Source: Saksenaea vasiformis B4078 | Lineage: Eukaryota > Mucoromycota > Mucoromycetes > Mucorales > Saksenaeaceae | Assembly: GCA_000697055.1 (NCBI GenBank) | Contig: JNDT01001565.1 | Coordinates: forward strand, 112,707 to 176,706 | DNA: 64,000 bases | Reading direction: 5' to 3' | Part shown: one piece after another, positions 1 to 64,000 of the stretch | Numbering within the stretch: position 1 is the stretch's first letter | How the letters are laid out: every line of letters begins with the position of its first letter | Made by a program: the position numbers and the translations under genes | The notes under the pieces: model-generated | Database searches by the model: none | What the model was told of the DNA's origin: nothing | Seen by the model: only the letters and a program-made list of their open reading frames with translations

Positions 1-3000
1 CACTTGCCCGCAGCATTCTTGCTCCAGGAACATGAGTGGTGTGCCAAGGTTCAAACGGTTATTTCATGCACCGCACACCGTCTGAAGGGCCAGTTCCACT
101 CGCGAAGTCACACCTTGTCGGAGAATCGATTTGGTGCGACAGTAATGATTGGCTCGTTGAGGAAACTTGAGCCCTAAGGGCACACATACGCTATCCAAGC
201 TAGAGCCAGGTAATTCATAATGTATCGCATGGTATCGTTGTTACATACAGGTAAGAGCACCCTAACATAATGTTACTATTTTTACTAAATAGAGGTTTGC
301 TTCGGATATTAATTATGTTTACAGCACCTGGAACTTGCAAGCTTTTTCTTCGGCTCTGTCTCTGTCTCTAACATCCACGCTAAAGCTATCAATTCGTTAC
401 GTGAAACAATTACTCCTGTACATTTGTCTCTTGTTTAGCTTGCGCAACTAATGACTCGAACAGTCTTTATTGTGTCGGTGTCTGTTATCCGACATTCAAG
501 TAAGTGCTTTCTCTCTCCATCAGCAAGGAAATCTTCCTGAGATGTTGGAATTATATGTATCTGTATGCAAATAACTGTACAGTACAAGAGGCAGAAGGGA
601 GGTTTTAAAGAAGGGAAAGAATTACTACAAGCTTTATAGGAGAATTGGGAGAGGCGGGCCCTTTGGTTGTATCATTCTTAGGAAATTGATTTCTCACGCT
701 ACAACCTCATATGTCTTCCCTTTCCGATGAAGGGAGAGCATGAAGATTACATAACCAATCCAAATGTGAGTATGAGCAGTAATACCTTGAGCAGCTCCTT
801 CCCTACTGAGACGTAATCAGTAAGCAACCCTATTTGTAGCTTGGTGAGTCCACGATAGATGTCTCGGTCAAGATTAACCAATAATTTACGTAGGCGATAC
901 ACAATAGCTCAGGCACTTGTGAAGCCGCGGTCCTTGACTGTCTAACTAGTTGCTCAGATAGTGAGCGAGAGACGGAAGCAACTTCATTTTCGGAACCTAC
1001 ACGTTCAATACGCTTGTCATAGCACGCGTGCAACTTGCTGAACATGCATATCACGTATAACTAATAAATTCTCCAGACTTGTACCACACGTTAATAACTG
1101 GTGCACCTTTGCAGTATCTCTAGAACGACTTGACCAGGATGACAGGTTTATATCACGCTGTCTCTCGTCTAGTCCCCAATCTCCTAAGTGGCATCCGGTA
1201 GGGATAAATATTTAAAGCAGCTCTATTTCTTCGTTACATCCTCAGTTACCTATACGTTCACTCGGAGTTTATCTCCATACTCTCAGATCCAAAACATCTC
1301 AATACCTATAGAGGATGAAGTGAGGGCATAGGGTACAAGACCCTGATGTTTACCGGAATATATATACATACGTGAAACATATACGGTTCATGCAGAGCTT
1401 TCTAGCGGACATCAAGCATTCTCGTCGGACAACGTTAACGTTTGGCAAACAGGCATGGTAAGTAGCATTTTTTAATACTATACGTCTTGGTATAGGACGC
1501 AAGAAGTACAGCAGAAACTGATGCTGTCACAAATTTGATGCCATGGCTGACATCCACTGGATGTAACTCCACCTTGCGGCAAAAACATGTTCATATGACA
1601 TGATCGCTGCTAAGAAAATTCCCAAAAGACTAGGATGGAGAAAACATGATGCAGATGGTCAAAGTAATCAAAGCATCAGCTCGATATCTGTCATGCTGTA
1701 CTGCATAATGCATCCATTTATGTTTTAGGCGCAGTCAATGTGATTTTCGATATCGTGACAACTTTTATAGTTGGTGTATGGCTAGATATGAGCGTGTTTT
1801 ATTCTTAACTTTATGGAGCAGAAGTTCCCTATCAAAGATTTTGTGACATAGCTAAACCTTAAAAAAAAGGGAAAGGACAAGGCTTTAAGCTCAGATTTAT
1901 CGGAGGCGAAGTGTGCAAAGTTTCATCATACGCGTGATCTCAGCCCATAGATGATTTCTTCAGGTAGAATGCGCACTTCTCAGCTGCTCACATGGTTGCC
2001 ATCAATATTTGGGTTCTAAATTTAATGTTATTTTCTCTTAGAGGCTGCTCTTCTTACATTCATGCAACAGCAAGCTTTCCGCTATAAGCGGTGAACTCAT
2101 AGAACGGGCTTCGCAAGGAAATATGGGCTGTTGCTTTAGGTTTCACTGACGCAAACCATTTAAAAGGAACTTTTTTTTTCGCCATCGTTATTCGCAGAAT
2201 ATCCCTGGTAAGCATTTGGCTTGGGCTGCATGACCGATCTCGGCTGTAGTGCAAGTCGGCTTCTGATTTTGCATACGTGATTGGCGTCCGTGATGCGCTG
2301 ATTTCTTACGCCCCATAGATTCCTACTAATGTCGCGTTTCACCAGATATCTGATGCACGCCCACAAATAGTATATCGGCCGTCCCTTTGTTTCTTCTTGT
2401 CTCGATTCGTTTATTTGGTCGTTAGCCGCTGTGTCGTGACATTCACTGATGTTCATGGTATAGATGCCATTACGGAATGTGCATTTGAATGCACATTACC
2501 TTGATGTTCTTCATTTTGAACAAGCAATAGAACGAACATGTTTAAACGCAGTTTGTCAACACCTATTCACATATTACATTCATGGATAAATCCTCTGTTT
2601 TGGACGTAGCACGGTGCTATGGACTCAAGTCCAAAACACATAGATTATGAGATTGAATAATAGATAACTATATTCTTCACATACGACGCGTTAAATGGTA
2701 TCTATCAATTTGACACCAACGTAAATCGTTTCATCATTGAATGGTTCGATATTCATTTATGCAGACTTGACTATTGGATTCAATGTCATGTAGCGAGATT
2801 ACGACTACATTGATTTTCAGAAGTCCGACATTCTATCTGGGGTACGTGGCAAGGATCGGGGGAGATGCGATGCCGGTCTCTGCAACATATTGACTAGACA
2901 GATGGGATTCACATAACGTATCTTACAGCAGTTAAGAGTTGATATTTATAGGACAGAAAAAGAATAACCCGCATGAATAATCTTCACCCTCGATTAAAAG

Positions 3001-3155
3001 AAAGAAACAATTACAATGAATGACGTTGACAAGAAAAATGAATGTGGATTGCAAAGAAAAAGAATGAAAGGCTGGAGAGGAACTGTAAAAGACGCAAGGC
3101 ATATACACAAACAAATAAAAAAAATAACCACATATCACATAAATAAAGGGAGGCA
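1..3155. other. No recognisable gene
   Basis: Only short open frames (under 100 codons) occur on either strand, without recognisable domains, and no tRNA-like or repeat structure stood out by eye. Probably intergenic or relic sequence. Confidence 0.5.
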
Positions 3156-4620
3156 CTAGAAATGCCATTTTGGTTGCTCAGCTGTCCGGCTTCTTCTTGG
3201 TTTTGAAGTACTACGTTGAATAACTGGCGGTGATGACTGACGTGAAATTGAACGTTGCAACAAGCGTCTGGGATCATTTGGTATTACATCAGATACTCTT
3301 CGTGCTAGTCGTAGTTGCTGTTGTTGTTGTTGTTGCTGCTGCCGATTGGCGATAGGTGCATTAATAGGCCACGTGTGACGCTTGACCAACTTTGTTTTGC
3401 TGAAATCTTCATCGTCTTCAAAGTCACTAAAATCATAATCGACAAGGACCTTTCCGGATAGTTTATATTGTTCGAGGAGAGCCGTTTGAGCTTGATCGAT
3501 AAGGTTTTGGAGCATGACGCGTAAGCGTTGGAAAATCTGGTCACTTTCCAGCTGATTATCGAGCCACACATCCACAAGAGTATCCGATGCCACGGGAGCC
3601 TCAGGTTGATCAGGTGATGGCGGTGTGAACTTTTTTTTTACACAATGAAGTCGTCAGCAAACAAATCATTTACCCTTCCTATGCAGCTAGCCTTACCGTA
3701 TTTTCTTCCTCATGTACGTCAGACACAGGTGTGGGTGGAGCTTCAGACCTAATAGAAAATTTCTTAGTCAACACCAGCCAAAAAGCAGGGGTAGCGGGAA
3801 AAGATTTGCTCACTTTTGTAACCGCTTTTCCAGTTCTGCAATTTTCTCATTTTGACGTCGAACAGTAGCCTCCAAGGTGGCGTTAAGGGTCAATAAAGAT
3901 TGTTTTTCGATCTCCAAGTCGGCGATCTATATATTTATGGTCAGATGGGTGTACGCGCGTACAATCAATTTTTTTTATCCTTGCCTTTCTGTTTGCTCTC
4001 GCTTCATCCAGCCACTCTACAGCCTCATCATCATCTTCTTCGTCTTCATCGTCATCAATCGTTGCCGTAGCAGTAGCAGCAGGAGGAGTGGTAGTAGGAA
4101 CCTTGGAAAGAAACTGTCCTCTGTTGTTCATGATCATTCCTTCTTTTACTTTAGCTACAATTTTGGTAGGTGGTGGTGGCGGCTCATCTTCTTCAGAAAT
4201 ATCATCGTCTGTGTCTCCATCGATGCTGTCAATGTCATAATCATCTTCATCAGCGGACGAGGAAGAATGTAAAATGGATGGTGGTTTTGATAAAGTGGAG
4301 TTACTTCTTTGCCTTAATAGATGATATGGATTTACACCAAAAGTGGAAGAGGCTGGCGCAGAGACCTGTGAGGCGGGTTTGTACCAGCTGGGTGAGCTGT
4401 GATTGAAAAAGGAAAAACCAGAGGCGAAACTGGACGGAGTGAAGATGGTGGGGGGAACTCGAGCAGAAGAAGAAAATGAAGATATTGTGGACGGTGAAGA
4501 AGAAGAGGTCGATGAGGAGTCATGCAATGTAGGTGACTGATGGTGAAACGAGAATGGTGAAGAAGGACGGACGATATTCACTGCTTTTGCTGGTGGTGAG
4601 TGATAGTCCTTAGCAAACAT
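3156..4620 (-). CDS. Acidic, low-complexity coiled-coil protein, function unknown (4 exons)
   Basis: Spliced by hand as 4620-3985, 3926-3814, 3748-3697 and 3629-3156, giving 424 residues with phase kept at every junction. The first 130 residues are Ser/Pro-rich and look disordered. Acidic Asp/Glu runs and a PPPPP stretch follow (about 120-205). A Leu/Ile heptad segment (about 213-250, starting IADLEIEKQSLL) is a short coiled coil made mainly by exon 2. A second acidic patch precedes a Gln run (about nine residues) and a basic Ser/Arg-rich tail. An in-frame TAA immediately upstream supports the chosen ATG, unless further 5' exons exist. The first intron begins with GC instead of GT. I do not recognise the family. 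Composition suggests a scaffold or regulator, but this is only a guess from sequence character. Confidence 0.7.
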
Positions 4621-7600
4621 TTACAATATATATATATAAAGAGAAGAAAAAATAAAGTAAAAGAGAGAAAAAGGATCGATACCCATATATCACGAACAAG
4701 AATCCATTTTAGAGTTCATCTCTGCCGCGGACTTGAAAAAGCTGTTTTTTTGCTTTCTCTTTTTGGAACTCCACATAGAAGTAGCATCAATCTGGTGGGC
4801 AACGGACCCATCCCGACCGACCACTGCCAGGAACGAGAATATTTCAACTCCGATATACTGCTTGAACACCGCCAATTTGTTTTGTTTTGCTTTTTCGCTC
4901 ATTTCTTGAACGGTCTTTCACTTTACAAAGTAATCTTGTCCCCTCTTTGTCCTACATAGGTTGCTTAACTATCATTCAGAGCTTAGACATTAAACTAAAT
5001 CCTTGTTATGCTTTTCATTCACAAGGAACCATATCTTCTTTTTTCCAATGAAATTACCCTTGACGCCCAGTAAACTCCCTCTCTCTCTCTCTTTTTTTTC
5101 CCCAATGATGACATACGATTGGAGCATCTGTTATTTGTCCTCGGTGCTTAATCACTTATATAGTAGTACGAAGCACTGACTGTGGTTGACGTGAATGTTT
5201 ACACAAATCACGCGCCATATATCGGGGTCCGTTAAACTGTACTTCACTTCCGAAACCACCCCACTCTGTTCGTACTACCCCAAATTTGTCGAGCGATCCA
5301 GGGTGTTAAACTTTCTCCGCAATCTTTCCAATCAGAATAATCTTTACGGATGCTCTAATGAACCTTCTCTGCTCTGATTGGACGACTGAAAACAACTGTT
5401 TTTATTTTAGTCTAGAGATGGCAACTTAATAGAAGAAAAACTTTCATACGGAAAAAGGGAAAAAAGAAAAAAGGAACGACCTCTGTGGCTAACAGATGCT
5501 GCTCTGGCAAGATAAAGTACCATCCCCTGTATCTTATCTCCCATTCGCATTGCATGAAAGGAAAACCTCATGCGTCCTCACCTCGCTAACCAACAACTAT
5601 ATTAAAATAACTCTCATAACAAATAATACTTAAATGACCATTTCTCTTGATAGCTTTCACGTGTTAGTATAAAATTGAGGGAGAAGGGGTCATAAAGTTA
5701 TCAGCATGCCTTGAAATAGCATCTTGAGTGGCTGAAATTGTCACCATACGTGACAGAAAAGCTTCTCCGTCACTCCTGATAGACATCCTCATTATACACC
5801 GAAATTACCTCCTGTACTGTCTACTTTTTGAGAAAGGCTTATTTACCAGAGTATCAACGTTATTCAGACCTTCACCATAAAATATGAACCCTTGGGTTAC
5901 GCTTCGGCTATGTAATGTGTATTTCCTTTGATCAGTTACCAATGCTGGCTTATCCAGATGTAGTGCGATACTAAAGACGAAGTTGTTCCGCTGGGCCAGT
6001 CTAAATTCTACCCCAATCGTGCTAAAAAAAAAAAATTTCACGGTAAGAATCTACCGAACGGATCCGAATTTAAACAACGTTCAAAATCAGCCGAATGAAA
6101 GCCTTTTCCCGTTGCCTGGGAGCGAGAACGATCTTTCTTAGGAATATCCCATTATAGTACGCATAGACGGGTAAACCCAAGTACGCAACCACACCAAGAA
6201 CTTGATCTACAAGCAGCGACTGCTAAAGGAGGCATCTTAGAAATATGTGATACAAGACACAGCCTTCTCTTGCTATGGTAACACTACTAAAGGAGTTCTG
6301 TCAAGTTCCCAACCAGATACAGGACACTACCGTTAACAACCGAGCTTGCAGTGATCTTTATCTCCCTGTGGATCTTCACATTCGCCATTTCTTATTATGT
6401 AATGATCATTTACTTGTTATAAAGCGTTTTCTTTTATCTAAAGTGAGGTCTGACGCTCACCGGTTGCTCGGGCAGTTACAGTCGGAATCCACCATCAGTT
6501 GCACTGTTAAGTTCTTTAGTTACGTGGAATTGATCCGTACATAAAAAGATATGAACGATTGTATATGTTCGATTGAGCTTTTGCTGCACGAGGTACAAAG
6601 ATGCATCGAATGCTTAACTAGCATCCCTATTCTTTGAAATACGTACAATTTCACAGTTGCCTAATGGTTGTTGTATCTTTCCTTATCGCTTTGTTAAGCT
6701 TTGGCCTTTGACGGATCTCTTTTTGTAGCGATACAATTCCATGACTTGCGTGCAGAATGCTTCCGTTTCGCCTTCATGTCAGAGATAGAGTTCCATTGTT
6801 TGATGCAAGTCGTCTTTCAGTGGTAAAATTTCCTAAGGAACGCTTAGTATATATGGTTGTAAATGCATGCATACGATTGCACACCGTCGATGATCTGTTT
6901 CACTACGCTTAATATAGACTAAATATGAACGTATCCTTTTTGACGTACTCAGATGCTTGGCCTCAGATGTCAAGACTGCTGTTATCAATACGAGCTACTT
7001 TTCAGAAGATGTTGAGTACTGCTGCAGACGTCAATCCCAATTAGACAACACGTAGAATCCAACAACGTTGTGCATATCCGACGAACTTAGCTTCCAATCA
7101 ACCGGGAGGTCTTATTCAATACTTTTATTGGATCTGTACTACTTATTGGGATGACATTTTCTAGGCATTCGCCTGACTTGCTACGCATGAAATCCATATA
7201 TAAGGTATACCATAGTTACGACGAGTGTCTCGAGCAGGAAATATGACAAAATAGCGGGTAATATCAAAGGTATAGATTTTATATTTGGGTTTGGAATCAA
7301 CGTTTGTGTCAGAGAAATATTATGAGACGTTGAAGCCGAAAAGCTTTTGCACTGGAAAGTGCTGCGTCTTTGCGCTGGGAAGCAAGTCGTTTTGAGTTGC
7401 TCCAAGGAACAGATAGAGTAGCATAAAAATTCATTCAATAAGCGGTATGTTTGGATGCGATATAGCTGTAACTTGAAATATTCATTGACCTGCTTATAGA
7501 AAGAAAGAGATAGCGAGATCATCTTTGTTCAACCGTACCTTCAACTTTTTCTTCTTCTAATGGATCCTTTACCTCGCTAAGACACAATACAAGACGTACA

Positions 7601-8229
7601 TCTTCGTTTAAGCAGCCAAACATTTGGCAAAACCGTGGGATTGCGTTTCAAGTGAATTTCTACGGAAAACGTTTCTGGGAATAAATATACACAACTGCTC
7701 CCCCGCCTATAAGTTTCATGAAACAACGATCAGAATAGAGCATATGCAAAGGTCGTGCTGAGTATATCGTAGCCTCACATCTCATATGTGGAGCTGGCAG
7801 CCATTCCCTTTCGCAGACGATACAGTCCTGCTGCAAGTCGAGCTTAACCATAAAAGTAACCTGATGATTCACATGAGGTACGGGTTGTCTAACAGCACGT
7901 TCCATAAGAAGATGAGCCCAAAGATAGTTTTCTTTACATCGATCAGTGCATTTTAATTTCGCGAGCAATGCAACAATCAGTACATCCATGAACATCTGTT
8001 CTTTTAGAGCTTCTGATGCTAAGATGGCGTGCATCTCATGAATAGATCGAAAGTCGAGCTATGCTATCTTGTCGACAGAAGAGAAACGGATGACATAATT
8101 TTATCAAGATTAACCCTGAAATGTACCAAACAGGAGAGGATATATATGTCAATGGGAGCAAGCGAAATATTTGGAAAGCGCCGTATTGGTCATGTTGTTA
8201 GCTTTTTGGGAAATGACGCTGCAGTCATA
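4621..8229. other. Intergenic stretch without supported gene
   Basis: A CT dinucleotide tract followed by a T run lies near 5080-5100. Short open frames (up to 124 codons) occur on both strands but lack domain signatures or coherent splice partners. It holds the 5' flank of the coiled-coil gene and the 3' flank of SWC4. Confidence 0.5.
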
Positions 8230-9966
8230 TTATCCTCGCCGCTTTTCCCGGTAGCTAGACCCAGCTGTACTCGACGACCGTTTCTGCAAGGAGATCAGTT
8301 GTCTTTTTAGAGTTTCGTCCCATCAGCAGCGTTCTTACCCTAGTTCCAGTCGTGGAAAGCTTCACTTTGTGTTCCATCTCCATTTTATCAACGACCTTTT
8401 TCAGCTCGAACATGTTTAAAACGGAATTTTGCAATGCATCAAACTTGTGACACACTTGAGCAGTCGGCATCACGGGCCTTGTGCCTATGAAAAGCCCAGA
8501 CAAGTGATCCATTTGTTTGTTAGTAAATGTAGCGTAGTTTCGCTCACGTCAACTTACCCACGCCGAGCTCTTCAAAGACCTTGAGAACTTTTTGCTGCAT
8601 TGTTGGTTTGACACTGGACAGTTTTTGACTTCGTATAAACACGCCCGGTGTCAGTTTTTCTTTCGGTGCTGCTACTATATTTGTTACACAACAGTCCGCA
8701 TATCAATTTTTTTTATGCACTCCCCAATTTCTTACCTTCCACTATTGCTTTTTGACCCTTTTTGGAACTCATATTTTCTTCTTGCTTTTTCTTTTTCTAA
8801 AATCCATTCATGTCCGGATGACTTGTCCTTATTACTTGTGTCACTTACCTTTTCCGCTGGGCTGCCGCTTATCGTACCGGTGATTCCAGCTGCTGTCACG
8901 CTGTCCGGTCCTAAAGCACCGGGAGTGCATGACCCTTGCAAATGCTCGAGTTGTAATGACTGCAGAAGATTCTCGCGTTCTTTAGCAAATCGGATTTCAT
9001 TGGCCTCAATTCGTTTCGCCTCAATCAGTAGTGTCTCTTCTTCTTCCATTTGTTCTTTTGTTCGATTGAAGAGAGCCAATAGCGCTTGTTTTCGTTCAAC
9101 TTCCCTGGATTTGTCGTAATTATACTGTTGTATAAGGGCATGTCGTTCGTTCGGTTGCCCACTTAGTGGCCTTTCCTTCAGTAATTTGCGATAAATGCTG
9201 TAATAACGATCTTTCAAATCCTAATAAGAAAAAAACTGAAGTGAGAGACCTGTAGAGAAAGAAAATAAAATCATGTAATACCTCTATCGTCCTTTTTTTT
9301 GCACCGTAATCATATCGGTCCTGGATAACAGGAAACCGCAAATCATACTGTCGACATAATTCAAATAAATAATCTGTTTCTTCCTTGGTCCACTCGGTGT
9401 CTGTTTTTCTTTCATGTCAATTCAACATACTTCTTCTTTTGAGGGATACTAGACCTGATAGATGTTGATTGTATTCTTCGTCGGTGTATTCTATTACGTC
9501 TGTCACCTTGTTAAACTTGGCAAACGCGTATTCTATTAAACAGACTTAGTCGATGAAGAGTCTATTGTCGATCATTACCTTCATTGTCTGCTTCGCTTGC
9601 TTTGATCCAGTGTTGCAGTACCAAATCATCAGCTCGGACAGGATTGGTGAATGATTGGTAAATCCTATTATTACAATGAGACATGATTCGCCATGTTCAA
9701 AGGCTCACCATGACACTGCTTTCTTCTTGACGTTGAATTTTGCTTTGTACGTGGGCTGAACGAATGCGACCGGTGGTGCTCCGCCAATGAGCGAATAAAG
9801 TTCTCGGCTGAATCCCTCTGCAAGTAATCATTTTAGTGTCGGCATAAAGAAGCCATTGTGAAATCGTACCGGGCCGTTTCTCAGCAACTGGCTTTAAGCG
9901 TCGCGGTGGTGTCGAATCGGCAGATTTTGTAATTTGCAGGATGTCACGGATGTCGGAACCGCTCAT
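8230..9966 (-). CDS. SWC4: SWC4/DMAP1 subunit of NuA4 and SWR1 complexes (10 exons)
   Basis: Spliced as 9966-9870, 9817-9709, 9664-9579, 9532-9455, 9400-9282, 9220-8849, 8796-8736, 8674-8558, 8484-8339 and 8283-8230: 1239 nt, 412 residues, phases consistent. The start MSGSDIRDIL is the DMAP1/Swc4 N-terminus. The hallmark SANT-like region spans exons 5-6 (WTKEETDYLFELCRQYDLRF, then the VIQDRYD and LKDRYYSIYR motifs). A conserved C-terminal region follows (GVFIRSQKL; KVFEELGVGTRPVMPTA), and the protein ends in a Lys/Arg/Ser tail. The family subunit helps the NuA4 acetyltransferase and the SWR1 H2A.Z-exchange remodeller bind chromatin in the nucleus. Two introns are easily missed. That at 8848-8797 hides inside a long open frame. 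That at 8338-8284 must be removed to reach the true KRSSSTAG...KRRG end. The exon 8 acceptor could lie 3 or 6 nt further in. The gene is divergent from the Sec39-like gene. Confidence 0.92.
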
Positions 9967-10791
9967 GATAAAAAGACAATAGCTATTGCAGACACGTCTT
10001 TCCAGCGAGATGATTGGGCGACACTTCAAAAGAATTGGCTCTTCGGACACACAAAACGCAGTCCATCATCAGCTTTCCTTCCCACAAACTTGAGGAGAAC
10101 TTCTTGTGTATCAGACGATGAGGATCAGCATGTGTATATCGATGGCTTTTGAAGATCGAGAAGCCATCAATAACAACCGAGTGGAAACATTTTGCTGATG
10201 CACTGATTTCTAAAACATCCAATGTATCGTCTTCCATTCTCTCGAATATCGTCAAAGACGTCAACTGTTTCTATCCAAGCTTGTATGGAATGCTTTATAA
10301 GTTGGGACGAGTTGGCGATAATTTAAAGGAGGATAGAGTTTCAAAGTGATGTTGACGAAGCTCGTCAGGGAAATGGAAAATGCGACAACTAGTTATTCAT
10401 GGAACACTTTACTAATGATCATTGGATATTCCGTCGAGTGTTTATATCCTACCATTATAATGGATACTCATGTGGAAATATATCCAGTTTAAGTTCTAGG
10501 ACGAAATGATACTTGCATTCGTCCAGAAGACATCCATCTACGTTAGAGCTATGATTGCTACCAGTTTTGCATTCATCGTCAGGAGAATTTCTTGAGTCAA
10601 ATAGATGTAATTATTATTATTGTATATACGCAAGATAAATGGAAAAGAAGGTTCATAAAGCGAGAATCTTGTTATGGATGTTGCATTGAGGTGCTGGACA
10701 TTTTTTTTCGGTCTTTCATTCGATACAAAAAGTCAGCTGGTGTCACCCTTTAGACGTGTCGAGAGAACTGAGATTCTTTTGCCACGCGTGA
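9967..10791. promoter_or_regulatory. Bidirectional promoter region between SWC4 and the Sec39-like gene
   Basis: These 825 bp separate two divergently transcribed conserved genes, so both promoters and 5' leaders must lie here. I see no strong TATA element that I would assign. Short open frames inside lack support. Confidence 0.5.
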
Positions 10792-13612
10792 ATGGACCAG
10801 CCGACAACAAAAGATTACCTCTTTCACCTAAAGCAAGGCAATTACCAGGCCGCTCTTGACCTTGGTAGAGAACTGCAAATAGATGCGGACATCACTTACA
10901 AGGCGCAATGGAAAAAGCGTTACGAAGAGCATGGTCCGGCACTCACCCAAGACGAAGTGGATATTCTGTCAGCTATCAAAGACGATGCGTGGGTTGTCAC
11001 GGAATGTCTTGAAGTCCTAGTCAATCAATGGCAATTACAGAAACAAATACTACATCTGGGCCAAAAACGTGCGGAAACCAAGACGAATGCGATCTTGGAA
11101 CGGCTTCAAGGAGACAACATAATGATCGAAAGTGAAGAAGACAAAGTATGGCTGCGGACACGTCTTTACTTTTTGCAATATTTGGATCGACTGGCAACCT
11201 TTGTGAAGATCTGGCCCAGCCTTCCACAGACGAAATCGTTTGCGGAAGCGTACGGGCAGTTTAGAGATTGTAACCTCATACCACAAGCTATCGAATTCGC
11301 AAGATCGGAAAACCACGTTGCATTGGATGCTATTTTTATGCACCATGGTCCTGAAGTCCTTCCACAGCGGTTGTTCATCTTATCACAGATTCCAGAAACG
11401 GCGACACCCAGCAGCTTCGATTTGCCACACGTCTCAGTAAATCATGAAGATCGCTGGTTGGAAGAGCCATGGCGGTCGCAAAAGGATCCTGTTGAAGAAT
11501 CAGCAATCCGTCATGTAATTGATGCACTAGCACCAGAACATGCATCCTATCTGGCAAGCCTGGAACATAACGTCCAGTCAACGGTATATCCAGCATCCGC
11601 CGATGTGATTGCGAAGTGGTATCTTGAACGCGCTCATGCCATGGACAGCATCGGATTAAGTAGCCATGCTTTGGAAATGATTCGATACGCACAAGTCATG
11701 GGTGTAACCAATATTGCGAAAGAGGCCTCCGACTATGAATGGCTTTGTAAATACGTCTACACATCCGGTACGCATGATGAGTTTGTTGACATGGAACACT
11801 TCCTCGAGATGCCATCGTATGATATATTGAAGGGACTACTCAGTGATACAAATGGGAAGCGTGTTGTAGACGATGTGTTTAGGCTGGTACTTCCATGGTT
11901 AGAACTCTGTCGACGGCGAAAGCATCAACCACATGAAAATGTCGAATTTATGCTCTATCGGTGGCTATTGGAAACATCGGCAGAACACATGGATTGGTGC
12001 TGTGCCGTTATTGAGCAATCAAAACCAACTATACCTTCGGATGAACGCATTATCAAAGATGATTTGGATCTTTCTCGACTCGTGCTTGCAATCGCATACT
12101 CCAGCAACGCAACCATGGAACATCTTGTGCGTATCTTTGAATGTTTACCTATTTTCGAGGACCTTCAGGACACGGAGGAAGTGACAAGCATAGCTACACT
12201 GGTGTCACGCACTGGCACCGCTTTGGAGCTGTTTAAAGCCCTGCAACCGATCGGTCCTTATGGGTTGACACAGATGATGGACACGTTGCAGGCACATTTA
12301 GGTTCGGCTGAGATACTCGCCCGTTACCATGCAAGTGTACCGCTTTCTTGGTACCTTACCAAGCAGCCGGCGGAAACCCAACGCCAGCTCTGCATTCGCA
12401 TGGCGTCGCAAGCGGCTGGTGGCGTTGAATCAGGAGGCGCACAATTTGATCATGATAATGACTGGCGAGAACTTTTGGACGATATGTTACGTCTTTATGG
12501 TGATGGTCAAGGCGTTTTTGCTTTAGTACAACCAACGGAAATTATGGAAATATTTTACAGTTCTCTGCTGCGATGTGGTCGTAAGTGATTTTTGCTAAGC
12601 CTGAGTTAATAAGAGCTAAATCGACCTGCTACAGGATTTAAGCTGGCAAAGGAACTTTTAATGACTCCGGAAACCACCAGAATTCTTGAAGTGGATAAGG
12701 TCCAACAGCTTATTATCGACGCTGAAAGAGAGTTCTTTGACAATGCGGCGACAGGAAACATGCATAGTGGCAACATGAAACAAGCCTTGGAATGGTAAAT
12801 TAACTATCTTGCCTGCTGATAATGACGCAAAGGTTATTAGTTTGAAGGTGTTACCTATGACGCCCGAAACCAAGAAGGAGCTGGATTTGATCGAAGCTAC
12901 GCACACATTGACCTGGACATACAAAACGATGGTCCGACCAGGAATAGCTCTGATGCCTATTCAAGTGCGTCAAGCCAGCAATCGCCTTGATCTTATTTCA
13001 AAGCTGATCAACACACATCGGGGTATCTACAAACAGCATGAGGAAGTGTCGGTTCTGGCCGGAAAACTCGGGTATCAGGATGATCTGCTAGCTGAAGTCA
13101 AAGTGCTGGCAATGCTTGCTAGTGCAGCATTAGTGGACGAGGAGTATGACATCTCCTACAAACTGTGCCAGATTACGGTAGAAAAAGCGCAGGGCTCTTC
13201 TGCCAAAGATATGGAAGAGATCAACAATGCTGCTTGGCAAATCTGTTTCAATCTGGGAAAGTTGGATGCATATCAGGATTTCAGCCGGCGGCTCGATGTG
13301 CTTGCCATGGCATTAGTCTTGACACCTCCAGAACACATTCATGATGTGCTTGCTGTTTGGCGTAAAATAGATTTGCAGCGACCAAAAGACCTGCCACTGG
13401 TTCCGCTAGGATCGCAATCAATGGAAGAACAAAATGTATCCGGATGGCAAGGTCTACTTCAAAGCGCAAAGAAAGGACAATGGCTCTTGGGAGAGCTACT
13501 GGGCGCTCAGGAAAGCAAAGACAATTCTGCTATCGCCGGAGGTGATCGTGCAGGCGGTAGGCGGAAACGGGATCAGTTGCGCGATATGATGGGAGGGTGG
13601 CTGTTTCAATAA
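10792..13612 (+). CDS. Sec39/NBAS-domain protein of the Dsl1/NRZ tethering complex (3 exons)
   Basis: Exons 10792-12580, 12635-12794 and 12841-13612 give 906 residues with phase preserved. The family tethers COPI-coated Golgi vesicles to the endoplasmic reticulum with Dsl1/ZW10 and Tip20/RINT1 partners. The protein is an all-helical solenoid-like sequence with no signal peptide or membrane span. Recognisable Sec39-domain blocks are ILARYHASVPLSWYL near the exon 1 end, EFFDNAATGN in exon 2 and, across the second splice, ALECLKVLP followed by KKELDLIEATHTL. Downstream blocks are LMPIQVRQASNRLDLI and a C-terminal helix pair (AWQICFNLGKLDAYQDF). The second intron is only 46 nt and its acceptor (ATTAG) was chosen by family match and phase. 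At 906 residues it is larger than budding-yeast Sec39 and much shorter than animal NBAS. An AATAAA overlaps the stop codon. Confidence 0.85.
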
Positions 13613-15879
13613 ACAAATATGTGTATCATACTACAAACAAAAATATGCAGCGTTTAACACGCGCTTGTCATGTTTCATATAAGGAAGGTGAACATTATCC
13701 AATAACGAATGAGTGACAAATGTTGCGGAGGCGTCCTGATAGATGAGCAGAGGTTTAACCAAAAATGAGAAATGACAGCTGACAGATTCCATCATCAGTC
13801 ATTGTCTGCATGACCCATTTTCTGGGGAAAGACTTGACCCAGTCAACATGATGCCGGCCAATGACTTCTTAAAAATTAAAAATCATATTGCTAGGTACGC
13901 TGGGATGCCTCTGAGGTGGACACGCCGATAAGTTAGCTGCAAGGAAGGGAAATATTGATCTCACCATTGACTGGACTATAGCGTGCGGAGGTTATCGCCT
14001 CATCATGACCTCCGTAAACGTATACTACCGGAAAAGTTGTCAGCTTTTCTTTTCTCCCGTAATGATATGAAAATAGTGTTAGGGCAGTTGGCCGCTCATC
14101 GCCTTGGGTTGGTCGGTAGATATTGCACCTGCAGCCCCTTCCCCGTTGGTCAGACTTCTCGAGATTTTTGTACAGTGTTGTAGCCGGAAATATGAATCAT
14201 GAATGTATAATTGTGGAAGCTTTATATTAGATTTTAACTGGAAACATATCGGCGGGGAGGTAGTGCGTTGGAAAGTTATGAATCCTAAAGGTTTATTCAG
14301 CTATCTTGCCCATTGAGTTGTCATCCATTCAGGCACGGATCCATCGACGTCGTCGTTAGCGCTCGCAAACATATGATGGTGTATATACGACAAGTGATCT
14401 CGGTATCAATTGATGTAAGATACCAGCGTTCGGAAAAATAGAACTGGAACATACATTTTGATTAGTGATAAAATGCAGGGAGCTCTTGAGTGGAACTTGC
14501 AAACGTTGTACATTAAGGCTCCTTCATCATAGTACAGAGAGAACTGCGGAACAACTTCTGATCCCAGCAGTCATTTCATGTAGCCGCACATTGGAACCAC
14601 AAAGTGAATAGACATTTGGCCATTGTACCCAGAACCCGCGTTCCGTTAACATGTATGATGTTGCCAATTGCGCTTTTCCACGAGAGTAGTTCAAATTGAT
14701 AGTAATACCTAGCGATCTGAAAAGCGTACTAGTCCTAGAGATGTCAAAAGTTATGAAGCTTGTAATGAATGATGTGTAGAATAAGTGGAATCAACTGGCA
14801 AACTTTGGCTAGCTCATACACGGTAAAGTCCTTCAGTATGTCTAGACAATCATTGCTGTAATAACCGAATAGTCTATGTACCTCAGGATGGGATTTCTTT
14901 AAAAGAAAAATCACGCTGCTTATACATCCCTTATTTCACACCTACTCCCGACACGCTTTTGCTCTGCTAAAAGAAGTCCACGTTGACTTGCATACACCAG
15001 AACTTTTACATCTCTCTCAAACAGACACAAAGAAGAAAAAGACGCCTTCATGCATCCCGTTCACTCGATCAGATGAGAGAGTCTCTCAATGATAATATTG
15101 ATGCAAAATTTCGTGTCTTTGAGTTGCGAGAGAAATATTCCAAAGAGAAGCACTGCCAGTAGATTTTCACGTGCTCTTGGGGAAGAACCCCAGGAGTTGC
15201 AACACATGCTCAAACCTCGAAACGTTACTGATAGAAAGAAAAAACCAAGATCAGAAAGTCTCTGATTTTGGCTTGCATCCCGACCATTGATACTGATGAA
15301 GAGATGGCGGGTCTCGTCTTCCAATTCTCCACAAGTTTTCAATCCTTCGAATGCATGAAAGTCAACTATTTCCTATGAAAGGCAGACGCGACATGACCGC
15401 CAAGCAACCTTCAATTTCTACCGAAATTGCCAATTGACATTGTGTTTGCTGTATTTGTTCCAAAGGTCGTTGCCAAAATCGGTATGTGAAAACTACAATG
15501 GTTATTTTTGGACGATATGAAGCAGCACGTGGAATAAAGCAAGCTTGAGTCATCCCCTATGTTATAGGAATTCCGCACAGACCACACGGTTCATTTCAAC
15601 GATAGGTTTGCCATATGTAGTGAGTATCACATGAAAATGCAGCACTGTGATACGCGGCGTTTATATTTTTGTTATGTTTTTTCACGTGCGTATCAAGTAG
15701 ATGACTAGTGATAAAAAAAATTGATTTCGACTTTTCACCTCAATATAGCTTCTTGCTTTGATTATGCAGTAGTTCTTTATCTTTTCTTCTCTTTCTCTCT
15801 TCTCTTTCCTGTCTTTCTTTCTTTCTTTCTAGATATCTTTCAATAGACAATACCCACTCTCCATTATTTTTCATCCACC
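13613..15879. other. Intergenic stretch without supported gene
   Basis: No open frame above about 100 codons with domain content. It contains the 3' flank of the Sec39-like gene and the 5' flank of the MIT-domain gene. Confidence 0.5.
15773..15832 (+). promoter_or_regulatory. Pyrimidine-rich leader upstream of the MIT-domain gene
   Basis: A nearly pure C/T tract ending in repeated TTTC units lies 50-100 bases before the start codon. Such tracts are common just upstream of fungal start codons and often mark the transcription start region; its function here is inferred. Confidence 0.4.
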
Positions 15880-16956
15880 ATGCCAGGACTTGTCTCAAAA
15901 GTACTCTCGCATGCCGACAAACTTGTAGGAACACCAATTTCCTCCGCTACATCCTGGCTTCCCGGCCAGAAAGATCCCTATGCGCACTTTTTACCTAGCA
16001 GAAGAAGTTCAGTAGATAGTGACACCTCGTCGGTCTACGACCAGCGAGATATTTACCGCTTAAGCCCTCCACCTGCTTCCCCTCGTATCTACGCAACACC
16101 ACCACCACCCTACGAAAAAGTTGCTGCCCAACCTGCACCCCAACAACCGTCTCGTCTCACCAAAATTTCTGACTATGTCTGGAAACGCGCCTCCTTTTCG
16201 TCTGCTGTGTGGCAAGATTCCAAGCCGCCTATCGTGGAGCCGGCTGCGATTGACAAGAAACAAGTTGAACATGCGCTCGCTCTTATTAACGTCGCCACTG
16301 AAATCGACAACGCTGGAAATCACCTGATGGCCTTGGACCTGTATATGATGGGTCTCGATAGAATGATTTCGGCTTTGCCAAGTAAGATTATTATCCAACA
16401 TGTGATTTGAAACATCTAATTCTGTTTTAGTCGATTCCGACCCCAACGTGAAAGCCACGCTGGAACAAAAACTGATTGAATTCAAAGAGCGCAAAGAACT
16501 TGATCTGAACGGTCCGCAACCAGCCGAGACGGAGACCACCGACAACAACAATCAGGACGAATCGGAAACACCCCTTCGTTCCCAGTTCTCAAACTTAGTG
16601 GTCAATGCTGCGGTCCTGGGCGCCGTTGCTCTGAAAAAAAGCCCGATTCCTGGTACCTAAATTTTTTTGTTTCTCTTGGTATCACGTTCACTAAACTTCA
16701 AGTTTCTCTAGATGCTGTTTCTTCAGCAATGTCTTACGCCGTGTCTGGTATGCAAGCTATGGACAACTCGTACCAGATTCGTAAGCGTACAATGGACCTA
16801 GCTGGTCGTGGTATTGCCAAAGCGATTGAAATCGATAAGCAATACGAGGTCCATCAAATGGTCACCGACGCGGTATACACTGGTGTCACCGCTTTTGTGA
16901 AAGCTGGTCTTGCCTATGCAGAGACGCCAAGCTATCAACAGCAGCAACAAAAATAA
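15880..16956 (+). CDS. MIT-domain protein, likely endosomal/ESCRT-linked (3 exons)
   Basis: Exons 15880-16381, 16431-16652 and 16712-16956 give 322 residues in phase. The N-terminal 100 residues are Ser/Pro-rich with a PPPPY motif, a possible WW-domain or ubiquitin-ligase ligand. Residues about 125-175 form a three-helix MIT-like unit: VEHALALINVATEIDNAGNH, then ALDLYMMGLDRMISALP, and after the splice a Lys/Glu-rich third helix (LEQKLIEFKERKEL). MIT domains bind ESCRT-III tails on endosomes. The C-terminal half is Ala/Val/Gly-rich (NLVVNAAVLGAVALKK; AVSSAMSYAVSGM) and could associate with membranes. It ends in a short Gln run. I do not know a named orthologue. The function is inferred from the MIT-like region only. 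Confidence 0.8.
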
Positions 16957-19721
16957 GAATGATCCGAACAACGTTACTTCATTTCAGGTATGTACTCGTT
17001 CCACTAGAACGAGACGAGGATAGCAGACCTTACTCATTTTGTTGTGGTATTTCTTCCAAAAGGCACCAAAAGCAAACAAAAGAGAAAGACATGCGCTTTT
17101 CCCTTTGTACTATTATTCTTATTTTTCTCTCTGGTCGAACCAATATACAGACGATCAGGATAAGTATGTGTGCCGCTAGCTCCTGCTCTTGTTTTTCTTT
17201 GCTCTTTTTGTTTTATAAAGAAATCTGGAATCTTGTACATACCAGGTTGTCCCCTGAGCTATTTTCCAGGGACCAAGTTTCATAATGACCATCAAACAAA
17301 TCAAAACCATTATCACGCGTGTAACAAAATAAAACTCTATCAATGTAATCCATATGAAAGAAGATGGTCGGGAAACGCCTAAGCCAATCCTGAACATCGC
17401 TCCTATCGCGACCCTGAGGATTGTTCAGAGGAATACAACCCCACTTGCAGCCGCATTGTATTATCAATTATTATTCAACAGATTTGTAGCTTAAAGTGTT
17501 GACTAGAAAGCAGTCTGCAATCCCACATCTACATATTGGCCATTGCGTGATCGACTTAGTAGATGAAACTGTACGTCGGAATCTTATATCATATGCCATT
17601 ACAAATGACTCGCTAGGAGTGCTGTATTTCTAATTGCACATGCTTTTCTGGAAAAGCATAGGTTAGTCGAAAGGATAAATGGTAGTATTTCATGCTTTGT
17701 ATATCCATAAATGTTACTTGGAAAGAGGATAAGATTTGGTCTTGACAGTAACGTCATGTTCAAGTCTTCTAACGTGTACTTTAATGGGTCAGCTGTTTCA
17801 TATCAAAGTTGGAAGTTGTAACAATTACACAAGTGTTGTCCAACAAACATACCAAGTTCTTTGTGTCTCGGGGAAGATTTCCCGATTGAAGTACTGTCTA
17901 TCCACATAGCTGCCGCAAACTGTGCTACATGAAAGCTTAATTACAGGAAGAAGTTGACTCATGGTACGGCACGCTTTACAAAAACTTACCTTGCTGAAAA
18001 CGCACGCTTAGTTTCCTTCGCGATGACTGGAGTGAATGGGAAAGTGTAACAAGGAGAGTGGTTTAATGTCAGCGCTTGCATGTGACAAGAGCCAAGTTCT
18101 TCAGGAACCGAATTGTACGTTAGCGCATGAACGTAGTAGAAGGTAGCATTAGTTTCTTAACATGGTTGGCAATATATACCGTGCAACCAAGCTTGAACAT
18201 GAAAATGAATATTGAGGATGCGAGTTGTACATGGCTATGTTTCTTTTTTCCACCTTCATACCTCGGAAGAAGTGGAAATAGTCTTTGACCTTATCGCAAT
18301 GGTTTCTCACCAGCATTTTCAATTTCCTATTTAGCAGTCGAAGAACATATCTGCTGCAAGTTATTTGATGATGTTAGATCAGCGATGACTCTACGCAAAA
18401 CTTTTTCATCGCGGCAAATGACTCATCCACAGCGTAAAATTCGATTGTGATTGGACTATAGGAGATTGATTGAGTTACCGACCAATGCTGCGTCCTATTG
18501 ATTTACAAAATGATCTCCGCTCGCCACGATGTGAGCTATTTCCCCCACACTCTACTAAGTTTCCCCCTAGTAGGGACGTTCCTTTGTTTTAATCTTCAAC
18601 GAGAAATAACCCAGCCTTATATTTATTCGTTTGTTTCTAAAACGGCGAATGCCGACATAACTACGATTGCAAACGATAGATCTGCTCGTAGATGGCAGTT
18701 TATTATGCTTGAGAAGCATCAACGTTTTACCATAGGATTTAGTGAGCAATGTAAATATTTCCTAGCGTTGTACAATTTTTGGAAATGTATGCACGTATAC
18801 AGGCTATGGCATCATTGCGAGTGTTTTGCTTTTAGGTGTGGATCTATATTTTCTCCCTTTCTTTCGTTCTTTTTTGTTCACTATATAATGCTCACTGTGC
18901 GAAGACGTCTGTTTCGTCCTAACTGCTCTGACGACAAAAACCGTATAATGCTTCCTCCTGGAGGGCATACCTTTAAAAGGGAGATTTTTTTTCAGGTCCT
19001 CCTTCCGCATGATCAAAGTCTATTTTGACAGGTGCCAATTGTCGATTGATCCGGTGATTCCTGGTCGATATCGGGAAGACTGTCTATGGACACGGGTTGG
19101 ACACACATGACTAGATCTTTGCTTTTTCCCAGGTAGCACTCCTGTTCTGCTCTTAGGTGCTCCTGTTCTTGCTCCCACAGCAACTTTTCAGAAAATAACC
19201 TTACCACTGTGAGAACCAACATCAATTGCTCACAAACTGATTATGAGTAGCCCTTGAACTGTTACAAAAATTGTTGGTAAACTCCTCTTCGAACAGAAAT
19301 GCTGAAAATAGTTTCCGTTTTAATCTCTGTTCCTGCTAGTTCAACACGAAAAGGTGGTGCGGATGACTAAGCCCGATCAAGCTTTTTCCCGATGAAACAT
19401 CGGTTGTCGCATTCAGCGGCCATTTCCAGGGCAAAAACATAATCTTTTAACCAAGTACTACCTAGTACGTATGGAATCGTAGATGATTCTGCTTTTCAAG
19501 CGGGGCATTGCATGCATGAAGATTGGGAAGGGGACAGCGTTTTCCTAATGTGGCCCGGTCATTGGCCGGATCGCAGATTAGATTTTACCGCGCACCGGCA
19601 TCAAAAATTTGCACGAAAATCGGTTTTTCGAACACATGTGATCCGTGACAAAGCGGTTTTCTCATCTGCATCTCTTTTCGCTTTCTTTCTCTTGTTTAAC
19701 CAACCCCCCTACTCTTTAACG
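16957..19721. other. Intergenic stretch without supported gene
   Basis: A 176-codon open frame at 18498-19028 (+) has no recognisable domain, biased AT-rich composition and no splice partners, so I do not call it. Upstream of 19722 a C/T-rich leader (about 19668-19715) precedes the ETF-QO start. Confidence 0.45.
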
Positions 19722-21898
19722 ATGGCCATGTTTATCCGTGGAAATGTGGCTTCCCGTATGAGAACCACGTGCCGTACAGCACTCGCAGGAAGACCTTTGA
19801 TTGCTTTAACGCGTTTGCCTACAAGAACGCTGGGATCCTCGCCAGCTTCGTGGCGGTGCTTGTCTACTACCGCGGCGCAGAAAATATGGATACCCATAGA
19901 CAGAAACTCACTTCCTGAGGACGATCCTCGCCGTGCTGAGCAATTCGAAGACGAAACAGACGTTGTCATTGTGGGTGGAGGTCCCTCTGGCTTGTCGGCT
20001 GCCATTCGTTTGAAGCAACTGGCCAATGAAGCTGGAAAGGAATGCCGTGTCATGGTGATCGAGAAGGCTGGTGAAGTCGGTGCTCATATTCTCAGTGGTG
20101 CCGTGCTTGAGCCTAGAGCTCTGAATGAATTGATCCCAGACTGGAAAGAGAAAGGTGCACCCCTCAACACGCCAGTGACCAAGGACAGTATGCGCTTTTT
20201 GACCAAATCGATGGCAATTCCATTGCCTCACCCACCACAGATGAATAACAAAGGCAACTACATCGTGTCCCTCAATAACTTTGTCAAGTGGCTCGGTGAA
20301 CAGGCTGAGGAACTGGGTGTTGAGATCTACCCTGGATTTGCTGCAAGCGAAGTCTTGTACAATGAAGATGGTAGTGTCCGTGGTGTCAACCTGAATGATG
20401 TTGGTCTTGACAAAAACTTCCAGCCCAAGGTAAATAAAAAAATATTCTCACGCTTTTTTAAATCACCCTTATACCTTTTTTTCCTTTTTTTTTTTGCAGG
20501 ATACTTATGAGCGGGGTATGGCAGTGAAGGCCAAGGTTACCTTGTTTGCCGAGGGTTGCCACGGATCCCTTTCCAAGACACTTTACAAGCAGTTTGATTT
20601 AAGAAAGGATAGCGAACCTCAGAAGTATGGCATTGGCATTAAGGAAGTCTGGGAAGTGGCGCCGGAAAAGCATAAACCAGGTTCGGTGACGCATACCATT
20701 GGCTGGCCCACGGATATGCATACGTACGCTGGTAGTTTTATATACCACTTTGAGCCTGAACGTCATTTGGTCGCCATTGGTTACGTCGTTGGACTTGACT
20801 ATAGCAACCCTTACCTTTCTCCTTACAAAGAGTTCCAGGTAGGCTAAAAGCGTGGGAAAATATGTCACACATGGATTTACACAAGTTGTTTCGGAGTAGC
20901 AATTCAAGCACCATCCATTTGTAAAGGATCTTCTCGAGGGCGGTAACTGCATTTCGTACGGTGCACGAGCCCTGAACGAGGGTGGTTATCAGTCTATTCC
21001 AAAGCTCGTCTTCCCTGGTGGTGCTTTAATTGGCTGCACCGCTGGTTTCTTGAACGTACCCAAGATCAAGGGAACTCACACAGCCATGAAATCCGGTATG
21101 CTGGCTGCTGAGTCGGCTTATGAAGCCTTGTTTGGATCAGAAGAAGAAGTTGAAGGTCCTGTCGTTCTAAACACCTACGAGGAGAAGATCAAGGACTCTT
21201 GGGTGTACAAGGAATTATACGAGGTCAGAAACTGCAAACCTTCGTTCCACACATCTTTGGGTCTTTATGGTGGTATCCTTTACTCAGGTATCGAGACTCT
21301 CTTCCTCAAGGGACGTGAGCCTTGGACCTTTAAGCACAAGAAAGCTGATTGGGAGACGATGGTGCCCGCGCAGTAAGTATTTACAAGCAGCTACGTAATG
21401 GCAGAAAAAACTAATGCCTATTGTAGCAAAGCTAAGCCTATCGACTATCCCAAGCCTGACGGTGTTATCTCATTTGATCTTTTGACAAATGTTTCGCGCA
21501 GTGGTACGAATCATGCCGAGAACCAACCTGTCCATTTACGCATCCGCGAAAAGAATATCCCTGTGGAGCGAAACCTGGCCGTATTTGACGGACCTGAAAA
21601 TCGATTCTGCCCTGGTAAGAAGTCAACTATTTATTTAGAATAATCACAGTCTTATTCTATTTTTCTGTTTCTTAATTAGCTGGTGTGTACGAATATGTTG
21701 ACGACGAGGCCAACCCTGGTCAAAAACGTCTTCAAATTAACTCCCAAAACTGCGTCCACTGTAAGACGTGTGATATCAAGGATCCTTCGCAGAACATTGA
21801 TTGGACTGTACCTGAAGGCGGAGGAGGACCTCAGGTAAGACATTCATTCCAACTCTATCAAACATACTAATCATTCTCTATAGTACGTCTGGACCTAA
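19722..21898 (+). CDS. Electron transfer flavoprotein-ubiquinone oxidoreductase, mitochondrial (6 exons)
   Basis: Exons 19722-20429, 20500-20838, 20900-21372, 21427-21614, 21680-21834 and 21884-21898 give 625 residues, close to animal ETFDH. It oxidises ETF, charged by acyl-CoA and amino-acid dehydrogenases, and reduces ubiquinone at the inner mitochondrial membrane. Residues 1-50 are an Arg/Ser-rich targeting sequence. The FAD dinucleotide fold follows ([15 protein letters not shown], about 86-100), then [12 protein letters not shown]. The region [20 protein letters not shown] and the [19 protein letters not shown] segment are diagnostic. The C-terminal 4Fe-4S ligands are a Cys in RFCPAGVYEY and the three in [19 protein letters not shown]. 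The last exon is only 15 nt (YVWT plus stop). The open frame extends further upstream, but residues before MAM do not resemble the family. Confidence 0.96.
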
Positions 21899-22454
21899 GT
21901 TGAACACGATAATTTGCTATTTTTTGTTTTTGTTTTATTTCTTAGATAAAGAAGAAATGTCTCTGAAAAATTATAATTTCTTCAACTCCAAATCAATGAT
22001 GAGTGTAGGAGTTGCGAGGCAGGTTTACCTTAGAAGCAGGCATACATAACTCAAAGAGCAGAATGCGCTCTGCAAGTGTTTACATATACAAATAATCTAT
22101 TATGATATTCGTACTGAAAGTCTGAACACTGTTGCTGAATTTGCATTTCTGTACCTGATAATGAGAGGATGCTTGTATTTCGTAACTTAGCATTTGGTGC
22201 TGGGCACCTAGCCAGGAAAATATTATGCTGATTGTTTTTTCTTCCGATACTACAATCTCAACCCCGGTCTCAGGGTTCGAAGTGAGCAAACTCGATTGAC
22301 AGTTAGCCTCATGATGCGGGTTGTAAGTTGAAAATCAGATATAGTTAGCAAGTGGAGCCCTTGAAAGATGTCTTCAAATCTTATTGCAAGCGGCATCAAT
22401 GTACCAAGTGTTTGTGGCGTCTCTGGATGACTCGGATCCGTATAAAAGACCAGG

Positions 22455-22676
22455 TCAGTCCAGTGGAAACGTCTTTTTGAGATGCATCGGTGGCAGGCAA
22501 TGACTTTGCTTGAGATAGCCTGGTACGCTATTATCCCATAAACAATCAATGATTGTGGAGAAGCGATCATCTTCTGGGTTGCTTCTACAGGGGGAAGACG
22601 ATAAAATCAACAAGGTCGCTAGAATGAAGAACAATTGAACAGGAAGATTTAGTGAGACCGAGATAAGGTTCTTCAT
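22455..22676 (-). CDS. Possible short secreted protein
   Basis: An ATG-started frame of 73 residues opens with a strong signal-peptide-like segment (SLNLPVQLFFILATLLILSS) followed by a polar, Cys-containing stretch. A second open frame continues to 22250 and could be a spliced partner. There is no family match, so this may be chance. Confidence 0.22.
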   Translation of the reverse strand: MKNLISVSLNLPVQLFFILATLLILSSSPCRSNPEDDRFSTIIDCLWDNSVPGYLKQSHCLPPMHLKKTFPLD

Positions 22677-22985
22677 TTTGTGTTATCCTAGACATTTATC
22701 TGAAACGCTGCTGGGACATTGATAGTGAGCCTTGCTGTAAACCAATAACCAAAGAAGGGGGTTTTATCCAATTGTCTATGTGATTAACCCCATGGCACGA
22801 GTATGTCATTACACTAATCATCGGTGTTCCGGACAGACAGCGGGATCTTGGATGATCGGTGTTGAATTCAGGAACAATGCCAAAGGTACAGTATTTTAAC
22901 TTGAAATTGAGGACGAATTTGCAATTTTTTTTGAGACGAACTGACCTTCCTAATTTAGACGAGTGTCCTCTTTTTTGAGACGCGC

Positions 22986-23345
22986 TTCATTTTTTTTGAG
23001 ACTAAGGAAGCAATTTATTGAGACAATCACATCTTCTCCTGGAATACGGGAAATCGACCAATTTATTGAGACAACATGTACTACTTCAAGCCGATCTCTC
23101 TTTTTTCAGGCACCGATCCCAATAAGTCTCGGCATGTCATCCAACCTTGACAATCGGCTGTAGTAACTGTCTGACATGCTCACGCCGCGCATTGCTGAGG
23201 CATGCAAGACAGTTACTACAGCCGATTGTCAAGGTTGGATGACATGCCGAGACTTATTGGGATCGGTGCCTGAAAAAAGAGAGATCGGCTTGAAGTAGTA
23301 CATGTTGTCTCAATAAATTGCTTCCTTAGTCTCAAAAAAAATGAA
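22986..23345. repeat. 360-bp near-perfect palindrome with a 48-bp arm deletion
   Basis: The left arm (22986-23171) and right arm (23208-23345) are inverted copies, matching by eye essentially base for base around a central spacer of about 36 bp. The left arm holds an extra 48 bp lying between two direct copies of CAATTTATTGAGACAA. The right arm has one copy, so it looks like a slippage or recombination deletion. The outermost arms begin TTCATTTTTTTTGAGAC. Further TTGAGAC motifs lie just outside on the left (22930-22985). RNA from it would fold into a long hairpin. It abuts a decayed Tc1/mariner transposase and is probably its terminal structure or a related foldback element. Confidence 0.9.
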
Positions 23346-23389
23346 CAAGTTCACCTGCCGATAACCGAAACAGTGAATCACCCTCCGAG

Positions 23390-24260
23390 AGTGGACAGTA
23401 GCGAACCCGGTTTCCTGACGACATTGTATGTTTCACATTCGCTCGATGAACGCTACTTAACGTACTTAGAAATGCTGGATGTAGAACAAGTGAGATTTGA
23501 AGGATATTTGTTTTCATTTTCGTATGAACTCTGTAAGATACGTGCCCTCCACGAGTCTCAGCGACGACTTGACTCCTTTTCGGCATGGAGGCAACTAAGC
23601 TTTCACAGATGCTTGCATGGACGGCATGCCACTCTTCTGTGATTGCTTCTTTCAACGGTTCTGGAATATGAATTAGGTGTCTCTTCTTTGCCAGATGGCG
23701 CTCCAACTCGTCCCACAGATGCTCGGTAGGACTGAGATCTGGGATTTGTGTAGGACAGTTTTGCATGGAGAAGACACCGTTATTGCCCTTTCATTGTTGC
23801 GCAGCTTTGCTCTTAGGACATGGAGCATTGCCTTCTTGAAGGATGTGGTCGTCCAACTTGTTTCCTTCAAAATGACATCAATTTTTTCTTCAAAACCTCG
23901 ATGCAATTCTTTCCATCCATCCTTACAAGAGGACCATCATATGTTGTTCCATAAGAACCTCGTCATCCTTCCACAAAACACGTAACAGGCCATTGTTACC
24001 AGTGAGACGGAAGCTGAGCTCCCCCCCCCCCTTCTCCTGCAACAACCTTCTACCTTTTGATTCTGTGTTTTTCCATTCACTTACGTCTACGCGTAGGGCG
24101 ATGCGAAGAGAAGCCTAGTCCGTGCACACTTTTGGCGAATGTACTCAATGAAACCCTCAATCACGTTTGGGAAAAGTCGCGTGACGAACCTCCAGGAATA
24201 CACGTGGATGTCACGTTCCATGATTCGACATTAGCGTTCAGTGATCTTATTTGGCCTTTG
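23390..24260 (-). pseudogene. Decayed Tc1/mariner-type transposase
   Basis: The minus strand keeps pieces of a Tc1-like transposase in different frames. Near 24100-24200 there is LHGLGFSS-like sequence (seen as SVHGLGFSSHRPTRR), typical of the end of the HTH region. KDDEVLMEQH and MDGKNCIEVLKKKL follow near 23900-24000. Then come LQEGNAPCPKSKAAQQ, a stop, and IPDLSPTEHLWDELERHLAK, the usual block before the third DDE/D catalytic residue. The C-terminal block ends LVASMPKRSQVVAETRGGH. Several stops and frameshifts separate the blocks, and the second catalytic Asp position (usually QQDNAP) reads QEGNAP. It cannot encode an active enzyme. The element ends were not identified, except that the palindrome lies at its 3' side. 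Confidence 0.85.
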
Positions 24261-25324
24261 CAATAGCATCGTATAACATTCCTGTCACCGTCGTTCCGAA
24301 AATCATCGCGCTTTCCGACTCTGAAAATTCACAGTTACGCTTGTGAGTGGTATTGGAAATATTGCAAGCAGGTAAGAATATCTTTATAGGAGGAAACTGG
24401 AAAAACAATCGCGAAATGTTTTGAAAGCTGTGGGAGTTCGAAGGTTTGCTACTTCGGATATAAAAGTAGTAATCGATCAGTTCAGGCATAGCATATGAAA
24501 AGAAAAAGTTGGGAGCATCCCGTATGTAGTCGTGTACTAGTAACCGATATCTACAGTGAGATCGAGGCCTATTTCTATTCTTTTCTTCTTTGGGTGGAAG
24601 TCAGAACAGAAGCGTACAAGTAACTGTGACGTGTAGCTGATAGATCTTCAATCTACTGTAATAATAGAGCGCAAGAATATAGATTGGGCACAACGATCAC
24701 CTTGACAAGGTTGTGGCTACCAATGTGTTTTATTGCATTACGTGAAGCTGACTATGAGACTATGGTACGTGCATCACTCTGGATGAAACGGCCAATAAAT
24801 CGAATCAAAGAGATAAACAGCCTACAGTGCGCCTCTAACCAGAGAACGTCTGAGATATTTGCGCAGGAATTGATGTAGAGGTGACACGAGTAACACGCTG
24901 CCTAAGAAGGCAACTTTACGCTCATGGAATAAAGCATATGTCTTTATAAAATCAGGATGGTGTTGTGCAAAAAATAGGGTAGTGATTCGAGAAAGCTTTC
25001 GGTAGCGGAGCATCAACAGCTCATTGTCCGAATCCTCCCCAAAAAAAATTCTAATAAGGCAAAAAAAAACATTAGCGAACGATATTGACTGACTTAGCTG
25101 TAAATGTACAACGCAAACTAGCAGTCAAACTTATTATTTCTGTAAATGGTAAACTTTCCCTATCGCCGGTGTGTGAAAATATGCGTAAGGTAGTATCTGA
25201 AAATTTCTTTATCAAGAAGGATTGTATTAAGTTAAAAACATAATAAATATTTACAATGTATCAGATGAGTCTGTTCAGACGCAGCTATGAATTTCTGATG
25301 CCGCTTTTGTCAAGCGTGAACCTG
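24261..25324. other. Intergenic stretch without supported gene
   Basis: No domain-bearing frame. AT-rich, with A runs near 25040-25070. Confidence 0.5.
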
Positions 25325-25924
25325 TCAATTTGTGCGTGATCGTATATCCTCTTGTTTTCCCAAAATGTAATTGAGATCCGTCTTCCTAATTGTACGCTCC
25401 TCCTCCAGTCCTTCTGGTATGTATCGTTTTCCTTGTGCGGTAATAGACTGTGGAGAACGAGCCCTTGTCCGTCTGTCTAGGAAAACGTCCATGGCAGAGA
25501 AAGAGGACCAGTCCGCGGGATCATAACTACTGTCCTGCGAGAAATACTCCACAACTTCGTTGTATTGGCTCAAAAGTGCGCGCCACTTATGTTGGACAGC
25601 ATCTCTGGATCGTTTTCGAACGCGAGGGTACATTTGCTGATATGATGACATTATTTCTTCCCAAATGGCACCGCGATCAATATTACTGGTCGCAGTGGAG
25701 AGTGGTTTCCATCGTTCTCTGATTGCTCCAATTAGTGCCTGTGTCTCCTCGTCAGACCAGCTTGTAGTTTCGGATACACAACATCCATCTGATTTGTCTG
25801 TTGGTCCAAACTGGCCACAACCGGACATGAGAGTCTTCTCGAGATGAGTTTCCTCGTCGAAAGAGACCTGAACAAAAGTATGGTTCATCAATGAACATGT
25901 TGCTTGCACTTGATGTAAGACCAT
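25325..25924 (-). CDS. Myb/SANT-like (trihelix type) DNA-binding protein
   Basis: A single open frame ends in TGA at 25325. Possible starts are ATG at 25924 (199 residues) or 25828 (MSGCGQF). A GT-AG-like acceptor at TTTGTTCAG just upstream of VSFDEETHL leaves room for an earlier exon. The core domain (about residues 62-115 from the longer start) has the spaced tryptophans of Myb/SANT-like modules: WSDEETQALIGAIRERWKP, AIWEEIMSS, and RSRDAVQHKWRALLSQYNEV. The conserved-looking DWSSFSAMDVFLDRR follows. Proteins of this build act as DNA-binding factors, or as the accessory DNA-binding protein of PIF/Harbinger transposons. No transposase is visible next to it. It is intact, so it may be expressed or domesticated. 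Confidence 0.65.
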   Translation of the reverse strand: MVLHQVQATCSLMNHTFVQVSFDEETHLEKTLMSGCGQFGPTDKSDGCCVSETTSWSDEETQALIGAIRERWKPLSTATSNIDRGAIWEEIMSSYQQMYPRVRKRSRDAVQHKWRALLSQYNEVVEYFSQDSSYDPADWSSFSAMDVFLDRRTRARSPQSITAQGKRYIPEGLEEERTIRKTDLNYILGKQEDIRSRTN

Positions 25925-28900
25925 ATTTATACTTAAACGAAAGAGTGATGCCAAGCTCTATTTCTTTATGGAAACATTACTATTTCAGCTGCAGGATAGC
26001 GGAAGTTTATTTTCTTTTTGAAAAACTTTTCATTACTTTTTTCCTGATTGTTTTTTTTTCAGATTATTGTTCTTCCGAAGATTGCATGGACAGGTGTACT
26101 AGAAATCGATCATCTCCGCCGTATTTGTCTCCATGAAGTTGGGGTCTAGCATATTAAGATTTTAATGTGATACTAAAATGCTTTGATTCGTCCTCTTAGC
26201 TGCCACGGAAGATTCCTTGTGCAAGACTGACTTCTTGCTATGGGTGCCCCTCCAGATATGCTACGCTATTTGGTAAAGGGTGACAACGACAGGTGACAAT
26301 AAAACTATGCTAACGCTTTTGGATCAACTTTTCTATTGTCTTTATAGCTTTAGCGTCCTTCAAAGGTAATATGTTTCTAACGATCATTCAAAGATCACCT
26401 ATACAATTCAGACATGATCCGACGCGGAATCAAAAAAAATATATACTATTTTGTCAGCTTCATTATGGTTTACCCGGCTTGCCATATTGAGGTTTACCTT
26501 GAGTAAGATGAATATACATTTATCCGTAAAATACGATCGTCCCGATACGGCTTCTTCGATTTCGGAAGCAAAAGCCCAAACCTACTTTCAGGTGATCCTC
26601 TTTGCATACGTTACACCTACGGCAATAGTTTTGCAAACCTCTTAGAGATTGATATCACGTTTTTAAACAGCCAAGGCAGAAAGACTGGCTATTTGAACAT
26701 AATTTCGATGAACGTGCCCGAATGATCAAGGTGTCAATCAACCAATTAATCGGTCTGGGTTTAGAACCTCCAGTCTTTGGTTTGTTTGGGGCAACCAACG
26801 TGCAGACAGAGTCGTTTAGAACCTGCAGTGTCACCGTAACCACGCCAGAGCAACTTATGTTATCAGCTGCTCATGCTTTCGAGTGGTAACCGATGTAACT
26901 CTATCTTGAGAAACGGTAGATTAGCAATGATCAGTGAACATACAACCTGTCACGCTACACGGTCTCAGGTACAAGTTGCCCATAAATCAGCTTAGTTGGG
27001 GTTGTTGGTTACATGAATTCTATTTCTGAACACACGAAGATCTGTGGGCTGTTCTCTGATTCTTTGGTAATATTGTACGTCCTTTGCAGCTTTTATTGAT
27101 AGACTACATTAGTCATGACAACAGTCGCAATTTGCCCGAAAGAACATATATTTCGCAAAACTAGAAGTCCAGAAAAGTGAGTAACAATCTTGAGTTGAAT
27201 ACACCGCATTTACTTCGACCTGATAAACGCCTCCATCCAAATCAGTTAAGTCCACACGGACTTTATTGGGCAACAGACGCGAGATTTATTTAAACAATAT
27301 AGAATATAACACATGATTGGCATAGCAACGACACTCGAATGTTGTCTAGCTAATCTCCGAGGGCTCTTCTATTGGTAACAACACGTTTGATCGGTGAAGG
27401 CGGTACAGAGGGGCTCCAGTCTCCGAAGTGTCCGAGTTCAATAGAACGAACGCAGCGGAATTGAAACAGCACGATGTCCAACAATCCATTGTGGTAGATG
27501 AACCATACCGAATGTGGCAGCATTTGCTCAATGACGAACGGTAGGTTACACCACCGCCGAGATGGTAGAGCCATAATCGGTTCTGTATATCGTAAATATT
27601 TTTCTCGTGCTTTCCTACCGTTCTACGAGACTTGTTCTGCTTTTTAGCGCCCTTTAAGGTCCCTTGAGCACCTTATCCTGTATAGTTCTCTGCATACAAG
27701 GCAACATAATTGCAAGCTTTTCTAAAATGCCTTCCGATGAGACCTTCTTCTAGCGATCTACACGAAGAATCGCGTCGCCGTTGCATTTTGATCTTTACCT
27801 TTCAGCAGTAGTTTTCGATGAAGTTACGCTTGCAGCGGTGCTTTGGGTGGTGTCCAGAGATTTGTTCTTCCTTTTCCACGACCTTTTGGACACCTGATTT
27901 TTTCTATACAAATCCTGGCTCTGCCGACAAGATACGTCTTCCGCAACATTGATCATCTACTTCTTTACGTTTGCATTCAAGGTTGTCCTTTTCTTTTTGG
28001 GATATTTACCATGCTGTTGAAGCATCTATCTGCTATCCGTCAATACAACAATCCAAAAGAGCCGACAAACCACGTATGCCTTTTCAGTATCCTTAAAGTA
28101 GCCAGCACACTCCGGTTCTGCTTCCTTTTGTGTAGTAACTTTGAAACCCGTATCATATGGAGCCCATCTGTCGTTTTCGTCATAACATGATATGATCCAA
28201 TCCGATTGTAACTCCCATTTCAACGCACCTTCTCATTCAAACATGCACTCCAAGAAGAAAGAAGGGCGTTACAGAGATAGGCCCTATGGTTTGAACCTTG
28301 GTTTGTAGTGGGTAGCCAAGATGTTTTAATCTCAGCTTTCTTCAAGTGTAAGATCTCTATCTCCATATCGTTACCATCACATTCGACTATCAGCTCCTTG
28401 TGTTCCGTCACCCTCTTTGCCCAGGTAGGCCTATATATTTAACATCTCCGTGTCGGTGATCTTCGAGGTATATCCATAGAAATATGCCCAATAAATATAA
28501 CTTCTCGTTGATAACAGTATATTCGACTTGCATCCTCAGAGTTCTTTCTGTAAGGTATCCTCACTCATACAGATAGTCAGGATAGTTCTGTTGGATACAG
28601 TTGCATGGATGTCACGTGCCAATGGGATAACTTCCTTCAGATTCTAATTTGAGTGCCATCTATGAGCGCATTACTGGCTCCAATTGTCGAAGTAACGAAG
28701 GATATTTCTTTTTAGCATCGTGATCACTTAAAAAGGAGCTTCTGTTTACGTGGTTTCCTTGTCTATGCAAAAGGAGTTGGTTGAGTTCCAGGTAAGGCTT
28801 TACCTAGTGACTGATGGCTGTGCTCTTGTGCTCAGAACTTTTGACACATTCTTTTTAGTAACTGTTAAGGGACACTGCAGGAAAATTGTCACGGTAACCG

Positions 28901-31674
28901 ACACTTCCGTGATAATTTCCATGACTATTCCATGACTATCATGATTGTTTTACAATAGTCTACAGGACTGCTACATGACAGTGAACCATAATCACGGAAA
29001 CTCCATGATGAATCGTGGTATATGTTTTGGTTCTAAGCTCATATACAGGAACCTGGAATTGCACAATTATCCTTGAACTAACGCTTTATCCATCATGGGT
29101 CTTGGTGTCTGTTATGGACTTGTCATGGAACATCATGGAACACGCTATCATGGAAATCCGGGATTATCGTTCCCTTCTGCTTTTTCTTCCCCTGCTTCTG
29201 TAACAGGTCTTTTTCATTTACGTTTGCTTGTAAATCGGATGAGAGCGGACATCTTGAAAGCAACGCAGTGCTCATCTTCGTCTTTAACTAAAAATAAGTT
29301 TTACACATATTAGAGGTTCCGAGCTTTTTCATTCCGTTGAGAAGATATAAAAGTATTTGTTGATACTAAGAAGTCGACTGGCTTCATAATAATCCAAGGA
29401 TTCACATTTACTATTCGTGATCGTAGGTAACTGTACGTGTCGATCAAGCACGTCAAAACAGGGCTTGATAGCGATATGTTTTCCTCTGTCCTCGCCCAGC
29501 TCATTACTATCGTCCCGATATTTTGCTAGCGTTGGAGCTTGTTCGAGCTCTTTCTATGCTCATTTCGCGTTTTGCTTCCAGCAATCTTCGTGAGATAACT
29601 GTCAATCTATTTGCATTACTTTAAGCTCTCTTTGTTTTCTTGAAGATCTTTTTTTTTTGCCAATAATTCATTCTCAACCGTAAATCCGTCGTAGCCTGGC
29701 TGACGTTCTCCTTCTGTTAATCGGAAAGTTCCTGGTTTTCAGCAACTTCGGTAGTTTCATTAATGGAAGCGACTGACTCTGCCGTCGTCGACTGCTCTTG
29801 CTCATACCCTAGTGAATCCCTCTGTAAAAGAATGATATCAACAAGTTGTTATGTCGCCTCCGCCATTGTGTTACTTTGAACAAAACAGAAGCGCAAATCG
29901 TAAGTATAAGGGAAAAGCTGCAGCAGCGGTGGGTAGAGCAAGAAATAGCAATTCACGGATAACCTTACTTGATTCTGCTAACTCTGAGACCGTTATATTT
30001 CACGTTATATATAGCTTTAGCGAAAGACTCATTCTGACTTGCGGCAATGCTGTATCAGGTACACACACATTCGTATTAATGAAATGTATTGATACCATAT
30101 ATGGAATATGAAGTAGTACTTCCACTGCGATCCTTAGCATTCTCTGAAATCACCACTGAGGGACCCCGCCTTGACCCTCATCTACTTTTCTCATTCAACA
30201 GCTACAAAAATTATAAACTATACCCTTTTTTTATTATACAAAGTTCTCCTTTCAAAATGGCTGTTTTTCTTTGTCAAAACCGTAATCCTTTGTAAAAATT
30301 TTTGACCGTTTACAAATTCTTGCACTATACTCTGCTGGGTCTCGATCAAGTGATCTGGAATACGTGAAATGATCTATCGCTACCTAGGCTGGGTAGCATA
30401 GGCGAGGCAGTTTTTGGTGCTAGATTATGCAGGTTGTGCGATGGCGCTCGACAAACTCCCGAAAGACGTAGGAGAAGGGTTGAGTATGTTTGTGTATGTC
30501 TTTGGACAACAGACGGCTATCAGAAATGGATGACATATCTACAAGTGGCATGGGATCCGCCGTAATAGCTGCAGAAAGCTAATCTTTCCCACTTACCATA
30601 CCTCCAAGGGGCCGGTACATACGTCTGACTACACCTATGTCTATTTATGGATCAATTCCGAACTGTGGTGAGCAGTGGTACGTACATTAAGGGACACATC
30701 AATCACGAGGTCAAAGGATGTAATTTGATTCTTGCAATTTTTTCTCAAGCATTAAGTCATAAGTGGCATGTGGTACCGAGAAAAGGTCATGGTATTGGAA
30801 AGTCCTAACCAACTCTTTCCGTTTACTTGCCAATTACAGTACTCTACCCACATAGGCGTCTGTTAGCAGTCATTCCAGACCTTTGCCATTAAGACACAGG
30901 AAGTACGGTAACCTTCCATCATCATGGGCGACATTCTCGGTTTTTTACTCTGGTATTCCCGTCAAAAAAGTTGTGAGGACAGTGGTCTCGTCATAGTCTA
31001 TTATATATTTCTTTGAAAGATTTGCGTTGTATCATAGATAAGTGAGTACAATAAGAGGCATGAATCGTCTTGTGGTTCTAAGCACGGCATTTGATGCACA
31101 TGTGGTTAAAAGCTATTCATAATACATGTCCATGGTGCAATACATGACATATCACCTTCGATGTAAATAGGATAAGTGGGAGAGCATTTCTTTCTATTTG
31201 TCGTCCCTGTAGGAGTTGGAACGCAGCTCCGTTCTCAGGTTTCTTGTCGGACATTTATGAGGGTCAACCAAAAAAGGAAACCGTAGAAGGGACATCCAGT
31301 TTATCGTCAAAGTCTATTCTTGAAGTCCCCACTCAAACGGATAGTTAGTTTTACAATACAAGAAACGGCCGCTGCGAGGCAAAGGGGTAAGCCAAAGTGC
31401 TAAGAACCACTTACCATGTGACTAAAGCGGAACTGGAATTGGAATGTCGTTATTTCCAGCCAATGAAAGAAGAGGGTGATTTCGCCATCATTCAGTGTGT
31501 TGAGTGGTCAACAAGAAGACCAAAAGAACAGAGAAGCTATAAAAGCGGGCATTGCTTTTTTCTCCTTTCCCACTTTCTATTTCCTTTACATTCGATGGAC
31601 CATACACACTGCTTTTTTGTTTTACTTCACAGACTTTATTAAACAAATGATATAAAACGATAAGACGATAATAT
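25925..31674. other. Long gene-poor stretch with unclassified relic sequence
   Basis: About 5.7 kb without a supportable gene. Minus-strand frames near 27850-28410 (for example 28223-28026 and 28411-28220) have protein-like composition but no family I recognise and are interrupted. A cluster of TTCCATGA motifs in both orientations at 28860-29180 is listed separately. Confidence 0.4.
28862..29178. repeat. MITE-like inverted-repeat cluster (TTCCATGA motif)
   Basis: TTCCATGA occurs at about 28917 and 28928. Its complement TCATGGAA occurs three times between 29122 and 29156. The outer ends read AAGGGAC on the left and GTTCCCTT on the right. The arms are imperfect, so this is a candidate non-autonomous element of about 320 bp. 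No clear target-site duplication was seen. Confidence 0.35.
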
Positions 31675-32674
31675 TTACAACGACTCTTTACAGCGAGTGC
31701 CACCTACGGAATAAAACGAGCAGACACCGCTGCTGCGAGCACGACCGGTTTTTTCTTCGAACGTTTTACACACCTGATAAGGCGGCGTATACAGATGTAA
31801 CGATACTGCACCACGTTCGCTGCTTGGATTAGAAATACGGTGGAGACCAATCTTGTCTAAGAAAAAAAAATTTCATGGGTGAGTCATCAATTCAAAAATG
31901 GAAATTTAGCTCTGAACTTACCATGAACGTAGGTGCACTGATTGGGGTGATACACTGTATCTTTTGAGACACGAAGTGGATTTGCACCAATTGTCTCCGC
32001 TTGTTTTTCTTCCGCTGCCTCGGTGATGTCGGCTGGACCTGATTGTTCCTCAACAACCTGTGAGGGCCAGTCGTAAAGAGTCTCCTGCAGCTCGCCGTCC
32101 AAGATTTTCATGATGCAATGCGATCCTGAGTGGTTATGAATAGGGCTGCAGCAACAAAAATACACAATGTCAGGACAAAGTTCAACACATAGTGTGGCAA
32201 TCATATCGTACGACAGTAACGACGACGAAGATGATTGCAATTTTTTTTTCCGATCTGTCTCACCTTCGCTGACCCTTGCTCCATGCCAAGATCATCAGAT
32301 TGAACTAAGTGGAACACATTTGAGTAAACGATCAGGGGAGAAAAATCTATCAGTAATACCTTGCCGTTACCACCATCGATCAAGTTACGGGTATATGCTC
32401 GGGAGTGATCAAACAATGTATATTTTTCCCAATCGTCAGCATTGGAACTGTAACGCTCCATCAGACGAATGATCTCATTAGCATCGATATGCTCAGAATC
32501 AAGGCCACCATCAGGGCCCAAAACGTTGTGGATTTCTTTGATAAGATCCTTCAGATTAAAGGAAGAGGAAGAAGCAGAAGTAGTATCAGTCTTGACCTCA
32601 GGAGGTGGTGGAAGACAAGCAGCATCACTGCTATAGTTTTCCGAAACGGTGAGTGGTTCTTGTGGAGGTGCCAT
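31675..32674 (-). CDS. Cysteine dioxygenase type I (4 exons)
   Basis: Exons 32674-32360, 32304-32264, 32145-31922 and 31856-31675 give 253 residues in phase. The enzyme adds O2 to cysteine to give cysteine sulfinate, the first step of cysteine catabolism, using a mononuclear Fe(II) in a cupin fold. The iron ligands are the two His of SPIHNHSGSHC and the His of DKIGLHRISN. The Cys of SHC and the Tyr of SLHLYTPPY are the pair that forms the Cys-Tyr cofactor in animal enzymes. The preceding blocks YTRNLIDGGNGK and FNLMILAWSKGQR match the family and depend on removing a 55-nt intron inside a longer open frame. The enzyme has about 30 extra residues between LYDWPSQ and NQCTYVHD, rich in Glu/Ala. 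The N-terminal 40 residues are a Pro/Ser/Thr-rich extension. Confidence 0.95.
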
Positions 32675-35600
32675 GCTTTGAAAGAGAACTTGAACAAGTG
32701 AAAGAAGAATGATGAAGAAGCAAAGGCCTGTAGAAGCGGTATTATATACGTATTTTCCAGAGTGGATAATTTGACTATCCAATGACACGTCGACAAAACG
32801 TTGCCCCGAATCTCGACCGCAGTTTCCTCCGCACCCCTTTATCGGAAAATCGACAGCAGTTTTGGACAAAAACCTGCGATGCATTTTCTATTGGACAAGA
32901 CTGTACCATGTGATGCCAGCTTTTAAGACAGCTCAATGCCTGTCCCAGCTGGAATGTTTTTAACATCTACAACACACCCCAACGAGAATCAGATTGGTGG
33001 CTATTTTCTGTGTGGAACATCGGATGATGGTAGCTTTTTTGTTTTCTATTTTTCTTTTTTTCGTTAGGCACTTTCAGTGATGTTTAAGGTAGGTAAGTTC
33101 CTTCGTGGGAAATTTTATTACTATCGGTTGAGACGTGAAATAAAGCAAGTTTTTCTGCTTACTTAGCGTGTGGTTCTGTCTCTGTTTGATGCATGATACT
33201 AAACAGCCGGCTTGTCTGAAGACCGTCCGGCAAATGACGCATGACGTCTAATGTCAGTGATGATAGCCTATTTCCCTGTTATTACTTGCAATGATATATT
33301 GTTTCTTCATACCATTCCACCTGATCTTTCGTCAGTACTGCATTGTTTTGCTTTGTGGCGGTTTTGATTTCATCGAATCGTTGCTCTATTCGATCCTTGA
33401 ATTTAGTGAAAGATGTGGATCCTTGATAGTTGATGCATTGCTAAGGATGAGGTCAATACAATCAGCTTTTTGTAAAGACTTACGTAGAGTAAAGCCAACT
33501 GGTAAGCGATATATTTGTGATTATCAAGTTTGAGATCGTGGAAAAGTCGAGCGGATGTCACATAAAGTTGGTCTAACGACGCTGCGTGATGGTAGTGTGC
33601 TACAGATGTAACTTAACAAACTTCGGAATTGTACCTGGAATTCTTACCCTGGATATCTGTGTACGTGGCTGAACTAAAAACAACCTTGTGGAGAAATAAA
33701 AATTGGGTAGCTCTCGGATATATCATATTCAGATTAAGCCTTTGGACAAAGTCCTTGAAAATGAATGATTCATTATAGTCATATTGTTTGTCTTGGCCAA
33801 TAACTTTACCTCCTTGCTTGATGCATCCTTCATATCCAATTGTGTCCAAATTGTCTGGATAGAGTCCACAGATAGGTTCACGTCATCTTCCAACCACTAT
33901 TACCGCCAAAACGTTTAGGAAGCACTTTACTTTTGTGCCCCATAATTAATACCTTTCCGTAATCCTGGGCACCATTTACAGCGGGCCATACTGCAAGGCG
34001 TTCACGTTTTGTCAATAAAAGTTCCAAACACCCAAGATGATTGAGTAATTGCAAAACTAGCCGTGTCCTTCGTGCTCCGTGACGAGAAATGATGGGATCC
34101 TTGTTATGCTTACGCACTGATAACAATTTAGACCATCAGTGTTTTTACTATAGCATTACCTTCACCAATACTCTGCGTATTGACCTTGATGAGTGGTGGT
34201 GTCTTTGTTAATTTGCTCATCGCTCTGCTTCCTTCTCTTTTCTTAATCCGCCCTCCAAGTTTTCTTAGTGTGCTCGATATGCAAGGTCACGCCGTATTGG
34301 TCACATTTCGTTTCACAAAACCCAGGCTGGATATGACGCATGTAACCACTAAAACACCAAGCACAAGAAGCACCCAGTTATCCACTGGTGCACGAGAAAT
34401 GGCACGTTGTGTCCAACTTTGTTCGCAGTAATAATCTCAATTCCGCGCTTATCTTCTACTTTGATGACATTATATCGAGACACCAATTAAAACCTTAGAA
34501 TCCTATTTTAGCGATGTGTTCCGTCTTCTATGAGAGCAGAAAGCTACAGAACATTTTCCGTCTTCGAAGTGATACAAAATCTAGCATTTCCAAACCTCCC
34601 AATGCAGCATGTTTTAATTGCCCGAGCCTTTGTTCTACTCCGGTAGCTATATCTAAGCGCTGTCTGGCTGTGCAGATTTGACACGTAGTAATTGCAAGAA
34701 CGGGGTTTATAGTCTTCCAATCAGAAGACGGTGCATCAGTAGAGCATGGATATCCATATTCTGGCTGCCCAGCGATGGACCAGTCGGTATGAGGAACGTT
34801 CCGATGGCAACTTTGAGATCGGTAAAAGGACCAATTGTAGAGGCACTCTGATTGAGGGACATGTAGAGACCACAATTGATTTTATTGATAGTAGTGTTGC
34901 CGAAGCGATTGAAGATCCAATGCAATGGTTCAATGGTCTTAAAAGTCGCTCGGGGCACAGCTTATAATTAATGAGGACGGAATCTTTAACCGATGGAGAG
35001 AAACGGTCCGTGAAAGATTTAAAAATAACATGATCGAGTCCGCAAGCGGGACAAAGTGACATAGTTCTTTTACTAAATGAGTGCTTCTTGATAAGTCTGC
35101 ATTTCGTATAGATAAAAAAAATGCGAGAAGAATTTTGGATAAGGAAACTTTCAATTGGAGCATGGCTAATGCTTGCAACCCTGTTCACATTGGTGACCTT
35201 TAAGACTGCTGTCGTTACGCAATCGCCTCATATGATAATTGCTTGGATAAAACCCCCTTTCGTTCCTGTTATAGCTGGGAATGTGAGAATGGGAAACCTT
35301 TGCTACTCCAAGTCCTACACTGCTCCCAAGCACCAACTGATTCAGCTTAGTAATTGTTGCATCGGATATTTTACTTGCACTACCATCGGTCTTAATATTT
35401 TTGTCCACTGTAAAAGGACTTGTTCGTGAGGGTAGCGTAATATGATGCCTTGTACCGTGCTCTTATTCTGGAATCAGAACAAAAGATATAAACTACGGTA
35501 ACGGAGATTCTGTTAATGTGGATTTATCCAAAATTTAATGATTTCTAGTTAAGCAGAATCTCGTATTTTTGGTGGATATTAGCAGAACTGTATTTTATCA

Positions 35601-37688
35601 GGTGCTTCGCGTATACCATATATCTACTAGCACACATGGACATCTTTTTTATCGAGTAGGCAGATTTACCTTATTACTAGTGTTAGCTTCCCACACCTAA
35701 TGTGACAACAATTCCAAAATCCTGAATAAATCTGTATTATCCCTCCGAGTGGCAAAGAGAACCTGTAAGACAATGGTATCTCTGAAGCCGTGGAAGGGCG
35801 GCCAGCGTTTCTCCAACGGATCACCGCACCATTGACGAGGACATGTAAGAACTGTGAGTGAGGTGCAAATGTTATGAAATGCATAATGAAACGAGCAGTT
35901 GTCGCATCATCTTCTGTAAGAAATAGATCAAATCAGATACTTCGACAAGGTCATTTCGATCCATTGCGTTTATTGGGACGCCAAGTGAGCGCTCGAAAGT
36001 TGCATATCTGTTTGTCACTTTCAGATTGAAATATGATCTTGTAGCTATGATACTTCTGTAAATTCGTCCTATCAAAGGTCATAATTATAAATTGGCCTTC
36101 TAGCAGTTCTTGGAAATAGAAGACGTTTGAAAACGAAATATCAATAGCCGACGGCGGCAACAATTAAAAAACAATGACATCAGTCTTCCTTGATAAATCA
36201 TTTTCGCTGCCTTATAAAAGAAGAGATGGAAGGCGATTGCAGCAATTAGCAATAATCTCTAATCAAGCGCAATAAATCCATTGTTTTTCCTGAAGAAAGG
36301 AGAAAAATTCCACAAAATCCGAATCGATAATGAGAAGGAAAGGAGTAAGAAAGATAGCCCTGGTTTGTGAAGCTACTATTTGATTATATCACTACCGGCA
36401 CGCTTACATGGTATGCAGTCGCTGTAAGCCAAGAGGTCATAACGACGGTGGGAGTAAAGACTGCCCATGGGCAAGAGCAAGAAAACGAAAAAAGAAAACA
36501 GGATGGCGACAACGACGAAGTATAACATTTTCGTATGGCCATGGATTATCCAACTGATACCATGCCCGTAGTTCCAGCAAAGGGATCGTCACAATCCGTT
36601 CGATTCAAGCGAAGCGACGTATCAGGAGCAGCGAAAAGCAACCTACACCGAGCGCTGCTTTATTCACACTCCTTTTATTATTCATGTGCCCAACTCGTCA
36701 TAGTTCCAGCTTCACGGCTGCAGATATTCCGATGCTCGAAAATGTACACTCTTTTCGATAAGTATAAACATATCTCGAGCTCAGTGACGACGGATGGGAC
36801 TGGAGTTACGACAATTGTATCGACAGCATGCGCTGATGCCACGAAAAATGCATGCAATCACATTACTGAAAATTTCGAGGAGAGATGTGAAGCACTTATT
36901 TGTGTATCTGATCGCTATTAAGGTCAAGGTACGTATGCTTTATTGATGTTCCGCTAAATTTGCTATGAAAGGAGTACGTATTAAACTTACCATTGCAGTC
37001 ACTACAGAGGCCTTGCACCACAATCGACGGCGAACCTTCATTTTTAATGACGCATCGTCCAACCGCTATTGAAAGCGAAAAGGTCCAAAGATCTTTTGAA
37101 AGAGATGACGTCTGATGCGCGAATGCGCAACATCCACCCAACTGTTGGACGTTCTGAGAGAGACAACCATCCTCTCCTCCAAGGCACATTGAATGTTGGC
37201 ATTAGCGAGGAAATGAAAATCATTATAACCTTTCTTTGATCACATCGAAAATGGTGAAAACAGGCGAGAGATGGAAAATTTGGGCCTAAATGAAGAGGGG
37301 AGACATTGTAAGGTGGAAGCAACTGCGCTTAGCTGCTATGCGATAGTTTGCCAGTCCAGCAAAAACAACGCCATCACGGTAAGTCAGTGTGGCGCGAAGT
37401 CCAAAAAACGTTGTACCTATGGAGTGCAGGCTGTTGGTATGCCAAAAACAAATAGCACTTGCGCCCATGAAACTTTATCGTTGGCGGCTGAACCTTACGA
37501 GATTCAAACGGAGTAGCTCCGAAGGTCAAGCTAATAAAGAGTGACAAGCACTGCAGCTCCTTTTTCTTTAACTTCAATGAGTTCCTACAGTGCCAAACAG
37601 GACTTATCGTTTAAAGTAACAGGAGAAGCACATTTCCTACTGTATGCGATTATCTGACACTTTCAACAGCTTAGTCAGTTTTTGACGT
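32675..37688. other. Long gene-poor stretch with unclassified relic sequence
   Basis: Frames with coding-like composition but no recognised family occur on the minus strand (about 33600-36200) and on the plus strand (36535-36921, 128 codons, and 37271-37516). They are interrupted and may be remains of repeats or exons of a decayed gene leading into the Sel1-repeat pseudogene. A block around 35870 (GAAATGCATAATGAAACG) recurs near 41098. Confidence 0.4.
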
Positions 37689-38106
37689 ATGACGTTGTCA
37701 CCCGATGCACGCGGGGTCTCCACTTTGACGGATATATATCGCAATAGAATTGGAGAGGGAAAGGATAGCATTTTAAGACTGGTCCATGAACATTCTTGCG
37801 AAAAGCCATTCATAGAACAGGCGTACACGAAGACCATCGGGGCAGATAACTTTATGGGCGTAATGATGGATGACAGCTTCCGCAAGTTGTCATGTAAAAA
37901 GCCCGCTTAAGATGTTACTGCTAAAGCTAGTTCCTATGCATGTAAAAAGAACAAGAAACGTTTTCTAAACAGCACAATGGAATACGCCGCTTCTTATGTT
38001 TCATGGGGAGAAGTAAGGAACCACAGGAATTTTCCCAGAGTGGCACAGCTAAAAAGGGAAATCGCATCAGGTGCATCTGTCTTCCAAATTTCTCCAGACA
38101 ACTACG

Positions 38107-40655
38107 CATTTCAAGCAAGCTATACAAAATGCGTTGAAGGCGGACACCAACGAGAAGAAGTACGAAGGACTGCAAACTGTGTTTGGGAGATTCGGGTATT
38201 ACTACCCATCGAAAATTTTACTTGGTACTCTGTTCCTCAGATACAACTGAAGCTAACTGTCTGATCATTTAGGTGGACTACTCGCTTGTAAGAAAGCGAG
38301 TTCAAAGACACGGAATGGAGACGAGTGTGGATTGGAGAACAGGCAATCCAGTGAACACGTAGCGGAAAACGTTACGAACGCAATCAAAAATCACAAATAT
38401 TGGAAAGTCATATGTAACTCTCATTCGGTGTCTGTAATAGGAACTGGATCAACTTGCGATAGGTGGTGATCCTGGAGTATTTTTCGTGGATAGACTAGAA
38501 AATTGGAAGGAAACGACGAAATCTGAAGCAGCAATTATCCAGTTCAAAGACGCAAAGCCGTTGTATCATATTCTTGACGATTCTGAGCGCCTTCAAGTGG
38601 AGCAAATCTATGACAAGGCATTTTCCGATAGCGAACCTGCGCATGTTGTAGAAAAGTACCCAGCAGATTCTTTCGAAAATTGCGGTAAAAGCAACGGGGA
38701 CTTGCGAGACGAAGCTGAAGGCGTGAGTTGCTTGCAAGTTCTAAACCAGAGCAGCAACAGAGCGATGGATAATGGACATGAAAAATTGCAAAGCGAACCT
38801 GACAAAGAAATACTCAGCGACAAGGATTCCGCTGGAAATGGTGGCACCAAGAATATTAACGTAGAGCGGGAAGCTGTTTGTCAAGGAAGTAGAGAGGCAC
38901 AAAGAGGTCCGCACGATGTATCCAGCTATAAAGGCAATTTGCGCAGAGACTGGCAAGACGCCAATCTGAATACAAGCGCAGGCAGTCAACGAAACAGGAC
39001 TCGGGGAGTCAGATATGTTGGGTCCCTTTTTGGGACGGAAAACAGCTTTGATACACTAATTATATTATGCCGAGACGAGGCTAATAACGGGTTTCCAGAT
39101 GTGCAATACGATTTTGGAGACATCTATAGATATGAAAAGGAAGACATTGACAAAGCAATTAAATGGTATCAAAGAGCGGCAGACCAAGGAAATGAAGAGG
39201 CACAAATCCAACTTGGGCATATTTACAGATGGGACAAGAATGACATTGACAAAGCAATTGAATGGTATAAAAAAGCGGCAGATAAAAGAAATAGAGATGC
39301 ACAAACCCAACTTGGAGATATTTGCATGGATGAAAAGAAAGAATTCGAAAAAGCAACTGAATGGTATCAAAAAGCGATGGATCAATCCACGACGTATCAA
39401 CGCTGTATTTATGAAGTGGTGATGGATGAGAGTATGCTGATGATATCTGGAGATACATATAATGTTGAACATGAAATGAAGATATATCGTCGACGGAGAC
39501 TTGCAGATGCTCTGACCAGAGTTGGAGATATGTACAGAGATAGGGATGGGGTGAAGAAAGACATGGACAAGGCAATTGAATGCTATAAAGGAGCAGCGGA
39601 ACAAGGAAACGAAAATGCTCAATGGAGACGTGAATATGCGCAAAACAAACTTGGAGATATGTATAGAGATGGGGATGGAGTGGAAAAAGACGTTAACAAA
39701 GCAATTGAACTGTACAAAAAAGCAGCAGAATAAGGACATTATGATGCACAATGGAGACTTGAACATGTGCAAAACAACTCGGAGACATGTATAGAGATGG
39801 GAACGGAAAGAAAAAAGAGCTGATCAAGGCAATTGAATGGTACGAAAAAGCGGCAGCAAAAGCAAATTATAATGCGCAACGGAGACTTGGAGTCGAGCAA
39901 ACGAAGCTTGCGGATATGTACAGAAATGGAGATGGAATGGAGAAAAGCATACACAAAGCAATGGAATTATATGAAAACGCAGCATATAAAGGAAATTGGG
40001 ACGCGCAATGCAGACTTGAAGATGAGCAAATCAAACTTGGTGATATGTACAGAAATAAAAGGAAAGACATGAACACAGCAATTGAGTGGTATAAGAAAGC
40101 GGCGAATAAAGGGAACAGTAAAGCACAAACCATACTTGGAGATACATATTTTTCCGGAGATGAAGTGGAGGAAGACATCGATGAAGCAATTGGATGGTAC
40201 AAAAAGGCGGCAGATCAAGGAAATGAACGTGCGCAAACGAAACTTAAGGATATTTACAGAGACGAAAAGAAAGATATCGACAAAGCAATTAAAGTGTATA
40301 AAAAATGGGCAGATCAAGGAAATGAAAGAGCGCAAATGAGTCTTGGATATATTTACAGAAGAGAAAGAAAGATATCGACAAAGCAATTGAAGTGTATCGA
40401 AAAGCAGTAGATGATGGAAATGAAGATGCGCAAATGGAACTTGGGGATATTTACGGAGCTGAAAAGAAAGACATCGACAAAGCAATTGAATGGTACTAAA
40501 AAGCGGCAAATAAAGGAAATAGTCAAGCACAAATCAGCCTTGGAGGTATATATTACTCCGGAGATGGAGTGGAGAAAGACATCGACAACGCAATTGAGTG
40601 GTACCAAAAAGCACCAGATCGAGAATATGTATATGCACAAATGAGTCTTGGATAG
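38107..40655 (+). pseudogene. Broken Sel1-like repeat protein gene
   Basis: From about 39095 the plus strand encodes roughly 14 Sel1-like (SLR/TPR-type) repeats of about 33 residues. The pattern is AQxxLGDIYRDEKKDIDKAIEWYKKAADQGN. Proteins of this class are helical scaffolds. Four repeats carry an extra QxRLxxxQ linker, suggesting local duplication. The frame is broken by TAA at 39731, a missing base near 39775, a further shift near 40370, and TAA at 40497; it ends TAG at 40653. The 5' part is older-looking decay. One frame (38107-38247) reads FKQAIQNALKADTNEKKYEG then TVFGRFGYYYPSKILLG before a TGA. An apparent exon starts at 38441 after an AG, reading ELDQLAIGGDPGVFFVDRLENW, so no ATG start is visible for the main frame (38486 is GTG). 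No product of normal length can be made unless these are sequencing errors. Confidence 0.8.
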
Positions 40656-43114
40656 AAAAGACGATGAAAATGTATAACCAAGCCCTGCAAGTTGTCTCAG
40701 TAGCGCTACCGTGCTAGTTTCCCTATTTCAATTCCTCGTCTTCTCGTAGACTACCTGAAGGGTGTATTTGTGATCATTGACCAGGTCAATGCGACACGGA
40801 TGAAGAGACACAGAAAGGCACCAAATGGTACTGTGAATCTTGTAGCATGAGCGAGCGAGTTCAACCTTTCGAAGGGATCTCTACGGCGACAGTCCTAGGA
40901 ATCTTGGAAAAGTTGATATATTGTTTATTCCAGCACTGAAAAGTGAATTTCCGCCATTATGGAGGAGAATGAGGTGAGGGAAGGACAATCATGCGTTCGT
41001 CTGAAGGAGCAAATCACGCTCGAACTTATCACACTGTAACGGTCCTCGTTCACGAGGAATGCCATGAAAAAGTCATAAATGTCTTGCAAAGGTTGCGAAA
41101 TGCATAATGAAACGGGTTACTGCTGCAAAAGTCGATCAATTGCTCTGATCTAATAAAATGTTTCCCAATACAGGATTGAACACTCTCTATGAACTTTAAA
41201 TTGATAATTAGCGGGTGCTTGAGAGCCTACCTATGATTTCCAAATGACTCTGCCAAATTTTTTTGAAAATGTGAAGTTTGATATTGAGGAATTTAAAACA
41301 AGAGGAGTAAGATGATCCGAGTGTCGGTCTGATATTCCAGAGACAACGCTCAACGGAGAATCATCAAATATTTAGCATGGATCAATGGCGCATAGAGTAT
41401 GGCCACAATCGCCATTACTCGTCACGTCATCACTCTTGCTAACAAAGTCTATCATTGCGAATGCATTGTAACAGAATTTGTAACCATTATCGTTTGTATA
41501 CAAGTTCTCGTACAACTGTAAAGGGATCTCGGAAAATGTATATGTGGCCCACATAGTCACCTATCTCCACGTTCCTACGTAACCGAATCTCATCGAGGAA
41601 ACAGTACCAGTAGTCACTTTATATATCGCGTAAGATGCAGCATTTCACATGTCAGTATAGGCGATGTTTGCACCAGGTGCGACCTTACTTTCCCGAAAGC
41701 AGCGTTGACTATTTTCTGCTGAACTGTAGGATAACCAATCACCAGTGCGACCTTAAGAGCGGGCAAAAGAGAAGCTTGATGGCTTCTGAAATGTAACGCT
41801 ACACAAAAGACAGAAGCGCTTGTGTGTGGGGAGAAAAAAGCTACACATGGGTAAGCTGCTAAAATTGAAATTTAATAGCCGCTTCCGACGCTTGAGAACA
41901 AGTTCAAGACAATAGATAGGATCGACTGCACAAAACTTTTATGATTAAATCGAGCAATTCGTGCAAGAAACGGCAAACAGCTATGCATCATCCTAGATAA
42001 TGCAATTCTAGTTCAAAAGATGGAAGAAGCTTTCACAGAACAGATCAAGCGCTAGCTGACAGGAGGCACAGAAGTAAAGTTAGCATTAGAGCAGGTTATT
42101 TCGTTGGTGAAGCTGCCTGTCGTGGCACTCGATACCGTCTATGCTCAGATGTAATCATCTCTAAATAGATCATGCAGTATTCCGGCGATTGCATCGGAAT
42201 CCAAACTCAGTTAAGCAGGAAACTGAATACTATTTCGGGCATCTTTTGAATAGTATAGCAAACTTTATTGTTTCTAAAGGCATCGTGTCGGGATATTTAA
42301 CCTTCGCGTACCGTAGTTAACAGTGATTGGTGATGGGTGTAAAGAGCGAACCACGGAATCTTGTTGACTTTGTGGTACATAGACTAGCGTGATTGCTGAA
42401 GGTCAAGGATCTTGTGATGTACACGGGTTCGCAGTCCAAATATTGAGTATGTGAAATGCACAGTGGTATGTTTTAATGATCACAGACGCGTTTTAAGATT
42501 GTGCAACTGGCATTTCCCTGGGATTGTCTCAAGCGTGCAGAGAACGTGTCCTTCTTGGTAGTTGGCTTTTGTTATGGATTTTTCGTTATTGAGTAGTAAT
42601 CTACAGGCGAGTGCCGGAACTTAAATTTGGCCCTTTCGAGAGCATTGCAGGGCCCTATGCTGCATCAATTTTTAGCGAAGTGCAAGTACTAAAAGCGCTT
42701 TAGTTTCTCTGTCTGACATCATGCCACACGTGCCATAGTACTCTTATGGTGATCCTTCCACATGAAGTAAGGTCAAACCACATTCGAACTTTATATTCGT
42801 GCCATCGGAGTAATTTTAATCTCATAGTTATCTCAGCTAGTGCAAAAATTTATGAGATGTTTCTGTTTCAGAGAAGACTTGGCAACAGATCCTTCTCGTT
42901 CTATACAGGCTCCACGGCTCCACAAAACCACCATTACATTTGCTTTGCAATTTATTAAACCATCGTTATGTACTCTGGCAAAGATATAGCGAAATAATGG
43001 CGATTAAGGAGAAAATACAAGTGGAGGAGGAAATTTATTTATCATATGACCGCATCGTTCCCGTTTTAGGCCTAGAGGGAAGAAAAAAGAAGTCAGTTGT
43101 CATTGCTGAGTTTC
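40656..43114. other. Intergenic stretch without supported gene
   Basis: Only short frames. Part of 41000-41560 (minus) resembles 35690-36170 at the GAAATGCATAATGAAACG block, hinting at an old dispersed repeat. Confidence 0.4.
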
Positions 43115-45087
43115 CTAAAAATATAGACAAGGGATGCTTACCAAAGCATAAACAGAGGCACCTAGCAGACCCAAGGTGGTGAGAACCTGGGGAAGGGCAG
43201 CCGTGCCGGCATTGTTTGGCTTTTCAGCTGCATTGGCTTCAACCGTTCCGTCTTCAGGCTTCTTGTCGTTGCTAGCCGTAGCGGTAGGCTTTGCAGCTGT
43301 CGTTTGTTGAGCAGTAGTAGGCTTGGGAGTTGGAGTGACAGGCGTGGTCTTGTTCTGGGTGGGAGGGGAGACGACCTCTTTAGTAATTTCGACTTTGTAC
43401 AATTCTGCAACGGCCTGCGACTTGGCGATGATGTATTCGATCAAACCCCAGCCAGCACCACCACCATTCTGGTTAGGTGCATCAACAGACTTCCATAAGT
43501 TTTCGGTAGCTTGTTCATAAGTCCATCCGTAGTTGATACCAGGCGAGCGCTGCTTGATCTCGCTGTCCCACTTAAGATCGGGAAGAAGGAATTCGTGATA
43601 AGCAAGAACGCGGTTGGTGAGAGTGTAGTTGTTGAAGAGAACGGAAACGGTATCTTTGAGGTATTTCTCAAACTTGGCCTTTTGCTTGGGGTTCTCAAGC
43701 ACGCGATTGATCATGACTGCCTCGGGCTTTCGGGCAGCGTAGTCTTCGTAGGGGACCTTGATAAAGTCACGACTTTCAGCAAGGTTGACACCGAAGGTAC
43801 CATCGTAATCCTGGCCGATATAATACCACTTGTCGTTTTGGGTAGGATCGCGATAAGCTCCGAGATTGGAGGTATACATCCAGTAACCATCCCAATCGGC
43901 AGTAAGGTACTCCATAACCATGAAGCGGAGGAATTGATCCATGTCGAAGATTTTTTCGAAAGCTTCGATCTGCTTATCATCCTTGACATCAGTTTCAGCC
44001 CATGCCTTGGTGAGGGGTCTCAGTGCAGACCAGTCTTCAGGAGAATCCTTGTTAGGCTTCCATGCGTAGTAAATGTCATCCGTCTCGGAATACTGGAACG
44101 AAGCTCCGGTAGCACCGTCGTAAAGAGGACCCATTTTCTCCGGGGGCTTGCCATTGTAGAACATGGCACGGATGAACGAGTATTCCTGGGTATCGTCGAG
44201 CAAGTTGAAAGTACCGTAGCCCTCGCCGTCAATAAACAGACGAACCATGTTAGCACGGTTGGCATAGGTACCCATCGATCGCAGAATATCGGCATAGAGC
44301 TTCTCGCGCATTTGGGTAGGATCCATGTGTTGGTGGCGGATCTTGAAGTAGTTGCGGTTATCCAAGTATTTGCCCTCGGGCAAAGTCCATTTCCAGCTCT
44401 GCTTAGCAGTATTCTTTTTTCCGCCGGGACGGTGGATGCCGAATTGTGTGTTTTCGAACGTATCTACCTTCTCAGGGCCAATGAACGTGAATTTACAGGG
44501 GAACATTGGTGCTTTCTTTGTTGGTTTGGCGATGAAATCGGTGAGTTCCTGATTCTTGCAAGTCATGAAAACAGAGGGGATGTAATTTGTGTCCCACATT
44601 GGCACGTCAGGTTCATCTCCGCGCGTCCATTGAGGCTAATTTTTTTTTGTTTAGTCTGATCGCAAAACCCCGGGTCACACCTACATTTTCTTTGATAGGC
44701 CATGGCAACTCTGGAATATTGGCGTACGTCACGGGGCGTTCGTAAAAGTCATTGCGCGTTGCTGTGCGACCGGCATCGAGCTTGCGATCGAATCCTTCAG
44801 CCTTTCCATCGACAACATACTATGCACAATTTATTTAGCTGATTATTTCCTCGAGAAAATTTTTTAAATGAATATCAAATTACCTTGTAAGTTTCGTTGT
44901 CTCCGAGCTCAGCTTTTCCGGTGAAATAAGGTACATCTGGATCGGAGGCTGCAAGTTTGGTGTTCTGGCCATTGATGGAAACTTGAACGTCTCCAGAAGT
45001 GCCAGGAGCAATTACTTTAAATTCGACTGAGGCAGCATTAGCTGCAGCAAGGAAAGATAACGCGATCAATGAGAGTGAATACTTCAT
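43115..45087 (-). CDS. CotH-family protein, secreted and probably GPI-anchored (3 exons)
   Basis: Exons 45087-44884, 44819-44685 and 44635-43115 give 619 residues in phase. The family is named after bacterial spore-coat CotH kinases. In Mucorales it forms a set of cell-surface proteins, some of which bind host cells. Residues 1-18 are a clean signal peptide ending in AAANA. The CotH domain includes RNYFKIRHQHMDPTQMREKL, GYGTFNLLDDTQEYSFIRAMF and YYIGQDYDGTFGVNLAESRDF. The segment aligned with the known host-interaction motif of Rhizopus CotH3 reads TSNLGAYRDPTQND; it keeps GAYRDPT but differs before it. A Thr/Pro-rich stalk (about 515-560) and a hydrophobic C-terminus (ALPQVLTTLGLLGASVYALV) fit a GPI anchor. 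Whether this copy has an adhesion role cannot be told from sequence. A long antisense frame (43511-44659) is a shadow. Confidence 0.93.
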
Positions 45088-48000
45088 GATCTAGATATAA
45101 ATTGTGGTGCTGTAGGAAAAGGAAAAGAAGGAGGGAATAAAAATGGACAGCAATGATTGACATTGGTCTTATATAACATAATTTTTTTTTCTTGCGGAGA
45201 ACTATTAGAATACGATTTTCATTTGGGTTCCAGGAACGAGAGGAAACGACCATTCGGAGCATGTGTGGTTATACGCTTATTTCCTGCTTTGGATTTGTAC
45301 TTAGGACCACACGTGCGGTCGGCTGATTCCCAGGTTTTTACAGAAATCTCATTGTTCGTACGTACACAATACGAAAATAACCATTTTCCGCTTCTTCCAT
45401 TTCTTTTTATATCTTTGTGGTACAAAACCCGCACAAGCCAGATAATCAACACCGAATAAGAAATATTGTTCCTAGAAAATACCGCGGAATTTGAAGTGCT
45501 TAAACGGAAGACAGACTATGTTTCTTGCTGTCATATCGTATGATCCCCTTCCAGAAAATTAACGATCATAGGATCCCTTCCGTCCAGGAATGAGAAAAGT
45601 TTAAACGGACGAAAATAGAAAAAACGAAAAGGTTAACGTTGCTATTGTCGCGAAACTGTCACTGTCGATGGTGCGGTACTTGAATTGTTCTGGAAGTAGA
45701 ACTTTTAACATCGACGCGTCTGGTATTGTCACGAGACGAAGTATCATATTGGAAAACAGTTGATGAAGAAAACTAGAATACCATTTCACAAGTGAGAGTT
45801 ACTATAAACGTAATATTATGATAATCTGTGGCTTTCAAGCAGTGTCCTGTCAATCGCTTTTCTGAAATGGAGAAGGGAAGATCTTTTCTTTTATAAAAAA
45901 ACAGGGGGGAAGATGACACCATTAATAGGTACAGTAACTGCTGAATGTCAATTGTTCCACCAGCTTGGATGTGACACATATAGCGTTTTCCTGCAAATAT
46001 CAAGTTTAAACTGATGGGTGCGACAATGGTGTGCGATTGTGTTCCGGTGGCTATATACTCCTTTCTTTCTTCTCAATTCTTTTGAAGCAATCGTTGTGGT
46101 CCTATCATCCTGTTACCGCGACAACGTGGGTCAGCAAAAATTTGTGACATGTCCCATGTGCCTGTGCAAAACAAGGAGCAAGGGGACATGTGAAAGCAGG
46201 GTAAATCTTCATAATCTATGTGTCCGGTTGTTTAGTTAAGGCAATAACCTGCCTGGGAGCAGTTGGTATCGCTGCCTTTGATATTTTAGCCCATTACTAG
46301 ACCGGTTCCTTGGAAACGAGACTGTGCCACAGCACCTAGAAAAAAAAAAGAAGAGTTTCGGTATACGATCTCAAACGTTTTCATTCGCCACCCTGAAATT
46401 CCCAAGTATTGTCAAGTCATTGGACCATAGATATGAGATGATTCATATCTCAATTTTAATATGTGTTTATATCATCTCCTGGATTATTTTACTATGATGC
46501 CGTGATGCGCTACAGATTCTTAAAGGAAACCAGGTCACCTCACAAACATCAAAAAATCGGTGATACCGATTGAAGATATTAATAATCCGTGAGTGCTAAA
46601 CAAGTGAAGTTACCGATGTTTCCGCAAATTTGACGCTATATTAAGAATTGCAAGTGCATACGTCCGTTTTTTTTCCAAAGATTCCCAAGTTGTCAGGGAT
46701 AGAGAGATGCATAAGGAATAGTTCTATGATGCTTTCTCTGCCTACCAATCACAGCTGTTTACCGAGAAGTGGAAAAGTCAAATGCTCTAAAAATAAAGAT
46801 CCTGGAAATCGGTTCAAGCACCGTCAACACATCTGCAACCGCTTTTGCGCCTGTGAGAGGCATGTCAGCCCCTTTTCTCCGTGAGAGGCTTTGCTAGTTC
46901 AAAGCTGACTAAAGCACCATAATATTGGATTTTGAGCACACATTTACGTCAACCGAATATTACTTTGCGTCGACACTACATCAATCCTGCGGTGAGGAGC
47001 AGCGTATCTCTGCGCAGAGAATCAGGTTCCTTTACTTCTGAATTAAAGGTGTATTGCGCTGATCCATTGTAATAGGTTCCCTAACGCGCGTAAAGTGACC
47101 GAGGGTTATTTGACGTGACGCATGAATTAGTTTTTTTTTCTTTGGCTCTGTTCATTTTACATCCCCGGTAAGGATGTCAATTTATATACATACAGGATAA
47201 TTCATGTCTTTTAATCCATCGTCTAGCCTGTATGGCCTCTGTCCCGAACCGTCTCGGCTGTGGTGGCGTCTTTACCCGTCACTTAAGTAAAGTAAATGTT
47301 GTCGCACTCAGCATCACTCATCTTGTACAATAGATCGCTGAACGTTGTATCGCTTCAAGTCCTCTGCAATCCGTTACAGTTGGTCACACTTCGTGCCAAT
47401 CTTCTCCTTCTCCCACTCCCACCATCATGGTGCGGAGTGCGGCCCCCCTGAACTCACGAGAATATCCTTCGGGGGTAAGTAAAATGACATCCAAGTATTT
47501 TTCCATTTATTAACCATGAACAAATTTTTATGCTGTCTGTGTGAATTTCGCGTCCATCGAGGGGCCGCGTTGATGTAAGTAGTGTATGAATTTGTCGCCA
47601 ACTTATGTATTAACGAACGCGTACTTGATTCTTGTCTTAGCATAAAAGTGGGCTCTTCATGGACGCAAAATTCATATAGATTAGCATAAAAACTTGTTCA
47701 ATAAACAGTATTGGTAGCTCTACATTTTAGTTCATGTCACTTGCTTTCCGAGAAATTACTTGCTTATGGTTGGCAGGGAAAATTGCAGAACATTCGATGC
47801 ACTTGATAATAGTAAAGACAGCAATTCACATCAACTTCTGTTTAACTAGAGCTTTTTTAAAGTTAAGGTAGGCAGTAAATTATAAGGAGAAAACACAATA
47901 TAACATATCTAGGGCCCTTAATACGAATTGAAACGTTTCATTCTGGTGAATAGTCTGTTAGTTTCTCTAAACCCCGTTCTACTTGCTAATCTTTATCTAT

Positions 48001-49655
48001 TCATCATACACTTCAAATGTGTCGCGTAACCTCTAACATTCTTCCGCGGGGGCAGCAACATTTGCATGTTCGTGGTTCCGATGCCTTTATTAGTACAAGC
48101 CCTTCATTTATGCTTTGTAGGTATAGCTGCAGCACACATACGTTATATCATTATTGTTAGAGCGAACGCCATACAACGATAGTGTGATCGGTGCTAAATC
48201 CCATCGTTATTTATTTGATAACTCTAAGCTAAAGCGCTACCAATACCCTTTACTAGGACTGAGGCTTCAAGAATTGTTGGCAGTGTATGCAGCTCAAGCT
48301 TGTATGTGCAATGCTGTGCAACCGTTAGACATATTCAGCTATGCATTCAGCACCAAACATCACGTATATAAGTGCCAAACGTAGGCTACTCTGGAGCTAT
48401 ATCACCCAGCAAACAAAGCGCGTTTCGTTAAGGGTACTTTTTACCACAGCCTTTACACATGCGACTTCCTAAATAAGCAGTTGCGGGAATTGTCCATCTA
48501 TCAAATGCCCACATGTTGCATTTGAAGATCGCATCAAACAAGAGAGGAGGGTATGTCGCACTTTGGATCTGCATGTTTTACTCTAGTTGAAATTCTCAAT
48601 CTCTATAGAAACAATGGCTTATTATACAAATTTGGCAAGAAGTACTATGTCCTTGTCTGCTTGTTCAACGTCTTACCGACCGTTATGTTGACCACCCATC
48701 CTAGGAGCCTTGCTCTTCATTACCAATGATCACAACATCATCAGGCGCCATTGGGCTTCTTCCCTCTGACCGTGATCGCGCCTGCGCAGGTGCAATTACC
48801 CCTGATGGTCATGAGGTCCATAGCGCAGTTTGCGTTTCAATGTATGGGTAATCTCATCGCAGATAGGTCTGCTATTTGCTAAAGTCATCGCATAAAGTTG
48901 TAGATATGGTCCTGCAAGTGTAACATCCTTTCTTTTTGAGAAGCAACGCAAAATTGGATTAAAAAGTCAGAGTGCCTGTAAGCCTTGATACTACAGATAG
49001 CTTCATACATTCTCCATAGAGAATTTTGTCAGGACCAACTCACCCTCATTGTTTCCTTTCTTCTATGCAGACCAAAAAGGATGCTTGATTGCTATGCAAC
49101 CACTGACTAATGCTAAAGCATATCTCATCTGTGAATGTTTCTACTTGTCGTGGAGACAGCCGTTTTTCTTGGTGTTATCTTTGCGCGCCCATTTGCTAGT
49201 CATTAATGAAGTTGCCATAGACTTATTTTTACGCCAGGCCTATAAATCGAAAGTATTATTCTTATGAGTGGATGCTTTCAGATAGTCGATGAAAACATCA
49301 TAATTTATGGGAAATTTCGTTAGATCATCGAAGTAAGTTTCGATCCAGTTGCATACTTTCCGCTTGATTTTCTGCAAGTACGTGACTTGATTCAAAGGAT
49401 TCATAGCCAAAAATGGATTACACCGTGTGGTGGCACTACACTGCTACCAGGATAGATGATGGATAGAAAGGATGTCTAGGCTTTTCTTAGTAGCGTCTTG
49501 CGGTGACTGAAGAGGAAAATGCAACAAACTAAAAGAATGAACGGCTAAACTACCTTGAGCGTGGATTACCGTTAAATTTGTTGGAGATAAAAAGTAAAAT
49601 TGAAAATTACGTCGTCCGTTGCCTTTTTCTTCTGCAAGCTTTGTCACTGTCCCCA
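45088..49655. other. Gene-poor stretch
   Basis: No supported gene in 4.6 kb. There is a small perfect hairpin (AGATATGA / TCATATCT, 46429-46450). The left end holds the CotH promoter, with a C/T-containing leader near 45100-45190. Confidence 0.45.
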
Positions 49656-50931
49656 ATGGATCGCAAAACACGGACATCTCGCTCAGCTACACTTGATGAC
49701 ACTAATGAGGAGCTATCATTATGGAAACAGATATGCCATTCCTTAAGCAGCCTCGAAAAAATCCAAAAAGAGACCGAATCAGTTTTGAGCAGAATTAACA
49801 AATACCATTTATCACTTAATTTTGACGAAGGTATAATTTATTGAATCCATTCAACGCCACGACATTGACACAACCGTTCAGGGATCCCTTTACATATATC
49901 ACAACGACTAAAGGATTGCTATCGAAACGGTATTGAACTATCGACCCACGAAGTGAGGTAAAGGAAATCGGTAGCACAACGAAGGCGAGGAATGCTGACG
50001 GTGGACTAAAGGACCATCACGGATATCATCGAAAAAGTTCACGTTTTAATCGCATTACGCAATGCGCCGGAATATAATAATGGTACTGCATGCAGATCAC
50101 GACGTCAAATCCAAAAGAAGCGCCAACCAGACGAATAATGCAACTCACGATGAACACAGTAATAGATCCAAAACGAAAGAAACGGAAAGCTGAAGCTGAG
50201 GATATGAAGAGTATGAAAAAAACTAAAAAGTAACTATGCGACAAAATTTCCGAAAAAAAATAGCTGATGATGCGACATTAGCAACCACGGTATTATACCA
50301 TCAGGGAATTTGGTAAGAATAGCTGTCTAAATTCTGGTTTCTTTTTCCAACCACCTTTCCATCTTTTAGGTTGCAGCAAGGCAACCGAAGCAGAAAGACA
50401 AGAATGAAGAGTGGATATTGGCAGTGGTGATCGACTATCATTCTGATAAATCAAAGTAATCGCACATTTCCAAAGACGTTTGTGTTGAACAAGACACTAT
50501 CTTGTATCTATAGGTATCAAGTAGAAGACGTTGATCAGGACGAATATGGTAGAAAGCAGTAAGTCATGTTGAACATTTGTGACGAAAAGGGAGAATCTTA
50601 GCTGTTCTAATGTTTTATTAGACGTTATATGTTGCAACCGCGTAATGTAATAGCTGTCCCTGAGCCAGGCGAGGAGCAGGGGGCTGAAATATGTACCGGG
50701 AATGACGTTCTGGCGTTGTATCCTGGCACAACATGCTTCTACAAGGCCACGGTGGTTACACCCCCAAGCAAGGTAAAGCTATGCTAAATGACGCATAAAA
50801 ATTGATTAATGTTACGGCAGAACAAGGAAAGCAACTTTCCGGGTACCTACAAAGTCCAATTTGAGGATGATAATGATCAGGTGAAATACGTCATGCGAGG
50901 AAGGGTATTGGACGTTCCGAAAACGAAATAA
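49656..50931 (+). CDS. SGF29: SGF29-like SAGA subunit with tandem Tudor domain (9 exons)
   Basis: Exons 49656-49830, 49882-49957, 50012-50082, 50160-50229, 50282-50312, 50370-50455, 50514-50558, 50622-50772 and 50821-50931 give 271 residues in phase. SGF29 reads H3K4me2/3 and anchors the SAGA acetyltransferase to chromatin. The N-terminal part is a predicted coiled coil (ELSLWKQICHSLSSLEKIQK) followed by TITDIIEKVHVLIALRNAPE. A basic linker (KRKKRKAEAEDMK) precedes the C-terminal tandem Tudor domain, starting IPSGNLVAARQPK. Key blocks are EEWILAVVIDYHSDKSKYQV, the QRYMLQPRNVIAVPEP strand and DVLALYPGTTCFYKATVVTP. The YPGTTCFYKA block corresponds to the methyl-lysine pocket of SGF29. Exons 3-5 (50012-50312) are the least certain; the boundaries there rest on phase and on IPSGNL joining VAARQ. 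The gene ends 108 bp from the G-beta gene, tail to tail. Confidence 0.87.
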
Positions 50932-51039
50932 TTGTTTCTTTACTTTTTACATTTAAAAGGAGATCAATCTTCTGACATCAACCATGCTCACATTAGTATT
51001 TTAATTCGGGATATATAATAGACGGTATCGATTGCGATA

Positions 51040-52253
51040 TTAAGCCCATATCTGCATTCATTTCTGTTTAGAACATAAACTAATAACATGTGCGGTCTTA
51101 CCTTGAGTAGATTATCCCAGCTTCCTGTGCATAATGCTTTTCCACTGCTTGAAACACCAAGACAAGATACCCGATTATCATGTCCGTCTAATGCACCAAC
51201 GCGTTCTCCGCGAAGAGTGTCCCATACATGGCATCGATAATCATCGTAGCCACCAAACAATAAGCGCCCTGAGATTGAGAAACCAATGGATGTCACACCA
51301 CAATAAATGCTTTTGTGGCTGTAAATATTTAGTTCGCGATCAGATCGCAAGTCGAAAAGACGACAGCTGGAATCGTCGGAGCCTGTACCGATGGCGTGCC
51401 CATCTGGAAAGAATTGAACAGCATTGATATCCGACTCGTGTCCAGCGAATGATTGGACGCATTTCCGGAGTCGTATATCCCACACTCTGGCAGTTGCATC
51501 ACATCCTCCAGAAACGAAGATATTGGGATTGGCAGAAATAGCCAAGCTGTTCAAATTCTTATCATCAATCTACCTTGTCAGTTGAAAGAAAAGCCCGATA
51601 CAAACCTCATGACATCGCCTGTATGATCTGGAAACACATCCAACTTGACCCCAGCGTCGACGTCCCATAAGAAACAGGTTGTGTCACCACTTGATGTCAG
51701 GATCTTCTTATCGTCAATGAATCGACAGCAACTCAGATAGCCGACGTGTCCTGCAAGTTCTCTAGCAGGTCTTGTGGGACCGTCTCGTGCTCGCAGATTG
51801 TAGATAGAACAGATATTGTCCAGTCCGCCGGAAGCTACAAAATTCCCGGAAGGGCTATAGGCACATGTCATGACCCAAGAGGACCGGAGCGGAATGGCAC
51901 GCAACTTATTGGACGTGTAAGCATCCCAAACGAGCAACTTCCCATCCTGAGAAGCCGAGACAAGTTGACATTCATCAGTTCCCCAATGCATGGCATAGAT
52001 CTTGGCCAAATGGCCTTTTAGTGTTTTTCGAACTTTCATTGTTGTACGTGGTAATGGCTCTAGCTGTTCTTGTGCCAATGCCGACACTATCATGAACAAG
52101 TCAGACGGAATCGAGTAGCATTATAGACTGTAACTTACGGGTAGTGTCAGCCAGAGCATCTCTCTTCCTTTTTATTTTTTCTTTAAGACTTTCTGCTTCT
52201 TGCTTCGCTGCAGCAGTGCGTTCCAAAATATCTTGTAAGTTAGACGAGCTCAT
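51040..52253 (-). CDS. Heterotrimeric G-protein beta subunit (4 exons)
   Basis: Exons 52253-52139, 52086-51606, 51546-51102 and 51051-51040 give 350 residues, the usual size. It forms the Gbeta-gamma dimer that signals from membrane receptors. An N-terminal coiled coil (about 5-45; [18 protein letters not shown]) pairs with Ggamma. Seven WD40 blades follow, starting [20 protein letters not shown] and including [50 protein letters not shown] and [20 protein letters not shown]. Removing the 59-nt intron joins HTGDVM to SLAISANPN as in other Gbeta proteins. The final exon is only 12 nt and supplies IWA and the stop, completing the canonical LK-IW end of blade seven. Confidence 0.96.
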
Positions 52254-54247
52254 AGTTGGTCATGAAGAAGTGAAGACAAGAAGGAAAAAGATAACAAAGA
52301 AAAAAAAAAGTAGCACCAATTTGTCGCGAAACACAGTTAATTTCCTATTACAGGAAGAGTGAGCCTAGCAAAAAAAAATTTAACTGCCCGAGGATCTTGT
52401 TTCTTTGTTGATACAAAGAGCTGGCGTAATCTTAATCACTCGCCGTTACGATATGCAACCTTCCAGGAAATTCGTTTACAGCCATAACCGGAGCGTTTCC
52501 AGCGTCCGAAAGAGGTCCGTAGAATCCCGCAATCACTTGCCAACGCGAATGTGAATCTCCGAGACGAAAATTTTACTTTTGTAACTGCGGTTGCTAGGGT
52601 GGGAATACAAAGACATCCCAGCTTTATACAGATAACTTCAGCGTGTCCAGGTATCACAAAGACTGCAAAGTGGCTATCCTAACCAAGCTATTCATGTATC
52701 ACTTTGTAAAGTGGTCAACCCACAGTTCTTAACAGTGTTGCGCTGTTATCTCAATTGTATCATTTTAGGTTTAAACTACTCCATTGGTTCTATTTATAAT
52801 GATCGTTGGAATAAGGGAAGCATTTCGTCCATTATGGCCATACAGTTCTTTGCAATAACCTCGTTACGGAGTCCAAGCAGGCCTGATTTGTTGATCGTTG
52901 CCGACCTTGCTTTGAGGATACAAAACTCTTTCTTGCCGACGAATTCTGGAAATTTACACTTAACTGCGGTATTGACTCTATTGGTTAGGAGCTCAGGAGA
53001 GTATTCCTTATTTCAGTTCTGAATAACGTTTCTCTTCCTTCTTTAGCTATGGAAACCCATTAAAGTGCCTCTGAGAAACGAGCTTTGATCCGTCATGTAC
53101 GATGATTTCATTGACTAACGGTGGCAAAATCATCGCCCTTCTCTGACGTCGTACAAGCCTATAGGTGGAAAAGGGCAAAGTCATGATGTTTGTGTGCGAA
53201 CTATAGTAAACTCGATTCATCCAACACCCTTTCTTTATTAGTACAAATTTTGAATGGTGTAGCGATAGTCTACTTGTTGTCTGACCATATGAAGTAGTGC
53301 TGAGATGGCTCATACGCTCTCTTCAGACCATAAAACCATAAAACTGGTTGGCCGTCGCTGTTATCCCCGGATTTGGCAGACATTTTAGCTTCTCTACAAC
53401 TTTGGAGTAAGAGAAAGGTGTACTCAGGTCCAGAAGCTCGTCTCGGACACAATGTTTTCGGTCTCTTCCCTGCTTTTGCATCCATTACTTTGATTTTTTT
53501 TTGTGGATGCATGAACACACGGTGTAGGTAGAGCGAGGCGTTTGTACTACTTCATGAGCAAGGGATCAACAGGACGGTTATCATATTGCGCTTCGTATCA
53601 ACTTCTACCCGTCGAAACGGCTGCTCCTCACTTTGGGCGGATGTTCAGAAGGCTAATGGTACAAAATTATACCCAATTGGAAGATAATTGCTAGACATAC
53701 GAGGACTAGGTAGTCATCATTGTTCCAAGAAATGAAATATCATTGCGATGGAAGGGGCACAAGTGTTCTAATAGATATACTTTGAAAAATAAACTGTAGG
53801 CATATCCGCGTTTTCGTTTTGAAACAATTTGAAGGGTCCTCGATGTACGACCTTTTCTAGTCATACTCTCATCATCGAGTCTCGTGGTTCTTGCACAGTT
53901 TCAGTACTGGCCGCTTTCCCGTTTCCTTGTAGTTTCGGATGATTTGAAAGGTCCCTCCCATTATTCGAGATGCTACAGCTTTATTCAATTCTGATTTAAG
54001 TCGCTACCTACATATATGCTCCAGCAGATGAAGATATACAAAAACAGCTGTCTTGAAATCAAAGTTGTCGATTCAGATCCCGAGCTATTGAAAGTCAGCT
54101 TACCAAACTGTTGATTGGGTAAGCGGAATACAAAAAGATATCGGAAGGGCCCTAAGTCACAAAGAAAATAAGAATGTCGTCACAAACATTTGAAATGGTA
54201 CTTACGAAGCTCTCCCAGTGCCTAACGAGAGGCTAGTTGGCCGTTCC
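52254..54247. other. Region between Gbeta promoter and Fanzor 3' flank
   Basis: No supported gene. The right half (about 53960-54247) is the downstream region of the Fanzor gene and is the place where a guide RNA would be expected. A 7-bp hairpin (GCTTACC 54098-54104 with GGTAAGC 54118-54124) lies there. A 5-bp hairpin at 54210-54231 sits just after the stop codon. Confidence 0.4.
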
Positions 54248-57200
54248 TTACGGCCTAGCACCACCAAGGGGTGCAGGTTCTTGTTGTTGTTGCTGTTGTG
54301 GACGACGTAATGCAGCGGGCCTTGTCTGCAATTGCATGTCACCTTCCATGTATGCGACCAGAATCCGCCGCATGTTTCTGCCCGCATTGATATCGCGATT
54401 CCAAAACTAAAGAAAACCTTAGCTTCATACTTTCACACAGGAATTACATACCAGTGGCCTTTGTTCTCCATGTTCCATGCCAGTGCCTCCCAACTGATGT
54501 TGGTTGCACAATTTAATCGGATAGACCTTGCAGCGGAAATCGTTCAAAGCTATCATGAATGCTGTTAATGAAACTTGCTTTCGGTATGATCTGATCCTCA
54601 CGTAATAGTTGCAACTCAGGGCATTGCGAAGTCCTTTGCAATATGACATTTTCTTCATTCAAACAGTATCTTTTGCGACGATCGTCGCCCGGACGACGGA
54701 GCAACATCGTTCTAAGGATACACAATGTTAATTGGTATGAGCTTGCAAAAACCAGTGACTTACTTGTGCTGGCACCGTGAAGTGGGCGTCACAAACTGCT
54801 GCGTGTCATTGTCACAGCTGGAGCACACTTTTGAAGTGTTATATTCGTCTATTAGTATAACAAGGGACTTCTGCGCGAGTATTTTCCGGAATTGCTAGCA
54901 TGTGTTTTTAAGTTAGCATTATCCGAATGGAAAGTATGTAACATATACCTTCACTGGTAACGGACCGAGACCCCTCATTGTAGGCTTCAAATCAGCATCA
55001 CCATATGCAACGATGGTCGGCTGCTGCTGTTGTTGGTGAATATTTTCTCTTAACCGCCGCCGCCGGCGCTTCCTTTTCGATCTTGTAGATTTATAATGCG
55101 GTTGGATCAAATCCTATCCGAAACGTAGACATTAGATCTATAATTAGAGATGTTGTCACTTACGTCTCGGGGCGAACCCGTAGCTACCCTGTCAGCCAGT
55201 ACATTTAACGTACTACGTCGTGCAGAGTACAAGAGCATCCGATTTTCACGATGGCGATAAGAACAATTAAAGTCGTGCATGCTAGTGACCACTTTAGTAT
55301 CGTTGAATATTCTCAAATAAATGTTATACTTACGGTCGATGTATATTACTGATTGTTTGTATGTATCTTTTGAACTCCATTGTGGTTGCGACTGTAGGCG
55401 GGTTCTCCGCATGGATGCATCCCGACGTGATTTTAATTCCGTTTGCTTGGCCCACGAGAACATGGATCGGAGTCTTAAAGACCTGTTAACGATCATCGAT
55501 CATCATATGGCAAAGTGGACTTACTGGTATTCATTGTTGCTAATTGTGGCTGTGTGAGCATTGCGCAGCTCTCGAGTTACAAGTGGCTCGTTGGTGTCCA
55601 CCGCGCTGAACAACGATCGTATGCCCGGGTCAAGTCCCACGATCCTTGATCCCGCGAGACGCTCCTGTGCCAGACCTGTCGGTTCCTTGTTAAGGTGATA
55701 AATACCCTTCGTCCATGAGCCAAGGTCCATGTTCCGGGGTAGGAGCCGAAAATCCCTTTGGGAGGAGGGAAAACGTTCTTAACAAAGTATGAGGACAGGA
55801 AGAAGCATGCCATTTTCCTCCTACCGTGTTTGCGACACTCGAATACCACAGATGCGGCTACACCATCCGTTTCAAAATAGTAAGCAAATTCAAGAGCAGT
55901 ACGTTCAGCATTAACGACAGCTAGAATATAAATTAATTAGCAGCAGTTCGGAAGCACAGCGACCTACGTTCATTATTCCACCGCCAGCGATTTTTCTGAC
56001 ACTTGTCGATGTTAAATAGTTGTTCCCAAAAATTTTCTCGCCAGACGGGATCTCGACAAAGAGCGTCAAATTCTTTGAGACTGCAATACGGTAGTTGTCT
56101 CCATCTTGGATTCTCACACTAGAATCAGAGCATTTAATGTACATGACGACTTAAAACCAGGATACGCTCACTTACCACAAACAGTGGAGGAACAGCCTCG
56201 TTTGCAAGAAAGGCATCACGTAAGATTTTCCATAGACCTCTGCCCGTAATCGGAAAGTAACCGACTTGATGTGTTGCAATAGGCAGAAGTGACCAACGGC
56301 TACCGTCATATTGAACTGTGTACGGATACAACTCGTACATGTATTTCACAATCCTTGGAAAAAGTGGATGGGTTCCTTCATCCTCTGGATCGACCTCGTC
56401 AATCAGGATATCACCGAGGTGAGTCTGGTACAGATTGTATTGGATCCTGTGACAGTCGATATGATTAACAATGAAATTAATCACAAGGTATTTACTCAAA
56501 AAAAAGTCAGCAGTTCGCCTCTGAAAGGCATATCTTGCCAGTGATGGTCCTCTAGTGGTTCATGATTTGTGATACGAGTAACGGCGAATCGAGCTAGAAG
56601 AACTATTGTTAGTGAGATTTATTCGAACTTGTTTCGTACCATGAGCCGCGGGTCCTCCTCCAGGTAAGAAGCCTTGATGGCGCTCTTTCAAACCACGAAA
56701 ATAGGCCAACCATACATATCGCAAATATGTCGAGACATTATTCACGAGGTGCCTGCGAACATCTATGGGCATGTTAGATCTATAATCATTGGAAGACTAT
56801 CTCATACTTTGTATTGCGTTGATTGCAAATGGATCAGGCATCTCGATGAAAAATCCCTCGATCTTTTCGATAGCGTACAGATCTATTATACCAAGATTAG
56901 TGTCATGCATTTTCAATCGATCAATGCTAACTTACATCCACCATGTTCGTCCTTCCGCAACGGCTCGAAGCGATCAATCGCCGTGGTCCAAAGGCTTCGT
57001 TCCCATGATGGCTACAAAATAAAGGCATGGATACTTGACCACTTCCCTGCATGTACACACTTACGGTTTGGGTAGTGTTGATGTGTAAGGGCCTGTACTG
57101 AACAAATCTGAATGCCGCTCTCCAAAATTCTCAAGTAGCAATTGGTGGAAATGTGAAGTTTCCGTGGTCGTGTCCCTCTTCCGCCCAGCGACGGACGTGT

Positions 57201-57485
57201 AGGTTTGCCAGGTTCAAAGCGTCACGTCGAAGGACGTGATATTGCTCGGCGATATGCCGGAAACGTTGCTACATGAAATATATGATTAAGCAATGGATGT
57301 ATCGTAGTTTGACTCACATTTAGATGGCCAAACTGTGGCCTGAGAAAATTGGATACTTTTATTTTTCTTGTAACCCGTTGGAAGCGTCCTCGATCCCGTG
57401 GCAAAATCGAGTGCCTGTAGCGTTGCCTCTGCCGTTGTGCGGGTGAGCCTACTCCTTCTTCTTCTTCCTCGACAATAGGTTCCAT
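54248..57485 (-). pseudogene. Fanzor-type (TnpB-like) RNA-guided nuclease gene, 17 exons, with two apparent breaks
   Basis: Fanzors are eukaryotic TnpB relatives, carried by transposons, that use an RNA guide to cut DNA. Exons: 57485-57318, 57268-57065, 57011-56936, 56882-56808, 56762-56640, 56593-56496, 56446-56176, 56118-55968, 55920-55825, 55777-55525, 55482-55334, 55291-55164, 55113-54949, 54894-54764, 54711-54602, 54561-54431 and 54406-54248, about 828 codons. The split RuvC domain is complete. RuvC-I is RIVGLDPGIRSLFSAVD, with the catalytic Asp. After a GDADLK block comes LVILIDEYNTSKVCSSCDN, with the Glu shifted as in Fanzors and the first Cys pair. A second Cys pair is in RPLVCNSC. 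RuvC-III is FWNRDINAGRNM. The N-terminal half includes LKEFDALCRDP and the block before KCQKNRWRWNN. A TGA lies in frame at 57131-57133 (exon 2), and one extra T in T8 at exon 6's end gives a TGA and a shift. All other junctions keep phase. Its size suggests the Fanzor1 class. Confidence 0.85.
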
Positions 57486-57689
57486 AAAAATAAGTAAAAA
57501 GTGGATAGGAGGGTAGAGAAGTAAAAAGCTGTTTTGGAATGTGGTCATTATGTGTTTTCATTGTTGTCATTTAAAATTAATCATGAGGTTTCTTTGTTCT
57601 TCTACAATGCTCAATATCAGGTCATGATCCTGTTTCGCAGATAAACTAGCCACATGTGCGCAACTTGTTCTTTGTTTTACTGCCGCATG

Positions 57690-59345
57690 AAGAGGCAGCA
57701 TATGCAGGATCAAGGAGGTGGACGTAACCAGCACGGACATAGTTCATTCAAATGGCTGCAAGGACATTGGATGCGAGCTCCCTGAGAGTTACTTGCTTTG
57801 AAAACGCACGAGATTATGTTCAGACCATACACAAACAACAGTGTATCCCTCCTTTTCTTTCACTGTGAGTGTCTAGACTTTTTGCAGGTGCTGCTTTTGA
57901 CGCACTCTTATGTCGCTCACTTTATTTGGGATTCAAAATAAGATAGCTTTGTTGCGCAACTACATAGAAAACACCTAGTCACTCAAAACGTGTATCAGTC
58001 CTCCATATTTTGAAGAATAACTCACGAAAAAAGGCTGCAAAAAAGAACCAAAACTCATTTATGGATGAAGGATCAGTAGGATTGATAGATAAAGAAACAA
58101 GCAAGCAACACAGTCTGTGCTCAAACTAATCCCGCGGTAGAAATCAGAATCATATTTACGGCAGTTACCAATTATTGGATGGCAATGACTCTGACAATGA
58201 CTGAAAAGGATGTCGGAATACGATAGACACAACCCTTGATGCAACGGCTGACGTCCCTGAGGGATCACTACGACCTTGAATCGTTCACAAAGATGATGAT
58301 TGATTGCAGCATCGCCAAGTACACTGTCATCTCTATCGCCTTCCCAAACACCATCACCCTCATTGTATTTGTTCCATGTGGCTCGTGCATGGATGAAACA
58401 TATCCGCAAATGAGTGAAGGTTGGCGCTGTAACCGGAAAATAAAAAAGCGCACCGACAAATTATTACTCCCTTGAAGTCGCTAATGTGAGAACGGGATCC
58501 TTCGTGTGCCATGGAATAAAGGACAAAGTTTATTGCAGATAATCAGCAACACACATCTTTCTCGCAATAATTTGACGAAGATTAAAAACTGGTGCGCAGC
58601 TTTCCAACCGCAGATTTTTACGAACATGGAAACAAACAGCTACGTGGAAAGCTGGCACAATCAACTCAAGACGACATACCTTGGAAGAAAACGCAACAGA
58701 AGAGTAGATCGCTTGATCTATATCTTGACGCATGATGTAGAGTTCGACTTCAAGATGACCACAGCACGCGTAAGCGCAAATGTCGGAAGAATGAGGCCCG
58801 CAGAAAGAGAGAGAAGACGACGAGAGATTGCAGCTGCCCAGATACCTAGTGCTGTAGTTGACGATATGGTCGCGGGTCATACTGTCAGATCATTCGCACA
58901 GGAGGGCGTGGCATATAATATTTCTGTCGAAAATTCGAACATGACAGCATGCACCTGCAGAGACTTCGTCTGGCGCCAAGTAGCATGCAAACATATGTAT
59001 CTCCTCCAGCGTGCCAATCCCAACCTAAACGTCCTTCAAGGTATTGTAGAAAACTACTTGCATACAGCTTCTAACGCGTAATGCTGTTAATAGTGTCTAC
59101 TTACTCACATGTGACATCAACTGTTCCAGTTCAAAACACGGAAGATGGCACATTGGACTTCGCGTCACAGAAGACAGTCTTGGAACCGAGAATGCAAAAC
59201 TTCCTGCAAGAGTTCCAAAGCTGTGAAGGATGCTCGCCTGAAAAGTTTCTGGAGATAAAGAAGTATTTTGATGCTATGGAGTATGCTTGGAGCAAAGAAG
59301 AAGTGTCTCCCAATACGAATTTTGTTCAACACAAAGATAAATAAA
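57690..59345 (+). pseudogene. Decayed Mutator-like (MULE) transposase
   Basis: Plus-strand fragments in changing frames match a MULE transposase. A frame from 58061 begins MDEGSVGLIDKE. Near 58236-58360 there is LTSLRDHYDLESFTKMMIDC continuing SIAKYTVISIAFPNTITL, the region of the second catalytic Asp. An intact 191-codon frame (58506-59081) has NSYVESWHNQLKTTYLGRKR and the SWIM zinc finger CTCRDFVWRQVACKHMYLL (CxCx9CxH) that ends MULE transposases. A tail frame (59129-59344) includes FQSCEGCSPEKFLEIKKYFD. Stops and shifts upstream of 58506 make a full protein impossible as read. N-terminal traces may reach about 57700. It is divergent from the Fanzor gene, with about 200-570 bp between them. 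Confidence 0.8.
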
Positions 59346-60519
59346 GAAAAATGGTCACATTTCGATTTCAATGACCGAATAAAAGTTTGTGTAATAAATC
59401 GCCAACGCTTGGCCCCCTCAAGGCTTGACCATCGTTGCAATCGTCTACGTGTTTTCTTTAAAAAGAATATTGCTTCAACTTTTACTCTGGAGAAGAACAC
59501 CAGTTTTGATATCGCAGACGGCTAGAGAGATGACACCTCTCCGACAAGCGGCTCCAGATAAGACAGCGACTAGAAGCTAGTTTAGTCATGGAGACATAAC
59601 TAGACTTTTACTGTTTCCGAATGACACTAATGCTAGAAATGCACAGTGCTCGGAATGGACTTCAAACGGCGCTTGCTGCTTGGCAAGATATTTTTAATTC
59701 AACACAGCACTGCTGACAAGTAATACAGCGTTTATTACGACATTTTCTGCGCTAACTTCAGAGCTGGTTTTCTGCAAGTCGAAATTTGGAAGAAGCATCA
59801 ATTCGGAAACGCTGGTTCGCCTTATGTTGGCATATCCAAGTCCTTGCTTTGATAGTTAATGTTACGTTCATTCCTGTGTGCTTGCTTGCTTTTGTTCTGG
59901 TTGACGAATGTCGGCTTAAAATCACATTATAGACTATCGTTTTCTGCTAACAGAGATTGATAACAGTTTGTTGCTGCGACATTCTCATTATCGATCATTA
60001 GAATTTTGAAAGAGTAAAAGCTGCGCAAGTATCCCTTGTTTATAGGGGACTGGGTGCATTTTCTGTGCTCTTGTCCAAGTTTATCCATTTGAGCCCAACC
60101 TTTGCGATTCGCTCACATTGTATGTATCTATTCCTCATATTCACATCTTCGCAAAGAGTAGCTACGATGCTTTACGTTGAGTTTGACTTAAAACACTTCG
60201 TCTGCCATATCCATACAACTGATCTGCGTCCATGTGGTTGATTTAGTTCTGTTTATGGTGATGAGATTTCTGTATTTCTTGGACAAACATTTCCGGTCCA
60301 TTCTTTGCTAGAATCGCTTCTCCATCGAAGAGTAAGGCTGTTTACTTGCACGACACAACAATGTATTTTTCATTACTTTTTTTTCTGATAATTCTTACGA
60401 TGTATGCAGCACGTCAGATTGCTGGTCTTCTAGACACGCTATCCAGTTGACAATGGCAGCTAGGCAGTTCATGCTAAACATTATTCAAATTTTTAATCTT
60501 AAGTTGGACTCGTATCGCA
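59346..60519. other. Region between MULE remnant and RAD7 3' end
   Basis: No gene seen. If the MULE and Fanzor form one element, its right terminal inverted repeat should lie here, but I could not identify it by eye. Confidence 0.45.
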
Positions 60520-62526
60520 TCACAGGCGCTCTTGTTCTCTTCCTTCGACATGTAGGCCTCGAGGCGGTTGGATAGTCTCGGTCAGCTAGAGTAGATCACG
60601 TTAACTACTGATTTGCGCATTCACTTCGAGCCTACCTGGTAGCAACCCCAGACTTTGATGTGCTTAAGCGAAGAACACGCTTTAACCAATTTTTGGAGCA
60701 CGAAATCATCCATCGCGCGGACAAATCCACAATCAAGATATTCCAGCTCTTGACAAATTGCTCCTTGTGGGGTTTGCTCAGCTAAGGACTCCAAGCCAGT
60801 CGCGGTCAGTTTGTCTAAGCTGTGGATATCAAGATGAGTTAAGCTTTTCCCCGAATGGCGAATGATCGACTTGAGCGTCTCGTCATCTAACTCTCTGCAT
60901 CCAGCAAGTTCCAAGCGCTTGAGGCCACGGCCAGGCCAATCCGTTTTCCAACCATTAAATAGCTTCTGTACACCTTCTGAGGTAATCAATGTTGATTTAG
61001 AAAGTACAAGCACTTGCAACTTGGGACAATATTCGAGAATCCCATTAACGAGAAAGTTGTCGTCAACGTTAGAACAATTACGTAATGACAGTTCCGTCAA
61101 GTCTCCTCCTATACGTTTCAGCAGGGCGATCAATCCTTCCGTAGATAATTCGTGACTTTCAGATGGCCATCCCAATTCCAATGTCTTCAAATACTTCATA
61201 CTCGCGATTGTTTCCAGCCATTCCTCGCTTATTCTTCCAATATTTGATAGACGGAGATGGCGCATGTTTGGGCAATTCTTGGCTAAACTATCGATGGATT
61301 CCTTTGTAAATCGTAACGAATCGCTGACTGCGAAGGTTTCAAGTCTCGATCCAACTTTTTCGAAGAAAGTCTCCCAAGCCTTTTTGGCTATTAAATGTGG
61401 ACCAAATAGTTCAATAGATCGTAATTCTTTGAGACGCTCTGCATATGTCGAAAGAACCTCGTCCGTCATACGACCGCAGTCAACCAGCTTGAGCGTTTGC
61501 AGCCTTATGCAGAAATGCGCAATGTTTAACAAGCCAACCTCATCGACATCTTCCAGAACGTCTTGTTAGTTAGCTGATTACTATATCATCGTTTGGTACT
61601 CACTAGCGCAATCGTACAAAGCTAACTCCCTCACTTTGGGTCCCATGAATAATCTTGCTGTCTGATTAGTTAGCTGTCGGTTTCGACAAATAATTTTTGC
61701 AATTTTGTCCATGTTGATAAAGCTGATATCTCCTAATGCTTCCACATCTTCAATGTGACGAGCAATAACCTTTTTTGATAGTAATAAGTATATATCTCGA
61801 GATATAGTGGTTATTATCCAACTTACATCGATACATATGTCTTGAAGGGTTGGGACCGTCAAGCCATCCGCACGATTCGATGCCGTACGCCTGTTGTTTG
61901 GAAGTCGTCTGCGCTTGACTTGTTTCTTAATTGGCTCTTCGCTCTTCTTGTCCAAGCAAGCGTTACACGTTTGTCGCGTTTCATCTAATAGTCGAGAAAA
62001 TCGCATGTTGCAGATCTTGCAAAACGCAATCCGAGTACGGCCTGGAACGGTCCTACGTGGGGTAGATGGGCCCGCTGCACCTTCAAAATCGTTATCACTC
62101 GCTTCATCATCCGAATCTTTCTTTTTTTTCCGTTTATTGGCCTTCGTGATGATGGAATTCGCAGCAGCAGATTGGGTGCGACGAGCGGCGTTTGGAGCAT
62201 ACACTACGGCTGTTGTTGTCCTTTCTTGCCTACTTTGCTCGGTTACTTCCTCTACATTGTTCTCGGATTCTTCGGTGACGGTCCCTGTTCCAGTCACTTG
62301 GGCTTGTTGCCGCTCCTGCTCCCGTCTTTGTCGCTGCATTCGCAGGCTTCTGTTTTCCACATGAATCCCATGTTCCTTGACAAAGCTTTAGTCTAACGAA
62401 TCATAAGAGTCCCCAATAACCTACTCTCAAGAAGCTGCTCAGAGCGGAAGTAGGGCCCCTAATCCGATTTCGTTCGCGATCGTTATTATTATTGTTGTTA
62501 TTGCCGTTGTTACGATTCGATGCCAT
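60520..62526 (-). CDS. RAD7: RAD7/Rhp7 global-genome nucleotide excision repair protein (5 exons)
   Basis: Exons 62526-62425, 62375-61827, 61769-61604, 61561-60636 and 60585-60520 give 602 residues in phase. Rad7 works with Rad16 to find UV lesions in non-transcribed DNA and is linked to an E3 ubiquitin ligase. After an Asn-rich start comes the conserved RIRGPTSALSSFLREHGIHV, spanning the first splice. A basic/acidic linker follows, then a Cys4 zinc-finger-like unit (CKICNMRF ... CNACL). The Rad7 block LTVPTLQDICID-VIARHIEDVEALG is recovered only when the 57-nt intron is removed. Leucine-rich repeats then run to the end (for example LKLVDCGRMTDEVLSTYAER, LTELSLRNCSNVDDNFLVNG, LKRLELAGCRELDDETLKSI). 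The short last exon gives LTETIQPPRGLHVEGREQER, matching the family's GRE-type end. Introns 2 and 3 lie inside open frames and are easy to miss. Confidence 0.93.
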
Positions 62527-63791
62527 GTGGAAGGCCAAAAAGAACGTGTGCTGCGGCAACTTCCACGACGCTACCCTTAGACAGTCATTTGCGTGGAATT
62601 TTTGTGTGACTTTGTGCCTGAGAACCAACCAATGTCTTCCTGTAATGAAGCGACCCGTTGACCTGGTTATCCTTTCCAGCACCCTCCTGTCATTGCACTT
62701 ATTTGTCACGATAAAGCGTTACCGTTGTCTATAGATCCGTTTTTTCTTTATCAACTTTCGTAATACACACAGAGATCGCATCCTATATGATCGCACTTTG
62801 TTTTTATTTCCAATGCGCACTACAATTCATCATGTATATTACAGAAACAAACACGTTAAGTAAAAACACGATAAAATCTCGCTCATGTTTGTTTTCTCGC
62901 TGGTCTTCTTCGCATATTCTATGGATCGCTCTCAATGACAATAGGCAGTGGAAGAGCATCGGGCCAATTTGTTGATCCGGATTAACATGCTTTGTTTCCG
63001 CTGAGGGCCCTTCTCTATACATTTCAGCGCCTTTTTGTTTTCAGTCAGCCTGTAAGACGCAACAGAGACACATACAGTTTTTGAAATGGGTTCCATCGCC
63101 CAAAGTTGTCAACGGCTAAAAATGCAGCAGTCGATCTGGTTAACAGTTCAATGACATAAGTTTGTCTTTGAAACAGACGCAGAATACTTTTTGCCTACAA
63201 TTTTGCTCTGCTTCCATTGATCATTTTCGTGTTGAGAAATAACTTAATGAGATCATTCTTTGCCTTTTCGTGAGTATTCGTATTCATTTATATTCATTCG
63301 CTGTAGAATGCCAATTTTCACTCTCTGGCAATTTTGATTTCTATTTTTCCTTTTCTCAACGAGGTCGATTCTATTTTATTTTTATTTCTTCTTATTCTTT
63401 TTCAGGTAATCAATAAAAATGTCGCACTGGCATAGTATATCTTTCAAAGTTTGTTACAGGTTTTGGAGTTCTATACATATCATCATGAGGTTCTGAGAAT
63501 CCCCTGATACAGATCCGACATCCACTCTGACACGGTGTAGAGTGCTATTTTTCACACTCAGGCAATCTCGCCTGCTATTCCTATTTTTCTCAATGACATC
63601 GACATTATTTTATTTTTCTTTTCTTTCTTATTCTTTTAGTGGAATCCTCTAGCTGCTATCATTAGGCTCTCAAAATCCCATACAAATCGACATCCACTCT
63701 GATAACGGCACATGACCTCTGGTATTACCTCCAATGGACCCACAAACTTTATCCAAAGGCACATATGATCAATACCATGCACAATCAAAAC
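62527..63791. other. RAD7 upstream region with degenerate tandem duplication
   Basis: No gene seen. A block at about 63304-63537 is followed by a related, shorter block at about 63538-63708. Both have AGAxTGC near the start, a TTTTATTTTT run and GACATCCACTCTGA near the end. Confidence 0.45.
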
Positions 63792-63898
63792 TGCATACGA
63801 TCCAAAGTACATACGATCCAAGATGCATATGATCCAAGATGCATACGATCCAAAGTGCATACGATCCAAAGTGCATACGATCCAAAGTGCATACGATT
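63792..63898. repeat. 16-bp minisatellite, six full copies plus a partial
   Basis: Copies start at 63792, 63808, 63824, 63840, 63856, 63872 and 63888 (partial). The unit is TGCATACGATCCAAAG, with single-base variants in copies 2 and 3. The spacing is exactly 16 bp. Confidence 0.92.
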
Positions 63899-64000
63899 GA
63901 ACCAATTACCTGCCGTCATTATCCATTCGAGCCATGATAGACTAGATGATCATCCACTTAGCGAAATTATTTTCTATCGATCTATTTTGTATAAATACCC

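Follow-up and report, generated by a model that had tools for sequence, protein, structure and literature searches.

What kind of gene lies at positions 54248-57485 of the window (the whole stretch of 64,000 nucleotides of Saksenaea vasiformis B4078 DNA that was analysed here), is that gene intact, and what carries it? An earlier reading of this DNA, made from the letters alone and called the sequence-only reading below, had proposed a Fanzor1 gene whose 17 short exons are joined in phase, in a Mucoromycota-like genome. The answer that we arrived at differs in part. The locus very probably holds a decayed Fanzor1 gene that is the cargo of a repeated MULE-derived element in a Mucorales fungus, with a putative omegaRNA at the right end of the element. 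The Mucoromycota-like character of the genome was borne out by the host gene Sec39 in the window, which is closest to Apophysomyces, with 80% identity to Apophysomyces sp. BC1034 and 76% to A. ossiformis. These identities place the host among the Mucorales, close to Apophysomyces, which is itself a genus of that order; so is Parasitella, the source of one of the Fanzors to which we return at the end.

Gene model and protein family

Both strands of 54248-57485 were examined for a gene model, and a DNA search of the host genome (38.7 Mb, 666 contigs) returned 51 matches. Six other copies are near full length, at 93-98% identity, and the copy alignment comprised 19 copies, the window copy counted in. 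The gene runs on the minus strand from the ATG at 57485 to the stop codon, TAA, at 54250-54248, limits that the sequence-only reading had given correctly but without the strand. Its 17 short exons could likewise be reproduced: separated by GT..AG introns 40-57 bp long, they account for the gene in the window, and the commonest exon lengths among the 19 aligned copies total 2478 nt, a multiple of three, with some splice-site calls varying with the alignment. Reading along the minus strand, exon 1 (57318-57485) opens with the ATG and is followed by exon 2 (57065-57268), exon 3 (56936-57011), exon 4 (56808-56882), exon 5 (56640-56762), exon 6 (56496-56593), exon 7 (56176-56446) and exon 8 (55968-56118). 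Exon 9 (55825-55920) carries the motif FETDGV, and exon 10 (55525-55777), exon 11 (55334-55482) and exon 12 (55164-55281) lead to exon 13 (54949-55113), which carries VAYGDAD; exon 14 (54764-54894), exon 15 (54602-54711), exon 16 (54452-54561) and exon 17 (54248-54406), with the TAA at its end, complete the gene. A 16-exon reading that ran through intron 11 was dropped once other copies had revealed a 22-bp gap in the window copy.

The three RuvC residues are present in order, namely the RuvC-I Asp in GLDPGIRS of exon 10 (codon 55631-55629), the RuvC-II Glu in IDEYNTS of exon 14 (codon 54846-54844), and the RuvC-III Asp in WNRDINAGRN of exon 17 (codon 54394-54392). Among the copies that cover them, these catalytic codons are kept in 11/11, 12/12, and 11/12 cases, respectively. 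The motifs GLDPGIRS, IDEYNTSKVCSSC and NRDINAGRN, on which the sequence-only reading had relied, are all found in the window copy, but the second Cys pair that it had listed alongside them is missing: the first zinc knuckle (CSSC, exon 14) is followed about 72 residues further on by a degenerate second knuckle of the form C-x2-H (CNQH, exon 16). When set against the published Fanzor1 pattern, D-X(125,275)-[TS][TS]-x-x-C4 zinc finger-X(5,50)-RD (PMC3627910), the D-to-TS gap of 197 and the string TSKVCSSC fit, whereas the C-x2-H knuckle departs from a strict C4 finger.

A profile search against Fanzor and TnpB models, which the sequence-only reading had suggested as a check, gave a divided result. 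The Pfam profile PF07282 scored the read-through protein of the window at 21.9 bits, under its cut-off of 26.3, and exon 14 by itself at 23.9 bits. Since this exon alone falls below the Pfam cut-off, the gene is easily overlooked by single-frame scans, which agrees with the earlier remark that no single open frame reveals it. A genome search with PF07282 placed none of the 137 places listed on the window contig, with 150 of 388 candidates scored. Related copies, by contrast, placed the family with Fanzor and TnpB proteins. The natural stretch of copy L033 that covers exons 8-17 was aligned with a profile of five other Fanzor/TnpB-like sequences, and hhalign returned a probability of 98.3 and an E value of 1.1e-14 over 54 columns, the E value applying to this one single comparison. 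A six-row profile that included the L033 stretch, when compared with solved structures, had Guillardia GtFz1 (1.9e-7) and Spizellomyces SpuFz1 (2.2e-7) on top, followed by the TnpB-like L79 (3.9e-7) and LaTranC (7e-7). When the profile was built without the window family, LaTranC and TnpB-like proteins led and Fanzor1 stood at 2.6e-4 or weaker, and a three-row profile gave weak matches only, mostly to an unrelated toxin. Based on these sequence comparisons, we regard Fanzor1 as the best assignment of the gene family, the class that had been proposed for it.

We also looked for relatives further afield. Among the 8000 candidates scored, the protein P0001 was the sole database relative of the window read-through protein, and it has TDGV, GLDPG, GD-D, EY-T---CS-C, and WNRDIN in the same order. 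No match was obtained in a scan of viral contigs with P0001, in searches of PHROGs and NCBIfam with the L033 stretch, in a phage search, or in an Rfam search of the window, and the single-sequence search with the L033 stretch matched no solved structure. The intronless relative L052 found no match among the 8000 protein database candidates scored for it; folded alone, it gave a mean pLDDT of 32.4, too low for a structure search.

Selection on the reading frame and lesions

Across the seven copies that span all exons, pN/pS was 0.29 in the modelled frame, whereas frames shifted by one or two bases gave 0.98 and 1.45, with 27-45 stops each. This signal in the Fanzor frame is far more than chance would produce. 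In pairwise comparisons, pN/pS was about 0.2 among diverged copies versus 0.81 for the close pair formed by the window copy and L031, as is expected if the insertion of copies precedes their decay. The Fanzor gene was under purifying selection during the spread of the family, and single copies decay.

The exons of the window copy do not join in phase, as had been claimed for them. Exon 2 contains an in-frame TGA at codon 102, whose T is common to the window and L031, against a C in the remaining 12 copies displayed. The T run in exon 6 exceeds that of 9 of 13 copies by one base, which causes a +1 frameshift, and the extra T also occurs in L032. Exon 11 lacks 22 bp that are present in 8/8 other copies covering this exon. 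All seven of the full-span copies are broken, each with at least two disabling changes, and in C606, exon 1 is interrupted by a 681-nt insertion. Within the exons covered, 17 of the 19 aligned copies have at least one disabling change; the only lesion-free copies are L045 and L047, both of which cover exons 12-17 only. The window copy is a decayed Fanzor gene from which the protein can no longer be made.

The MULE-derived element and its modules

The Fanzor gene lies within a repeated element, some 5.3 kb long, that occupies 54143-59403 on the minus strand, with its right end at 54143 and its left end, which is the 5' end in the Fanzor orientation, at about 59403. The right end is shared, in that 15 other matches stop at query positions 3556-3562, corresponding to window positions 54145-54139, and the 10 right flanks displayed bear no relation to one another. 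The left end at about 59403 is also common to copies. We found a target duplication of about 10 bp within one contig (C538) and further duplications of about 10 bp in C606/C303 and C243/C244, paired across contigs that are broken inside the element; C56 and C298 pair through an 8-bp match. Target duplications of MULEs are typically about 8-11 bp long. When a target duplication was looked for at the window copy, at C233 and at C606 itself, none was visible. Because this copy lacks a visible duplication and many contigs break off inside the element, the window copy could be a chimeric join. TGG or TTGG stands just outside the left end in 9 of 16 left flanks, and we claim no target-site or TAM-like motif from this. 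The sequence-only reading had been silent on the MULE-derived element as carrier and on the conserved 3' hairpin described below.

Terminal inverted repeats were sought by comparing alignments of the 200-nt ends with shuffles. The score was matched by 280 of 300 shuffles for the window, 197 for L036, and 21 for L033. The sequence GTCACAAA occurs close to either end of the element, yet none of these 200-nt alignments clearly beats shuffles, and a candidate repeat, TAnGTCACAAA, which had been spotted by eye, was set aside as indistinguishable from them. Because no terminal inverted repeat stood out in this comparison, we call the element MULE-derived and not a MULE.

The C-terminal part of a MULE transposase lies at 58221-59344 on the plus strand, with its last exon running to about 59344. 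Positions 58221-58787 align at 45% identity with residues 272-469 of the transposase open reading frame L053 (at C421), whereas residues 1-271 of that frame have no match anywhere in the window. The L053 frame scored 32.9 bits for the MULE domain (cut-off, 27.6), with Transposase_mut also above its cut-off, and a SWIM finger in the plus-strand open reading frame 58485-59081 of the window scored 20.1 bits against a cut-off of 19.6. We rejected a working transposase in the window because each of the three frames of the upstream part, 58221-58589, is interrupted by stops in 13/13 copies (read without intron modelling) and because residues 1-271 are unmatched. We take the element to be a non-autonomous derivative of a MULE. 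The C-terminal exon has a pN/pS of 0.24 among the 10 copies of the unswapped type, 9 of which are stop-free, and this counts against non-autonomy, given that a long-dead transposase would look different. Selection on this exon could be due to gene conversion by functional MULEs or to some use made of the truncated protein.

The left part of the element, at 58581-59403, is an exchangeable MULE left-end module, at which the divergence between copies steps from 1-5% to about 25%; the start of the step varies from pair to pair within about 58580-58680. Between L035 and L036, the difference is 1.2% in 57500-58500 and 25.3% in 58581-59045. For the same two regions, the window differs from L032 by 2.1% and then 26.5%, and from L040 by 2.7% and then 27.6%. 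The reverse direction is seen in contigs C537, C525, C456, C552, and C420, which carry the same left-end stretch, from window position 58722 on (query 1237 on), at 92-97% DNA identity, with Fanzor matches whose protein identity is mostly 56-63%, reaching 72% in the short C420 match. Each of these five contigs has the hairpin SL1, described below, and the distance from the hairpin to the near edge of the left-end match is 4,138-4,179 bp. In the window family, the left-end match starts nearer the gene, at window positions 57486-57492, and the corresponding distance is 3,227-3,367 bp in five copies and 3,919 bp in C606. Exchange of Fanzor cassettes and of MULE ends has taken place in both directions. 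Comparable mosaics have been reported in Sola2 and Mucor elements (PMC3627910).

Two rival accounts of the locus bear on these results. One holds that the window copy is an intact, working Fanzor1 gene whose lesions are sequencing or assembly errors, and the fragmentation of the assembly into 666 contigs, many breaking off within this element, lends it some weight, as does the exon 6 lesion, a single extra T inside a T run. We nevertheless consider it improbable, since the TGA recurs in L031 and the extra T in L032, so that neither is confined to one place, while the 22-bp gap breaks the frame and is clean against eight other copies, and disabling changes are spread over nearly all of the aligned copies within the exons that they cover. 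The other account makes the Fanzor a host gene, into or beside which a MULE fragment has been inserted, and would suit a window copy without a visible target duplication and ends without a significant inverted repeat. It is hardly credible in the face of a right end common to 15 other matches with unrelated displayed flanks, of shared left ends, and of left-end matches standing where expected at 11 of 44 hairpin sites, with Fanzor and module recurring jointly.

The hairpin SL1, its possible role, and known systems

The conserved hairpin SL1 occupies 54226-54259 on the minus strand, with arms at 54255-54250 and 54244-54239 and outer pairs formed by 54259-54257 with 54234-54232. On the Fanzor strand, its arms and loop read GGCCGT AAGGA ACGGCC, across the stop codon TAA. 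A genome search with a 34-base SL1 pattern, allowing up to three mismatches, found 44 sites versus 0 for a reversed control; at least 38 of these follow a Fanzor match on the same strand at a distance of no more than 600 bp. Base pairing is kept at 44/44 sites for five of the six stem positions and at 42/44 for the sixth. The pair 54252/54242 is C-G at 21 sites and A-T at 23, a compensatory difference that may reflect one event inherited by many copies. SL1 was found in two Fanzor lineages that are about 60% identical in protein. Across an alignment of six sequences, 98.1% of cells pair, versus 15-46% with slid partners, and one pair is changed on both sides; the covariation score was equalled in 29 of 500 shuffles and the count of changed pairs in 327 of 500. 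The hairpin of the window copy is unchanged despite the broken gene.

Conservation extends somewhat past the stop codon. Among 12 copies, the 68 nt that follow it show 4 variable columns, versus 35/241 in introns 12-16 and 17/110 at four-fold sites (sampling P of 0.011, relatedness ignored). The last 28 nt are more variable, with 8/28 variable columns, or 17/28 when L032, whose end is rearranged, is counted. Between the window and L060, 28 of the 30 nt past the stop are identical, with divergence beyond. The 128-nt right end folds no better than shuffles (z of -0.48), and a second stem, SL2, was dropped, as the window and L060 fold differently beyond SL1.

In Fanzor1 omegaRNAs, the first stem-loop is conserved and the remainder has been suggested to be unconstrained (PMC11423790), and the omegaRNA of GtFz1 overlaps the coding end (Saito and colleagues, PMC10432273). 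Because of these two parallels, SL1 is probably the 5' part of a Fanzor omegaRNA scaffold. The predicted scaffold would span 54143-54265 on the minus strand, and the guide would come from flanking DNA below 54143. It is unlikely, if somewhat less so than the errors or the host gene considered above, that SL1 is instead a terminator, an mRNA stability element, or a transposase-binding site and no guide scaffold at all. Such roles would agree with its position at the 3' end of the gene, close to the transposon terminus, and with the ordinary stability of the right-end region as a whole. Against them, SL1 overlaps the stop codon and lies some 80-115 nt inward of the element end, and the near-identity of the window and L060 just past the stop, followed by divergence, resembles the published Fanzor1 SL1 (PMC11423790).

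In the reading that we prefer, an omegaRNA read from the right end of the element would be loaded into intact Fanzor protein, with SL1 across the stop as the 5' scaffold part and flanking host DNA as the guide source. The ribonucleoprotein would then cut the empty site after excision, or an unoccupied homologue, and gap repair off an element copy would restore the element, while template switching among copies during this repair would give rise to shuffled modules. Transposition would probably be supplied in trans by the MULE transposase of another element. Because its hairpin is unchanged, the broken window copy may still provide guide RNA for protein from other copies. We offer as a tentative and rather doubtful extension that broken Fanzor copies might serve as guide-RNA loci that aim the few protein-making copies, even those of the lineage about 60% identical, and that RNA-guided breaks and template-switching repair might shuffle cassettes among MULE ends. 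Under that extension, the coding part would decay freely while the scaffold hairpin stays. The role of Fanzors for their transposons has been stated to be open (PMC10432273). In this genome, two Fanzor lineages sit on almost the same MULE end and share SL1, the copies are in several states of decay, and a related transposase open reading frame is present. Such a combination opens to experiment the questions of whether dead copies still guide and whether module exchange is driven by Fanzor activity.

Fanzor1 within Mucorales MuDR elements has been known since 2013, from Rhizopus, Phycomyces, and Mucor (PMC3627910), and the window gene adds a decayed one. In the parts of the literature searched, we found no prior description of a hairpin common to lineages or of two-way module exchange. 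The nearest systems are ROr-4, PBl-3, and MCi-4 (PMC3627910), which share with the window element a Fanzor1 cargo, a Mutator-type element, a Mucorales host, and short target duplications. They have terminal inverted repeats like those of confirmed MuDR elements and duplications of 9 bp, and they lack a MuDR transposase, whereas the window element keeps a C-terminal transposase remnant and has swapped modules, the duplications in its family measure about 10 bp, and its ends show no significant terminal inverted repeat. SpuFz1/Spu-1 of Spizellomyces punctatus (PMC10432273) is similar in its RuvC-type nuclease within a transposon-like element, its conserved noncoding right end, and its many partial copies. 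It differs in having one open reading frame, a locus of about 2.1 kb, and 19 full-length copies among 42 full or partial loci, compared with the 17 exons, uniformly broken full-span copies, and hairpin over the stop codon of the window family. GtFz1 of Guillardia theta resembles the window family in the overlap of its omegaRNA with the coding end (PMC10432273), and both GtFz1 and PpFz1 of Parasitella parasitica do so in their conserved first omegaRNA stem-loop; the published SL1 has seven pairs (PMC11423790), whereas that of the window has six contiguous pairs and three outer ones. Finally, the Sola2-Fanzor elements DFa-1/2/3 and the Mucor element MCi-2 (PMC3627910) show the same kind of module exchange, with one part near-identical and the other different; they belong to the Sola2 superfamily or are unclassified, while the window element is MULE-derived and its exchange runs in both directions.

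Variant copies and termini of the Fanzor-carrying element

Among the other genomic copies of the MULE-derived element that carries the decayed Fanzor1-like gene, the locus L036 (contig C538) was found to encode GLDAGIRS in place of GLDPGIRS at RuvC-I. At L034 (contig C606), Fanzor exon 1 is interrupted by an insertion of 681 nt net, the termini of which resemble inverted GGAGGTACCCC; the insertion is perhaps another small transposon. When 10 copies of the transposase C-terminal exon (window 58581-59045, plus strand) were compared, we obtained a pN/pS of 0.24, despite the dead-looking part upstream. Beyond the left end of the element, TGG or TTGG was present at a distance of approximately 6 to 9 bases in 9 of 16 left flanks inspected, a candidate target preference or TAM-like motif.

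Other genes in the window

The window also contains a CotH kinase family gene (43118-44635, minus strand; Pfam, 114 bits) and, on the plus strand, Sel1-repeat protein ORFs (38441-40407), which lie inside a stretch with strong GC skew (0.22) and AT skew (0.28).

Fanzor and TnpB-like genes across the genome

A profile search with PF07282 identified matches at at least 137 places in the 38.7-Mb genome, a lower bound, as 150 of the 388 candidates were scored. These places include several mutually dissimilar Fanzor or TnpB-like families. One Fanzor1-like ORF, at L052 (positions 999-3302 of this locus, minus strand; contig C419), is open and intronless over 768 residues, scores 32.5 bits against PF07282, and has RuvC and Zn-ribbon motifs, with GADPR at RuvC-I.
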